From NCBI GenBank assembly GCA_002698705.1, contig NZZM01000030.1, positions 5,403 to 58,634 of the forward strand: a stretch of 53,232 nt of DNA, given 5' to 3'. Shown in pieces: positions 1 to 53,232 of this stretch; positions within the stretch are counted from its first letter, which is position 1; each line of letters begins with the position of its first letter. The translations under genes were made by a program, and so were the position numbers. Source of the stretch: Formosa sp. (GTDB lineage: Bacteria; Bacteroidota; Bacteroidia; Flavobacteriales; Flavobacteriaceae). Under the pieces are notes generated by a model. It did no database searches. It saw nothing but the letters and a program-made list of their open reading frames with translations, and was not told the DNA's origin.

Positions 1-864
1 ATAGGCTTGGTGTAAATTACTGCGCTGGGCTACCCCACAAGCATTGTTATGTTTTAAAACTGCAAAGGTTGGTTCCTCTCCAGTAAATTCGTTCATCAAA
101 TTTACAGCCGCATCAACATCCAATAAATTGTTATAACTAAGAGCTTTTCCGTGAAGCTTTTCAAACATGGATTCAAAATCACCATAGAAATATCCTTTTT
201 GATGGGGGTTTTCGCCATAGCGTAAAACCTTACCGTTAGTCTCACTTAATTTAAGAGTTTTGGAAGCACTGTCTCTTTTGAAATAATTGAAAATAGCACT
301 GTCATAATGAGAAGATACATTAAAAGATTTTGCAGCAAACCGCTGTCGGTCTTCATAAGTTATAACCCCATTGTTTTCAGAGAGTAGTTCTAGGAATTCA
401 CTGTAGTCGTTTACTGAAGATATACACATGACATCTTTAAAGTTTTTAGCGGCTGCTCTAATTAAAGAAATACCTCCAATATCAATTTTCTCAATAATAT
501 CCTGATGGCTTGCGCCAGAAGCGACTGTTTTTTCAAAAGGGTATAAATCTACAATCACCAAATCAATTTGAGGGATGTTAAAACTATCCATTTCTCCAAC
601 ATCAGAATCATTGTCTTGACGGTTTAGAATGCCCCCAAACACTTTTGGATGTAAGGTCTTGACACGTCCGCCTAAAATTGAGGGGTAATTTGTGACTGTT
701 TCAACTGCAACGACTTCAATACCTAAATCATTTATGAATTTTTGGGTACCTCCAGTGGAGTAAATAGTAACGCCTTGGTCATTTAATTTTTTGACGATGG
801 GCTCCAACCCATTTTTGCTAAATACAGATATTAAGGCCGACGAAATTGTTTTGGATTGATTCAT
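1..864 (-). CDS. purH: Bifunctional AICAR transformylase / IMP cyclohydrolase (5' part, truncated by window edge)
   Basis: The protein catalyses the last two steps of de novo IMP synthesis in the cytoplasm. Only the N-terminal 288 codons are present; the family is usually about 510 residues, and the reading frame is open to base 1. The N-terminal cyclohydrolase domain is recognisable from ALISVFSKNGLEPIV, the YSTGGTQKFI segment and GGRVKTLHPKVFGGIL. Near the edge FAVLKHNNACGVA marks the transformylase domain, with the expected Lys-His pair at residues 271-272. The start is the ATG whose complement lies at 862-864. The gene stands alone here, since the next leftward gene upstream is an unrelated GAF protein. 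A CAAAAATA (minus-strand TATTTTTG) at 888-895 could be its -7 element. Identification is very secure from sequence. Confidence 0.96.
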   Translation of the reverse strand, partial: MNQSKTISSALISVFSKNGLEPIVKKLNDQGVTIYSTGGTQKFINDLGIEVVAVETVTNYPSILGGRVKTLHPKVFGGILNRQDNDSDVGEMDSFNIPQIDLVIVDLYPFEKTVASGASHQDIIEKIDIGGISLIRAAAKNFKDVMCISSVNDYSEFLELLSENNGVITYEDRQRFAAKSFNVSSHYDSAIFNYFKRDSASKTLKLSETNGKVLRYGENPHQKGYFYGDFESMFEKLHGKALSYNNLLDVDAAVNLMNEFTGEEPTFAVLKHNNACGVAQRSNLHQAY

Positions 865-974
865 TATATTTATGAAATTAATAACTTCAAAAATAGAGAA
901 ATAAACCCCAAATGAAATCTTGATCAGCGATAATTACTGCAAAATTTTTAAACAATAATTAAAGTTATTAACAT

Positions 975-1427
975 CTAAAGAATGTAGGCTACTTTTGTAC
1001 AGACAAATTCCAGAAAAACTTCATCCGCTTTTGTAAAGGGATTTAAGGTATTGGAATCTATATCAATTTGTCCAATATTTTTACCATTGACAAAAATGGG
1101 AATTACGATTTCAGATTTTACAGTAAGACTGCAGGCGATATAATTATCTTGGGCTTTTACATCTGGAGCTACAAAATTCTGATTGCTAAGAGCCACCTGA
1201 CCACAGATACCTTTTCCGAAAGGAATTGTATTATGCTCGGTAGGGTTTCCGGCATATGGCCCTAAAACAAGCTCATTTTTTTGTCCATTTCTAAAATAAA
1301 ATCCTACCCAATCATAATGAAGCACATTGGATTTTAGGAGCTCACAGATAAGTGTGAGCTTTTGATCTTTTAGCTTAGCACTTTTTATAATTGCTGTGAC
1401 TTCTGTTTTCAATTTTTGGAACATCAT
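975..1427 (-). CDS. GAF-domain protein, free-methionine-(R)-sulfoxide reductase-like
   Basis: This is a single GAF domain of about 150 residues of the fRMsr type, which reduces free methionine-R-sulfoxide in the cytoplasm. The family motifs IPFGKGICGQ and NYIACSLTVKSEIVIPI are present, so the two cysteines that usually stand in these motifs are kept (Cys75 and Cys99 in this numbering), followed by GQIDIDS. The third family cysteine, about ten residues before the first motif cysteine, appears to be His65 (PTEHNTIPF). I chose the first of the two ATGs at 1422-1427. An ATG at 1463 in the same frame would add 12 residues (ISINIFTKNNF) that do not look like the family N-terminus. It is separated from purH by 110 bases. 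The fold is secure; enzymatic activity is less so because of the missing cysteine. Confidence 0.85.
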   Translation of the reverse strand: MMFQKLKTEVTAIIKSAKLKDQKLTLICELLKSNVLHYDWVGFYFRNGQKNELVLGPYAGNPTEHNTIPFGKGICGQVALSNQNFVAPDVKAQDNYIACSLTVKSEIVIPIFVNGKNIGQIDIDSNTLNPFTKADEVFLEFVCTKVAYIL

Positions 1428-1632
1428 GAAATTATTTTTTGTAAAAATATTGATTGAAATCATATTAAGTTACAAACTAAGCCTCAAATAGCTGAATTTT
1501 AATTCAATTCGGGTCATATCTTTAAAAATTTAACCGCCAAATCTCAATTTTAACTTTTGATTTAATCTTGTAACCATTTTAGTTCCTAAATTTACACAAG
1601 TCATAATGCATTAAGACACTAAAGTTATAATT

Positions 1633-3873
1633 TTGAGAAAAGTTTTTATTTTATTTTTTTTCGTTCCGGCTTTGATCTTTTCCCAAGAGGAAATCAAAGG
1701 TAAGATTATGGAAATGACTTCAAATGGAAACGAGCTTCCGCTCATGGGTGCTAACGTTCTTTGGGAAGGTACTTCAGTTGGAAGTGTTTCCGATAAAAAT
1801 GGAAACTTTAGACTGTCCTATGATAAATCTTACAAAACATTGGTTGTAAGTTATGTTGGGTTTTCGGCTCAAAAAATTGATGTTATAAACATTAAAAAAT
1901 TTTTAAAAATTATTTTACAACCCACAGATGTTTTGGATGATATAGTTATTAAAGGACGTAAAAAAACTTCAGCTACTTCTTATATTACTTCACAAAATAT
2001 AAGCACTATTAGCAGTAAAGAACTTTTGAAAGCGGCTTGCTGCAATCTTTCTGAAAGTTTTGAAACAAATCCCTCTATTGATGTGAATTTTTCAGATGCG
2101 GTTTCTGGAACAAAGCAAATTAAAATGTTGGGTCTTAATAGCCCCTATGTTCTCATAACCAACGAAAATATTCCAGCGGTACGCGGTGCTGCTCAAGTTT
2201 ATGGGATGAGTTTTATCCCTGGAAGTTGGGTCGAAAGTATACAAGTTACCAAGGGCGCTGGTAGTGTTATCAACGGTTTTGAAAGCATTACAGGGCAGAT
2301 CAATGCAGAGCTCGTAAAGCCATTGACAGATCCCAAATTATTTGTGAATCTTTACGGATCAATCAATGGGCGATTGGAACTCAATACACACTTAAATACT
2401 AGACTTGATTCTAATTGGAGTACCGGTTTTTATATTCACGCTGATAACCGCAACCAGACTTTTGATAAAAACAAAGATTCTTTCTTGGATATGCCTTTGG
2501 GACAGCAAATTAATGTAATGAACAAATGGCAATATACAAATATTAAAAAAGGACTTATAAGTTTTATAAATTTTCGATTTTTAGACGATCAAAAACAAAC
2601 AGGGCAAATAGATTATAACCCCTCAATTCATGAATTTGGAAGCACCGTCTGGGGTAGCGAAGTAGATACCAAACGCTTTGATTTTTCAGCCAAGTTTGGT
2701 TATGTCAATCCCGAAGTTACTTACCAGAGTCTGGGATTTCAGTTGGCTTATAGTCATCATGATCAAGCGGCATATTTTGGCAATCGAATTTATGATATTA
2801 ACCATAAAAGTGTCTATACAAATTTGGTATACAACTCTATTATTAGTAATACCCGTAATAAAATTAAAACAGGCATTACTTTTTCACACGATGCTTACCA
2901 AGAGCAAGTTGAAAACAACAACTTTGGCAGAACTGAAAATTCAATAGGTGGTTTCTTTGAATACGCATTTGATAATTTGGAGAATCTCAATCTAACTGCA
3001 GGAATGCGCCTGGACCACCACAACTTACTAGGAACATTTTTAACGCCGCGTTTGCATGTTCGTTATACACCTTGGGGGAAATCTGCTTTGCGTTTTTCAA
3101 TAGGACGAGGGAAGAGATCGGCCAATATTTTTGCTGAAAATCAACGGATTTTTGCTTCAAACAGAGTTGTTAATATACAAAACAGTAATGGTGTTATTTA
3201 TGGGTTAGATCCTGAAATTGCATGGAATTATGGATTTTCAATGATTCAGGGCTTTACACTTTTTGAAAGAAAAGCCGATTTGATCTTCGATTTTTACAGA
3301 ACTGATTTTCAAAATCAGGTAGTGGTTGATTATGAAACACCCACAGAAATAAATTTTTACAATCTCAATGGTGAGAGTTTTGCTAGTAGCCTTCAAATCG
3401 AATTTAATTATACTCCCTTGGAGCGATTAGATTTTAAATCTGCTTATAAATATTACGATGTAAGAACAGAATATAACATCGGTGAATTACAAAAACCACT
3501 CATACCCAAACAACGTTTTTTTACCAATATTTCCTATGAAACAGTATCAAATAAAAAAGGGGGGCTATGGAAATTTGATAGTACTTATAATTGGACAGGC
3601 CAGCAGCGATTTTCATCGACACTGCTAAACCCTATAGCTTTTCAATTGCCTGCGTATTCTCCTACATTTTCAACATTAAATGCGCAAATAACAAAAGTAT
3701 TTTCAAATCAATTTGAGATCTATGTTGGAGGTGAAAATATAACAAATGCAAGACAAATCAATCCTATTTTAGGATCGGAGAATCCCTTTGGTTCAAATTT
3801 TGATAGTACATTTGTATATGGTCCAATTTTTGGAAGTATGTATTACGCTGGATTGCGATTTAAATTGAATTAA
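1633..3873 (+). CDS. TonB-dependent outer-membrane receptor, probably for a metal
   Basis: This 746-residue outer-membrane protein has an N-terminal signal peptide (RKVFILFFFVPALIFSQ). A carboxypeptidase-regulatory-like beta-sandwich follows (about 20-110, with GANVLWEGTSVGSVSDKNG and VVSYVGFSAQKIDV), then a TonB plug (about 120-235, with QIKMLGLNSPYVLITNENIP) and a 22-strand-type barrel ending in a typical GLRFKLN. It begins with TTG: the signal peptide reads directly from that codon and no ATG would preserve it. A double cysteine (136-137) sits in the plug region, unusual for sugar receptors. Directly downstream, 17 bases away, is a secreted HMA-type metal-binding protein, so a copper-like metal ion or metal chelate is the inferred substrate. 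There is no SusD partner. Receptor identity is firm; the ligand is inference. Confidence 0.93.
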   Translation: MRKVFILFFFVPALIFSQEEIKGKIMEMTSNGNELPLMGANVLWEGTSVGSVSDKNGNFRLSYDKSYKTLVVSYVGFSAQKIDVINIKKFLKIILQPTDVLDDIVIKGRKKTSATSYITSQNISTISSKELLKAACCNLSESFETNPSIDVNFSDAVSGTKQIKMLGLNSPYVLITNENIPAVRGAAQVYGMSFIPGSWVESIQVTKGAGSVINGFESITGQINAELVKPLTDPKLFVNLYGSINGRLELNTHLNTRLDSNWSTGFYIHADNRNQTFDKNKDSFLDMPLGQQINVMNKWQYTNIKKGLISFINFRFLDDQKQTGQIDYNPSIHEFGSTVWGSEVDTKRFDFSAKFGYVNPEVTYQSLGFQLAYSHHDQAAYFGNRIYDINHKSVYTNLVYNSIISNTRNKIKTGITFSHDAYQEQVENNNFGRTENSIGGFFEYAFDNLENLNLTAGMRLDHHNLLGTFLTPRLHVRYTPWGKSALRFSIGRGKRSANIFAENQRIFASNRVVNIQNSNGVIYGLDPEIAWNYGFSMIQGFTLFERKADLIFDFYRTDFQNQVVVDYETPTEINFYNLNGESFASSLQIEFNYTPLERLDFKSAYKYYDVRTEYNIGELQKPLIPKQRFFTNISYETVSNKKGGLWKFDSTYNWTGQQRFSSTLLNPIAFQLPAYSPTFSTLNAQITKVFSNQFEIYVGGENITNARQINPILGSENPFGSNFDSTFVYGPIFGSMYYAGLRFKLN

Positions 3874-3890
3874 CGATGAAATAATATAAT

Positions 3891-4241
3891 ATGAGACGTA
3901 TAAAAATTATTCTATTGATGCTAGTTGTATCGTCAATTGGATTTTCTCAAAATAATACTAAAATAACCATTGAAGTTGATGGTGTATGTAACATGTGTAA
4001 AAAACGAATTGAGAAAGCCTGTTTAAAAACAAAAGGAGTTAAATCCGCTTTTTGGAATGTAAAAACACACGAATTGAATCTTATTTACAATTCTAGAAAA
4101 GTCGATTTAGAGGTTATAGAAACAAATATAACAGCGTCTGGGCATGACACAAAAAAATTGAAGGCACCTGAAGAAGCTTATGAAAAATTGTACGCTTGTT
4201 GTAAGTACCGAGATCCAGAAGTTGTGGAAGGTCACAAATAA
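3891..4241 (+). CDS. Secreted heavy-metal-associated (HMA) domain protein
   Basis: This is a 116-residue exported protein with a signal peptide (RRIKIILLMLVVSSIGFSQ). It carries one HMA fold at about 24-92, with the metal-binding loop GVCNMCKK (Cys33, Cys36) and the expected KGVKSAFWNV strand. The C-terminal tail adds a second cysteine pair (Cys103-Cys104) and a histidine near the end (GHK), giving several possible soft-metal ligands. It follows the TonB-dependent receptor by 17 bases and ends at a terminator, so the two form an operon. The likely role is to bind or hand on a metal ion such as copper in the periplasm after uptake; this is inferred from the CxxC motif and the neighbour. HMA domains also occur in P-type ATPases and mercury scavengers, but no such partner is present. 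Confidence 0.88.
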   Translation: MRRIKIILLMLVVSSIGFSQNNTKITIEVDGVCNMCKKRIEKACLKTKGVKSAFWNVKTHELNLIYNSRKVDLEVIETNITASGHDTKKLKAPEEAYEKLYACCKYRDPEVVEGHK

Positions 4242-4252
4242 TTTATATAAAT

Positions 4253-4283
4253 AAAAAGCGCCTAAAAAATTAAGCGCTTTTTT
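4253..4283. terminator. Bidirectional rho-independent terminator between the HMA gene and groEL
   Basis: A 9-bp stem AAAAAGCGC / GCGCTTTTT (4253-4261 with 4274-4282) encloses a 12-base loop, flanked by A and T tracts on both sides. It lies between two convergent genes and can serve both. Confidence 0.85.
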
Positions 4284-4304
4284 ATTAAATTTATAATCTA
4301 AGTT

Positions 4305-5954
<1,650 letters not shown>

Positions 5955-6230
5955 TTATACAATTGCAAGAATATCACTTTCTCGCATAATTAAATAATCT
6001 TGACCTTGAAGCTTAAGCTCGCTACCGGCGTATTTTCCGTATAAAACTGTATCACCTGATTTCACGGTCATTTTTTCATCTTTTGTTCCACTGCCAACTG
6101 CAACAACTTTTCCTTTCTGTGGCTTCTCTTTAGCATTATCAGGAATGATAATTCCAGAAGAAGTCGTTGTTTCCGCAGGTAGGGGTTCAACAAGAACTCT
6201 ATCTGCTAAGGGTTTAATATTTAAAGCCAT
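5955..6230 (-). CDS. groS: Co-chaperonin GroES (Hsp10), 91 aa
   Basis: This is the small heptameric lid of the GroEL chaperonin. Family hallmarks are present: [15 protein letters not shown] at the N-terminus, the mobile loop around [23 protein letters not shown], and the C-terminal [13 protein letters not shown]. It is the first gene of the groES-groEL operon. A promoter-like pair lies 38-69 bases upstream (6268-6299), and the preceding leftward gene (secG) ends 117 bases further up, so the chaperonin genes probably have their own start site as well as any read-through. The identification is certain. Confidence 0.99.
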
Positions 6231-6267
6231 ATAATTTATTTTTTATTATGTTTAGAAATAATTGAAC

Positions 6268-6299
6268 GAAAATTATGCCATTTAATAATAACTGACAAA
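6268..6299 (-). promoter_or_regulatory. Candidate groES-groEL promoter
   Basis: On the minus strand TTTG (complement of CAAA at 6296-6299) is followed after 20 bases by TAATTTTC (complement of 6268-6275), one mismatch from the Bacteroidota -7 consensus TAnnTTTG. Position and spacing fit a transcript starting about 30 bases before the groES ATG. Confidence 0.55.
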
Positions 6300-6347
6300 C
6301 TTTCAGTTGGATAAATACTTGATTTACAATTTAGAGATTATTATATG

Positions 6348-6698
6348 TTAATCTGAAGAGTTATTTGAATCGTTTTCAAGTGGAATTTCTTGAGCTTGTA
6401 ACTCTTGAGATGTAGTTGTAGTACTAGTATTGTCTAATGCTTTAGATTCCTGAGTCTCATTAGAATTGTCTATTGCAGAATATGATAATGCTATTAATAT
6501 TAAAAGGAATATAGCCAATCCCCAGGTACTTTTATCTAAAAAGTCGGTTGTTTTCTTAACACCTCCTAATTGTTGTGCTCCGCCGCCACCAAAAGAAGAC
6601 GAAAGACCACCACCTTTTGGGTTTTGCACCATAATTACTACTACTAACAAAAAGGCTACAATAACGATTAGAACTAATAAAATTGAAAAAGTACTCAT
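6348..6698 (-). CDS. secG: Preprotein translocase subunit SecG, 116 aa
   Basis: This is the small inner-membrane subunit of the SecYEG channel. It has two transmembrane helices (about 4-24 and 57-76) joined by the conserved cytoplasmic loop with VVVIMVQNPKGGGLSSSFGG. The C-terminal 35 residues are a Ser/Thr/Glu-rich tail longer than in E. coli but usual in Flavobacteriia. Its ATG overlaps the stop codon of the upstream TPR gene by four bases, which indicates translational coupling in the miaB - sigma-54 regulator - lptE - TPR - secG chain. The identification is secure from the NPKGGGL loop and the helix layout. Confidence 0.95.
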   Translation of the reverse strand: MSTFSILLVLIVIVAFLLVVVIMVQNPKGGGLSSSFGGGGAQQLGGVKKTTDFLDKSTWGLAIFLLILIALSYSAIDNSNETQESKALDNTSTTTTSQELQAQEIPLENDSNNSSD

Positions 6699-7471
6699 GT
6701 GTTTTTATTTTTTTCCTGTAATTTTTTTATTGCTTTAATTTGGTCTGCAAATAAACTACTTTTTTCTGGATATTTCAAACTTAAAATCTTGTAGGATTGT
6801 ATTGATTTTGAGTAATTTTTTTGTTCGAGATAAATTCTTGCTAATGTTTCTGTCATTAAATTGTCGGGATCAGAAAAAGATTTTTCGGCTAAATTTTCTT
6901 GATAACTTGTTTTTATAATGGCTTTAAATTTTGGCTTTTTGTAAATAAAATCGTCAATAATGTCATTGTTTAGATTTTGTTCACTGTCAAAATTTCTATT
7001 AATTGGTGAAATCTTAGTTAAGTTCAGCCATTGCGAAAATGAGTGGGTTTCTCCTTTTTCAAACTTTAATGGTTCTCCTATGCTTAATAATTTTTCTTCT
7101 AATTGCTGATTTTTAAATTCAGACTCAGAAATTTCTATTGAAGGATGAATTGAGAAATTTTCGTATTCTGTTACAGAAATTGATTTTAAGCCCTCATGAT
7201 TTTCCTTAATTTTATTTGAAATTTCATTTTGTTTAAAAGTTTTAGATGTAATGAAATCAAATAATATTGCTCTATCTGTTGTGTAGGCTGCAGTTATTTT
7301 CAAAAACTTATTATACTTAAAACTTTCTGTGTTTTTTAAAATCTTCAGGAAAATTATTTTCCCAGCTTGGAAATAGGGGAATTCTTTTACAATTGATGAA
7401 ATTTCTTCGAACTGATCTTGATCAATTTTCGATGGATTTACTAATATGGTTGAAAAGTCTTTTCTGTTCAT
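6695..7471 (-). CDS. TPR-like protein of unknown function between lptE and secG, 258 aa
   Basis: This protein is soluble, with no signal peptide or membrane helix. The N-terminus (about 1-100) is helical with an FPYFQAGKIIFLKILK stretch. The C-terminal part (about 200-255) has a tetratricopeptide-like helical pair with LARIYLEQKNYSKSIQSYKI followed by LKYPEKSSLFADQI. It starts one base after the lptE stop and overlaps secG by four bases, so it is made together with them. I recognise this as the TPR gene that usually sits at this place in flavobacterial genomes, but no biochemical role is known to me. A scaffolding or chaperone role in envelope biogenesis would fit its neighbours; that is only inference. 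Confidence 0.85.
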   Translation of the reverse strand: MNRKDFSTILVNPSKIDQDQFEEISSIVKEFPYFQAGKIIFLKILKNTESFKYNKFLKITAAYTTDRAILFDFITSKTFKQNEISNKIKENHEGLKSISVTEYENFSIHPSIEISESEFKNQQLEEKLLSIGEPLKFEKGETHSFSQWLNLTKISPINRNFDSEQNLNNDIIDDFIYKKPKFKAIIKTSYQENLAEKSFSDPDNLMTETLARIYLEQKNYSKSIQSYKILSLKYPEKSSLFADQIKAIKKLQEKNKNT

Positions 7472-7472
7472 T

Positions 7473-7985
7473 TTACCAGTTAGCTAAGGACGTATTTATT
7501 ATATCTTGAGTAATTCGATCATAAATTTCTTTTATGGCAGTAGTTTTTTGAGATCCAATTAGTTGGGCGTTTCCCGCATAATCATAAAAAAAAGAAAATC
7601 TTTTTTCAAAGTCTGACTCCTCATCATTTTTATTGATAAACCTAACGTTAATACTTATTGTCAATCTGTTCTGATCTGCTGTATTGTTGGATGTTGCTGT
7701 AGTAGGTGAAATACGATACTCAACAATTTCCCCCTCGTATAAAATATCTCCATTGGATTTAACTAATGATAAATTGGTTTGATTTAAAATTAGGTCTTGA
7801 AGAGCAATTGTAAAGTCCCTTTCAATTCCAGGCTCAATAAGGTCAGAATTATTTTGAAAATAGTTTACTTGAAATGTTTTTGTATTCTCACTTATTGATA
7901 TGCCTGTGAATGAATAAGCTCCACAATCTATCAAAATAATAGGTAAAATTATAAAGACTATTTTTTTATAAAATTTATAGGTCAT
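7473..7985 (-). CDS. lptE: LptE-family LPS-assembly lipoprotein, 170 aa
   Basis: This is the outer-membrane lipoprotein that plugs the LptD barrel and helps deliver lipopolysaccharide to the cell surface. The start chosen is the ATG with complement at 7983-7985. It places a signal peptide (TYKFYKKIVFIILPIILID) before Cys21 and the family segment CGAYSFTGISI. A longer frame to 8033 would read into the upstream regulator and lose the signal-peptide logic. Family features include VNYFQNNSDLIEPGIERDFTIALQDLI and YEGEIVEYRISPTTAT. The residue before the cysteine is Asp, where lipoboxes normally have Gly, Ala or Ser. It overlaps the sigma-54 regulator by 11 bases and is one base from the TPR gene. 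The family assignment is confident. Confidence 0.88.
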   Translation of the reverse strand: MTYKFYKKIVFIILPIILIDCGAYSFTGISISENTKTFQVNYFQNNSDLIEPGIERDFTIALQDLILNQTNLSLVKSNGDILYEGEIVEYRISPTTATSNNTADQNRLTISINVRFINKNDEESDFEKRFSFFYDYAGNAQLIGSQKTTAIKEIYDRITQDIINTSLANW

Positions 7986-9240
7986 ACTGTTTGATTTTTC
8001 TATAGAGAGTTCTTTCAGAAATCCCAAGTTCATCCGCAGCTAGTTTACGTTTACCACTGTGTCTGTCAAGAGATTTTTTTATTAATTCAAGTTCCTTATC
8101 ATGCAACGACAAAGTTTCTTGTTCTTGCTCTTCAATATCTTCAATAAAATCATATTTTTCTTCATGCTTTATAATCTCCACGATTTCAGTTTTAGTGTTA
8201 GACTCAGAAAGAGCTAAAATTTCATTATCATTTTTAGATTCATTTGAGTCTCGATTATTGTAAATTTTCTCAATTAAATGTTCATTTTTTTTCTGTACAT
8301 CTATATGTTTATCATTTTCCATTAGCTCTAAAGTCAACTTTTTTAAATCGTTCAAATCATTTTTCATATCAAAGAGTACTTTATATAAAATTTCTCTTTC
8401 AGTGCCAAAATCATTTTTAGAAGATTCTTTTTTTAATAAAGCAGGAAATTGTTTACCCATATCAGGAAGATAATTTTTTAGGTTTATCCCGTCTATATCT
8501 CTAGAGGATTCAAGGACTGATATTTGCTCTACGACATTTCTTAGTTGTCTAATATTTCCAGTCCAACGGTAATTTTGAAGTAATTTAATTGCATCATCAT
8601 TAAGTCTAATTGTAGGCATTTTATATTTCAAAGCGAAGTCACTAGAAAATTTTCTGAAAAGTAAATGAATATCATGTTTTCTTTCGCGTAGAGCAGGAAT
8701 TGAAATTTCGATAGTACTCAATCGGTAATATAAATCTTCTCTAAACTTTTCTTTTTTTATTGCTTCAAACATTTGAATATTCGTTGCAGCAACAATTCTC
8801 ACATCCGTTTTTTGGACTTTACTTGACCCTACTTTAATATACTCCCCATTTTCTAAAACCCGCAACAATCGTACTTGCGTAGTAATTGGAAGTTCTCCTA
8901 CTTCGTCTAAAAAAATTGTTCCTCCATTAGCGACTTCAAAATATCCTAAGCGCGTTTGTGTTGCACCTGTAAAAGCACCTTTTTCATGTCCGAAAAGTTC
9001 ACTATCAATAGTGCCCTCAGGAATAGCACCACAGTTTACTGCAATATATTTTCCGTGCTTTCTATGAGAAAGTTGATGAATTATTTTAGGAATTACTTCT
9101 TTACCAACTCCACTTTCACCAGTAACTAATACAGAAATATCCGTAGCAGCTACCCTTATAGATTTTTCTATTGTACGATTTAGAACCTTATCATTACCAA
9201 TGATCCCGAAACGTTGTTTAATTGATTGAACAGTTTCCAT
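7975..9240 (-). CDS. Sigma-54-dependent transcriptional activator (AAA+ / Fis type) without receiver domain, 421 aa
   Basis: This is a bacterial enhancer-binding protein that remodels sigma-54 RNA polymerase. The AAA+ domain begins almost at the N-terminus. It has Walker A GESGVGKE at 41-48, the sigma-54 contact loop GAFTGA at 88-93, Walker B FLDEVGELP near 111-119, and RNVVEQ of the lid near 235. A charged linker (about 270-370) follows, then a Fis-type helix-turn-helix at the C-terminus (KLAADELGISERTLYRKIKQYDL region). No receiver or sensor domain precedes the AAA+ module, so activity may be set by abundance or a partner. It sits three bases after miaB and overlaps lptE, suggesting a role in envelope gene control, which is inference. 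Confidence 0.95.
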   Translation of the reverse strand: METVQSIKQRFGIIGNDKVLNRTIEKSIRVAATDISVLVTGESGVGKEVIPKIIHQLSHRKHGKYIAVNCGAIPEGTIDSELFGHEKGAFTGATQTRLGYFEVANGGTIFLDEVGELPITTQVRLLRVLENGEYIKVGSSKVQKTDVRIVAATNIQMFEAIKKEKFREDLYYRLSTIEISIPALRERKHDIHLLFRKFSSDFALKYKMPTIRLNDDAIKLLQNYRWTGNIRQLRNVVEQISVLESSRDIDGINLKNYLPDMGKQFPALLKKESSKNDFGTEREILYKVLFDMKNDLNDLKKLTLELMENDKHIDVQKKNEHLIEKIYNNRDSNESKNDNEILALSESNTKTEIVEIIKHEEKYDFIEDIEEQEQETLSLHDKELELIKKSLDRHSGKRKLAADELGISERTLYRKIKQYDL

Positions 9241-9243
9241 AAT

Positions 9244-10689
9244 TTAATTATTTTTTGAGTAGCCAATTGCTTTTCCTTTTAGGGTAGCACTGGTACATTT
9301 TCTAATTTTTACACTAACAAAATCTCCAATATTATAATTTTCTTTTGGAAATACAACTGTCGTATTTTGGGGGTTGCGTCCAGACCACTCTTTGTCAGAT
9401 TTTTTGGACTCCTTTTCAATTAGAACTTCAGTTGTTTTACCAATGAATTCTTTTGTCCTTTCCAAGCTGTGTTGTTGCTGTAAATCAACAACTTCTTGTA
9501 ATCGACGTTTTTTTATTTTATCATTTACATCGTCTTTTAGTTTCCTTGCAGCTAAAGTTCCTGGGCGTTCAGAATATTTGAACATATAGCCAAAACTATA
9601 TTTAACGCTTTGCATCAGACTAATTGTCTCTTTATGATCTTGTTCGGTTTCAGTAGGGAATCCACAAATTAAATCATGTGAAATCGCACAGTCTGGAATA
9701 TATTTTTTGACATTAGATATTAGTTTAAAATAATCTTCTCTTGAATGTTGACGATTCATAGCCTTTAAGATTCTATTGCTTCCACTTTGGACTGGTAAAT
9801 GGATATAATTACAAATATTTTTATAACTGGCCATGGTCTTAATCACCTCTAGAGACATATCTTGAGGATTGGAAGTCGAAAAGCGAAATCGCATTTTTGG
9901 TTGTGCCCTTGCACACAAACTTAAAAGATTTGCAAAATTTATAGCTGTTGCTTTTTGAATGTCAGACGAATTCCTGAAATCTTTTTTTAAACCACCACCA
10001 TACCACAAATAACTATCTACATTTTGACCTAATAAAGTAACTTCTTTAAAGCCCTTAATCGATAAATCCTTAATTTCTTTAATAATACTTTGTGGGTCAC
10101 GACTTCTTTCTCGACCTCTGGTGAAGGGAACCACACAAAAAGTACACATGTTATCACAGCCCCGAGTAATTGATACAAAAGCCGTAACTCCATTGGAGTT
10201 TAACCTCACAGGTGCTATGTCTCCATAGGTCTCTTCTTTGGAGAGAACTACATTTACGGCATTGTGGCCATCCTCAACTTCTAATAAAAGATTCGGAAGA
10301 TCTTTGTAAGCATCAGGGCCAACTACTAAGTCTACAATTTTCTCCTCTTCTAAAAATTTACTTTTTAGCCGCTCAGCCATGCAACCCAGAACTCCAACTT
10401 TCATTTTTGGATTTTGCCGTTTTACAGCGTTGTATTTTTCAAGACGTTTTCTGACAGTTTGCTCAGCTTTATCTCTTATTGAACAGGTATTTACAAGAAC
10501 TAAATCCGCTTCTTCAAGCTTAGACGTAGTGTTAAAGCCTTCTTTGCTTAATATAGAAGCTACAATTTCGCTATCACTGAAATTCATCTGGCAGCCATAA
10601 CTCTCAATGAATAATTTTTTTTTGTTTCCTTGCTTTGATAGCAATTTTAGTGTAGTACCTTGTTTAGATTCAATTATTGCTTTACTCAT
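9244..10689 (-). CDS. miaB: tRNA-2-methylthio-N6-dimethylallyladenosine synthase MiaB, 481 aa
   Basis: MiaB is a radical-SAM methylthiotransferase that adds the 2-methylthio group to i6A37 of tRNAs reading U-starting codons. The N-terminal UPF0004 domain has the cluster cysteines in SYGCQMNFSDSEIV, NTCSIRDKAEQ and GVLGCMAERLK. The radical-SAM CxxxCxxC is in ITRGCDNMCTFCVVPFTRG. A TRAM domain closes the protein (KIRKCTSATLKGKAIGY). I chose the ATG with complement at 10687-10689. The frame is open to 10758, but a strong -7 element (10720-10727) lies inside that extension and would be upstream of the real start. It heads the leftward operon to secG. The identification is certain. Confidence 0.97.
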   Translation of the reverse strand: MSKAIIESKQGTTLKLLSKQGNKKKLFIESYGCQMNFSDSEIVASILSKEGFNTTSKLEEADLVLVNTCSIRDKAEQTVRKRLEKYNAVKRQNPKMKVGVLGCMAERLKSKFLEEEKIVDLVVGPDAYKDLPNLLLEVEDGHNAVNVVLSKEETYGDIAPVRLNSNGVTAFVSITRGCDNMCTFCVVPFTRGRERSRDPQSIIKEIKDLSIKGFKEVTLLGQNVDSYLWYGGGLKKDFRNSSDIQKATAINFANLLSLCARAQPKMRFRFSTSNPQDMSLEVIKTMASYKNICNYIHLPVQSGSNRILKAMNRQHSREDYFKLISNVKKYIPDCAISHDLICGFPTETEQDHKETISLMQSVKYSFGYMFKYSERPGTLAARKLKDDVNDKIKKRRLQEVVDLQQQHSLERTKEFIGKTTEVLIEKESKKSDKEWSGRNPQNTTVVFPKENYNIGDFVSVKIRKCTSATLKGKAIGYSKNN

Positions 10690-10719
10690 AAATGTATTAT
10701 TCTTTAACAAAAGGATTGA

Positions 10720-10727
10720 CAAATATA
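10720..10727 (-). promoter_or_regulatory. miaB promoter -7 element (TATATTTG)
   Basis: The complement of CAAATATA reads TATATTTG, a perfect match to the Bacteroidota -7 consensus TAnnTTTG, placed 30 bases before the chosen miaB ATG. No good TTTG -33 box is present at the usual distance. Instead the inverted repeat ATGACA-CAT-TGTCAT (10744-10758) ends 16 bases upstream of it. Confidence 0.6.
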
Positions 10728-11070
10728 CTATTTTTTCTATTTTATGACACATTGTCATGCGTAAAATTATTTAAAACTATGATTACAACTTCTTATCAGT
10801 TAATAGTAACAAATAATTTTTTACATATTCAGAAATAAACTGCTAAAACATACATCATTATTGGTGTAGTTTTAATTTTTTGAATAAATAACTTCATATT
10901 TTATATCATTTAATAATCAAAATACAGTTTAATCAAATTAACTTTATGTTTGGTTAACTACTTGGTTATCAGGTATTTGTTAATATTTTTTCGCAATATT
11001 ATGATAAAAAAAATTAAGGCTCATTTTCAATTTTGGGAAAAATTTAAAAACTACAATCGAAAAAATCAGC

Positions 11071-11078
11071 TACATTTG
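11071..11078 (+). promoter_or_regulatory. topA promoter -7 element (TACATTTG)
   Basis: TACATTTG matches the Bacteroidota -7 consensus exactly and lies 19 bases before the topA ATG, giving a short leader. A convincing TTTG at -33 was not found; the nearest candidate is a TTTA about 24 bases upstream. Confidence 0.5.
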
Positions 11079-11097
11079 TTCCCTTAATACATTAAAA

Positions 11098-13578
11098 ATG
11101 GCCAAAAATCTTGTTATAGTGGAATCGCCTGCTAAGGCAAAAACAATCGAAAAATTTTTAGGTAAAGAATTTAAAGTTGCATCTAGTTTTGGGCATATTG
11201 CTGACCTTCCTTCAAAAGAACTGGGAGTTAATGTAGAGGGTGACTTTTCTCCAAAATATGAAGTTACAAAAGACAAGAAACCTGTTGTTAAATTGCTTAA
11301 GGACTTGGCTAAAAAAGCAGAAATAGTTTGGTTAGCAAGTGATGAAGATCGAGAAGGGGAAGCTATTGCCTGGCATTTAGCTCAAACTTTAAAGCTTGAT
11401 AAGTCAAAAACTAAACGTATTGTTTTTCATGAAATAACCAAATCAGCTATTGACAAGGCAGTACAAAATCCACGTAATATAGATTATGATTTGGTGGATG
11501 CCCAGCAAGCAAGACGTGTATTGGACAGGATAGTCGGATATGAGCTTTCACCAGTTTTGTGGCGAAAAGTTAAAGGTGGACTCTCAGCTGGTCGTGTCCA
11601 ATCAGTCTCTGTAAGACTAATTGTTGAGAGAGAACGAGAGATTATAGCATTTGAACCCATTCCATCTTTCAAAGTAGAAGCTAAATTTATAAACTCAAAG
11701 GGGCAGTCTTTTAAAGCTAAATTACCTAAGTCTTTTCAAACAGAATTAGAAGCAAAATCTTTTTTAAATCAAAATATAAATGCTGCTTTCTTCATTTCAG
11801 CTTTAGATAAAAAGCCTGCAAAAAAATCTCCTGCTCCACCATTTACAACATCTACTTTGCAACAAGAAGCTGCAAGGAAATTATATTTTTCCGTAAGTAA
11901 GACAATGAATATTGCTCAACGTTTGTATGAAGCTGGTTTAATCACTTATATGCGTACTGACAGTGTAAATTTATCACAAGAAGCAAGAAACTCAGCTGCA
12001 AAAGAAATTAATTCATCATATGGACAAAATTACAGTACGCCTAGAAATTTTAAAGGTAAAAGTAAAGGCGCACAGGAAGCTCATGAGGCTATTAGACCAA
12101 CTAATTTCTCAAGTCATTCAATTAATGCCGAACGAGATCAAGTTAGACTTTATGAGCTAATTTGGAGACGTGCCATTGCCTCTCAAATGAGTGAAGCAAA
12201 ATTAGAACGTACCAATGTAAAAGTAGCTACACAACAGCATGATAAGATTTTTACTGCAACTGGCGAAGTCATTACTTTTGACGGATTTTTAAAAGTTTAT
12301 TTGGAAGGTACTGATGAAGAAAATATAGATCAAGAAGGAATGTTACCAGCTATGGAGGTAAATGAACCCTTGACAAATAACACTATCATAGCAACTGAGC
12401 GTTTTTCAAGAGCACCTTATCGTTTTACAGAAGCGTCATTAGTAAAGAAGCTAGAGGAGTTAGGTATTGGACGGCCTTCAACTTATGCACCAACAATTTC
12501 AACAATTCAAAATAGAAAATATATTGAAAAGGGAGTTGTGGATGGTCAAGATAGGAGTTACTCAGTAATATCTTTAGAAAACAGTAAAATAAGTGAGAAA
12601 ATTAATTCTGAAAAATATGGGTCCGATAAAGGTAAATTAGTCCCTACTGACATTGGAATGATTGTTACTGATTTCTTGGTTAATCACTTTAAAGATATAT
12701 TAGATTATAACTTCACTGCAAAGGTTGAAGCTGATTTTGATGATATTGCTACTGGTAAAGCTGATTGGACTGATGTAATGAAACATTTTTATGGAAATTT
12801 TCATCCACAAGTCGAACATGTACGCCAAAATGCTAATCGTGAGTCTGGTGAACGTATTTTAGGCACAGATCCCTCAACCGGTCGTCAAATTAGCGTTCGT
12901 TTGGGTAAATTTGGCCCTATGGCTCAAATAGGTACAATTGATGATGAGGAAAAACAAGTTTTTGCCAGTGTACCACCCAATATGCAGCTTAGCTCGATTA
13001 ATCTTGAGCAAGTTCTAGATTTGTTCAAACTTCCTAGAGACCTAGGTGTTTACAAAGGAGAAGATATTTTAGTTAATAATGGTCGTTTTGGTCCATATGT
13101 AAGACATGGAAGAAATTTTATTTCTCTACCAAAAGGTGCCGACCCTTTAAGAGTTGAGATGGATGAAGCTATCGAAATTATAGAAGCCAAAGCCAAAGCA
13201 GATGCACCTATATTTGAATACGACGGACTTCCAGTGCAAAAAGGTAAAGGTAGATTTGGTCCTTATATAAAGTGGAATGAAATGTTTATAAATGTCAACA
13301 AAAAATATGACTGGGATAATTTATCTTTTAAAGATATTGAAGCTTTAATCAAAGATAAAATCCAAAAAGAAATCGATAAAATAGTTCAAGACTGGAGTGA
13401 AGAAGGTATTCGTGTTGAAAAAGCTCGTTGGGGAAGACATAATATTATCAAGGGGAAAATTAAAATTGAACTTCCAAAAACAATTGATGCTCAAAAACTT
13501 ACTTTAGATGAGGTCAAGTCAATAATTGAAAAAAACAGCTCTAAAAAAGCCTCAAAAAGCCGAAATAAAAAGAAATAG
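11098..13578 (+). CDS. topA: DNA topoisomerase I (type IA), 826 aa
   Basis: The enzyme relaxes negative supercoils by single-strand passage. The N-terminal TOPRIM domain shows VIVESPAKAKTIEKFLG (about 5-21) and the metal-binding DEDREGEAIAWH (about 82-93). The active-site tyrosine is Tyr284 in AGLITYMRTDSVNLS. GIGRPSTYAPTISTIQNR follows near residue 460. The C-terminus lacks the Cys4 zinc ribbons of E. coli TopA. In their place it has repeats with GRFGPYVRHG and GRFGPYIKWN (about 660-730) and a Lys-rich tail (NSSKKASKSRNKKK), as usual in Bacteroidota. It is followed three bases later by the arginase-fold gene. The identification is certain. Confidence 0.99.
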   Translation: MAKNLVIVESPAKAKTIEKFLGKEFKVASSFGHIADLPSKELGVNVEGDFSPKYEVTKDKKPVVKLLKDLAKKAEIVWLASDEDREGEAIAWHLAQTLKLDKSKTKRIVFHEITKSAIDKAVQNPRNIDYDLVDAQQARRVLDRIVGYELSPVLWRKVKGGLSAGRVQSVSVRLIVEREREIIAFEPIPSFKVEAKFINSKGQSFKAKLPKSFQTELEAKSFLNQNINAAFFISALDKKPAKKSPAPPFTTSTLQQEAARKLYFSVSKTMNIAQRLYEAGLITYMRTDSVNLSQEARNSAAKEINSSYGQNYSTPRNFKGKSKGAQEAHEAIRPTNFSSHSINAERDQVRLYELIWRRAIASQMSEAKLERTNVKVATQQHDKIFTATGEVITFDGFLKVYLEGTDEENIDQEGMLPAMEVNEPLTNNTIIATERFSRAPYRFTEASLVKKLEELGIGRPSTYAPTISTIQNRKYIEKGVVDGQDRSYSVISLENSKISEKINSEKYGSDKGKLVPTDIGMIVTDFLVNHFKDILDYNFTAKVEADFDDIATGKADWTDVMKHFYGNFHPQVEHVRQNANRESGERILGTDPSTGRQISVRLGKFGPMAQIGTIDDEEKQVFASVPPNMQLSSINLEQVLDLFKLPRDLGVYKGEDILVNNGRFGPYVRHGRNFISLPKGADPLRVEMDEAIEIIEAKAKADAPIFEYDGLPVQKGKGRFGPYIKWNEMFINVNKKYDWDNLSFKDIEALIKDKIQKEIDKIVQDWSEEGIRVEKARWGRHNIIKGKIKIELPKTIDAQKLTLDEVKSIIEKNSSKKASKSRNKKK

Positions 13579-13581
13579 ATA

Positions 13582-14739
13582 ATGAACTACGATTTACTAT
13601 CTCCAATTTCTGATAGACTTGTTGAAGATGTGAAATTATCTCATTTTCAAACATTTGGAAGAAATCTGAAGCTTCACACATCTGAAATTATTCCAAATTT
13701 AGATAAAATAGATATTGCTATTGTAGGTGTTTTAGATTATAGAAACTCTGAACATCATTTGGATAATGAGTCTAATATTAATGAAATCAGGAGGTCTCTT
13801 TATGCGCTTTTTCCTGGAAATTGGACTAGCAATATTGCTGACCTGGGAGATATAATAATTGGACAGCGAGTAGAGGATACATATTTTGCCGTTTCAGAAA
13901 TTGTCAGCTACCTTTTAAAAAATAATATAATTCCTTTAATAATTGGAGGAAGTCAGGACATTACTTATGCCGCATACAGGGCTTATGATAATGTAAAGCC
14001 TATGGTAAATATCATAAACATCGATAAGAGTTTTGACTTAGGAGATTCATCAAAACCAATTTCAAATAATAATTATGTAGGGAAAATTGTTTTAGAAAAG
14101 CCCTATAATTTGTTTAATTACACTGTTATGGGTTTTCAAACCTATTTTAATTCTCAAGAAGAAATCGATCTAATGGAGAAATTATATTTTGAGTATTTCC
14201 GTTTAGGAGATTTAAATAATGACATTAAATTTGTAGAGCCATCAATGCGTGACGCAGATTTAGTAACTTTTGACTTGAGTTCTGTAAAATCGTCTGAAGT
14301 TAGTATTAAACAAAAATTCTCTCCAAATGGGTTTAACGGTCGTGAAATTTGTGCCATATCGAGGTATGCAGGGATAAGTAATAAAGTTTCCTCATTTGGT
14401 ATTTATGAATATAAATCTTCCATTGTAGATGATGCTACTACAATGTTGATATCGCAAATGATTTGGTATTTTATTGAAGGATTTAATTGCAGAGTTAAAG
14501 ACGATAATTTCGAAAATCCAGATGAATTTAATAAGTATATTGTTTTGGTTGAAGAGCAGGAATTGGTTTTTTACAAAAGTTTAAAGACAGGTCGTTGGTG
14601 GGTAGAAACTTTATTTTTATCGAAACCACACACTAAAAAAACTAAACACACGTTATTAGCTTGTATGAAATCTGATTACGATAATGCTGTTGGAGGAAAT
14701 ATACCTGAACGATGGTACAAAGCGTACAAAAAAAATTGA
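13582..14739 (+). CDS. Arginase/formimidoylglutamase-fold protein with degenerate metal site, 385 aa
   Basis: The protein has the ureohydrolase (arginase) fold but lacks key Mn2+ ligands. The usual GG(D/G)H loop reads GGSQD (122-126), with Gln125 in place of the metal histidine. The usual DAHxD reads DKSFD (148-152), with Ser150 for the histidine. The SxDxD motif reads TFDLS, keeping Asp231 but with Ser233 for the second aspartate. Three of six ligands are therefore replaced, so hydrolysis of guanidino or formimino groups is doubtful. Homologues are commonly labelled formimidoylglutamase. No other histidine-degradation gene is present. It lies 3 bases after topA and 118 bases before gldK, with no terminator between, which hints at a role linked to gliding or type IX secretion. 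That link is inference from position only. Confidence 0.85.
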   Translation: MNYDLLSPISDRLVEDVKLSHFQTFGRNLKLHTSEIIPNLDKIDIAIVGVLDYRNSEHHLDNESNINEIRRSLYALFPGNWTSNIADLGDIIIGQRVEDTYFAVSEIVSYLLKNNIIPLIIGGSQDITYAAYRAYDNVKPMVNIINIDKSFDLGDSSKPISNNNYVGKIVLEKPYNLFNYTVMGFQTYFNSQEEIDLMEKLYFEYFRLGDLNNDIKFVEPSMRDADLVTFDLSSVKSSEVSIKQKFSPNGFNGREICAISRYAGISNKVSSFGIYEYKSSIVDDATTMLISQMIWYFIEGFNCRVKDDNFENPDEFNKYIVLVEEQELVFYKSLKTGRWWVETLFLSKPHTKKTKHTLLACMKSDYDNAVGGNIPERWYKAYKKN

Positions 14740-14857
14740 AATTTAGTTTTTGTTTTATTTAAGAATAATAAACTAAAAAAAGTTGTAATTTTAAAAATAT
14801 ATAAATAAGTTTACGGACTTTTATAAAAATTGGTTATTTGACCCCGAAATTTACATT

Positions 14858-16225
14858 ATGAAGAAAATCATATTTTTAACATTAGCTTCAATAATTGTTT
14901 TCAGCTGTGGAAGCAAAGATAAAGGTGAGTTAACAGGTGTCAAAGGAAAAGCTTGGCATCCAGAGAAGCCTTATGGGATGAGTCTTATCCCTGGAGGAGC
15001 TTTTGTAATGGGAAAATCTGATGATGATATTGTTGATCTCCAAGATGCTCCAACCCGTACAGTGACTGTTCGTTCATTTTACATGGACGAAACTGAAATC
15101 ACCAATAGTGAATACAGACAATTCGTAGAGTGGGTTAGAGATTCAATTCTTAGACAAAAACTCGCTGAAATGGCAGAACTTGAAGGTAAATCAGAAGAGG
15201 ACGAAGGTATTGGCCAGTATGCTTACGCAGATTCTGGTGAAGAAGAGGATTTGACTCCGTATGAGCGCTACATGTTGGATACCTACGGAGATGATCAGCG
15301 AAAAATAAATAGAGATATCGATCTTGTTTTTGATACCGAAGATTATCCTGACGAACTCTATGCTGAAGTCATGGACGGTATGTATTTACCACCTGATGAA
15401 TGGTATAATGGACAAAGGACTTGGGATGTTAGTCAGTTTGAATTTGAATATACTAATATGGATATTGAAAACGCTGCTGAAAACTCTGCGTCAATTAGTA
15501 GTGGTGAAGTAAAAAGAAGCGAATTTATTTCTAAATATGCCGTTAATGTTTATCCTGATACAACTGTTTGGATAAAAGATTTTAAGTATGCTTATAATGT
15601 GCCAATGCACAATGATTATTTTTGGCATGAGGCATACGGAAATTACCCAGTTGTAGGTATTACATGGGAACAAGCTGATGCTTTTTGTCAATGGAGGACT
15701 ATTTATAAAAACACCTATCAAAAATCAAAAAAGAAACAAAATGTAAATGTTTTCAGACTGCCATCTGAGGCTGAATGGGAATATGCTGCTAGAGGAGGTA
15801 TTGAAGGGGCTGCATTTCCATGGGGAGGTCCTTATGCAAAAAATGATAGAGGATGTTTTTTAGCAAATTTTAAACCACTTAGAGGTAATTATGCGGCAGA
15901 TCAAGCTCTATATACAGTAGAAGCCGATGCATATGAACCCAATGATTATAATCTATACAATATGGCTGGAAATGTTTCTGAATGGGTAAATTCGTCCTAT
16001 GATGCCGCATCATATGAATTCAGTGCTTCATTTAATCCAAATGTAAATAATCCTGATAATCCAATGAAAGTAATTCGTGGAGGTTCTTGGAAAGACGTAC
16101 AATACTTCTTACAAGTAAGTACCCGCGATTACGAGGACGAATCAACTCCAAGGAGCTATATTGGTTTTAGGACTGTTCAGGATTATCTTGGGACTGATGC
16201 AACAGCAAATGCAGCTACTAACTAG
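14858..16225 (+). CDS. gldK: Gliding motility / type IX secretion lipoprotein GldK, 455 aa
   Basis: GldK (PorK) is an outer-membrane lipoprotein that forms the periplasmic ring of the type IX secretion system with GldN. The signal peptide ends in the lipobox VFSC (Cys17). The body is a formylglycine-generating-enzyme-like sulfatase-modifying fold. It starts with GMSLIPGGAFVMG (about 40-52) and ends with YNMAGNVSEWVNSSYD and VIRGGSWKDVQYFL, then GFRTV near residue 440. The enzyme cysteines of true FGE are not evident, as expected for GldK. An acidic insertion (about 100-140, EGKSEEDEGIG) interrupts the fold. It is the first of the gldKLMN genes, in the conserved order. The identification is secure. 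Confidence 0.96.
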   Translation: MKKIIFLTLASIIVFSCGSKDKGELTGVKGKAWHPEKPYGMSLIPGGAFVMGKSDDDIVDLQDAPTRTVTVRSFYMDETEITNSEYRQFVEWVRDSILRQKLAEMAELEGKSEEDEGIGQYAYADSGEEEDLTPYERYMLDTYGDDQRKINRDIDLVFDTEDYPDELYAEVMDGMYLPPDEWYNGQRTWDVSQFEFEYTNMDIENAAENSASISSGEVKRSEFISKYAVNVYPDTTVWIKDFKYAYNVPMHNDYFWHEAYGNYPVVGITWEQADAFCQWRTIYKNTYQKSKKKQNVNVFRLPSEAEWEYAARGGIEGAAFPWGGPYAKNDRGCFLANFKPLRGNYAADQALYTVEADAYEPNDYNLYNMAGNVSEWVNSSYDAASYEFSASFNPNVNNPDNPMKVIRGGSWKDVQYFLQVSTRDYEDESTPRSYIGFRTVQDYLGTDATANAATN

Positions 16226-16272
16226 AAATTATTAGAATTAAAAATTAATTAATATTATTAAAATTTATTATT

Positions 16273-16887
16273 ATGGCAAAAGAAGGTAACATTACTCTCA
16301 CAAATTTGGTCTATGGACTTGGTGCAGCAATTGTAATTATTGGAGCACTTTTTAAAATTCAACATTGGCCTTATGCTAGTATAATTCTTACAACAGGTAT
16401 GATTGTTGAAGCAGGTGTATTTACTTACTCTGCATTTGAAAAGGTTGGTTCTGATTTAGATTGGTCTATTGTTTACCCAGAGCTTTCTGGTGGAAAATCC
16501 AAGGGCGGAAAAAAAGAATCTCCTGAAGGCTTATTGACAAAAAAATTAGATAATCTTTTAAAGGAAGCTAAAATTGATGGAGCTCTTGTAAAAAGTTTAG
16601 GAGAAAACATAAAGAATTTAAATGCAACTGCTTCTTCTATGGACGGTTCTGCTGGGGCAACCAACAGGTATAGTGAGCAAATGACTGAAGCAACTAAGGC
16701 AATGAAAGATATTAATGTTCTTTACAAAGCACAAATGGAAAGTGCAGCAAAACAAGCTGAGATTAATGCAGAATCTATCGAGAATGCTACTAAGTTAAAA
16801 GAGCAGATGGAATCCCTTGCTTCTAATTTATCTTCTTTAAATGGGGTTTATGGAGGTATGTTGTCAGCAATGAACAAAAAAAGCTAA
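16273..16887 (+). CDS. gldL: Gliding motility / T9SS motor protein GldL, 204 aa
   Basis: GldL (PorL) is the inner-membrane stator-like subunit that, with GldM, converts proton-motive force into the movement that drives type IX secretion and gliding. Two transmembrane helices are visible (about 9-27 and 35-54) with a short LFKIQHWPYAS loop. Lys28, His31 and the membrane-embedded Glu46 match the residues known as Lys27, His30 and Glu49 in the Flavobacterium johnsoniae protein; Glu49 is proposed for the proton path. The inter-helix loop is about four residues shorter here. The rest is a Lys/Glu-rich coiled coil in the cytoplasm (about 90-190). It sits 47 bases after gldK and 45 before gldM. Confidence 0.96.
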   Translation: MAKEGNITLTNLVYGLGAAIVIIGALFKIQHWPYASIILTTGMIVEAGVFTYSAFEKVGSDLDWSIVYPELSGGKSKGGKKESPEGLLTKKLDNLLKEAKIDGALVKSLGENIKNLNATASSMDGSAGATNRYSEQMTEATKAMKDINVLYKAQMESAAKQAEINAESIENATKLKEQMESLASNLSSLNGVYGGMLSAMNKKS

Positions 16888-16932
16888 TTAATTTTTACTA
16901 ATTAATTTTAATTTAAAAAAAAACTAAAAATT

Positions 16933-18504
16933 ATGGCAGGAGGAAAATTATCTGCAAGGCAGAAAATGATTAATTTAATGTACTTAGTTTTCATAGCTAT
17001 GATGGCTATGCAAATGTCAAAAGAAGTATTAACTGCTTTTGGAAATATGGAGATTAAATTTGCCGAATCTAATGCAATAACAACAGAGACCAATGAAGCT
17101 CTTTTAGCTAATCTTTTAGTCAAAGCTGAAGAAAAACCCTTAGAATTTGCTGTCGCAGCTAATAACGCTCAGCTAGTTAGTACATTTTCTGATGAATTCT
17201 ACAGGTATATTGAGACTTTAAAAAATGATCTTTTAAAGGCTGGTGATTACAATGTCGACCCCGAAACAGGACAATTAGATTTCGAAAAAATGGAAAAGAC
17301 AGATATTTTAGATGATTTATGGTTTTCTGGAGATCGATTGACTAAAGAAGGTGCTGTAGTAATGGGTAAAATAGATGAATACAAATCTAGTATTAGAGAA
17401 GTATTAGGAGCTGATGTGAAGTATAAAAAAGCTTTGGAAACTTTTGAAAATAGATTTAATACTGAACAAGTTTACAACAAAAGAGCCGAAACCAAACAAG
17501 ATTGGTTGTATTATAATTACCAAGGCTTCCCTGCTGTTGCCTCTTACACAAAATTAACAGCTATGCAAAATGATGTTAAAGTCACTGAGGCAAGTTTGTT
17601 TAATTTATTTTTAGGAAACACCCTCACTGAGGCTGTAACTTTAAAAAACTATCAAGCTATTGTCTTGGCTGAAAAATCAGCATTCTTTGCAGGTGAGAAG
17701 TTTCAAGGCAAAGTAGTACTTGGTAAGTATGCCAATGTAACTCCTACCAAATTGGTTGTTCAAGGGAAAGAAATAAATATTGCTAATGCTATTGATGATA
17801 CTGGTGCAGCAACTCTAGATTTTAATGTTGGAAATGTAGGTGAGAAAACATTAAATGGTCAATTTACATTTTTGGAAGATGGTAAACCACTTGAAATTCC
17901 AATCGTTGGGAATTATGTAGTTGTACCAAAACCTAACGAAGCTTCTGTTGCTGCTGATAAAATGAATGTCGTTTACCGAGGTTTACCTAATCCACTTACA
18001 ATTTCTGTTCCAGGTGTTTCAAACAATGATGTTTCGGTAAGTGCTGCTGGTCTAGTTAAAGTTGGCAATGGTAAATACAACTTAACCCCAAAAACTGGAA
18101 GTGAGGTTATTGTTAAGGTTAATGCCAAACTAGAGGGTGGAACACAAATAAATGATAGTAAAGTATTCAGAATTAAAGATTTACCGAAGCCTATTGGTAA
18201 TATTGCAGGTATTTCTAGTGGTTCTTTAAATAAAAATGATATCACATCATCCAAAGTAATAGCTGAATTTAGAGATTTTCCATATGATTTAAATGTTAGA
18301 GTAACAGGATTTGTTGTCAACATTTCTGGAAAAGCTCCGGTAACTGTTACGGGTCAATATTTAAGCCCTGAAGCCAAGGCTGCAGTTAACTCATCTAGAA
18401 AAGGATCAATGATTACGATAACAGATATAAAAACTCGTTTAGAAGGTTTAACAAGCGTATCTTTAAAAGAGCCAACCCCAATATCTGTTAAATTAAAAAA
18501 TTAA
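16933..18504 (+). CDS. gldM: Gliding motility / T9SS motor protein GldM, 523 aa
   Basis: GldM (PorM) spans the inner membrane once and extends through the periplasm to the GldKN ring, transmitting motor movement. The N-terminus MAGGKLSARQKMINLMYLV contains the conserved Arg9 thought to pair with the GldL glutamate, followed by the single transmembrane helix (about 14-30) and SKEVLTAFG. The periplasmic part (about 35-523) is beta-rich and divides into the four known domains. The last carries VRVTGFVVNISGKAPVTVTG near 455-475. The length is close to the family norm (about 515). It is four bases from gldN, so the two are tightly co-translated. The identification is secure. Confidence 0.97.
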   Translation: MAGGKLSARQKMINLMYLVFIAMMAMQMSKEVLTAFGNMEIKFAESNAITTETNEALLANLLVKAEEKPLEFAVAANNAQLVSTFSDEFYRYIETLKNDLLKAGDYNVDPETGQLDFEKMEKTDILDDLWFSGDRLTKEGAVVMGKIDEYKSSIREVLGADVKYKKALETFENRFNTEQVYNKRAETKQDWLYYNYQGFPAVASYTKLTAMQNDVKVTEASLFNLFLGNTLTEAVTLKNYQAIVLAEKSAFFAGEKFQGKVVLGKYANVTPTKLVVQGKEINIANAIDDTGAATLDFNVGNVGEKTLNGQFTFLEDGKPLEIPIVGNYVVVPKPNEASVAADKMNVVYRGLPNPLTISVPGVSNNDVSVSAAGLVKVGNGKYNLTPKTGSEVIVKVNAKLEGGTQINDSKVFRIKDLPKPIGNIAGISSGSLNKNDITSSKVIAEFRDFPYDLNVRVTGFVVNISGKAPVTVTGQYLSPEAKAAVNSSRKGSMITITDIKTRLEGLTSVSLKEPTPISVKLKN

Positions 18505-18508
18505 TTCT

Positions 18509-19564
18509 ATGAAACATTTAGCTTTATTTTTTCTTTTTGTACCTATAGTAGCCTTTAGTCAGCCTAATGTACTGAATGCATTTGGACCTGAAGAAATTGG
18601 AGATAATTATGAAGCGTCGCTTTTACCTTTGGAATATGAATTTGTTAGTGATAAAGATGTTCTCTTTTCAAAAACTATTTGGGAAGAAATCAGTTTAGAC
18701 GAGCGTGTAAATTTTCCAATGTATTTTCCAGTTGACACTACTGTAGTCGGAAATGAACGACGTCCACTGATTCACCACCTTTATACAGCAGTATTGTCAG
18801 GAGAAATAGAGAATATTTACGAACAAGATAATTTAAAAGATAAAAAATCTATCGAAAAGTTAAGTAGACAACTTATATATAGAAAGATTCGCGACGGAAG
18901 TGACAACAATCTTATTGGAAAAGCTAGAATTAATACATTTAATGGAAAAATCCCTTTCATCGAATCTTATAACGTGGTAGTTCCTGATAGTCTAATTCAG
19001 TTTGAATCTGATTACAACAGCGGATTATTTGAAAGTATGAGTGTAAAGAAACAAGACAGTTTATATAATGATTGGGAAGATTCATTAAACGATATAATCT
19101 TTGAAAATAAGTTGTTAACTGATGAAGAATTTTCAGTCGAGAAATTTGAATACCAAGATGTAGTTGATTATAAATTAAAAGGAATTTGGTACTTCAATAA
19201 GCGAATTGGTGAGCTTCGCTACAGGCCGATTGCAATTTGTCCAATTATTAAGATACCAAAGGAAAAAGATGCAAATCCAGACGATCCTGATACTTTCGAG
19301 ATGTTTTGGGTTTATTTTCCTGACGCTAGGTATATTCTACACGAAGCACATGCTTTTAATGATAAAAATACTTCTAAGCCAATAACTTTCGATCATTTAA
19401 TTAATTCAAGGCGTTTTTCAGGTTTTATATATAAAGAAGACAATGTTTATGAAGACCGTGATATCAAAGGATATATTTCTGAAAATGCATTAATGCAACT
19501 ATTAGAATCACAGCGCATAAAGGAAAAGCTAAGAAACCTAGAACAAGATATGTGGAGCTATTAA
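18509..19564 (+). CDS. gldN: Gliding motility / T9SS ring protein GldN, 351 aa
   Basis: GldN (PorN) is a periplasmic protein that forms the type IX ring with GldK. A signal peptide is present (KHLALFFLFVPIVAFSQ). The conserved core contains SKTIWEEISLDERVNFP (about 53-70), LKGIWYFNKRIGELRYRPIAI (about 223-243, a family hallmark) and FWVYFPDARYILHEAHAFN (about 268-286). No metal or catalytic motif is expected. It is the last gene of the gldKLMN unit and is followed seven bases later by a strong terminator, which supports one transcript ending here. The identification is secure. Confidence 0.96.
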   Translation: MKHLALFFLFVPIVAFSQPNVLNAFGPEEIGDNYEASLLPLEYEFVSDKDVLFSKTIWEEISLDERVNFPMYFPVDTTVVGNERRPLIHHLYTAVLSGEIENIYEQDNLKDKKSIEKLSRQLIYRKIRDGSDNNLIGKARINTFNGKIPFIESYNVVVPDSLIQFESDYNSGLFESMSVKKQDSLYNDWEDSLNDIIFENKLLTDEEFSVEKFEYQDVVDYKLKGIWYFNKRIGELRYRPIAICPIIKIPKEKDANPDDPDTFEMFWVYFPDARYILHEAHAFNDKNTSKPITFDHLINSRRFSGFIYKEDNVYEDRDIKGYISENALMQLLESQRIKEKLRNLEQDMWSY

Positions 19565-19570
19565 GCACAC

Positions 19571-19603
19571 AAAAAAGCCTCTTAAAAAAGAGGCTTTTTT
19601 TTT
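19571..19603 (+). terminator. Terminator of the topA-gldKLMN block
   Basis: A 13-bp stem AAAAAAGCCTCTT / AAGAGGCTTTTTT (19571-19583 with 19588-19600) has a four-base loop and is followed by a T tract. It is seven bases after the gldN stop. Confidence 0.92.
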
Positions 19604-19639
19604 AATCAAGAAGTACTTAACTAAGATTGTATTTATCAA

Positions 19640-20677
19640 ATGAAAATTGATTATCTCATAGTTGGTAATGGTCTAGCTGGTATAATGCTTTGTGAAACGC
19701 TTCGTAAACTAGGTAAATCTTTTCGTTTAATCAGTGATAATTCACAGCAAGCTTCAATTGTTGCTAGCGGTTTGTACAACCCTGTAGTACTTAAACGCTT
19801 CAATAAAGCTTGGAATGCTGATAAACAACTCCCATTAGCCATGTCCGTTTATGAAAATTTAGAGTCATTTTTAAAAATTAAAATTGATACAAAAATACCT
19901 ATTTATAGAGTCTTTCATTCTGAAGAAGAACAAAATAATTGGTTTATATCTTGTGACAGCCTTGAACTTGAACCTTTTTTGACACCCAAGATTATAGATA
20001 ATCATAATAAAAATATCAAAGCTCCTTTTGGTTTTGGTATAGTAAGGCATACAGGACGTATTGATACTAGGCTTTTATTGGAATCTTATTATTATTATTT
20101 AAAACAAAAGGGTTTATTGATAGCAGATACATTTGATTATAATCATTTAGATAATAAAGCAGAGCTAAAATATAAGGATTTTGAAGCTAGACAAATTATT
20201 TTTGCCGAAGGATTTGGAATGAAAAAAAACCCCTTTTTTAATAAATTACCACTTCAAGGTACTAAAGGAGAATTATTAGTAATTCGTGCTCCGGATTTAA
20301 AATCTGAGATTATATTAAAGTCTAGTATTTTTGTCATTCCAATAATTAAAGACGAATATTTGGTAGGCTCAACCTATGCCTGGAAAGATTATAGTAATGA
20401 ACCTACTCAAAATGCAAAAATACAGCTACTTGATAAGTTGAAAGGTCTCATTAGTTGTGATTTTGATATAGTACAGCATCGTGCAGGTATTAGACCAACA
20501 GTTCCCGATCGTCGACCTTTAGTAGGTCAGCACGGAGTCTATAAAAACATCTATATTTTAAATGGATTAGGAAGTCGTGGTGTGCTTATCGCTCCCACAG
20601 TTGCTAAAAACCTCATTGATTTTATAGAACTAGGTATACCTCTTGATAATGAAGTCAATATCAAAAGATTTAAATAA
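19640..20677 (+). CDS. FAD-dependent oxidoreductase of the D-amino-acid oxidase (DAO) family, 345 aa
   Basis: The protein has an N-terminal Rossmann FAD site, YLIVGNGLAGIMLCETLRKLG (residues 5-25), with the GxGxxG fingerprint and an FRLISD strand for the ribose. DAO-type signatures follow: ASGLYNPVVLKRF near 48-60, GRIDTRLLLESYYYYL near 138-153, and the C-terminal RAGIRPTVPDRRPLVG and NGLGSRGVLIAPTVAKNLIDF. No signal peptide is seen, so it is cytoplasmic. The substrate is unknown; relatives include glycine oxidase, D-amino acid dehydrogenase and the MnmC oxidase domain. It follows the gldN terminator and its stop lies 66 bases before the ABC-F gene. Family confidence is high, function low. 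Confidence 0.88.
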   Translation: MKIDYLIVGNGLAGIMLCETLRKLGKSFRLISDNSQQASIVASGLYNPVVLKRFNKAWNADKQLPLAMSVYENLESFLKIKIDTKIPIYRVFHSEEEQNNWFISCDSLELEPFLTPKIIDNHNKNIKAPFGFGIVRHTGRIDTRLLLESYYYYLKQKGLLIADTFDYNHLDNKAELKYKDFEARQIIFAEGFGMKKNPFFNKLPLQGTKGELLVIRAPDLKSEIILKSSIFVIPIIKDEYLVGSTYAWKDYSNEPTQNAKIQLLDKLKGLISCDFDIVQHRAGIRPTVPDRRPLVGQHGVYKNIYILNGLGSRGVLIAPTVAKNLIDFIELGIPLDNEVNIKRFK

Positions 20678-20715
20678 TATAATTTGACAACTTTTTTTTA
20701 AGACTTATTATTGGT

Positions 20716-20723
20716 TATTTTTG
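20716..20723 (+). promoter_or_regulatory. Candidate promoter -7 element (TATTTTTG) for the ABC-F gene
   Basis: TATTTTTG matches TAnnTTTG and lies 20 bases before the ATG at 20744. A TTTG at 20683-20686 is 29 bases upstream, somewhat far. TATTATTG starting at 20707 is an alternative -7 box with the better 20-base spacing. Confidence 0.4.
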
Positions 20724-20743
20724 CAACATTATAAAATAAATTG

Positions 20744-22657
20744 ATGTTAAATATTCACCAACTAACCATTGCATTTCAAGGAGATGATCTTTTTGAAAAT
20801 ATTTCCTTTCGTTTGCAGTCTGGAAATCGTATTGGTTTAATAGGTAAAAATGGTGCTGGAAAATCTACTCTTTTAAAAATAATTTCCGGTGAGTTAGAAT
20901 ATGATTCAGGTCAAATTAGTTTTGAAAAAAAAGATTTGAAAATTGGCTTTCTAAAACAGGATATTGACTTCACCTGTGGTCGAACTATTTTAGAGGAATC
21001 ATATGAAGCATTCTCAGAAATCAAATCTTTAGAGCGACAACTTGAAAAAATTAATGTACAACTTTCTGAACGTACTGATTACGAAAGCCAGATTTATCAT
21101 GAACTTATGGTTGATTTAAATGAAATTCAACATCAATATGAAATTTTAGGTGGTTATAATTATAAAGGGGAAACTGAAAAGATTTTAATTGGTCTAGGTT
21201 TTAAAAGATCCGATTTTGATAAACTTACAGATACGTTTTCTGGCGGTTGGCGTATGCGGATTGAACTAGCAAAGCTTTTACTACAAAAAAATGATGTTTT
21301 ACTATTGGATGAGCCTACTAATCATTTGGATATTGAATCCATCATTTGGCTTGAACAATTTTTAAAAAATTGCCCTGGTGCTGTTGTTATAGTTTCTCAC
21401 GATAAAATGTTTTTAGATAATGTAACCAATCGTACTATTGAAATTGTTTTGGGTCAGATTTACGATATGCCAAAGCCATATTCAAAATATCTCAAACTCC
21501 GTGCTGAGCAAAAAGCTTTACAAATTTCAGCTCAAAAGAATCAGCAAAAACAAATAGAACACACTGAAAAGCTAATTGAAAAATTTAGAGCTAAAGCCAC
21601 TAAAGCTACTATGGCACAATCTCTGATAAAAAAATTAGATAAAATTGACCGTATTCGTGTTGATGAAGATGACAATAGCGTTATGAGTGTCAAATTCCCT
21701 ATTTCTCTCAATCCAGGTAAAGTTGTATTAGAAATTAAAAATATTTCAAAATCATATGGAGACTTAGAGGTTTTAAAAAATATTGATTTAATGGTAGAGC
21801 GTGGTCAAAAGATTGCCTTTGTTGGTCAAAATGGGCAAGGCAAATCTACCTTAGCTAAGATATTAGTTGGGGAGCTCTCAGCTAAGGGATATTTGAATCT
21901 TGGACACAATGTAAAATTGGGGTATTTTGCACAAAATCAAGCAGAGTATTTAGACGGTAAAAAAACTGTATTAAATACAATGATAGATGCGGCTAACGAA
22001 ACTAATCGCTCAAAGGTCCGGGATATACTTGGTGCATTTTTATTTAGAGGTGAAACAGTTGATAAATACGTAAGTGTTTTATCTGGAGGTGAGCGGAATC
22101 GTTTGGCTTTAGCCAAATTATTATTACAACCACTAAATGTTCTTGTGATGGATGAACCAACAAACCACTTGGATATACAATCTAAGAATGTTTTAAAAGC
22201 TGCATTGAAAAATTTTACAGGTACTTTAGTTTTAGTTTCCCATGACCGAGAATTTTTACAAGGGCTCAATGACGTTATTTATGAATTTAAAGATCAAAAG
22301 ATAAAACCCTACTTAGGGGATATAAATTTTTATTTAGAGCAGCGTCAATTACAAAACCTTAGAGAAGTTGAAAAAAAAACAGCTGAAATTAAGATTAAAA
22401 AAAAGAGTGATAATAAGCTTTCTTATGAGTCACAGAAAAAATTGAAGTCACTTCAAAATCGCTTAAGTAAATTAGAGGCGTCAATATCTTTCACAGAAAA
22501 AAAAATTAAAGAGACCGATTTGGAGCTTGAGATTAATTACGAGGCTACCGTTTCAGCACCTAACTTCTTTGATACATACCAAGCTAAAAAGACAAAACTG
22601 GAAGGCTTAATGAAGCAGTGGGAAACTTTAACAGAAAGTATAGAAAATCAGAGCTAA
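20744..22657 (+). CDS. ABC-F family ATPase (ribosome-associated), 637 aa
   Basis: This soluble protein has two ATP-binding cassettes and no membrane segment, the hallmark of ABC-F translation factors (Uup/YheS/EttA group). The first cassette has Walker A GKNGAGKST (about 34-42), signature FSGGWRMRIELAKLL and Walker B VLLLDEPTNHLD. The second has GQNGQGKSTLAK, VLSGGERNRLALAKLL and VLVMDEPTNHLD. The inter-cassette linker (about 250-315, Gln/Lys-rich helices) is the P-site-probing element. A coiled coil occupies the C-terminus (about 540-637), as in Uup. A TTG lies one codon upstream of the ATG at 20744; I prefer the ATG. Its stop codon overlaps the start of the next gene. Cellular role: probably rescue or tuning of ribosomes; exact subfamily not settled. 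Confidence 0.93.
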   Translation: MLNIHQLTIAFQGDDLFENISFRLQSGNRIGLIGKNGAGKSTLLKIISGELEYDSGQISFEKKDLKIGFLKQDIDFTCGRTILEESYEAFSEIKSLERQLEKINVQLSERTDYESQIYHELMVDLNEIQHQYEILGGYNYKGETEKILIGLGFKRSDFDKLTDTFSGGWRMRIELAKLLLQKNDVLLLDEPTNHLDIESIIWLEQFLKNCPGAVVIVSHDKMFLDNVTNRTIEIVLGQIYDMPKPYSKYLKLRAEQKALQISAQKNQQKQIEHTEKLIEKFRAKATKATMAQSLIKKLDKIDRIRVDEDDNSVMSVKFPISLNPGKVVLEIKNISKSYGDLEVLKNIDLMVERGQKIAFVGQNGQGKSTLAKILVGELSAKGYLNLGHNVKLGYFAQNQAEYLDGKKTVLNTMIDAANETNRSKVRDILGAFLFRGETVDKYVSVLSGGERNRLALAKLLLQPLNVLVMDEPTNHLDIQSKNVLKAALKNFTGTLVLVSHDREFLQGLNDVIYEFKDQKIKPYLGDINFYLEQRQLQNLREVEKKTAEIKIKKKSDNKLSYESQKKLKSLQNRLSKLEASISFTEKKIKETDLELEINYEATVSAPNFFDTYQAKKTKLEGLMKQWETLTESIENQS

Positions 22658-22839
22658 TGGAAGAATCTTTTTATCAATGCCCTTATTGCTGGGAAGATGT
22701 TTCAATATTGGTTGATGTATCACAACCTGATCAAAATTATATTGAAGATTGTGAGGTTTGTTGTAATCCAATCGATTTTAGAATTAAATGTGATTCTCAA
22801 AAAATAATTTATTTAGAAGCTGAAAGTATTGACCAGTAA
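22657..22839 (+). CDS. CPXCG-motif small zinc-ribbon protein, 60 aa
   Basis: This is a tiny acidic protein with two cysteine pairs, CPYC (Cys8, Cys11) and CEVCC (Cys32, Cys35, Cys36), typical of the CPXCG cysteine-rich family of unknown function. The two knuckles should bind one zinc ion. The start is the ATG at 22657, which overlaps the ABC-F stop codon in TAATG and implies coupled translation. A longer frame starting at 22618 lies inside the ABC-F gene and lacks family resemblance. The tail (SQKIIYLEAESIDQ) resembles the usual ending. No function is established; the coupling with a ribosome-associated ATPase is the only hint. Confidence 0.88.
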   Translation: MEESFYQCPYCWEDVSILVDVSQPDQNYIEDCEVCCNPIDFRIKCDSQKIIYLEAESIDQ

Positions 22840-22883
22840 ATCCTTATTTCATTACATTTTCTTTATAAATTAGAAAAAGATTG

Positions 22884-22891
22884 TATATTTG
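22884..22891 (+). promoter_or_regulatory. tRNA-fMet promoter -7 element (TATATTTG)
   Basis: This is a perfect TAnnTTTG match 11 bases before the mature 5' end of the tRNA, as usual for Bacteroidota tRNA genes. The -33 region (TTTTCTTT, about 22857-22864) is only a weak match. Confidence 0.65.
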
Positions 22892-22902
22892 TCCACCTAT
22901 AT

Positions 22903-22975
<73 letters not shown>

Positions 22976-22985
22976 CTAAAACAAT

Positions 22986-23024
22986 AAAACGGTTAACTTT
23001 TATAAAGTGTAGCCGTTTTTTTTT
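22986..23024 (+). terminator. Terminator after tRNA-fMet
   Basis: AAAACGGTTA pairs with TAGCCGTTTT (one G-T pair) around an inner ACTTT/AAAGT stem with a TAT loop, followed by nine T residues. It lies between the tRNA and the convergent phzF-like gene. Confidence 0.85.
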
Positions 23025-23041
23025 ATTAATAAGATTGAATC

Positions 23042-23830
23042 TTAATTTATCTTAATAGTTTTTTTCAAACAAGTTATTCCAGTTCCACTTACTATTACTC
23101 TTTCACTTTTATTTTCACAGAATATTTCACCGCCACGTTTTGAAAGCTGCTTTGCCAACATTATTTTTTTATTTAATTTCCTAGACCAAAATGGAATTAA
23201 TGTGCAATGGGCTGATCCTGTTACTGGGTCTTCTAATATAGTGGCTTGGGGAGTAAAAAAACGAGAAACAAAATCACAGTTTTTCCCAGGTGCGGTTACA
23301 ATAACTCCACCTGGATTAATATTAATTAAATCAAAAATGTTGCGATCAATTTTTATCCTTTCAATATCTGTTTGATTTTCATATAAGAGCAGATAGTCAC
23401 GGGCTTTATAAATCTCTAGAGGTGAAATATTTAAAGCATTGGAAATTTCTTTCGGCAGACTAGCTAATTTACCTTCACGTTTTGGCAAATCCATATGGTA
23501 AATATCCTTTGAACAACTCACTTTGAGTTGTCCACTTTTAGTTTGGAATAGTATAAATTCTTTATTGTATTTTAAGTGTTTTTTTAGGCAATGTGCAGCA
23601 GCTAATGTAGCATGTCCACAAAGATCCATTTCAATTTCAGGAGTAAACCAGCGTAAATGTATTTTATTTTCTTTTTTAATAAAAAAGGCTGTTTCTGGCA
23701 CCCCATTTTTCTTAGAAATTGCTAACATCGTTTCATCTTTCAGCCATGTATTTAGTCTTATAACACAAGCTGGATTTCCACCATTAAGTTGGTTTGAAAA
23801 AGCATTAATTCGGTACATTACAAGTTCCAT
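23042..23830 (-). CDS. PhzF-family isomerase, 262 aa
   Basis: This is a cytoplasmic protein with the duplicated diaminopimelate-epimerase-like fold of the PhzF family. Motifs include AFSNQLNGGNPACVIRL (about 9-25), GVPETAFF with the catalytic glutamate position (about 44-51), RWFTPEIEMDLCGHATLAAAH (about 61-81) and DPVTGSAHCTLIPFW near residue 205. The length (about 260-290) is normal. No phenazine genes are nearby, and most PhzF relatives outside phenazine clusters have unknown substrates, so the name should not be taken as a function. It is transcribed leftward and diverges from the glycosidase operon. Family assignment is confident. Confidence 0.92.
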   Translation of the reverse strand: MELVMYRINAFSNQLNGGNPACVIRLNTWLKDETMLAISKKNGVPETAFFIKKENKIHLRWFTPEIEMDLCGHATLAAAHCLKKHLKYNKEFILFQTKSGQLKVSCSKDIYHMDLPKREGKLASLPKEISNALNISPLEIYKARDYLLLYENQTDIERIKIDRNIFDLININPGGVIVTAPGKNCDFVSRFFTPQATILEDPVTGSAHCTLIPFWSRKLNKKIMLAKQLSKRGGEIFCENKSERVIVSGTGITCLKKTIKIN

Positions 23831-24020
23831 GTATTACAACAATTTTAACTACTATAAAACTAAACTTTAAATTTCATTAGTTAAAAAAAATAAGTTTTTT
23901 ATTTTGTATGTAATTTGTTGTGTTTTATAATTTTTTAAACCCAAAAAATGAATGTATTTTGCCTACCGTTATTAAAGTGTTTATGTCAGAAATAATTAAT
24001 TAACAATTCCAATTATTTTA

Positions 24021-27000
24021 ATGAAATCTATTGAAAAAATATTTGTAGGTAAAAACCTTACCCATAATAAAGAAAATCAAGTTTCTGGTAGTGAGGTAAC
24101 GATTGGCAACGAACTTTTTTATAAAATTTGTAATGTTGATGCTATGCGTCCTTTTTTTATGAGTATTGTAAGTAATTCCAATCATTGGCTTTTTATTTCA
24201 AGCTCTGGTGGCCTTTCTGCCGGAAGAAAAAATAGTAATCATGCTTTATTTCCATATTATACAGATGATAAAATCACAGAATCTAGTGAATATTCTGGAT
24301 CTAAATCAATTTTTTTAATAACAAACTCTAGTATTACTTCTTTGTGGGAGCCTTTTTCAAAACGTCACCAGGGAATTTATAATGTCACTAGAAATTTATA
24401 TAAAAATATCTATGGTAATAAGCTTATTTTTGAAGAGATAAATCACGATTTAGAGGTCTCGTTCAGTTATGAATGGAATACAAGTGACAAATATGGTTTT
24501 GTAAGAAAGTCTATATTAAAAAATAATTCAGATTCCCTGACTAACATTAGATTACTAGACGGGATACAAAATATTTTACCCTATGGAGTTGAGGTCGACT
24601 TGCAAAACAGCACTAGTAACTTAGTAGATGCTTATAAAAAATGTGAACTTGAGAAGGACTCAGGAATTGGTATATTCTCTTTAAGCTCAATAATAGTAGA
24701 TAAAGCAGAACCAAGTGAAGCTCTCAAAGCAAATATTGTTTGGTCAGTTGGTTTGAAAAAATCTAAAAAACTTATTTCATCTCTGCAGTTGGATGATTTT
24801 AGACTTGGTAATAAAATCATTCAAGAGCATGATATTAAAGCAGAACGTGGAGCCTACTTCTTGACTGATAATATTTCACTTTGCCCGAATGAAAAACAGA
24901 AATGGAGCATCATTGCCAATGTTAATCAAACTATAGATGATATTATTGAACTAAAGCACGATTTAAAACAAACTAAAAATTTAAGTGAAATAATTGATAA
25001 ATCTATTGAAAACGGAACGCAACGCCTTATTTCACTTGTTGCTGCTTCTGATGGACTACAACTAACTTCAGATAGCGTTAGAAATGCCCGTCATTTTTCT
25101 AATACAATGTTTAATATAATGCGAGGTGGTATTTTCGATAATAATTATAATATTGAAAAAGGAGATTTTTCACAATATATCGAAAAAGCTAACTTTAAAG
25201 TATTTTTTAAGAAAAAAAATGTTTTAGAATCCTTACCAGATATTTTTGATTTAGACTATTTAAAAAATATTGCTACAAATGATGACGATAAAAATTTCAA
25301 GCGTCTGTGTTTAGAGTATTTACCTTTAAAGTTTAGCCGTCGTCACGGAGACCCAAGTCGTCCATGGAATAAGTTTTCAATCAATACGCGAAGTGAAGTT
25401 GATGGTTCAAAAATTTTAGATTATCAAGGAAATTGGCGTGATATTTTTCAAAATTGGGAAGCATTGGTTTATTCTTATCCGGAGTTTATAGAAGGAATGA
25501 TTCATAAATTTCTAAATGCTACTACTTTTGATGGATACAACCCTTACAGGGTCACTAAAGAGGGTTTTGATTGGGAGGTCATTGAACCTGAAAATCCTTG
25601 GTCTTACATTGGATATTGGGGTGATCATCAAATTATTTATTTATTGAAGTTTTTGGAGTTTATTGAAAAATATTATCCTGGTAAATTAGAAAGTTACTTT
25701 TCTAAAGATTTATTTGTTTACGCAAATGTACCCTATAAAATTAAATCTTATGAGGAAATTTTAAAGGACCCTAAGAATACAATTGAATTTGACTATAAAG
25801 CAGAAGAAAAAATTCAAAATAAACGAGACGAAATTGGAGTTGATGGAGCTCTTTTAAGAGAAACCCATGTTTTTATTTATAAAGTAAACTTCATAGAAAA
25901 AATTCTTGCTACAGTTTTAGCAAAAATCTCTAATTTTATTCCTGAGGGTGGAATATGGATGAATACCCAACGCCCAGAATGGAATGACGCAAACAATGCT
26001 TTAGTTGGAAATGGTGTATCAATGGTTACTCTTTATTATCTCCGGCGGTTTTTAAAATTTTTTGAAGGTGTTTTGATTAAGTCCTCTACAACTGATGTCG
26101 CTATTTCTTCAGAACTTTTAATATTCTTTAATTCTATTAAAATTGTATTTGACAATCACAAGACCCTCTTGAAAGGTTCAATTTCAAACATAGATCGTAA
26201 GCTGATTTTAGATGGTTTGGGAAATGCAGGTAGTATTTACAGACAAACAATATATCAAAATAGTTTTTCTGGTGAGAAGAATGTAATTTATATTGATGAA
26301 ATTAATTCATTTATAAAAATTACTTTAGATTTTCTCGAACATTCTATTGATGCGAATAAGCGAACTGATAAACTTTATCATGCTTATAATCTGATGACAG
26401 TTGAAGCTAATAACTCTATTTCTATATCAAATTTACCAGAAATGCTTGAAGGTCAAGTAGCCGTACTAAGCTCTGGGTACTTATCAACTGAAGTAGCTTT
26501 ACAAGTTTTGGATGGCCTAAAATCAAGTGCTTTATTTAGATCAGACCAGTACAGCTATATTCTATATCCAGATAAAATACTTCCGAGGTTTATTAATAAA
26601 AATAATATAACAGAAGCTCAAATTAAATCTTCGGATTTACTAAGATTATTGCTAAAGGATGGTAATAAGCAAATTATTACAAAAGATATTAATGGGGATT
26701 ATCATTTTAATGGAAATTTCAATAATGTAGACCATTTAAAAAAATCATTGACAAATCTATCGTCTAAATATAATCATCTTGTTGAGAAAGATGCTGAGAA
26801 GATATACAATATTTTTGAATCAATTTTTAATCATAAATCCTTTACTGGTCGTTCAGGAACTTTCTTTGGGTATGAGGGCTTAGGCTCTATTTATTGGCAT
26901 ATGGTGTCTAAACTGTTGTTAGCTACTTGTGAAGTAACTCATAAAGCAATCGAGGAACAATCTGACCAATCTAAAATAGGTAGACTTTATGAACACTATT

Positions 27001-27482
27001 TTGAAATAAATGAAGGTATTGGAGCACATAAATCACCTGAACTTTACGGCGCGTTTCCAACAGATCCCTATTCCCATACCCCTAGTGGAAAAGGAGCTCA
27101 ACAACCAGGGATGACCGGACAAGTCAAGGAAGATATTTTAAGTAGATTTGGTGAACTGGGATTCTACGTAAAGGATGGATGCCTTACGTTTTCACCAGTA
27201 GTTTTAGCTCCCTCAGAATTTTTATTAGAACCAAAAATTTTTGAATATTACGACGTCCAGCATCAAAAGCATAGCATTTCTCTGGAAAAAGATAGTCTTG
27301 CGTTTACTATATGCCAAGTTCCGATTATATATAAAATAAATTTAACAACCGCTATATCCGTAGAATTTTCTAATGGTAAATCCAAACAATTTAAAGGTAA
27401 TCGTTTGGATGAAAATATAACGCAAGACATTTTAAAAAGATCTTCTAGGGTCAAACAAGTAACAGTATATGTTATCAAATAA
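24021..27482 (+). CDS. Large cytoplasmic glycoside phosphorylase, GH149/GH94-like (probable beta-1,3-glucan phosphorylase), 1153 aa
   Basis: No signal peptide or membrane segment is seen, so it acts in the cytoplasm. The N-terminal beta-sandwich contains SNHWLFISSSGGLSAGR (about 53-69) and NHALFPYYTDDKI. The (alpha/alpha)6 barrel shows RHGDPSRPWNKFSI, PWSYIGYWGDHQIIYLLKFL and RPEWNDANNALVGNG. Asp656 in WND corresponds to the catalytic acid position of GH94-type phosphorylases. Later GRSGTFFGYEGLGSIYWHM and HTPSGKGAQQPGMTGQVKEDI fit the phosphate and substrate loops. Length and context (beta-glucan-type GH30, sugar symporter) favour GH149, which cleaves beta-1,3-oligoglucans with phosphate to glucose-1-phosphate. 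It is the first gene of the operon, 18 bases before the next. Superfamily likely, exact family inferred by recognition. Confidence 0.72.
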   Translation: MKSIEKIFVGKNLTHNKENQVSGSEVTIGNELFYKICNVDAMRPFFMSIVSNSNHWLFISSSGGLSAGRKNSNHALFPYYTDDKITESSEYSGSKSIFLITNSSITSLWEPFSKRHQGIYNVTRNLYKNIYGNKLIFEEINHDLEVSFSYEWNTSDKYGFVRKSILKNNSDSLTNIRLLDGIQNILPYGVEVDLQNSTSNLVDAYKKCELEKDSGIGIFSLSSIIVDKAEPSEALKANIVWSVGLKKSKKLISSLQLDDFRLGNKIIQEHDIKAERGAYFLTDNISLCPNEKQKWSIIANVNQTIDDIIELKHDLKQTKNLSEIIDKSIENGTQRLISLVAASDGLQLTSDSVRNARHFSNTMFNIMRGGIFDNNYNIEKGDFSQYIEKANFKVFFKKKNVLESLPDIFDLDYLKNIATNDDDKNFKRLCLEYLPLKFSRRHGDPSRPWNKFSINTRSEVDGSKILDYQGNWRDIFQNWEALVYSYPEFIEGMIHKFLNATTFDGYNPYRVTKEGFDWEVIEPENPWSYIGYWGDHQIIYLLKFLEFIEKYYPGKLESYFSKDLFVYANVPYKIKSYEEILKDPKNTIEFDYKAEEKIQNKRDEIGVDGALLRETHVFIYKVNFIEKILATVLAKISNFIPEGGIWMNTQRPEWNDANNALVGNGVSMVTLYYLRRFLKFFEGVLIKSSTTDVAISSELLIFFNSIKIVFDNHKTLLKGSISNIDRKLILDGLGNAGSIYRQTIYQNSFSGEKNVIYIDEINSFIKITLDFLEHSIDANKRTDKLYHAYNLMTVEANNSISISNLPEMLEGQVAVLSSGYLSTEVALQVLDGLKSSALFRSDQYSYILYPDKILPRFINKNNITEAQIKSSDLLRLLLKDGNKQIITKDINGDYHFNGNFNNVDHLKKSLTNLSSKYNHLVEKDAEKIYNIFESIFNHKSFTGRSGTFFGYEGLGSIYWHMVSKLLLATCEVTHKAIEEQSDQSKIGRLYEHYFEINEGIGAHKSPELYGAFPTDPYSHTPSGKGAQQPGMTGQVKEDILSRFGELGFYVKDGCLTFSPVVLAPSEFLLEPKIFEYYDVQHQKHSISLEKDSLAFTICQVPIIYKINLTTAISVEFSNGKSKQFKGNRLDENITQDILKRSSRVKQVTVYVIK

Positions 27483-27500
27483 AATCCAAAATTAAATCTA

Positions 27501-28532
27501 TTGAAAATTATTGGTTTAATATCAACATTCTTCTTTGTAAGCTATCTTTATATTTTCTCACCAAAAATAGACGTAGTTAAGGTTTCTGGTGACAAAATAC
27601 TAGTGAATAATAAAACATATTTTATAAAAGGTATTTGTTATCACCCTGTTCCAAAGGGATCTACAAAGCGCAGTTTTAATAGCTTAAATCAAGACTTAGT
27701 TTTAATGAAGGAAGCTGGAGTTAATACCATTCGTTTGTACGAACCAATTGATGATATTGAAGTTTTAAATAAAATTCAAGCTAATGGAATGAGAGTGATT
27801 ATAAGTTTTGGTTATAATCAAAATGGATTATATGATATAAAATCAGGTACATTTATAAATTATATTAAGAAATATAAATTTCACAAAGCAATCTTATTAT
27901 GGGAATTAGGAAATGAGTATAATTACCATCCTGAATGGTTTGAAAATGATATCCAAAATTGGTATGATGCTTTAAGTTATGCTACAGACTTAATTCACAA
28001 AGTAGATAAAAACCATCCAGTGTCAACCGCTCATGGTGATTTACCAAATAAACAAGCTCTTTCATCTAACCCTAATCTTGATATTTGGGGGTTAAACGTA
28101 TATCGCTGGGATAAGCCACAATCTATTTTTGAGCAATGGAAAAATTTAAGTACTAAGCCTATTTATCTTTCTGAAACAGGAGCAGATAGTTACATGAAAA
28201 TTAGCAAGTCAGGATTTAAACAAGGCGAAAATCAAAAGGCTCAAGCCACTGCTAACGCTAAAATTATTGACGCTGTTTTTAATTACAGTAATATGGTTTC
28301 TGGGCTTTTTATTTTTTCTTTTACTGATGGGTTATGGAAAGCAGGAAATCCAGATTTGCAAGACGTCGGAGGTTGGGCACCCAATAGTAGCGGTGTTCCA
28401 TATGATGGTGCACCAAATGAAGAATTTTGGGGAATTGTAGATATTGATAGAAATAAAAAGCAAACATTTGATATTATTAAAGAAAAGTATAACTCGTTTA
28501 ATCCATCAAATAAAAATATTGGGAATGATTAA
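27501..28532 (+). CDS. Membrane-anchored TIM-barrel glycoside hydrolase (GH2/GH5/GH72-like, clan GH-A), 343 aa
   Basis: An N-terminal hydrophobic segment (about 4-20) anchors or exports it. The barrel starts with FIKGICYHPVPKGSTKRSF and MKEAGVNTIRLYEPIDD, a pattern shared with GH2 barrels and with fungal GH72 beta-1,3-glucanosyltransferases. The acid/base is Glu139 in LLWELGNEYNYHP and the nucleophile is Glu225 in IYLSETGAD. It begins with TTG, 18 bases after the phosphorylase; the hydrophobic segment starts right there, so a later start would remove it. It overlaps the GH30 gene by 8 bases. Inferred role: endo-cleavage or transglycosylation of beta-glucan on the periplasmic face. Glycosidase assignment is firm; the family number is uncertain. 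Confidence 0.8.
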   Translation: MKIIGLISTFFFVSYLYIFSPKIDVVKVSGDKILVNNKTYFIKGICYHPVPKGSTKRSFNSLNQDLVLMKEAGVNTIRLYEPIDDIEVLNKIQANGMRVIISFGYNQNGLYDIKSGTFINYIKKYKFHKAILLWELGNEYNYHPEWFENDIQNWYDALSYATDLIHKVDKNHPVSTAHGDLPNKQALSSNPNLDIWGLNVYRWDKPQSIFEQWKNLSTKPIYLSETGADSYMKISKSGFKQGENQKAQATANAKIIDAVFNYSNMVSGLFIFSFTDGLWKAGNPDLQDVGGWAPNSSGVPYDGAPNEEFWGIVDIDRNKKQTFDIIKEKYNSFNPSNKNIGND

Positions 28533-30021
28533 TTTAAAATGGACTATTTTTTTAATATCAGTTATGTTATTAAATCTCTTGCTTTATAATTGTCAAACTC
28601 CTGAACTTACAATTAAAATTTATGAGACTTCTGAAAGTGGTAACAAGTTGACTCTTATTAATGAATCTAGCCCATCACAATCACCTTCGATTATTAGTAT
28701 AAATTTTGATAAAAAATTTCAAACTATTTCTGGTTTTGGAGGTGCATTTACGGAGGCTTCTGCACATCTTCTTAACCAATTAAGTCCTTCTAAAAGAACC
28801 GAAATTTTGAATGCTTATTTTAGTGTTGAAGGCGCAGCCTATTCTATGGCTAGAACCCATATGAATTCCTGTGACTTTTCATTAGATCACTACTCTTATT
28901 CCCCTGTATATGGTGATAAAAATCTGGACCATTTTTCCATTGATGAAGATCGTACAGATTTGATTCCCATGATAAAAGATGCCTTAAAAATTTCTAAGGA
29001 GGGCTTTAAGCTCTTTGCATCTCCTTGGACAGCACCACCTTGGATGAAAGATAACAATGCATGGGTTGGAGGGAAATTACTTCCAGAATACTATGACACT
29101 TGGGCTTTATTTTTCTCCAAGTATGTAGATGCTTATAAAGATGAGGGAATTGATATTTGGGGTTTTACTGTTGAAAACGAACCAATGGGCAATGGAAACA
29201 ACTGGGAAAGTATGCATTTCACACCTGAGGAAATGACTGACTTTGTTCAAAACTATCTGGGACCAAAATTAGAAGGGGATGGTAAAGGAGATCTTGTAAT
29301 TCTTGGATACGATCAAAATCGAGCAGATATAAAAGAATGGGTAGATGTGATGTACAGAGATATAGACAGCTCTAAATATTTTGATGGTACAGCAATACAC
29401 TGGTATGAGAGCACCTACAACTACTTTCCCGAGGATCTACAATACGCACATCAAAAAGCCCCTAATAAATATTTGATTCAAACTGAAGCCTGCGTAGATT
29501 CAGAAGTACCGGTTTGGAAAGACGATGCATGGTACTGGAAAAAAGAAGCCACCGATTGGGGCTATGATTGGCGTGAAGCTTCCAAAAAATATTTACATCC
29601 TAAATATGCCCCAGCCAATCGCTATGCAAGAGACATTATTGGATGCCTTAACAACTGGGTAGATGGTTGGGTAGATTGGAATATGGTTTTGAACCGCCAA
29701 GGCGGCCCAAATTGGTTTAAAAATTGGTGCATAGCTCCCATTATTGTAGATCCAGATTTAGATGAAGTATATTACACACCATTGTATTATATTATGATGC
29801 ATTTTAGTAAATTTATAAGGCCACAAGCGGATGTAATAGCTGCGGATTCAACAGATAAAGATTTAATGGTCACTGCAGCGCATAACCCTGATGGCTCTAC
29901 CGCAGTGGTAGTTTTCAATGAAGGTTTCACAAGAAAAACCTATCAATTAAAAGGATTAAAATTAGAAAAGACCGTCAGTATCAGTCCGCAAGCCATTCAA
30001 ACAATTTTAATTACCAACTAA
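28525..30021 (+). CDS. GH30-family glycoside hydrolase lipoprotein (probable beta-glucanase), 498 aa
   Basis: The protein begins with a lipoprotein signal (INLKWTIFLISVMLLNLLLYNC). The catalytic barrel opens with QTISGFGGAFTEASAHLLNQL. The acid/base is Glu219 in TVENEPMGNGNNW and the nucleophile is Glu321 in LIQTEACVD. SPWTAPPWMKDN and the C-terminal beta-sandwich (PDGSTAVVVFNEGF) are GH30 features of the glucocerebrosidase/beta-1,6-glucanase side (subfamilies 1 and 3). The ATG at 28525 overlaps the upstream stop by 8 bases; a longer frame from 28444 lies inside the upstream gene and would hide the signal peptide. Expected role: removal of beta-1,6-linked glucose from laminarin-like glucan at the cell surface. 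Enzyme class secure, exact linkage inferred. Confidence 0.9.
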   Translation: MINLKWTIFLISVMLLNLLLYNCQTPELTIKIYETSESGNKLTLINESSPSQSPSIISINFDKKFQTISGFGGAFTEASAHLLNQLSPSKRTEILNAYFSVEGAAYSMARTHMNSCDFSLDHYSYSPVYGDKNLDHFSIDEDRTDLIPMIKDALKISKEGFKLFASPWTAPPWMKDNNAWVGGKLLPEYYDTWALFFSKYVDAYKDEGIDIWGFTVENEPMGNGNNWESMHFTPEEMTDFVQNYLGPKLEGDGKGDLVILGYDQNRADIKEWVDVMYRDIDSSKYFDGTAIHWYESTYNYFPEDLQYAHQKAPNKYLIQTEACVDSEVPVWKDDAWYWKKEATDWGYDWREASKKYLHPKYAPANRYARDIIGCLNNWVDGWVDWNMVLNRQGGPNWFKNWCIAPIIVDPDLDEVYYTPLYYIMMHFSKFIRPQADVIAADSTDKDLMVTAAHNPDGSTAVVVFNEGFTRKTYQLKGLKLEKTVSISPQAIQTILITN

Positions 30022-30032
30022 ATTAATAAATT

Positions 30033-31451
30033 ATGCAAACAACAAATACAACAGTCAATAAGGTATCAATGAGCCAAAAAATTGCTTTTGGATTTGGAAT
30101 GTTGGCCAACCAAATGTTTCCTGCGATCTTAGGAATCTTTATGGTTGTTCTAATTGAAGATTTGGGGTTTTCTGGCTGGATGTGGTCTTTAATTTTTTTG
30201 TGGCCTAGGATTTTTGATGCTTTCCTTGATCCTATCATGGGTTTTATTTCTGATAATACTAAGTCCAAATGGGGAAGACGTAGACAATATGTTTTTATTG
30301 GTGGAATTCTTATGGGACTTGCATATATATATATGTGGCAGCTTTATAAGTCTGATGGTGTAGAATATAACTTTTGGTATTTCTTTTTATGGTCTCTAGT
30401 ATTTTATTTGGGGTTGACTATTTTTAGCGTTCCTTATGTTGCTATGGGTTATGAAATGAGTGATGATTTTCACGAGAGAACAAATATTATGGCTATCTCG
30501 CAGTGGATTGGTCAATGGGCTTGGGTTATTGCACCTTTATTTTGGATAATAATGTATGATCAAGATTGGTTTCCCTCTGCGGATGTTGCTGTAAGAGAAT
30601 TGGCTATCTGGGTTGCTATTCCTTGTACGCTTTTCGCTCTAGTACCTGCCTTATTTATTAAAAGTAAATCTACATTAAACGAGGACTATGAGCCTCTAAA
30701 CTTGCCGAATGTTGGAAATAGCCTAATAAAAATATTTGAAAGTTTTATTGAAGCATTTAAAATTAAAGAATTTAGAAAATTATGTGGTGCAACTTTTTTA
30801 ATATTCAACGCTTTCAACACAGTAGCAGCATTGACATTTTTTGTAATTGTTTATAAATTATTTGATGGAGATGCCGGTTCATCTGGTATTTGGGTTTCTA
30901 TGTTTGGGTGTTTGGGTGCTTTAGGCACGACATTTATTGTAATTCCAGCAGTTGCTTGGATGTCTAAAAAATTTGGTAAGAAAAAGGCTTTTATGTTAGC
31001 ACAAGCAATCTCACTTGTTGGCTATATAATGCTTTATTTTTTATTCATACCCGGTAAACCATTTCTATATATCATTGCTTTACCCTTCTTTTCTTTTGGA
31101 ATAGGCAGCTTATTTACAATAATGATGTCAATGACTGCAGATGTAATTGATATTGATGAATTAAATACTGGAAAACGAAGGGAAGGAATTTTTGGTGCCA
31201 TTTATTGGTGGATGGTAAAAGTAGGCTTTGCTATTGCAGGTGCTCTCAGTGGTGCTATTATTACATTCGTTGGTTTTAATCCTGACCTTTCTACTCTAGA
31301 TCAACAAGGGGCTGTAGATGGGTTGCATGCTTTTTTCTGTTTTTTCCCAATGGGAGGAACAATTCTAGCAATGTTTATCATGCGTAACTATAGCATCAAT
31401 GAAGATAAAGCTAAAGAGACAAAAGCTGCATTGGCAGAAAAAAGAAAATAA
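30033..31451 (+). CDS. GPH-family (MelB-type) sugar:cation symporter, 472 aa
   Basis: This is an inner-membrane transporter with about 12 helices and the glycoside-pentoside-hexuronide layout. An early IFDAFLDPIMGFISDNTKSKWGRRRQYVFIGG region (about 65-95) carries the conserved Asp and Arg residues of the MelB family. The later TADVIDIDELNTGKRREGIFGAIYWWMVKVG segment (about 370-400) is the second diagnostic motif. It follows the GH30 gene by 11 bases, so it belongs to the same operon and probably imports the released glucose, gentiobiose or laminari-oligosaccharides for the cytoplasmic phosphorylase. No outer-membrane SusC/SusD pair is linked. Family assignment is confident; substrate inferred from neighbours. 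Confidence 0.92.
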   Translation: MQTTNTTVNKVSMSQKIAFGFGMLANQMFPAILGIFMVVLIEDLGFSGWMWSLIFLWPRIFDAFLDPIMGFISDNTKSKWGRRRQYVFIGGILMGLAYIYMWQLYKSDGVEYNFWYFFLWSLVFYLGLTIFSVPYVAMGYEMSDDFHERTNIMAISQWIGQWAWVIAPLFWIIMYDQDWFPSADVAVRELAIWVAIPCTLFALVPALFIKSKSTLNEDYEPLNLPNVGNSLIKIFESFIEAFKIKEFRKLCGATFLIFNAFNTVAALTFFVIVYKLFDGDAGSSGIWVSMFGCLGALGTTFIVIPAVAWMSKKFGKKKAFMLAQAISLVGYIMLYFLFIPGKPFLYIIALPFFSFGIGSLFTIMMSMTADVIDIDELNTGKRREGIFGAIYWWMVKVGFAIAGALSGAIITFVGFNPDLSTLDQQGAVDGLHAFFCFFPMGGTILAMFIMRNYSINEDKAKETKAALAEKRK

Positions 31452-31471
31452 TTAAGGAATGTGCAATTTAG

Positions 31472-31710
31472 TTTCTTAAATTTTGCTACCATAACCCATG
31501 CGGAAGCTACCATACTATTTAAATCTCGCTTGGTACTCCAACCCAATATTTGTATTGACAGATTATTACATCCGTATATAACTGCTACATCACTATTTAC
31601 AAAAGGCTTGTAATTTCATAATTCAAACTAAGGCTGTTAACTTTATCAAAATCTTTGATGACTTCAAGAACTGAATATCCATGTCCAGTTCCTAAGTTGT
31701 AAATTCCATA
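31472..31710 (-). pseudogene. galE: C-terminal remnant of UDP-glucose 4-epimerase (galE), frameshifted
   Basis: Reading leftward from 31710 gives YGIYNLGTGHGYSVLEVIKD, which matches the NLGTGxGYSVLEV block of GalE. The frame continues to NYEITSLL and a stop. A shift to another frame restores GalE-like sequence: SDVAVIYGCNNL, then IQILGWSTKRDLNSM and ASAWVMVAKFKK, equivalent to the GDVA...LGW...W ending of intact GalE. About 80 codons remain of roughly 340, with at least one frameshift and no N-terminal NAD-binding domain anywhere in the window. The remnant abuts and slightly overlaps the 3' end of the TauE/SafE gene (31692-31710). UDP-galactose epimerase function is certainly lost from this copy. 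Confidence 0.8.
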
Positions 31711-32564
31711 TAAATTATAAATCCAGCCATTACAAATATAAAATAACCAAAAAGTTTCCTGAGTTTTGAGTTACCAAAATAATTTCCTAGGTAGTTACCG
31801 ATAAAAACCCCAAAAAGGGCAAAGAATGTGAAAGGCAAAAGGAAAGACCAATCAATTGGCATTAATAAAGAATCACCAAGAAAAAAACCTATTAGTGACT
31901 TCAAGGTCACAATTACTAATGAAGTTCCAATTGCAGTCTTAATATTAATTTTGGTTAAAAAAATTAAAGCAGGAATAATTAAAAAACCCCCACCAGCACC
32001 AACAAAACCTGTAACCCCACCAATTATAATCCCTTCGACTATTATCAAAAGATAGTTGTAACCCAATCTTTTCGATGACTTTCTTGGAACATTATATTTT
32101 GGCACTTTTAACATACTATATGCAGCTGGTAACATAATAATTGCAAAAAGTCCTAAAACACCCATTCGTCTTGTAATAGACATGTCTCCAATCTGAAATA
32201 ATACATCTGGTAAAACAGGAATTAAAAATGATCTAACAGCAGTAACACTTAAAATCGCAGGAAGCCCAAAAATAAATACTATTTCAAAATTTATATTTCC
32301 TTTTTGGAATTGTTTTAAACTTCCTAAAAGGGCACTGAAACCTACTACAAATAAGGAATAGCCCGTTGCTAATTTTTCATCAATTAAAAATAAATATGTA
32401 AAAACAGGAACAGCCAAAATCGAGCCTCCAGCTCCAATAAGTCCAAGTATAATTCCAATTAGTACAGCAAAAAAATAACCAATAGGTTCAATCAAAATAA
32501 AAAATATTGTTGAGGAAGGATTTAAACTATTATAAACTTGTATAATCTTTTTACAAATTAACAA
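31692..32564 (-). CDS. TauE/SafE-family membrane permease, 290 aa
   Basis: This is an inner-membrane protein with about eight helices and the duplicated TauE/SafE signature: GIILGLIGAGGSILAVPVFTYL (about 37-58) and GGVTGFVGAGGGFLIIPALIFL (about 183-204). Such proteins export or import small anions such as sulfite, sulfoacetate or related compounds; the substrate here is unknown. The first 25 residues before the first helix are poorly conserved in character, so the true start may be a later non-ATG codon. Its last six codons (MEFTT-stop) run into sequence that also matches the galE remnant, so the natural C-terminus may have been replaced. It diverges from the orphan membrane gene at 32658. 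Confidence 0.88.
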   Translation of the reverse strand: MLICKKIIQVYNSLNPSSTIFFILIEPIGYFFAVLIGIILGLIGAGGSILAVPVFTYLFLIDEKLATGYSLFVVGFSALLGSLKQFQKGNINFEIVFIFGLPAILSVTAVRSFLIPVLPDVLFQIGDMSITRRMGVLGLFAIIMLPAAYSMLKVPKYNVPRKSSKRLGYNYLLIIVEGIIIGGVTGFVGAGGGFLIIPALIFLTKINIKTAIGTSLVIVTLKSLIGFFLGDSLLMPIDWSFLLPFTFFALFGVFIGNYLGNYFGNSKLRKLFGYFIFVMAGFIIYMEFTT

Positions 32565-32657
32565 AATTTGGTCTTAACATACTTTAACTTTTCTCAAAAC
32601 TATTTTTTGTAACTTTAAAAAAATTTTTACTCTTAACTAATACATTTACAGTTAATT

Positions 32658-33548
32658 ATGAAAAATATATTAACACTTGAAACACTTTATAGCTATTTGT
32701 TGTCTGAAAAAGTGAAGCTTAAAATTGAAAAAACAATTTTGGGTATTGGAATGATTAGTTTCGTGATACACCTAATTCTCATATACTTAAAGCGATATGG
32801 CCTGATTAATATTTTTGAAGGCTCCAATTTTTTTGATAGCCCAATTGCTGCGATCTATACTCCTTTTTCTTTCATATTAATATATGAAGTTTATTTGTTG
32901 ATTTTTTATTTACCCAGGTCAATAACTACTTACATAACAAAACAATATGAAATTATTACACTTATTGTCATACGGCGTATTTTTAAAGACTTATCAAACT
33001 TAGAATTTTCTTCCAATTGGTTTGAAATCAAAAATGATATGTATTTTACCTACGATATTTTAACAGCTTTAGTTCTGTTTTTTATGATTTATTTATTTAC
33101 ATATTTAAAAGAAAACCTTGAAAAAACGTCAGTTAATACCTCATTAAATGATTCAGATGTACAACAATTTATTAAGATAAAAAAGATAATGGCTTCACTA
33201 CTGATTCCAATTTTTTTATTTATTGGAATATTTACTTTTGGTGGATGGTTAACAACAGCAATACCTTCAAATATTAGCTTAGCTTTAAAAGACGTAAATA
33301 ACCTATTTTTTGACGAATTTTTTGCTGTTTTAATAATTGTAGATGTTTTACTTTTATTAGTTTCTTTCTTCTACACAGATTTATTTCACAAAGTAATTCG
33401 TAATTCAGGTTTTATTATTTCTACAATACTAATTCGTATGTCTTTTACAGTTGATGGTGTACTAAATAATATTTTGATTCTTGGTTCTGTTATTTTTGGA
33501 CTTGGTATCTTATGGATTCATAATAAGTTTTCGAGAATTAATGTTTAA
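32658..33548 (+). CDS. Multi-pass membrane protein of unknown function, 296 aa
   Basis: I do not recognise the family. Hydrophobic helices are seen at about 29-45, 65-85, 130-148, 178-200, 218-240 and 255-285, suggesting five to seven transmembrane segments. The loop between the third and fourth carries charged residues (KENLEKTSVNTSLNDSDVQQFIKIKK). No enzyme motif or transporter signature stands out. Codon use and AT content match the neighbours, so recent transfer is not indicated. It stands alone between divergent tauE/safE and a shared convergent terminator. It is a real gene, given its length, clean helices and the terminator directly after the stop. Confidence 0.8.
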   Translation: MKNILTLETLYSYLLSEKVKLKIEKTILGIGMISFVIHLILIYLKRYGLINIFEGSNFFDSPIAAIYTPFSFILIYEVYLLIFYLPRSITTYITKQYEIITLIVIRRIFKDLSNLEFSSNWFEIKNDMYFTYDILTALVLFFMIYLFTYLKENLEKTSVNTSLNDSDVQQFIKIKKIMASLLIPIFLFIGIFTFGGWLTTAIPSNISLALKDVNNLFFDEFFAVLIIVDVLLLLVSFFYTDLFHKVIRNSGFIISTILIRMSFTVDGVLNNILILGSVIFGLGILWIHNKFSRINV

Positions 33549-33552
33549 AATA

Positions 33553-33579
33553 AAAAATCCAAACTAAGTTTGGATTTTT
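33553..33579. terminator. Bidirectional terminator between the membrane protein and a secreted basic protein
   Basis: The stem AAAAATCCAAA / TTTGGATTTTT (33553-33563 with 33569-33579) has the loop CTAAG and A/T tracts on both sides. It lies between two convergent genes. Confidence 0.88.
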
Positions 33580-33604
33580 ATTATGTTGAAATTAAAAGAC
33601 TCTA

Positions 33605-34060
33605 CTATTTACGTCCTTTTTTTTTCAATTTAGAACGCCTTTTATCAAGAGTCTTCTTTTTTTTCAACGATTTGCCCCACAGTACATATTGTTTTTCTGA
33701 CAAAATATTTTTAACCCTTTTTTTCATAGCAATTTCTTCATTGAGCTTATCCAGTTCGATTTGGTAAATCTCATTTTTACTGGGACGTTCCTTGGGCTTA
33801 TTTTCCATACGCTCTTTCATTTTATTTGTTTTTTCTAAAATAAGTGCATATATCTGGTCTTCTTGTATTTGATTTAAATCTAAATCTAGGGTCATTTTTT
33901 TAGCCCAAAGCTTTGCTGCTTGCTCAGGATTTAACTTTTTTATTTCTTGCATTCGATGGTTAGGCTGCTTTCCACGTTCTGGTTTCATACCCCGATTTGG
34001 CTGTTGTGCAACTAAAGAAATACTGAAAAGAAAAATGAATATTTTTAAGCTAGATTTCAT
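33605..34060 (-). CDS. Small secreted basic helical protein (LTXXQ/Spy-like appearance), 151 aa
   Basis: A signal peptide (KSSLKIFIFLFSISLVAQ) exports this protein to the periplasm. The mature part is Met/Arg/Lys-rich and almost entirely helical. KKMTLDLDLNQIQEDQIYALIL and LDKLNEEIAMKKRVKNILSEKQYVLW resemble the paired helices of Spy/CpxP-type periplasmic proteins, where a conserved L-x-x-x-Q motif recurs. The C-terminus is extremely basic (KKKKTLDKRRSKLKKKGRK). Resemblance to the Spy family is only by pattern. It lies 39 bases downstream of the zinc metalloprotease gene on the same strand and probably shares its transcript. Real gene; function unknown. Confidence 0.72.
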   Translation of the reverse strand: MKSSLKIFIFLFSISLVAQQPNRGMKPERGKQPNHRMQEIKKLNPEQAAKLWAKKMTLDLDLNQIQEDQIYALILEKTNKMKERMENKPKERPSKNEIYQIELDKLNEEIAMKKRVKNILSEKQYVLWGKSLKKKKTLDKRRSKLKKKGRK

Positions 34061-34099
34061 ATAAATTGTTTTGAAAATTTTTTATAAACTTACAAAAAA

Positions 34100-36595
34100 C
34101 TATTTTGGATTTAAAATATAATCTATTCGTTTTGTAACGTCTTTAAGGTGTATGCGCGTCATACTATCTTTACTAAGAGCAACTGCTCTTATTACTAAAC
34201 GTTTCAGTTCACTCAATTCAAATCGAGTGACAGCTCTAATATCAGATTGACTCGTATTGATAGCAGTCGATTTTACATAATCACTTCCCTGCCTTTTGGA
34301 CTGATTATCAGCAGTCATGAGATAAAAAAGCCGGTCAATATGTGCTCTTTGGAGATTTCTGCGGTAAGTATCAATTTTTTCACCTCTTTTGAGTTCACTC
34401 CAAATACTGGTGCGCAGTGCAGTGGTTAGATCTGTTAATTTAAAAGCCTCTGAACCGTTCAATGTTTCATTTTCAATAAGCCGTGCCATTTTTCCTAAAC
34501 TCAATAAGTTTTTAAGAGTACGCTCTTGTAATCCTCTGATGCGTTCCACAGATCCTGAATACTCAATGCGTTCAAAGATAGCTTTGTCTATCAACCACGA
34601 TGGGGTTTGAAATAATTCTTTGTCTAGAAAGGTCAGAGCATCAACTTGTTTTTTTCTAGGCACATGTGTGTATACAGCCCCTTCTTGTTCGGCTGTTTTA
34701 TAATGTTCATAAACTCCCCCAACATTATTAGAAACATGACCCATATAACGGTTGAACTGAGAAAGTACTTGTCCATACATGGCTTCCAAATCGTTGTAAT
34801 CTTCTCCGTCTTTGGTAGTCCATTGAATTAAATTAGGAACTATACGTTCCAAGTTTTTAATTCCATAGGAGCTTGCCAAAATAGCGTCATCACCAAGATC
34901 TTCTGTTTGGGAACTAGGATCTACTACATCGCCTGCTTGCTGGTGTCCAAAGCGATACATAGGATCTCCCGAATGTTTTGTAATCCAACTGTTTAATACT
35001 TCTTTTTCTTCTTCGGCAGTTGTTCCCGGAATTGGGCGGTACCCCCAAGCAATGGCATACTTATCATAAACACCAACATTAGGCATGAGTGCTACGCCTT
35101 TATCTTCAGGTTGAGCTACATAATTAAATCTAGCATAATCCATAATTGAAGGAGCAGTACCATATTTTTTAGTGAATTCAACATTTCTTAAATCCTCTAC
35201 CTTGTAAGCGCAACTGCTACCCATATTGTGTGGTAGACCTAGGGTGTGACCAACTTCATGAGCAGAAACAAAACGAATAAGGCGCCCCATAACCTCATCT
35301 TCGAACTCCGCACTCCGAGCCTCAGGGTTTATTGCTGCTGTTTGAACAAAAAACCAGCCTCGAAGCAATGTCATAACGTTATGGTACCAATTGATATCAC
35401 TTTCTAAAATTTCTCCCGTTCTTGGATCGCTTACATGTGGACCATTTGCATTTGGAATCGGTGATGCTAAATACCTCACCACAGAGTAACGAACATCTTC
35501 TGGGCTCCACTCGGGATCTTCCTCAGGCGTTGGAGGATCTGCTGCAAGGATAGCATTTTTAAAACCAGCAGCCTCAAAGGCTACCTGCCAATCTTCAATC
35601 CCTTGTTTGATATATTTACGCCATTTTTTTGGTGTAGCACGATCAATATAATAAACAATTGGTTTTTTTGGTTCCACTAACTCTCCTGCCTTAAATTTAT
35701 CCAGATCTTCCGCTTTTATTTCAAGCCTCCATCGATCCAAATACACTAATTCCCGACTCCGCTGATCTCCTAATCCATAATCCACTTGACCCCTTGAAAA
35801 CCAGCCTACGCGTTGGTCAAAATAACGTCTTTTCATGGGGTTATCTGGTAATAAAATCATAGAATTATTGATTTCAACAGAAACAGTTCCTGTACTTGAA
35901 TTTGAGGGTGGAGCAGATGCCGCATAGGTTTTTACATGTCTGGCTTCAATATTGTTTGGATAGCTTTTAACACTTTCAATAAATGATTTGTTACTTTCTA
36001 GACGAGTAATTTTATATTGTTTTCTTCTAAAGCTTGGTAATCCAAGTGCTTTTACATCCGTTTTAAACAAGTCTGTTACATTTATTACAGTTGCAGTGGA
36101 GTCTAGACTGTAAGCCTTAATAGGAAAGCTGTACAGAATCGGTTCAAAGTTTGAATTTACAACCGCTTCGTGTACAGGTAAAGAATCGGCAGCAAACACT
36201 TCATGTGATACCACTCTTAACAAGACTTTTTTATCTCTTTTTTGCCATCTTAAAACTTGAGTATTTTGTTTTCCACCCCCAAATCCAATACCAGATGCAG
36301 TTTTGGCAATTCGGCTTACCATAAGCATTTCTTTTTCAAACAATGAATCTGGAATTTCGTAATAAAAATCGGCTTCAATTTTGTGAACTTTAAAAAGCCC
36401 CTCATCTGAAATAGCATCTTTTGTAATGACTTCAGAGTAGGTTTTAATTCCGTTCTTTTTTGGTTTTGGCGTAATACTGGTTTTTGATGTGGCATCTTTA
36501 TTTTTTTTGACAGAGCTTGCCTTGATGCTCAACGAGCAAGAATGAAGTAATATTAGTACGGCTAATAAAACAGTCGTTTTTAAATGTGTTTTCAT
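34100..36595 (-). CDS. Zinc-dependent metalloprotease lipoprotein (DUF5117/DUF5118 type), 831 aa
   Basis: The N-terminal signal ends in the lipobox LLHSC, so the protein is membrane-anchored outside the cytoplasm. A short DUF5118-like region and a DUF5117-like beta-rich domain (about 80-310) precede the metzincin-like catalytic domain. That domain carries HEVGHTLGLPHNMGSS, with the two zinc histidines and catalytic glutamate at 446-450 and the third histidine at 456. SIMDYARFNYVAQPED near residue 480 would include the Met-turn. The C-terminal 250 residues are helical. This multidomain layout is widespread in Bacteroidota, where the substrates are unknown. It precedes the small basic protein gene and follows lysS, 51 bases apart, all leftward. 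Confidence 0.92.
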   Translation of the reverse strand: MKTHLKTTVLLAVLILLHSCSLSIKASSVKKNKDATSKTSITPKPKKNGIKTYSEVITKDAISDEGLFKVHKIEADFYYEIPDSLFEKEMLMVSRIAKTASGIGFGGGKQNTQVLRWQKRDKKVLLRVVSHEVFAADSLPVHEAVVNSNFEPILYSFPIKAYSLDSTATVINVTDLFKTDVKALGLPSFRRKQYKITRLESNKSFIESVKSYPNNIEARHVKTYAASAPPSNSSTGTVSVEINNSMILLPDNPMKRRYFDQRVGWFSRGQVDYGLGDQRSRELVYLDRWRLEIKAEDLDKFKAGELVEPKKPIVYYIDRATPKKWRKYIKQGIEDWQVAFEAAGFKNAILAADPPTPEEDPEWSPEDVRYSVVRYLASPIPNANGPHVSDPRTGEILESDINWYHNVMTLLRGWFFVQTAAINPEARSAEFEDEVMGRLIRFVSAHEVGHTLGLPHNMGSSCAYKVEDLRNVEFTKKYGTAPSIMDYARFNYVAQPEDKGVALMPNVGVYDKYAIAWGYRPIPGTTAEEEKEVLNSWITKHSGDPMYRFGHQQAGDVVDPSSQTEDLGDDAILASSYGIKNLERIVPNLIQWTTKDGEDYNDLEAMYGQVLSQFNRYMGHVSNNVGGVYEHYKTAEQEGAVYTHVPRKKQVDALTFLDKELFQTPSWLIDKAIFERIEYSGSVERIRGLQERTLKNLLSLGKMARLIENETLNGSEAFKLTDLTTALRTSIWSELKRGEKIDTYRRNLQRAHIDRLFYLMTADNQSKRQGSDYVKSTAINTSQSDIRAVTRFELSELKRLVIRAVALSKDSMTRIHLKDVTKRIDYILNPK

Positions 36596-36646
36596 ATTCT
36601 TAAATTGAATTTTAATAAGTTTTTAATTTTAGAATTTTATGAAGCT

Positions 36647-38344
36647 TCAGTCCAAATGGGTAATTGTTAATTGATCATTTGTTTTTACAACTTTTGCCAA
36701 CCCTTGTTTGGTCAAACTTTTAATTGCTTTATCCCAGCCTTTATTACTTAGTCCAGATTGTGTTTTTAAATCTGATAGTAACATGTTTTTTTTGTTCTGA
36801 AGGATCTCGAAAATTGTTTTTTCATTTTCATTTAAATCCAAAGATTTTTTTTTGGGTTTCATTTGAGGGAAAAATAAAACCTCTTGAATAGATACATTAT
36901 TTGTTAAAAACATAACCAAACGGTCCATTCCAATACCCATTCCAGCAGTTGGAGGCATTCCGTATTCCAATGCTCTTAGGAAGTCTTCGTCTATGAACTC
37001 ACTTGCTTCATTATCTCCTTTTCGAGCAAGCTTTAACTGATCTTCAAAACGTTTTCTTTGGTCTATTGGATCATTAAGTTCTGAATAAGCATTAGCTAGT
37101 TCTTTTCCACAAACAATTAGTTCAAAACGTTCTGTTAGATCAGCTTGAGAACGATGTTCTTTGGTTAGAGGACTCATCTCTTTTGGGTAGTCAATAATAT
37201 ATGTGGGCTGGATATAATTCCCTTCACATTTTTCGCCAAAAATTTCATCAATTAGTTTTCCTTTACCCATAGTGTCGTCTACTTCAATACCTAAATTTTT
37301 CGCCTTTGTGCGAATTTCTTCTTCACTTTTACCATTGATATCAAATCCAGTGAATTCTTTAATGGAATCAGACATTGTAACTCGAGGATAGGGTGATTTA
37401 AAATTTACTTCATGCTCACCAAAAGTAGTTTCTGTAGTTCCGTTAACAGCTATAGCACATGCTTCTAGTAATTCCTCACAAAAGGTCATCATCCAATTAT
37501 AGTCTTTATACGCAACATAGATCTCCATCATCGTAAATTCAGGGTTGTGAGTTCGATCCATTCCTTCATTTCTAAAAGTTTTTGCGAATTCATATACTCC
37601 TTCAAAACCTCCAACAATTAATTTTTTTAAGTATAATTCGCATGCAATTCGCATGTACATAGGAATATCTAATGTATTGTGATGAGTTAAGAATGGTCTT
37701 GCTGCAGCACCTCCAGGAATAGATTGTAGAATTGGAGTCTCTACTTCAAAATATCCACTTTTACTACAGAAGTTACGCATAGCATTAAAAAGCTTAGATC
37801 GCTTGACAAATACCTCTTTGACATGTGGGTTAACTACCAAATCTGCATAGCGTTGACGATATCGCATCTCAGGATCGTTAAACTCATCGTAACTGTTACC
37901 ATCTGAATCTGTTTTTGGAATAGGTAGAGGTTTAAGTGATTTACTTAAAATTTTAAAATTTTTAACTAGTATTGTTTTTTCACCTACTTGTGTGATGAAT
38001 AATTCTCCTTCAATTCCAATAAAATCTCCTAAGTCTAAGAGTTTTTTAAAAATATCATTATAGGCCGACTTGTCTTCGCCTGGACATATTTCGTCCCGGT
38101 TAAAATAGGCTTGAATACGACCTTCGCTGTCTTGAATTTCTGTGAATGCTGCCTTCCCCTGGACTTTTTTTCGCATCAAGCGTCCGGCCACAATTACGTT
38201 TTCCCCTACTTTGAAATTAGATCTTATACAAAGGGTATTATGAGTTATAGGGAATAGCTCAGCAGGATAAGGATTGATTCCTAACTCACGAAGCTTTGAA
38301 AGTTTTTCGCGTCGGACGAGTTCTTGTTCGGAAAGCTGTGCCAT
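36647..38344 (-). CDS. lysS: Lysyl-tRNA synthetase, class II, 565 aa
   Basis: The enzyme charges tRNA-Lys with lysine. An OB-fold anticodon-binding domain (about 50-165, with VGENVIVAGRLMRKKVQGKAAF) is followed by the class II core. Motif 1 is around EVETPILQSIPGGAAARPF, motif 2 is FRNEGMDRTHNPEFTMMEIY, and motif 3 is PPTAGMGIGMDRLVMFLTN. Beyond the core a C-terminal extension of about 65 residues (from KKKSLDLNENEKTI) looks like a small winged helix and is not found in E. coli LysS; similar tails occur in flavobacterial homologues. A good promoter lies just upstream. The identification is certain. Confidence 0.98.
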   Translation of the reverse strand: MAQLSEQELVRREKLSKLRELGINPYPAELFPITHNTLCIRSNFKVGENVIVAGRLMRKKVQGKAAFTEIQDSEGRIQAYFNRDEICPGEDKSAYNDIFKKLLDLGDFIGIEGELFITQVGEKTILVKNFKILSKSLKPLPIPKTDSDGNSYDEFNDPEMRYRQRYADLVVNPHVKEVFVKRSKLFNAMRNFCSKSGYFEVETPILQSIPGGAAARPFLTHHNTLDIPMYMRIACELYLKKLIVGGFEGVYEFAKTFRNEGMDRTHNPEFTMMEIYVAYKDYNWMMTFCEELLEACAIAVNGTTETTFGEHEVNFKSPYPRVTMSDSIKEFTGFDINGKSEEEIRTKAKNLGIEVDDTMGKGKLIDEIFGEKCEGNYIQPTYIIDYPKEMSPLTKEHRSQADLTERFELIVCGKELANAYSELNDPIDQRKRFEDQLKLARKGDNEASEFIDEDFLRALEYGMPPTAGMGIGMDRLVMFLTNNVSIQEVLFFPQMKPKKKSLDLNENEKTIFEILQNKKNMLLSDLKTQSGLSNKGWDKAIKSLTKQGLAKVVKTNDQLTITHLD

Positions 38345-38367
38345 AGTTGATAAATCTTAATTAATAA

Positions 38368-38397
38368 CAAATATAATGACTCTTGATTGGATTTCAA
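38368..38397 (-). promoter_or_regulatory. lysS promoter
   Basis: On the minus strand ATTG/TTG (complement of CAAT at 38395-38398) is followed after about 19 bases by TATATTTG (complement of 38368-38375), a perfect Bacteroidota -7 box, 24 bases before the lysS ATG. Confidence 0.65.
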
Positions 38398-38437
38398 TAG
38401 GGAATTTAAAATTCAATACATTGTGACGATTTTAGCT

Positions 38438-38445
38438 TATTTTTG
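38438..38445 (+). promoter_or_regulatory. Candidate promoter -7 element (TATTTTTG) for the YqaE-lipB pair
   Basis: TATTTTTG matches TAnnTTTG 32 bases before the YqaE-family ATG. The -33 region is weak. It is divergent from the lysS promoter, about 60 bases away. Confidence 0.45.
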
Positions 38446-38477
38446 TTTATGAATGAAAATTTTTAAAGTTCATTATT

Positions 38478-38636
38478 ATGAGTGTATGGAGAGTTTTGTT
38501 ATCAATTTTATTCCCCCCTCTAGCAGTAGTAGATAAGGGTTGTGGTTCTTTTATTATTGTTTTTATTTTGACTATTTGTGGATGGGTACCAGGCGTAATT
38601 GCCGCATTGGTTATTCTTAATAATCCTAATACTTAA
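38478..38636 (+). CDS. YqaE/Pmp3-family small membrane protein, 52 aa
   Basis: This very short gene encodes two transmembrane helices (about 4-18 and 25-46) with the family layout. The first helix ends in LLSILFPPLAVVDKGCG and the second contains FILTICGWVPGVIAALVIL, with the terminal NNPNT polar tail. Pmp3/YqaE proteins are small inner-membrane proteins, sometimes linked to membrane potential and salt or cold stress. The ATG follows a promoter-like box by 32 bases, and the stop is 15 bases before lipB, so the two may be co-transcribed. The match to the family over its full length makes this a real gene. Confidence 0.9.
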   Translation: MSVWRVLLSILFPPLAVVDKGCGSFIIVFILTICGWVPGVIAALVILNNPNT

Positions 38637-38651
38637 TACCTATTTAAAATT

Positions 38652-39365
38652 ATGAGTAAAGCTGTTCGAGTTCAAGATTTAGGATTTAAAGATTTTAAAG
38701 ATACCTGGGACTTACAAGAAAAATTATTTAAACAAACTGTTGATTTAAAGTTAAAAAATAGAAGAGAAGATAACACGACACCTACTCCTAACCATTTTTT
38801 ATTTGTGAGTCATCCACATGTATACACCCTTGGAAAAAGCGGTAAACTATCTAACTTACTTTTAAGCAAACAACAGCTTGAAGCAAAAGGTGCTAGTTTT
38901 TACAAAATTAATAGAGGAGGTGATATTACTTATCACGGGCCTGGACAGATTATCGGATATCCTATTTTAGATTTAGAGAATTTTTTTACAGATATCCATA
39001 AATACTTAAGGCTTTTGGAAGAAACTATAGTTTTAACACTATCTGAGTATGGATTAAACTCAACTCGAAGTGATGGAGAAACTGGGGTTTGGTTGGATGT
39101 AGGAACACCATTTGCTAGAAAAATTTGTGCTTTAGGAGTACGCGCCAGTCGTTGGGTTACAATGCATGGGTTTGCTTTAAATGTCAATACTGATTTGGGT
39201 TATTTTGATAATATTATTCCTTGTGGCATTAGTGGTAAGTCAGTAACCTCACTAAGACTGGAATTAAAAGAAGATTATGTAGATGAAAATCAGGTCAAAG
39301 AAAAATTATTAAAGAATTTTTTAAATCTTTTTGAAGCTCAAATTATCAGTAGAGTTGGTACATAA
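38652..39365 (+). CDS. lipB: Lipoyl(octanoyl) transferase LipB, 237 aa
   Basis: LipB transfers octanoate from acyl-carrier protein to lipoyl domains, the first step of lipoate attachment. The family motifs are RGGDITYHGPGQIIGYPILDLENF, GETGVWLDVGTPFARKICALGVRASRWVTMHG and NIIPCGISGKSVTSL. The acyl-accepting Cys191 is in the last motif, with the conserved lysine nearby. It overlaps the convergent lipoprotein gene by 20 bases at their 3' ends. It supplies the cofactor for the pyruvate dehydrogenase E2 encoded at the right end of this window, although the two are not in one operon. The identification is certain. Confidence 0.97.
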   Translation: MSKAVRVQDLGFKDFKDTWDLQEKLFKQTVDLKLKNRREDNTTPTPNHFLFVSHPHVYTLGKSGKLSNLLLSKQQLEAKGASFYKINRGGDITYHGPGQIIGYPILDLENFFTDIHKYLRLLEETIVLTLSEYGLNSTRSDGETGVWLDVGTPFARKICALGVRASRWVTMHGFALNVNTDLGYFDNIIPCGISGKSVTSLRLELKEDYVDENQVKEKLLKNFLNLFEAQIISRVGT

Positions 39366-41664
39366 TTAATCCTTCAGGACTGGATTTACATATAAATTCT
39401 AAAGAATCATCTTTATCGACATTTGCTAATTCAACATTGGAGGTGCCGTATATTGGAAAATCTGGAAAAATATTCCCATTACTATCAAAGAACCAAATCT
39501 TATTAGATTGAAGGTCAGTAATAGTAATATAAATTTCATCATTTAAATAAAATAAATTTGGCATACTGAAATCTCCGTATTCTAGAGATAGTTTGTTATT
39601 TTGAATTTGCAATATATTATCCCATTGAGTAACTAAAGTTTTGTTTGAAGCTTTTATTTTTGCCCCTGAACCAAATCCTAATGCTTGGCGACTTACACGT
39701 CCTTTAAAATCTACTTGAACTAAATTACCTTTTGAGTTTAAAGTTGAAAACATATTTTTGTAAAAAAATAAATCTTGCCCTGAGAAGTCAATATCTTCTT
39801 TAACTTGAATTCTTGTTTTTCCGCGCCTGTTTAATATTTTCATCTTCTTGCCATGGTAAAAAACTATATAATCTTTATTTCTATATCTTATGTGTTTTGG
39901 AGTAAATTTTATTTCCTCTTCAGGCTTGTATTTAAATCCGTTAACACGCTGACCTTTTCCATCATACATCAATAAGTTTTTTCCTTGAGTTACTAAAAAC
40001 CTGTAATTTCTATTTTTATCATAATCGTAAACAGCTAGGGGTAGTGAAATATTATCTTTGAACTTTAATGGGAAATTTCCTATATCTTTTCCAAGTAGAT
40101 CTAAAACATAGACCCTGTTTTCAGTAGCAAAAGACATTTGAAGATTTCCATTTTTAAATAAATCGACTTGCGTTACTTTTCCTAAAATCGCACCTGATAT
40201 TCTTTTTTTCCAGCGAATTACCCCTTCATTTGAAATTAAATACAAATTATTTTTTACATCTTGAATTAAAATATCTTTTTGTTTGGTTTTATGATTATTT
40301 ATAAATTGAATCTCACCAATAATTGGTGCATCTAAATTTATACTAAAAATTTCTGATACTTTTTGAAGATTAACTTCTGAACGATACTTTTGAATTAGTA
40401 CATTGAGGTGTACAATATCATCATCTTTAACCAACTGAAAACTCGAATTTTGATAGTCTTTTAAGTCTGATGTTTCGAATGAGCTTCCAAGTAATTTATT
40501 AAGAGTTGTAGCTAATAACTCTGAGCTAAATGTTTGATGGTAAGAGACTTCATCACTTAACACTTCTTGAATATTTTTATAATCTTGGTTTTCAGATAAG
40601 GTGTTTTTGTTACTAAATTTTGAGATAATATCTTCCATTGAATCCTCACTTTCTGAAAAAACTATAAAATCATCTAAAATAGAATAATAGGAAGCCTTTA
40701 TAGTTGGAATTATACTTCCAAAACTTTTCTCAAAAATAGAATCATCGTTAAACTTGAAAATTGGAGTTGATCGGAAAACTTTAAGAGCTTCTTGTTGCTC
40801 TGATAGGGCGTCTATACTTCTATCTATATCTAATGAATGTAATGCAACTATAATTCCGTTCGAGGTTTTAATACATCCAATTTCTTGAGTAGTATTTAGA
40901 AAGGTTTTAGCTAACTCGCTAGGTACTAAGGTGCTGTCTTTTTCTTTTATGTTTATAAAGAATTTTTCAAAGTCTGAAAACACATATGATTTTACATTTT
41001 GGCTGGGGGCAATCTTACTTATTTGGGACTTGTTAGGATTAATATTTTTGAATAAATTATTAAATTTAGAATCAGTATATAAACCACTAAAAGATAAACT
41101 GGATGGTTTTACATTAACATTTAAAAATACATTTTCAAAAAAAATATTATCATTATTTTGTACCTCCTTTGGATTAAAATAGACTGAAAATGTAGCATCA
41201 GGGTCAATGATATTTTTTAGTTTAGTAAACAAATGTTCAGATTCAGACTTAGTTTTGTCATTAACTTTAAATTCTGAGTTGATAATCCATATACTATCTT
41301 TAATATAGCTTTTTTTAGAAAGGTTATTGAATTCAATATCTTTTTGTTTTGCAATAAGTGTATAAATATTACGATCTTCAATCCGTTTGGAACAAACAAT
41401 TAAGGGCCCCGATATCTTTAAGCTGTCAATAGATATAAATTTAGTTTCAAAAAACGAGAATAAATTACTTTTACTAAGAAGTGAATTATTTTTTAAGGAA
41501 CTTTTAAAAACTTCTAAAGAATTTATACTTAGAACAAACTCAGAGTCAGTAGGAATAAAATCTTCAATTTTAGCAGTATTTTGTTTTTTACTTTTGCAAC
41601 TAAAGTTGAAAATAATAACCATTAGCATCAAAACAATTGGAGTAATTAATTTTTTTTTCACCAT
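39346..41664 (-). CDS. Large lipoprotein with C-terminal PQQ-like beta-propeller, 772 aa
   Basis: A lipoprotein signal (VKKKLITPIVLMLMVIIFNFSC) is followed by a region beginning FIPTDSEFVLSINSLEVFKSSL, which looks like the DUF3352-type N-terminal part. From about residue 440 the sequence becomes repeated four-stranded blades typical of PQQ-like propellers. Examples are NLYLISNEGVIRWKKRISGAILG, VYVLDLLGKDIGNFPLKFKD, LLMYDGKGQRVNGFKY and IWFFDSNGNIFPDFPIYG. I chose the ATG with complement at 41662-41664, because the eight residues before it would precede the basic start of the signal peptide. It is 32 bases downstream of rnhB on the same strand and converges with lipB. A propeller-scaffold role at the envelope is possible; the function is unknown. 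Confidence 0.82.
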   Translation of the reverse strand: MVKKKLITPIVLMLMVIIFNFSCKSKKQNTAKIEDFIPTDSEFVLSINSLEVFKSSLKNNSLLSKSNLFSFFETKFISIDSLKISGPLIVCSKRIEDRNIYTLIAKQKDIEFNNLSKKSYIKDSIWIINSEFKVNDKTKSESEHLFTKLKNIIDPDATFSVYFNPKEVQNNDNIFFENVFLNVNVKPSSLSFSGLYTDSKFNNLFKNINPNKSQISKIAPSQNVKSYVFSDFEKFFINIKEKDSTLVPSELAKTFLNTTQEIGCIKTSNGIIVALHSLDIDRSIDALSEQQEALKVFRSTPIFKFNDDSIFEKSFGSIIPTIKASYYSILDDFIVFSESEDSMEDIISKFSNKNTLSENQDYKNIQEVLSDEVSYHQTFSSELLATTLNKLLGSSFETSDLKDYQNSSFQLVKDDDIVHLNVLIQKYRSEVNLQKVSEIFSINLDAPIIGEIQFINNHKTKQKDILIQDVKNNLYLISNEGVIRWKKRISGAILGKVTQVDLFKNGNLQMSFATENRVYVLDLLGKDIGNFPLKFKDNISLPLAVYDYDKNRNYRFLVTQGKNLLMYDGKGQRVNGFKYKPEEEIKFTPKHIRYRNKDYIVFYHGKKMKILNRRGKTRIQVKEDIDFSGQDLFFYKNMFSTLNSKGNLVQVDFKGRVSRQALGFGSGAKIKASNKTLVTQWDNILQIQNNKLSLEYGDFSMPNLFYLNDEIYITITDLQSNKIWFFDSNGNIFPDFPIYGTSNVELANVDKDDSLEFICKSSPEGLIMYQLY

Positions 41665-41696
41665 GATATAAATGCTAACCGGCAACAAATATATAA

Positions 41697-42293
41697 CTAA
41701 AATTCAAAATTTAATTGGTTAGAAATTAGTTTAAACGACTTTCTATGGTATTTTGAAGGGCCATATTTTTTTATTGCTTCACGATGTTCTTTTGTAGGAT
41801 AACCTTTATTTTGTTTCCAATTGTACATTGGAAATTCTTCGTGAATTTGTATCATATAATCATCTCTGTATGTTTTGGCTAAGATTGATGCTGCTGCGAT
41901 ATTAAGATATTTCCCGTCGCCCTTTATAACAGTTTCGTGAGGTACTTTACCAAAAGGTTTGAAACGGTTGCCATCTACAGCAATAAATGTTACATTTTCT
42001 AATTTTTCAATTGCTTGGTGCATTGCTAAAATGGAAGCATTCAAAATATTTATTTTATCAATTTCACTAGAGTGTACGTGTGAAAGTCTAAATTCCAAAG
42101 CATCTTTTTCAATAATTGGCCTTAAAAATTCTCGCTTTTTTTGTGATAATTTTTTGGAATCGTCAAGCCATTTATTTTTAAATTTTTTTGGTAATATAAC
42201 TGCAGCAGCTGTTACAGGACCTGCTAAACAGCCTCGTCCGGCCTCATCAGTACCACATTCAAGTTTGTTATTTGTCACACTATTTTTTAACAC
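41697..42293 (-). CDS. rnhB: Ribonuclease HII, 198 aa
   Basis: This is a cytoplasmic enzyme that nicks DNA at embedded ribonucleotides. The RNase H fold is marked by [22 protein letters not shown] (Asp16 and Glu17 are two of the DEDD metal ligands), [11 protein letters not shown] with the third aspartate, and [24 protein letters not shown] with the fourth. The length is typical. The downstream lipoprotein gene follows after 32 bases, and the putative porin gene diverges on the other side. A near-match to the -7 box (CAAAAACTA on the plus strand) lies about 45 bases upstream. The identification is certain. Confidence 0.97.
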
Positions 42294-42372
42294 AGAATTT
42301 AAAATTAAAAAAGTAAATATATATTACTTTTTTCAAAAACTATCAAGCTAATTAGAATACCTAATTATTTCC

Positions 42373-42380
42373 TACTTTTG
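42373..42380 (+). promoter_or_regulatory. Putative porin promoter -7 element (TACTTTTG)
   Basis: TACTTTTG matches TAnnTTTG and lies 25 bases before the porin ATG. A TTAG 17 bases upstream is only a weak -33 match. Confidence 0.45.
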
Positions 42381-42405
42381 ACATATAAATTTATTTTAAA
42401 AATAT

Positions 42406-44370
42406 ATGGTATATAAATATTTGAGTGTATTAATTTTTATTTTTGCTTCAAATAATTTATTTGCTCAGCGTGAATTACGCGCTATTGATAAAAAAACCCC
42501 ATCAAATACAAACTATTATAATGAAAAAGCATCAGATACCCTTTCTGATCGTAATTCAAAAAAAGTCGCCAAAAATCTCAAAGCTAAAATTGAGGATTAT
42601 AAGATTATTTCCTACAAGCGAGATACTGTTAATTTAGATACAACTCTTACAATAAATAAAGAGTATAAGTTTAATTATTTGAGACGTGATTATTTTGAAT
42701 TACTACCATTTAATAATATGGGTCAAACTTATAATTCTTTAAGTGAAAATCTATACAGGCGTGGTATTCAACCACGGCTTGGCTCAAAGGCCAAGCATTT
42801 TAATTATATTGGTTTAAAGGATATTAATTATTATCGTGTTCCAACTCCATTAACTGAACTAATGTTTAAATCTAATTTTGAACAAGGACAATTATTAGAT
42901 GCGTTTTTCACTGTAAATACATCCGATCAATTTAATTTTTCTATTGCGTATAAAGGCATGCGTTCTTTAGGGAAGTATCAGCATATTTTATCAAGTATAG
43001 GAAATTTCAGATTCACAACTAATTATAACACTAAAAATAAGCGTTATTATTTACGAGCTCATATTGCAAGTCAAGATATAGTAAATCAAGAAAATGGTGG
43101 AATTTCAGATGAACAATCATTGGATTTTGAGAACGGTAATCCAGAGTTTATTGATCGCTCATTATTTGATCCACTTTTTGAAGACGCAGAAAATAAACTG
43201 AAAGGCCGTAGGCTTTATGTAGAACACACTTATCAATTTAAATTAAAAGATTCTTTAGGAAATAATGGAATAAAGTTTGGTAATATTTTTCATTTAGAAG
43301 ATAAATTTTACCAGTTTAAACAAGATCGAAATTCAGCTGTATATGGAGATGCATTTGTAACTTCAGATCTTTTTGATAAAAACATTTTCAAACATTTTTA
43401 TGGGGATTTAAGTTCTGAATATAATAACAATACCCTAGGAGTTTTTAAGGCTAAATTAGGGTATAATCAGTTCAATTATGGATATAATTCCTTGGTGATA
43501 CTTAATGATCAGACAATATCGAATCGCTTAATAGAAAACTCAGTTTTTTTTGAAGGGGGTTATGAAAATAAAATTGGTTCTATTTCTCTTAAAGCAGACT
43601 TGGGTTTTAATATTACAGGCGATATTGATGGTAACTTTATAGATTTGCAAGCAAATTCAGTTTTATCAGATGATTTTAATGCATCTGCTCATCTGAATTT
43701 AAATTCTTCTGTAGCCGACTACAACTACAGATTATATCAAAGTGACTATTTGAATTACAACTGGCAAAATAGTTTTAAAAATCAACAATCAAAACAACTT
43801 GCCCTTAATTTAAATTCTAAAAAATACGGTGAATTGTCCGCGGATTATACTCTTGTTAATGAATACCTTTATTTTGAAGATAAGGGCTCAGGCGTTAAGC
43901 CATATCAGTATAATGGGACAATTAATTACATGCGTATCAAGTATGAAAAAGAATTTAAGTTTAAAAATTTTGGTTTATATAACACAATAATGTACCAACA
44001 AGTATTTGATAATAATAAAGTATTAAACATTCCCGAGATAAATACTAGGCATACATTTTATTATGCAAACGAGTTATTTAAAAAAGCATTATTTCTGCAA
44101 ACTGGTTTCACAGTTAGCTATTTTTCTAAATATTTTATGAATGCCTACGATCCTGTAATTGCTGAATTTTATGTTCAAAATGAATCTTATTATGGTAATT
44201 TTCCAAGAATTGATTTTTTTATAAATGCTAAAATTCAGCAAACTCGTTTATTTCTAAAGGCAGAACATTTTAATTCTTCTATGACAGGTTATAACTTTTA
44301 CTCCGCACCTAATTATCCTTATCGTGATTTTATTGTACGATTTGGAATTGTATGGAATTTCTTTTTGTAG
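42406..44370 (+). CDS. Putative porin, outer-membrane beta-barrel of Bacteroidota type, 654 aa
   Basis: A signal peptide (YKYLSVLIFIFASNNLFAQ) is followed by a linker of about 90 residues and then a long barrel rich in alternating aromatic and polar residues. Examples are LTELMFKSNFEQGQLLDAFFTVN, HTYQFKLKDSLGNNGIKFGNIF and the terminal YRDFIVRFGIVWNFFL. The C-terminal aromatic residue fits a BAM-recognised outer-membrane protein. I recognise the Bacteroidota putative-porin family that often lies next to rnhB. No TonB box or plug is seen, so it should be a passive channel or structural barrel. It converges with the glycosyltransferase gene two bases later. Membrane topology is firm; substrate unknown. 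Confidence 0.85.
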   Translation: MVYKYLSVLIFIFASNNLFAQRELRAIDKKTPSNTNYYNEKASDTLSDRNSKKVAKNLKAKIEDYKIISYKRDTVNLDTTLTINKEYKFNYLRRDYFELLPFNNMGQTYNSLSENLYRRGIQPRLGSKAKHFNYIGLKDINYYRVPTPLTELMFKSNFEQGQLLDAFFTVNTSDQFNFSIAYKGMRSLGKYQHILSSIGNFRFTTNYNTKNKRYYLRAHIASQDIVNQENGGISDEQSLDFENGNPEFIDRSLFDPLFEDAENKLKGRRLYVEHTYQFKLKDSLGNNGIKFGNIFHLEDKFYQFKQDRNSAVYGDAFVTSDLFDKNIFKHFYGDLSSEYNNNTLGVFKAKLGYNQFNYGYNSLVILNDQTISNRLIENSVFFEGGYENKIGSISLKADLGFNITGDIDGNFIDLQANSVLSDDFNASAHLNLNSSVADYNYRLYQSDYLNYNWQNSFKNQQSKQLALNLNSKKYGELSADYTLVNEYLYFEDKGSGVKPYQYNGTINYMRIKYEKEFKFKNFGLYNTIMYQQVFDNNKVLNIPEINTRHTFYYANELFKKALFLQTGFTVSYFSKYFMNAYDPVIAEFYVQNESYYGNFPRIDFFINAKIQQTRLFLKAEHFNSSMTGYNFYSAPNYPYRDFIVRFGIVWNFFL

Positions 44371-44372
44371 AG

Positions 44373-45146
44373 TTAATTTTGTAGTGAAATCTCTTTGATC
44401 TTGTAACTATATTTTTTTTCTTTTATCAAAAAGGGATTTTTGTTTTTTTGAAATAAATATTGAAAATACACAAGCTTTAAAAGATCAAAAGTTACTCTAA
44501 TGACACGTTCAAGCCCATAATTTGAAGATCCAAATTGCCTCTGATTATGGCGTACTGGTACTTGTACAATTTTAGCACCATTAAAATGGGCTAGTAAAGT
44601 TATGTAACGATGCATTTGAACTTGAAGGTTTATTTTTTTTGCAGTTTCTTTAGTAAAAACTTTGAGTGCACAACCGTGGTCTTTGATGTCCAATTTTGTT
44701 ATTATGCTAATAATATAATTTGCTATTTTTGATGGAATAGTTTTTATAAATGAATCCTTTCTGTTATTTCGAATTCCAGTAACCAAGTCCCAATTTTCTA
44801 ATTCTGCTTTATTAATCATCCAAGGAATATCAAAAGGGTCATTTTGTAAATCTCCGTCCATTGTTACAATATATTTTCCTATTGCTAAATCTATGCCCGC
44901 CTCCAGCGCTAAACTTTGACCATAATTTTTTTCTAATTCAATTATAAAAAGTGAAGAATGATAGATTTCTTTAAGTCTAGTTCTTGTATCATCAGTAGAC
45001 CCATCATTTACTATTATAATCTCATAATTTAACCCCAATAAAGCTTCATCGATAGATTTAATTAGTAAACTGATATTTTCTGCTTCATTGAAAATAGGTA
45101 TAACAACTGAAATTTGCCTAAAATATTTCACTGAGGATTGATTCAA
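44373..45146 (-). CDS. Family 2 glycosyltransferase (DPM1/ArnC-like), 257 aa
   Basis: This is a GT-A fold transferase with VVIPIFNEAENISLLIKSID, IIIVNDGSTDDTRTRL, the NYGQSLALEAGIDLA substrate segment and the metal-binding YIVTMDGDLQNDP (DxD). These match the dolichol/undecaprenyl-phosphate mannosyl- or arabinosyl-transferase branch. The ArnC and GtrB relatives have two C-terminal transmembrane helices, but here no hydrophobic pair follows. The soluble end (YFQYLFQKNKNPFLIKEK) suggests a peripheral or DPM1-like enzyme. The sugar is unknown. A TAGTTTTG on the minus strand at 45167-45174 is a plausible -7 element. It converges with the porin gene, leaving two bases between stops. Confidence 0.88.
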   Translation of the reverse strand: MNQSSVKYFRQISVVIPIFNEAENISLLIKSIDEALLGLNYEIIIVNDGSTDDTRTRLKEIYHSSLFIIELEKNYGQSLALEAGIDLAIGKYIVTMDGDLQNDPFDIPWMINKAELENWDLVTGIRNNRKDSFIKTIPSKIANYIISIITKLDIKDHGCALKVFTKETAKKINLQVQMHRYITLLAHFNGAKIVQVPVRHNQRQFGSSNYGLERVIRVTFDLLKLVYFQYLFQKNKNPFLIKEKKYSYKIKEISLQN

Positions 45147-45166
45147 AGAAAAGTTTGTTTCTAAAA

Positions 45167-45174
45167 CAAAACTA
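45167..45174 (-). promoter_or_regulatory. Candidate glycosyltransferase promoter -7 element (TAGTTTTG)
   Basis: The complement of CAAAACTA reads TAGTTTTG, matching TAnnTTTG, 20 bases before the ATG. No TTTG -33 partner is seen at the usual spacing. Confidence 0.4.
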
Positions 45175-45220
45175 AACCATTAATAATAAATTATTATTAT
45201 AATAGTTTATTTTTATAAAT

Positions 45221-46288
45221 ATGATAAAAAATAAATACAATATTATTGGGGTTATGTCAGGCACATCAATGGATGGCTTGGATATTTGTTGGGTAAAGTT
45301 TACAAAAAAAAACAAATGGAGTTATCAAATATTAGCTGGTGAGACTTTACAATATTCAAAAAAAATGATAACTAAATTGAAATCGGCAATTAATTGTAGT
45401 CCCAAAGATTTAGAGTTACTGGACAAATATTTTACAAATTATATTGGAGATTGCATAAATGATTTTAAAAAAAAATACAGTGTTATAAGTTTAGATTTAG
45501 TTTGTAGTCATGGTCATACAGTTTTTCATGAACCTGATAAGGGTATGACATTCCAAATTGGAAATTTACAGCAACTTGCAAATAAAATTCAATGTAAATT
45601 AGTTTGTGACTTTCGAGTTCAGGATGTGGCTTTAGGTGGTCAAGGCGCTCCTCTAGTTCCTGTTGGAGATGAGCTTTTATTTTCACAATTTGATTTTTGC
45701 TTAAATCTTGGTGGGTTTTCAAATATTTCTTTCAACAGCAAGGGTCAACGCATTGCTTTTGATATTTGTCCAGTAAATATTATAATGAATTATTATTCAA
45801 AAAAAATGGGTTTTGACTATGACAAAGGTGGTGAATTTGCGTCACAAGGTGTTGTAGATGAAAATCTTTTACATGCGTTAAATTCTTTAAGCTTTTACAA
45901 AAAAGGTCCTCCAAAATCACTTGGGTTGGAATGGGTGCGAAGTAAGGTAATTCCATTAATTAATACATTTTCTTTAGATTATAATTCCATATTAAGAACT
46001 TTAGTTGAACACATAGTTGTTCAAATTACTTGCGTTATAGAAAAATATAATCTAAATAAAGGACTTTTTACCGGTGGAGGAGCATTAAATACATATTTAA
46101 TGAAATGTATTTCAGAAAGATTAAATAATCCAATTATTGAGACTGAAAATGAATTAATTCACTTTAAAGAAGCTCTTATTTTTGGTTTTTTAGGAGTTTT
46201 AAAATTAAGAAATGAAATCAATTGTCTAGCGAGTGTTACTGGAGCTAATCGTGATCATTCAACTGGTAAAATTTATTACCCTAGTTAA
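45221..46288 (+). CDS. anmK: Anhydro-N-acetylmuramic acid kinase, 355 aa
   Basis: AnmK opens and phosphorylates 1,6-anhydro-N-acetylmuramic acid from peptidoglycan turnover, giving MurNAc-6-phosphate. Family motifs are GVMSGTSMDGLDICWVKF (about 9-26), DLVCSHGHTVFHEPD, CDFRVQDVALGGQGAPLVP with the ATP and sugar-site residues, LNLGGFSNISF, and FTGGGALNTYLM. The length (about 355-370) is normal. The sugar kinase/actin fold is evident. It is rightward, in front of nhaD, which has its own promoter. The identification is confident, and the cell-wall recycling role follows from the family. Confidence 0.96.
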   Translation: MIKNKYNIIGVMSGTSMDGLDICWVKFTKKNKWSYQILAGETLQYSKKMITKLKSAINCSPKDLELLDKYFTNYIGDCINDFKKKYSVISLDLVCSHGHTVFHEPDKGMTFQIGNLQQLANKIQCKLVCDFRVQDVALGGQGAPLVPVGDELLFSQFDFCLNLGGFSNISFNSKGQRIAFDICPVNIIMNYYSKKMGFDYDKGGEFASQGVVDENLLHALNSLSFYKKGPPKSLGLEWVRSKVIPLINTFSLDYNSILRTLVEHIVVQITCVIEKYNLNKGLFTGGGALNTYLMKCISERLNNPIIETENELIHFKEALIFGFLGVLKLRNEINCLASVTGANRDHSTGKIYYPS

Positions 46289-46311
46289 GATAATAAGCCT
46301 AGAATCTTTTA

Positions 46312-46319
46312 TATATTTG
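46312..46319 (+). promoter_or_regulatory. nhaD promoter -7 element (TATATTTG)
   Basis: This is a perfect TAnnTTTG match 38 bases before the nhaD ATG and 23 bases after the anmK stop. The -33 partner is weak (GTTA near 46284). Confidence 0.55.
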
Positions 46320-46357
46320 TAAACATTTAATAAATTCTTAATTGTCAACTAAAATTC

Positions 46358-47734
46358 ATGGAAACAATTATAATAATTGTATTTATTGCCGGCTATTTAG
46401 CCATCACCCTAGAACATAGTTTAAAGATTGATAAACTTGTTCCAGCTCTAATTATGATGTCTATTAGTTGGGCATTAATATCGTTTGGAGTTGATGAATT
46501 TAATTCCTGGTTCGATTCTTCCAAACATACTTTATTAACTAATTTTGACACATTACTACATAATGACAAGATGCACCTTGTTGAGGAATCACTTTTGCAT
46601 CACTTAGGAAAGACAGCTGAGATTTTAGTGTTTTTATTAGGAGCTATGACAATTGTTGAAATTATAGCCTATTTCAATGGATTTTCAACAATCAAAAAAT
46701 TCATTAGAACAAAAAAGAAAACAAAGTTATTATGGATTTTTTGTTGGTTAGCATTTATTCTATCAGCCATAATTGATAATTTAACAGCTACTATTGTTTT
46801 AATTTCTTTACTTCAAAAATTGGTTAAAGAACGTCAAATTCGTTTATGGTTTGCTGGACTTATTATCATTGCAGCTAATGCAGGGGGTGCTTTTTCACCA
46901 ATTGGAGATGTTACAACAACTATGCTTTGGATTGCAGACAAAGTTACCACACCATATCTGTTCGGCTACTTATTATTACCCTCTCTTGTATGTATGCTTG
47001 TCCCAACCTATCTAGCATCTAGATTATCGGTTTTCAAAGGCGATTTAGATGTTTATGGCTCAGACGATTCTGCTTCCGGGCGTTTTAGTAGTACAATGCT
47101 ATATTTAGGACTATCCGCAATTATTTTTGTTCCTTTTTTTAAAATGGTTACTCATTTACCACCATATGTAGGTATGATGCTTTCTTTAGGAATAGTCGCT
47201 ATTTTTGCCGAAATATGCAGTTCTTCAAAGTTTAGTTTAGAGGGATTAGACAATAAAAAGCATACCAGTCCAATACACCACTCATTGACTAAAATTGAAC
47301 TTCCAAGTATTTTGTTTTTCTTGGGAATTTTGATGGCCGTTGCAGCGCTAGAATCTCTAGGAATTTTATTTGGTTTTGCTGATTGGCTTAAAGTTAGTAC
47401 GCCACATATTGGAACTGAAATGGCAGGCACTGCTGTTTCGGATCTTGTTGTTATTCTCTTAGGAGTTGGATCCGCTGTAATTGATAATGTACCTTTAGTA
47501 GCCGCTTCACTTGGAATGTTTTCTGAAGCTTCTGATAATATTTTATGGCATTTTATTGCTTACTCTGCTGGTACAGGAGGAAGTATGTTGGTGATTGGGT
47601 CTGCTGCAGGTGTTGTTGCTATGGGTATGGAAAAAATAAATTTTTTCTGGTATTTAAAAAAGATTAGCTGGCTAGCATTTACAGGTTTTGTTTGTGGTGC
47701 TTTGGTTTTTTTATTCACTAGAACCTTATTTTAA
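46358..47734 (+). CDS. nhaD: Sodium:proton antiporter NhaD, 458 aa
   Basis: This inner-membrane antiporter has about 12-13 helices and is important for sodium export in marine bacteria. Recognisable NhaD/ion-transporter-superfamily features are LGAMTIVEIIAYFNGF, SAIIDNLTATIVLISLL, AANAGGAFSPIGDVTTTMLW with the conserved sodium-site region, and the symmetric SAVIDNVPLVAASLGMF and YSAGTGGSMLVIGSAAGVVAMG. It lies 21 bases before folC on the same strand, so the two probably share a transcript. No regulator is linked. The identification is confident. Confidence 0.95.
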   Translation: METIIIIVFIAGYLAITLEHSLKIDKLVPALIMMSISWALISFGVDEFNSWFDSSKHTLLTNFDTLLHNDKMHLVEESLLHHLGKTAEILVFLLGAMTIVEIIAYFNGFSTIKKFIRTKKKTKLLWIFCWLAFILSAIIDNLTATIVLISLLQKLVKERQIRLWFAGLIIIAANAGGAFSPIGDVTTTMLWIADKVTTPYLFGYLLLPSLVCMLVPTYLASRLSVFKGDLDVYGSDDSASGRFSSTMLYLGLSAIIFVPFFKMVTHLPPYVGMMLSLGIVAIFAEICSSSKFSLEGLDNKKHTSPIHHSLTKIELPSILFFLGILMAVAALESLGILFGFADWLKVSTPHIGTEMAGTAVSDLVVILLGVGSAVIDNVPLVAASLGMFSEASDNILWHFIAYSAGTGGSMLVIGSAAGVVAMGMEKINFFWYLKKISWLAFTGFVCGALVFLFTRTLF

Positions 47735-47755
47735 TCTTATTATTTAAACACTGTT

Positions 47756-48973
47756 TTGAATTACGATGAAATAACATTGTGGATGTTTTCTAAACTACCT
47801 ATGTATCAGCGTCAAGGTAATGTGGCTTATAAAAAAGATTTAATCCGAACGGAGCTACTGCTGAACCATCTAAATTCCCCTCACAAACATTTTAAATCAA
47901 TTCATATTGGTGGAACTAATGGTAAAGGCTCTACAGCCCACATGATAGCTTCTGTATTTCAAGAATCTGGTTACAAAGTCGGTTTATACACCTCCCCTCA
48001 TTTAATAGATTTTCGTGAACGAATTTTAATTAATGGTTGTAAAATATCAAAAGAATTTATCATTCGATTTGTCAAACAAAATAAAGATTTTTTTGAATCT
48101 AACCATTTATCTTTTTTTGAAATGACAGTTGGTATGGCTTTTAAATACTTCTCAAAAGAAAAAGTTGATGTCGCAATTATTGAAGTAGGTTTAGGTGGAA
48201 GACTAGATTCCACAAACATTATCAACCCAGAAATATCCATAATTACTAATATAGGTATGGATCATACTGAGTTTCTTGGAGACACTCTACAAAAAATAGC
48301 TACAGAGAAAGCAGGGATTATTAAAAGAAATGTACCAGTTATAATTGGCGAAAGACAAACTGAAGTTGAAAATATTTTCATTAGTAAAGCAAATTCATTG
48401 AATTCAGATATATACTTTGCAGATGAAGGAATAGACCAAACTATTCCTTGTAGTTTGGGAGGTGAGTATCAACAAAAAAATGTAAAAACAGCTTTACAGT
48501 CATTAAAAGTTTTACAAAGTAAAGGTTTCTATTTTTCTGATAATCAAATAACAGAGGGTTTAATAAAAATCCAAAAGAACACAGGTCTTCGAGGCCGCTG
48601 GGAGCTGATTTCAAAAACTCCAAAAATCATATGTGACACAGCTCACAACAGGGAGGGTTTAATATTAGTTTTAAATCAATTACAAAAAGAATCTTATGAA
48701 ACTCTTCATATTGTTTTAGGGATGGTATCAGATAAATCAGTAGAAAGTATAATAGATTTATTTCCTAAAAAGGCTATTTACTATTTTTGTAAACCAAATA
48801 TTTCAAGAGGTATGGATGTTGAAATTTTGGCGGATAAATTCCTTAAATTTGGATATATAGGAGCTCAATATTCATCTGTTAATGCGGCCTTTAAAAACGC
48901 AAAGCAACAGTGCTCAATTCAAGATTTAATCTTTGTTGGGGGAAGTACATTTGTAGTAGCTGAGGTCATTTAA
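47756..48973 (+). CDS. folC: Bifunctional dihydrofolate / folylpolyglutamate synthase, 405 aa
   Basis: FolC adds glutamate to dihydropteroate and to folates. The Mur-ligase-like ATP site is GGTNGKGSTAHMIASVF (about 52-68). YTSPHLIDFRERI, VGLGGRLDSTNIINP, ITNIGMDHTEFLGDTLQKIATEKAGIIK and LRGRWELISKTPKIICDTAHNREGL follow in family order. It begins with TTG at 47756: the family N-terminus (NYDEITLWMFSKLPMYQRQG) needs this codon, and the next ATG would cut off nine residues. It lies 21 bases after nhaD. The identification is certain. Confidence 0.97.
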   Translation: MNYDEITLWMFSKLPMYQRQGNVAYKKDLIRTELLLNHLNSPHKHFKSIHIGGTNGKGSTAHMIASVFQESGYKVGLYTSPHLIDFRERILINGCKISKEFIIRFVKQNKDFFESNHLSFFEMTVGMAFKYFSKEKVDVAIIEVGLGGRLDSTNIINPEISIITNIGMDHTEFLGDTLQKIATEKAGIIKRNVPVIIGERQTEVENIFISKANSLNSDIYFADEGIDQTIPCSLGGEYQQKNVKTALQSLKVLQSKGFYFSDNQITEGLIKIQKNTGLRGRWELISKTPKIICDTAHNREGLILVLNQLQKESYETLHIVLGMVSDKSVESIIDLFPKKAIYYFCKPNISRGMDVEILADKFLKFGYIGAQYSSVNAAFKNAKQQCSIQDLIFVGGSTFVVAEVI

Positions 48974-48990
48974 ATTTTAGTAAAAATCCT

Positions 48991-49020
48991 TTTGCGAAAA
49001 GAAAAACTAATCTATATTTG
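48991..49020 (+). promoter_or_regulatory. tRNA-Val promoter
   Basis: TTTG at 48991-48994, an 18-base spacer, then TATATTTG at 49013-49020 form a near-ideal Bacteroidota housekeeping promoter. The -7 box is 14 bases before the mature tRNA 5' end. Confidence 0.85.
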
Positions 49021-49034
49021 CACACCTATAATTA

Positions 49035-49109
49035 GGGCGCGTAGCTCAGTTGGTTCAGAGCACCTGGTTTACACCCAGGGGGTCAGGGGTTCGAATCCCT
49101 TCGCGCCCA
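49035..49109 (+). tRNA. tRNA-Val (anticodon TAC)
   Basis: A 75-base cloverleaf has the acceptor GGGCGCG paired with CGCGCCC, the D arm GCTC-AGTTGGTTCA-GAGC, the anticodon stem CCTGG/CCAGG around TTTACAC (anticodon TAC), and the T arm AGGGG-TTCGAAT-CCCTT. Discriminator A73 is followed by CTG, so CCA is not encoded. The gene has its own promoter and terminator. Confidence 0.97.
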
Positions 49110-49117
49110 CTGTAGTT

Positions 49118-49144
49118 AACCTCACAAATTGTGAGGTTTTTTTT
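49118..49144 (+). terminator. Terminator after tRNA-Val
   Basis: A 9-bp stem AACCTCACA / TGTGAGGTT (49118-49126 with 49130-49138) has an AAT loop and is followed by a run of T. It also lies in front of the convergent surface-lipoprotein gene. Confidence 0.9.
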
Positions 49145-49163
49145 ATTTAATACCTATGCAAAA

Positions 49164-50990
49164 TTAATTATCTCGCTTTACATGAATAACTCCTGTGATT
49201 GTGTGTGGGTTGCCTTGATCATCTAAATAAGCTCCGCCAAAATTAATATCAATATATTCATCAATTGCGTTGCCAAAGGAATTTAAATTAAGAATAATTT
49301 CGTTGTCATTTGTATTTGGATATATTGGACAGTTTTCAACAAAATAAAAAGTTTCGTTATTGGTTTGATACCCAAACTGATACTCACCTTCGTAATTTGG
49401 ATAATTTGGATTCAAAGAAACTCTCAGCCAGAAACAATTTTCCCAATCATTATTGTTTTCACCAAAATACTGAATATCTAAATCAAATGATGCATCAACA
49501 TAAAAATTAGAAAAAACATACTCTAGAGCACCCCCATCGATACTATATTGAATAAACTCATCAACAGAGTTACAGGCGGATAATACTCCCAAGTCTGTTA
49601 GTGGACTTGTTAGTGTATAATTAATCTCTCCAGTAGTTTGTAAATTGTCATAATCATAACCTGCAATGCTAAGATTTGAATTTTCATTACAACTTAGAAT
49701 ATTGGTTTCAAAATCACCATCTGAAACTAAGCTGTAGAAAGTTTCTCCACCTTCAATACTCCCTTGAATATATCCATTAACTACATTACCTCCAGAGCAT
49801 GTGTTGAATTGTCCTGTAATAGTTTCAAAGTATTCTTCAACCTCAGGCATATCCAATATAACATTAATTAACGCATCTTCTGAAAGTGGACCAATATTTT
49901 GAGATGAATTAGGAATTTCTTGATTGTTACAAATACCATTTAGAAAGTAATTCAAATTTAAAATTTGATTTGCTGGTACAATACCACAAACCTCTCCATT
50001 TTCATTTGTTATCCCGTAACCAGTACCATTTAACTCACTCTCAATACTAACTTGTATATTACTTATTGGGTTATTATTTGCATCAGTAATATTTAAGCAT
50101 ATATTAACATATTCCGCAGGGATATCACAATTCCAAAACGAGAAGTGGCTAACATTACCAACATAATTAGATCCCTGCAATGTAGCGCTACCTTCTTCAA
50201 CCCAATATCCATTAGTTTCGTCAAAATACCAAAGCGGTATTTCATTTGGAGCTCCATTAAGTATCTCTGGGTCTAAAGGAATTGAAATTGTAGCTTGAGT
50301 ACCTTCCTTGAGATTAAGTTTTTCTCCAGAATCACTTCTAAGTTCTATGGCCAACATTCCTAGTGTTTCCAACATTCTTGCTTCGTTTTGTAAATTCTGA
50401 GCCAATAACATTCCAGGCATTTGATTAACCATATTTTCATCCGATGGGTTTAAAAAGTGGAGAGTTACCAGTACGTTTCCATTATAGCTACTACCATCTG
50501 AGAGGCTGTATTCTCCGGCAAGGTCTATACTTGCACCATTTCCCAAACTGACCGTGGATGCAACTCCAGAGTTAACCGTTTCAGTTACCGTCATTGGTAA
50601 TAATATTATTTTAACATGATTCACACCTGTTGTTGGAACAATAGCTCTAGATCCATTTATGAAACCTGCTTTTTCAGCTTTTATGTAAGCAAACTTTTCA
50701 TAAACTTGTGCATTTTTAAGAATAAAAATTCCGTTATTATCTGTTTCAGTTGAGCTATCTCCGATTTCAATCATTGCACCACTTATAGGATTGTCTTGTA
50801 AATCTACAACTCTACCAAAAAAGTCACTATTATATTGATTTCCAAAGTTTTCAACAAATTCTCCAGTTGGGGTTGTGGAATTAGAGTTTCCTAAATTTCC
50901 TGTTGGATCATCATTACAGCATAAAAACAAAGTAAAAATTACAGGAATAATTAAGATCTTAAGGAAAGATTTTATCTTGATTGAATTCAT
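49164..50990 (-). CDS. Surface lipoprotein with carboxypeptidase-regulatory-like domains, 608 aa
   Basis: The signal peptide ends in LFLCC with lipid-bearing cysteines, followed by NDDPTGNLGNSN, an Asn/Gly spacer typical of exported Bacteroidota lipoproteins. A CarboxypepD_reg-like sandwich (about 50-125, FFGRVVDLQDNPISGAMIEIGDS) is followed by a segment common in these proteins. That segment runs from LPMTVTETVNSGVASTVSLGNG through IPLWYFDETNGYWVEEG to VGNVSHFSFWNCD (about 130-300). A second regulatory-like domain (CLNITDANNNPISNIQVSIE) and a beta-rich end with several cysteines complete it. I used the ATG with complement at 50988-50990; 16 further codons upstream precede the signal peptide. 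No enzymatic motif; probably an adhesin-like or structural surface protein. Confidence 0.83.
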   Translation of the reverse strand: MNSIKIKSFLKILIIPVIFTLFLCCNDDPTGNLGNSNSTTPTGEFVENFGNQYNSDFFGRVVDLQDNPISGAMIEIGDSSTETDNNGIFILKNAQVYEKFAYIKAEKAGFINGSRAIVPTTGVNHVKIILLPMTVTETVNSGVASTVSLGNGASIDLAGEYSLSDGSSYNGNVLVTLHFLNPSDENMVNQMPGMLLAQNLQNEARMLETLGMLAIELRSDSGEKLNLKEGTQATISIPLDPEILNGAPNEIPLWYFDETNGYWVEEGSATLQGSNYVGNVSHFSFWNCDIPAEYVNICLNITDANNNPISNIQVSIESELNGTGYGITNENGEVCGIVPANQILNLNYFLNGICNNQEIPNSSQNIGPLSEDALINVILDMPEVEEYFETITGQFNTCSGGNVVNGYIQGSIEGGETFYSLVSDGDFETNILSCNENSNLSIAGYDYDNLQTTGEINYTLTSPLTDLGVLSACNSVDEFIQYSIDGGALEYVFSNFYVDASFDLDIQYFGENNNDWENCFWLRVSLNPNYPNYEGEYQFGYQTNNETFYFVENCPIYPNTNDNEIILNLNSFGNAIDEYIDINFGGAYLDDQGNPHTITGVIHVKRDN

Positions 50991-51061
50991 TTTTTTATAA
51001 TTTTTTTTTAAATATATAATAATTCTCGCTTTGATCATTTAAATAAATTTTTTTTTAAAAC

Positions 51062-51092
51062 TTGTAAAAAACAAGCTTTAGATTTATCTTAG
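51062..51092 (+). promoter_or_regulatory. Candidate promoter for the NTF2-like lipoprotein gene
   Basis: TTG at 51062-51064, 20 bases, then TATCTTAG at 51085-51092 (two mismatches region to TAnnTTTG). An inverted repeat CTTGT-AAAAA-ACAAG (51061-51075) overlaps the -33 element and could be an operator. Confidence 0.3.
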
Positions 51093-51110
51093 TTTTTTAA
51101 AATAACTACT

Positions 51111-51641
51111 ATGAGAAAAATAATATTATTTTTAATGGCTTTTATACTCAGTTGTGCAGATATTTCTGTAAAGTCAACGGTTGAAGTAAATACAGAAGAT
51201 AAGAATCAAGAAACTTTTATGAAAAATGTGAATATTTTCAAGAAATTTCCAGAAGGAATGTCCACTAGAGATTTAGAGTTGTCAATGAGTATTTTTGCGG
51301 ATTCTCTAAAGTGGTATGGTCCTGATCAGAAAACAAGTGATTTATATGCTTCAAAGACTGATTTACGTACTGCATTACAAGGATACATGAGTATGTATAA
51401 TTCTTCTTCTTTTAAAAATGACATCTATTATGGAGGGAATTTATATTCTTCAAATGACGATGTATCATCTAGTCCAAATGGTATAAGAATTTACGGCGAT
51501 TGGCATCACACCCATATCGAAAGCGGAGTTGAAGTTAGTCACAAATGGATGGCCATAGCTCGTTTAAATAGAGATGGGAAAATTTACCAATTCGTTGACT
51601 ATTTTGATGTAGGTGGGTTTTTAAGTCAACACGATAAATAA
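51111..51641 (+). CDS. NTF2/SnoaL-like lipoprotein of unknown function, 176 aa
   Basis: A short lipoprotein signal (RKIILFLMAFILSC) is followed by a single domain of about 150 residues. MSIFADSLKWYGPDQ, LRTALQGYMSMYNSSSF and WMAIARLNRDGKIYQFVDYFDVGGFL match the cone-shaped alpha+beta NTF2/SnoaL fold, in which small molecules bind in a central pocket. The conserved histidines in YGDWHHTHIES are notable. The fold is common in Bacteroidota secreted proteins annotated as nuclear transport factor 2-like. No neighbour explains a substrate. It ends shortly before the convergent E2 gene, with only a weak hairpin between them. Confidence 0.75.
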   Translation: MRKIILFLMAFILSCADISVKSTVEVNTEDKNQETFMKNVNIFKKFPEGMSTRDLELSMSIFADSLKWYGPDQKTSDLYASKTDLRTALQGYMSMYNSSSFKNDIYYGGNLYSSNDDVSSSPNGIRIYGDWHHTHIESGVEVSHKWMAIARLNRDGKIYQFVDYFDVGGFLSQHDK

Positions 51642-51643
51642 AA

Positions 51644-51663
51644 GCTATTAAAAATAGCCTTTG
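51644..51663. terminator. Weak hairpin between convergent genes
   Basis: A 6-bp stem GCTATT / AATAGC (51644-51649 with 51653-51658) with AAA loop lies between the NTF2-like and E2 genes. It has no long T tract, so termination here is uncertain. Confidence 0.35.
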
Positions 51664-51672
51664 TTCTTGATA

Positions 51673-53232
51673 TTATATCAACATGGTTACAGGGTTTTCA
51701 ATGAATCCTTTGAGTGTTTGTAGGAATACTGAACCTGTTGCGCCATCAACGGTTCGATGATCACATGCTAAAGTTAACTTCATTGAATTTCCTATAACAA
51801 TCTGACCATTTTTAACAATAGGTTTTTCTGTAATCGTACCAACGGACAGTATAGCAGAATTTGGTTGATTAATTATGGAGGTAAAGCTTTCAATTCCAAA
51901 CATTCCTAAATTAGAAATAGTAAATGTGCTTCCTTCCATCTCTTGTGGAGTTAGTTTTTTATTTCGAGCACGTGCTGCAAAATCTTTAACCGCAGCACCA
52001 ATTTGCGGTAGTGATTGTTCATTAGCAAATTTAAGAACAGGAACGACTAATCCATCCTCTACTGCTACAGCAACGCCAATATGAACGTGGTTATTAAGCT
52101 TCATTCGGTCTTCAAACCACTGAGAGTTAACTTGGGGATGTTGTCTTAATGCTAGAGCACAAGCTTTAACAATAATATCATTAAATGATATTTTTGTTTC
52201 AGGAATAGAATTGAATTGCTGGCGGAACGCTATAGCATTGTCCATATTGAATTCCACTGCAAGGTAGTAGTGAGGAGCAGAAAATTTTGATTCCCCCAAG
52301 CGTTTCGCAATTACTTTTCGCATTTGAGAATTAGTAATTTCGTCAAAGTCTTCTTTACCGCTAGCAACAAATTTAGCAACTGAAGTCGAAGCTGTTGAAC
52401 TATGTGGGGTGAAGTTCTCTACATCACGTTTTATTATTCGACCATTTTCACCACTTCCATTAATTTGATTTAATGAAATACCTTTTTCTTCAGCAATTTT
52501 TTTTGCTAAAGGAGAAATATATATTCTATTTTTATTAGTTGGAGTTGGCGATGAAACTTCAGTTTTAATTGTTTGTGTATTTGAAGATTCAAAAACTAAT
52601 TTTTCTTGTGCATCTTCTACAACCTTTTCACTTATTTCTTGAATTTCTATTTTAGCAGTGTTATTACTAGTTTTAAAATTTTCAGCAATTCCACTGACAT
52701 TGGTTCCCTCAGGACCAATAATTGCTAAAAGATCATCAACAACTGCAGATTCTCCAACAGCAAGGCCAATATGCAACAAAGTTCCTTCATTGAAGGACTC
52801 AAATTCCATAGTTGCCTTGTCTGTTTCAATCTCAGCAAGTATTTCTCCTTCTTCAACATAATCACCAACGTTTTTTAGCCAACTTGCAACAGTTCCTTCT
52901 TCCATGGTGTCGCTCAGTCGTGGCATAGTCACAACTACAACACCTTGAGGCAAATCAACAGTACCACTAACCTCATCAATTTCTTCTTGGGACTCAGAAG
53001 ATTCTAATGTTTCCTCAAGATCATCATTTGTTTCATGTTTTTCAACGGAACCCTCTAAAATTGCTGATATATCTTCACCTTCATCACCAATGATAGCTAA
53101 AAGTTTATCGACTTTTGTAGTTTCACCCACTTGAACCCCTATGTGAAGCAAAACACCTTCATTAAAGGACTCAAATTCCATAGTTGCTTTATCTGTTTCA
53201 ATTTCTGCCAGGATGTCACCTTCTTCAACACG
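51673..53232 (-). CDS. pdhC: Pyruvate dehydrogenase E2 (dihydrolipoamide acetyltransferase), 5' end truncated by window edge
   Basis: The E2 core of the pyruvate dehydrogenase complex transfers acetyl groups from lipoyl arms to CoA. The frame is open to base 53232, so the true start lies outside the window. Two lipoyl domains are visible, each with the lipoylated lysine in EIETDKATMEF (the first is cut by the edge). A peripheral-subunit-binding domain follows (NRIYISPLAKKIAEEKGISL) and then the catalytic domain with the DHRTVDGATGSVFLQTL motif, where the histidine and aspartate act in transfer. It ends in GFIENPVTMLI. The tandem lipoyl modules are unusually similar in DNA. The identification is certain. 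Confidence 0.96.
   Translation of the reverse strand, partial: RVEEGDILAEIETDKATMEFESFNEGVLLHIGVQVGETTKVDKLLAIIGDEGEDISAILEGSVEKHETNDDLEETLESSESQEEIDEVSGTVDLPQGVVVVTMPRLSDTMEEGTVASWLKNVGDYVEEGEILAEIETDKATMEFESFNEGTLLHIGLAVGESAVVDDLLAIIGPEGTNVSGIAENFKTSNNTAKIEIQEISEKVVEDAQEKLVFESSNTQTIKTEVSSPTPTNKNRIYISPLAKKIAEEKGISLNQINGSGENGRIIKRDVENFTPHSSTASTSVAKFVASGKEDFDEITNSQMRKVIAKRLGESKFSAPHYYLAVEFNMDNAIAFRQQFNSIPETKISFNDIIVKACALALRQHPQVNSQWFEDRMKLNNHVHIGVAVAVEDGLVVPVLKFANEQSLPQIGAAVKDFAARARNKKLTPQEMEGSTFTISNLGMFGIESFTSIINQPNSAILSVGTITEKPIVKNGQIVIGNSMKLTLACDHRTVDGATGSVFLQTLKGFIENPVTMLI
52784..52858. repeat. Lipoyl-domain DNA repeat copy A (second lipoyl module of pdhC)
   Basis: This 75-base block is near-identical to 53156-53230; by eye 66 of 75 positions match. 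Both encode the EIETDKATMEFESFNEG part of tandem lipoyl domains. Confidence 0.85.
53156..53230. repeat. Lipoyl-domain DNA repeat copy B (first lipoyl module of pdhC)
   Basis: Counterpart of the copy at 52784-52858, in the same orientation and 372 bases apart. It lies at the right window edge, so the repeat unit may extend further. Confidence 0.85.

Follow-up and report, generated by a model that had tools for sequence, protein, structure and literature searches.

The window (the whole stretch of DNA analysed here, 53,232 nucleotides) is an internal part of the 76.5-kb contig C19, which belongs to a MAG of 1.77 Mb that is 83% complete with 5.5% contamination. ORF read-out of the window gives four intact co-directional ORFs on the + strand, positioned as in a preliminary description made from the nucleotide sequence. 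They encode a predicted GH149 phosphorylase (24021..27482; 1153 aa), a GH-A glycosidase-like protein (27501..28532; 343 aa, with a TTG start), a GH30 lipoprotein (28525..30021; 498 aa) and a GPH/MFS_2-type sugar:cation symporter (30033..31451; 472 aa), with +18, -8 and +11 nt between successive genes. The likely start of the GH30 gene is the ATG at 28525 (MINLKWTIFLISVMLLNLLLYNCQT...), giving an 8-nt overlap with the end of the gene before it, stop codon included; the start chosen by the ORF finder, a TTG at 28444, was rejected as too long.

Upstream of the operon are a tRNA-Met (22903-22976) and a PhzF-like gene, and downstream a galE relic and a TauE-like gene, the three genes all being on the strand opposite to the operon. 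The window also includes GldL/M/N genes (16273-19564), which identify the DNA as that of a member of the Bacteroidota, and a TonB receptor of 746 aa (1633-3873) that has no SusD partner. No SusD was found among the window proteins scanned and, apart from this TonB receptor, no SusC-type protein, in agreement with the local lack of the pair remarked on in the preliminary description. A promoter scan gave no more hits than shuffled sequences, and an Rfam search identified two tRNAs and nothing else. The galE relic, on the - strand at 31452-31700 between the symporter and TauE-like genes, is a frameshifted remnant of a UDP-glucose 4-epimerase gene, its two pieces matching, in order, the C-terminal part of TIGR01179 (29.6 and 15.4 bits). 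Also on the - strand, a met-zincin metalloprotease-like protein (DUF4953/DUF5117/DUF5118) is encoded at 34100-36595 and adjoins lysS.

The 1153-aa protein matches the NCBIfam GH149 equivalog NF058639 at 1770.7 bits (cut-off 1150) over residues 18-1151 and the crystallised GH149 Pro_7066 (PDB 6hq6) at 1579 bits over residues 19-1152, while a Pfam search gives no family. Every published GH149 active-site motif is kept: the WND motif (W654 N655 D656, with D656 catalytic), the RD motif (R473 D474) and H960 align to W651-D653, R470-D471 and H959 of Pro_7066, in which the roles of these residues have been described (PMC6771811). Homology to Pro_7066 is full length, with the catalytic D, the RD motif and the phosphate-recognition H conserved, and the difference is one of sequence divergence only. 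By these sequence matches the protein is assigned to the GH149 beta-1,3-glucan/oligoglucan phosphorylases, and its phosphorolytic activity is predicted from membership of that family. The preliminary description had called it GH149/GH94-like. The GH149 part holds, and the HMM assignment is indeed to a phosphorylase family; GH94 is excluded by an equivalog score far over the cut-off. That phosphorolysis saves energy is a well-founded general argument for phosphorylases and would apply here by prediction.

The second protein is less readily placed in a family. In Pfam, it matches Glyco_hydro_2_C at 34 bits, over the gathering score of 21 bits but across only approximately 75 residues, and GH72 just under the cut-off. 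Its AlphaFold model (mean pLDDT 84.8) has as fold neighbours GH2 (Z 29.5) and GH157, the latter at Z 27.8 on a par with many GH2, and GH158 is also among the Foldseek matches. By sequence, it matches LaGH157 at 27-28 bits. An alignment of 39 members has approximately 80 invariant columns, including those of the candidate catalytic glutamates E139 (in a GNE motif) and E225. Neither GH158 nor GH2 was retained as its family. The 39-sequence profile matches GH158 (9oro) at only 44 bits and partially, compared with 333 bits over the full length for the true GH158 relatives that adjoin GH149 in related genomes. With 343 aa, the protein is the barrel alone, without the N-terminal sugar-binding and Ig-like domains of GH2, so that its kinship with GH2 is at the level of the clan and not of architecture. 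It is a clan GH-A barrel whose sequence is only distantly related to GH2, GH157 and GH158. A GH0 neighbouring GH149 is listed for these PULs in the literature (PMC10108472), as is a 'GH2' for the Muricauda PUL (PMC13188888); the GH-A protein is probably the one behind these entries. It had been described as a membrane-anchored GH-A barrel: the barrel is recovered in the AlphaFold fold and a hydrophobic stretch is present at the N-terminus, although this may be either a signal or an anchor.

The remaining two genes are much as initially described, a GH30 lipoprotein and a GPH-type symporter. The GH30 protein matches PF02055 at 269 bits and its N-terminal Cys is conserved in relatives. It scores 237 against an endo-beta-1,6-glucanase model, below the cut-off of 700, and its best PDB matches are glucosylceramidases, which agrees with the GH30_1 beta-1,6-glucosidases. 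FbGH30 of a comparable PUL is an exo-beta-1,6-glucosidase that debranches laminarin (PMC6246565), and the same debranching activity is expected, from sequence, of the protein found here. The symporter matches PF13347 (MFS_2) at 203 bits (gathering score 27), and TIGR00792 (the gph subfamily) at 179 bits, below the cut-off of 231; it can be classed as GPH-like, scoring outside this curated subfamily. The PULs of the related loci L074 to L153 encode at least two kinds of symporter, 60-94% and 37-50% identical to that of the window, and clusters that are otherwise alike may have one kind in place of the other.

Relatives of the GH-A protein are encoded in 330 stretches found by scanning genome contigs, the nearest matches being in Flavobacteriaceae MAGs. 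In the best 80 of these 330 loci, GH149 lies within 9 kb of the GH-A gene in 75, an MFS gene is found in 77, a GH17-like protein in 72 and GH30 in 61 (each out of 80), and the usual order is SusD...GH16-GH149-GH17-GH-A-GH30-MFS-GH17. The window shares with L074, L079 and L086 the order GH149-GH-A-GH30-MFS without GH17; L153 shows this with a truncated start. Dozens of genomes carry homologous genes in a conserved order, which, as judged from sequence comparison, rules out a chance origin of the grouping. The operon carries GH149, GH30 and MFS together, the combination required of the variant B/variant 1 laminarin PUL. A real four-gene laminarin-type operon with GH149 is confirmed. The laminarin context given in the preliminary description is sustained by the PULs of the relatives.

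Since the Pfam search for GH17 matched nowhere, a profile built from an alignment was used instead, with genome G263 as the positive control. This profile matched the control and found no GH17 in the MAG containing the window (G000) or in the draft MAGs carrying L074, L079, L086 and L153, so that a failure of the weak Pfam model does not explain the result. GH17 is likely, rather than certain, to be absent genome-wide from the MAG containing the window because these are draft MAGs (83% complete in this case).

Comparison of the window with L074 shows an uneven divergence along the operon. Differences at fourfold sites are 0.63 for GH149 and 0.57 for GH-A, but 0.34 for GH30 and 0.37 for MFS, and identity is 94% for MFS compared with 75% for GH149. 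This contrast suggests that the 3' half has been recombined or transferred and that the operon may be a mosaic.

The MAG includes six SusD genes and three GH16 genes. One of its contigs, C35, carries a block composed of a regulator, SusC, SusD, a CBM4/PKD protein, one gene without a family assignment and two GH16 genes. The SusC matches TIGR04056 at 654 bits; one GH16 protein matches the laminarinase ULam111 at 307 bits and the other also matches laminarinases (PDB). Among the six SusDs of the genome, that of C35 is the best match to 17 of 18 SusD genes located near GH149/GH-A clusters in other genomes. It is 60-62% identical, over the full length, to the SusDs of such PULs (for example, 617 bits and 61.6% identity with that of L060, the next paralogue in the genome scoring 199, and 604 bits with that of L136, the next scoring 197). 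The block, together with its flanking genes, recurs in two related MAGs (G298 and G299), those that carry L086 and L153, with SusC, SusD and GH16 65-84% identical; no GH149 was found beside it in the stretches of these MAGs that were read. In the MAGs carrying L074 and L079 no close match to the C35 SusC was found (at most 39% identity, over parts).

An assembly break is an unlikely cause of the missing SusCD pair, as the operon is interior to the 76.5-kb contig C19 and the C35 PUL, whose flanking genes are conserved in relatives, is interior to a 57-kb contig. In principle, C35 could come from another organism given the 5.5% contamination of the MAG, but its GC (0.326, with 0.322 for the window) and tetranucleotide profile (r 0.984) fit those of the window. 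Orthologous SusCD and GH16 genes, recurrence in relatives and matching composition together indicate that the canonical laminarin PUL is split in this lineage and that, on sequence criteria, C35 carries its SusCD-GH16 half. Of the two options put forward in the preliminary description for the missing outer-membrane pair, another locus is the one supported, and use of small oligosaccharides only is not upheld because the genome includes this laminarin-type SusCD with two GH16 genes. The claim that the operon is a complete outside-to-inside route is not upheld either, because the operon alone includes no known endo-beta-1,3-glucanase.

We estimate a probability of roughly 0.85 that the operon represents the inner half of a laminarin PUL of marine flavobacteria (the classical variant B/variant 1), separated from the outer half and operating as follows. 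The C35-encoded GH16 laminarinases, glycan-binding lipoproteins and SusC/SusD would cut laminarin and bring the oligosaccharides into the periplasm, where the GH30 lipoprotein would take off beta-1,6-linked glucose branches and the GH-A enzyme would trim the chains. The GPH symporter would then move short beta-1,3-glucans and glucose over the inner membrane. In the cytoplasm, GH149 would use phosphate to release glucose-1-phosphate stepwise, and phosphoglucomutase (PGM), of which family genes are present in the genome, would convert this to glucose-6-phosphate. In this scheme, where each protein acts, what it acts on, what the symporter carries, whether the two loci are regulated together and what the GH-A enzyme does are inferred from the families and from published work (PMC6246565, PMC6298971, PMC5827456). 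The variant B PUL is induced by laminarin (PMC6298971). A beta-1,3-glucan other than laminarin may also be the substrate.

The lack of a SusCD pair in the 53-kb window would also be expected of a stand-alone scavenging operon, taking up small beta-glucan oligosaccharides released by other organisms through general porins. CAZyme clusters with GH149 but no SusCD have been described from Bacteroidetes (PMC5827456) and from an NS4 MAG (PMC10108472), and nothing close to the C35 SusC was found in the MAGs of L074 and L079. These two misses may, however, stem from incomplete MAGs and, with the orthologous laminarin-type SusCD and two laminarinase-like GH16 genes of C35 in the same genome, we consider scavenging improbable. 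We give still less credence to an operon for some other beta-glucan, such as beta-1,6-glucan or mixed-linkage glucan, or for oligosaccharide synthesis by reverse phosphorolysis. Glycoside phosphorylases can work in both directions (PMC5827456), the GH30 protein has its sub-cut-off match to the endo-beta-1,6-glucanase model and the GH-A enzyme leaves room for such a function. Nevertheless, the glucosylceramidase matches of GH30 point to beta-1,6-glucosidases, beta-1,3-glucanase families (GH16, GH17 and GH158) are co-located and conserved in relatives, and homologous PULs are induced by laminarin (PMC6246565, PMC6298971), so that both versions of this alternative appear very unlikely.

The operon, read as the inner half of a laminarin PUL, belongs to a known type. 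In 2018, GH149 of Bacteroidetes was reported from PULs as well as from CAZyme clusters without susCD (PMC5827456), the 'variant 1' PUL has been defined as GH149-GH0-GH30_1-GH17 and, in 2023, a variant 1 PUL without susCD was described in the NS4-clade MAG W_MB115 (both PMC10108472). As in the variant B/variant 1 PULs of Formosa Hel1_33_131, Polaribacter Hel1_33_49 and Muricauda lutaonensis, GH149, a 'GH2/GH0' glycosidase, GH30_1 and MFS are clustered, and GH16 and SusCD are found in the same genome. Here, however, the SusCD-GH16 half is on another contig and GH17 was not detected. CAZymes located apart from susCD are shared with W_MB115 and with Maribacter, where laminarin genes are dispersed (PMC11345257), but in the present case the partner SusCD locus has been identified within the same genome. 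The Maribacter strains are also entirely without GH17 and GH30, whereas the window operon has GH30. What is added to the SusCD-less GH149 clusters and variant 1 PUL type already known is the separated partner in the same genome and the GH17-free form, both recurring in related MAGs.

Few carbon pools in the sea are as large as laminarin, and during algal blooms GH149 clusters rank with the most highly expressed (PMC10108472). From this locus it can be seen how a marine gliding bacterium with a small genome may keep a laminarin pathway with uptake apart from intracellular phosphorolysis. It also draws attention to the GH-A enzyme, the one protein of the operon without a family-based function, which is widespread, highly conserved and adjoins GH149 across Flavobacteriaceae. 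A tentative extension, which we find doubtful as a whole, is that a lineage of marine Flavobacteriaceae with small genomes has the PUL stably split into SusCD-GH16 capture loci and GH17-free phosphorolytic loci, and that the GH-A enzyme represents a new laminarin-acting GH family that has taken over trimming of the beta-1,3 chain.

A distant relative of this enzyme occurs as part of a larger protein. Laminarin PULs in genomes of the same family and the same order encode, at L052:1194-4361 and at six similar loci (alignment A6), a protein of approximately 1055 aa, the first approximately 390 residues of which are related (25-29%) to the GH-A enzyme of the window. An AlphaFold model of the 1055-aa protein is of too low confidence (pLDDT 41) to decide its fold; for the C-terminal approximately 650 residues many antiparallel strands are predicted, possibly forming an outer-membrane barrel.
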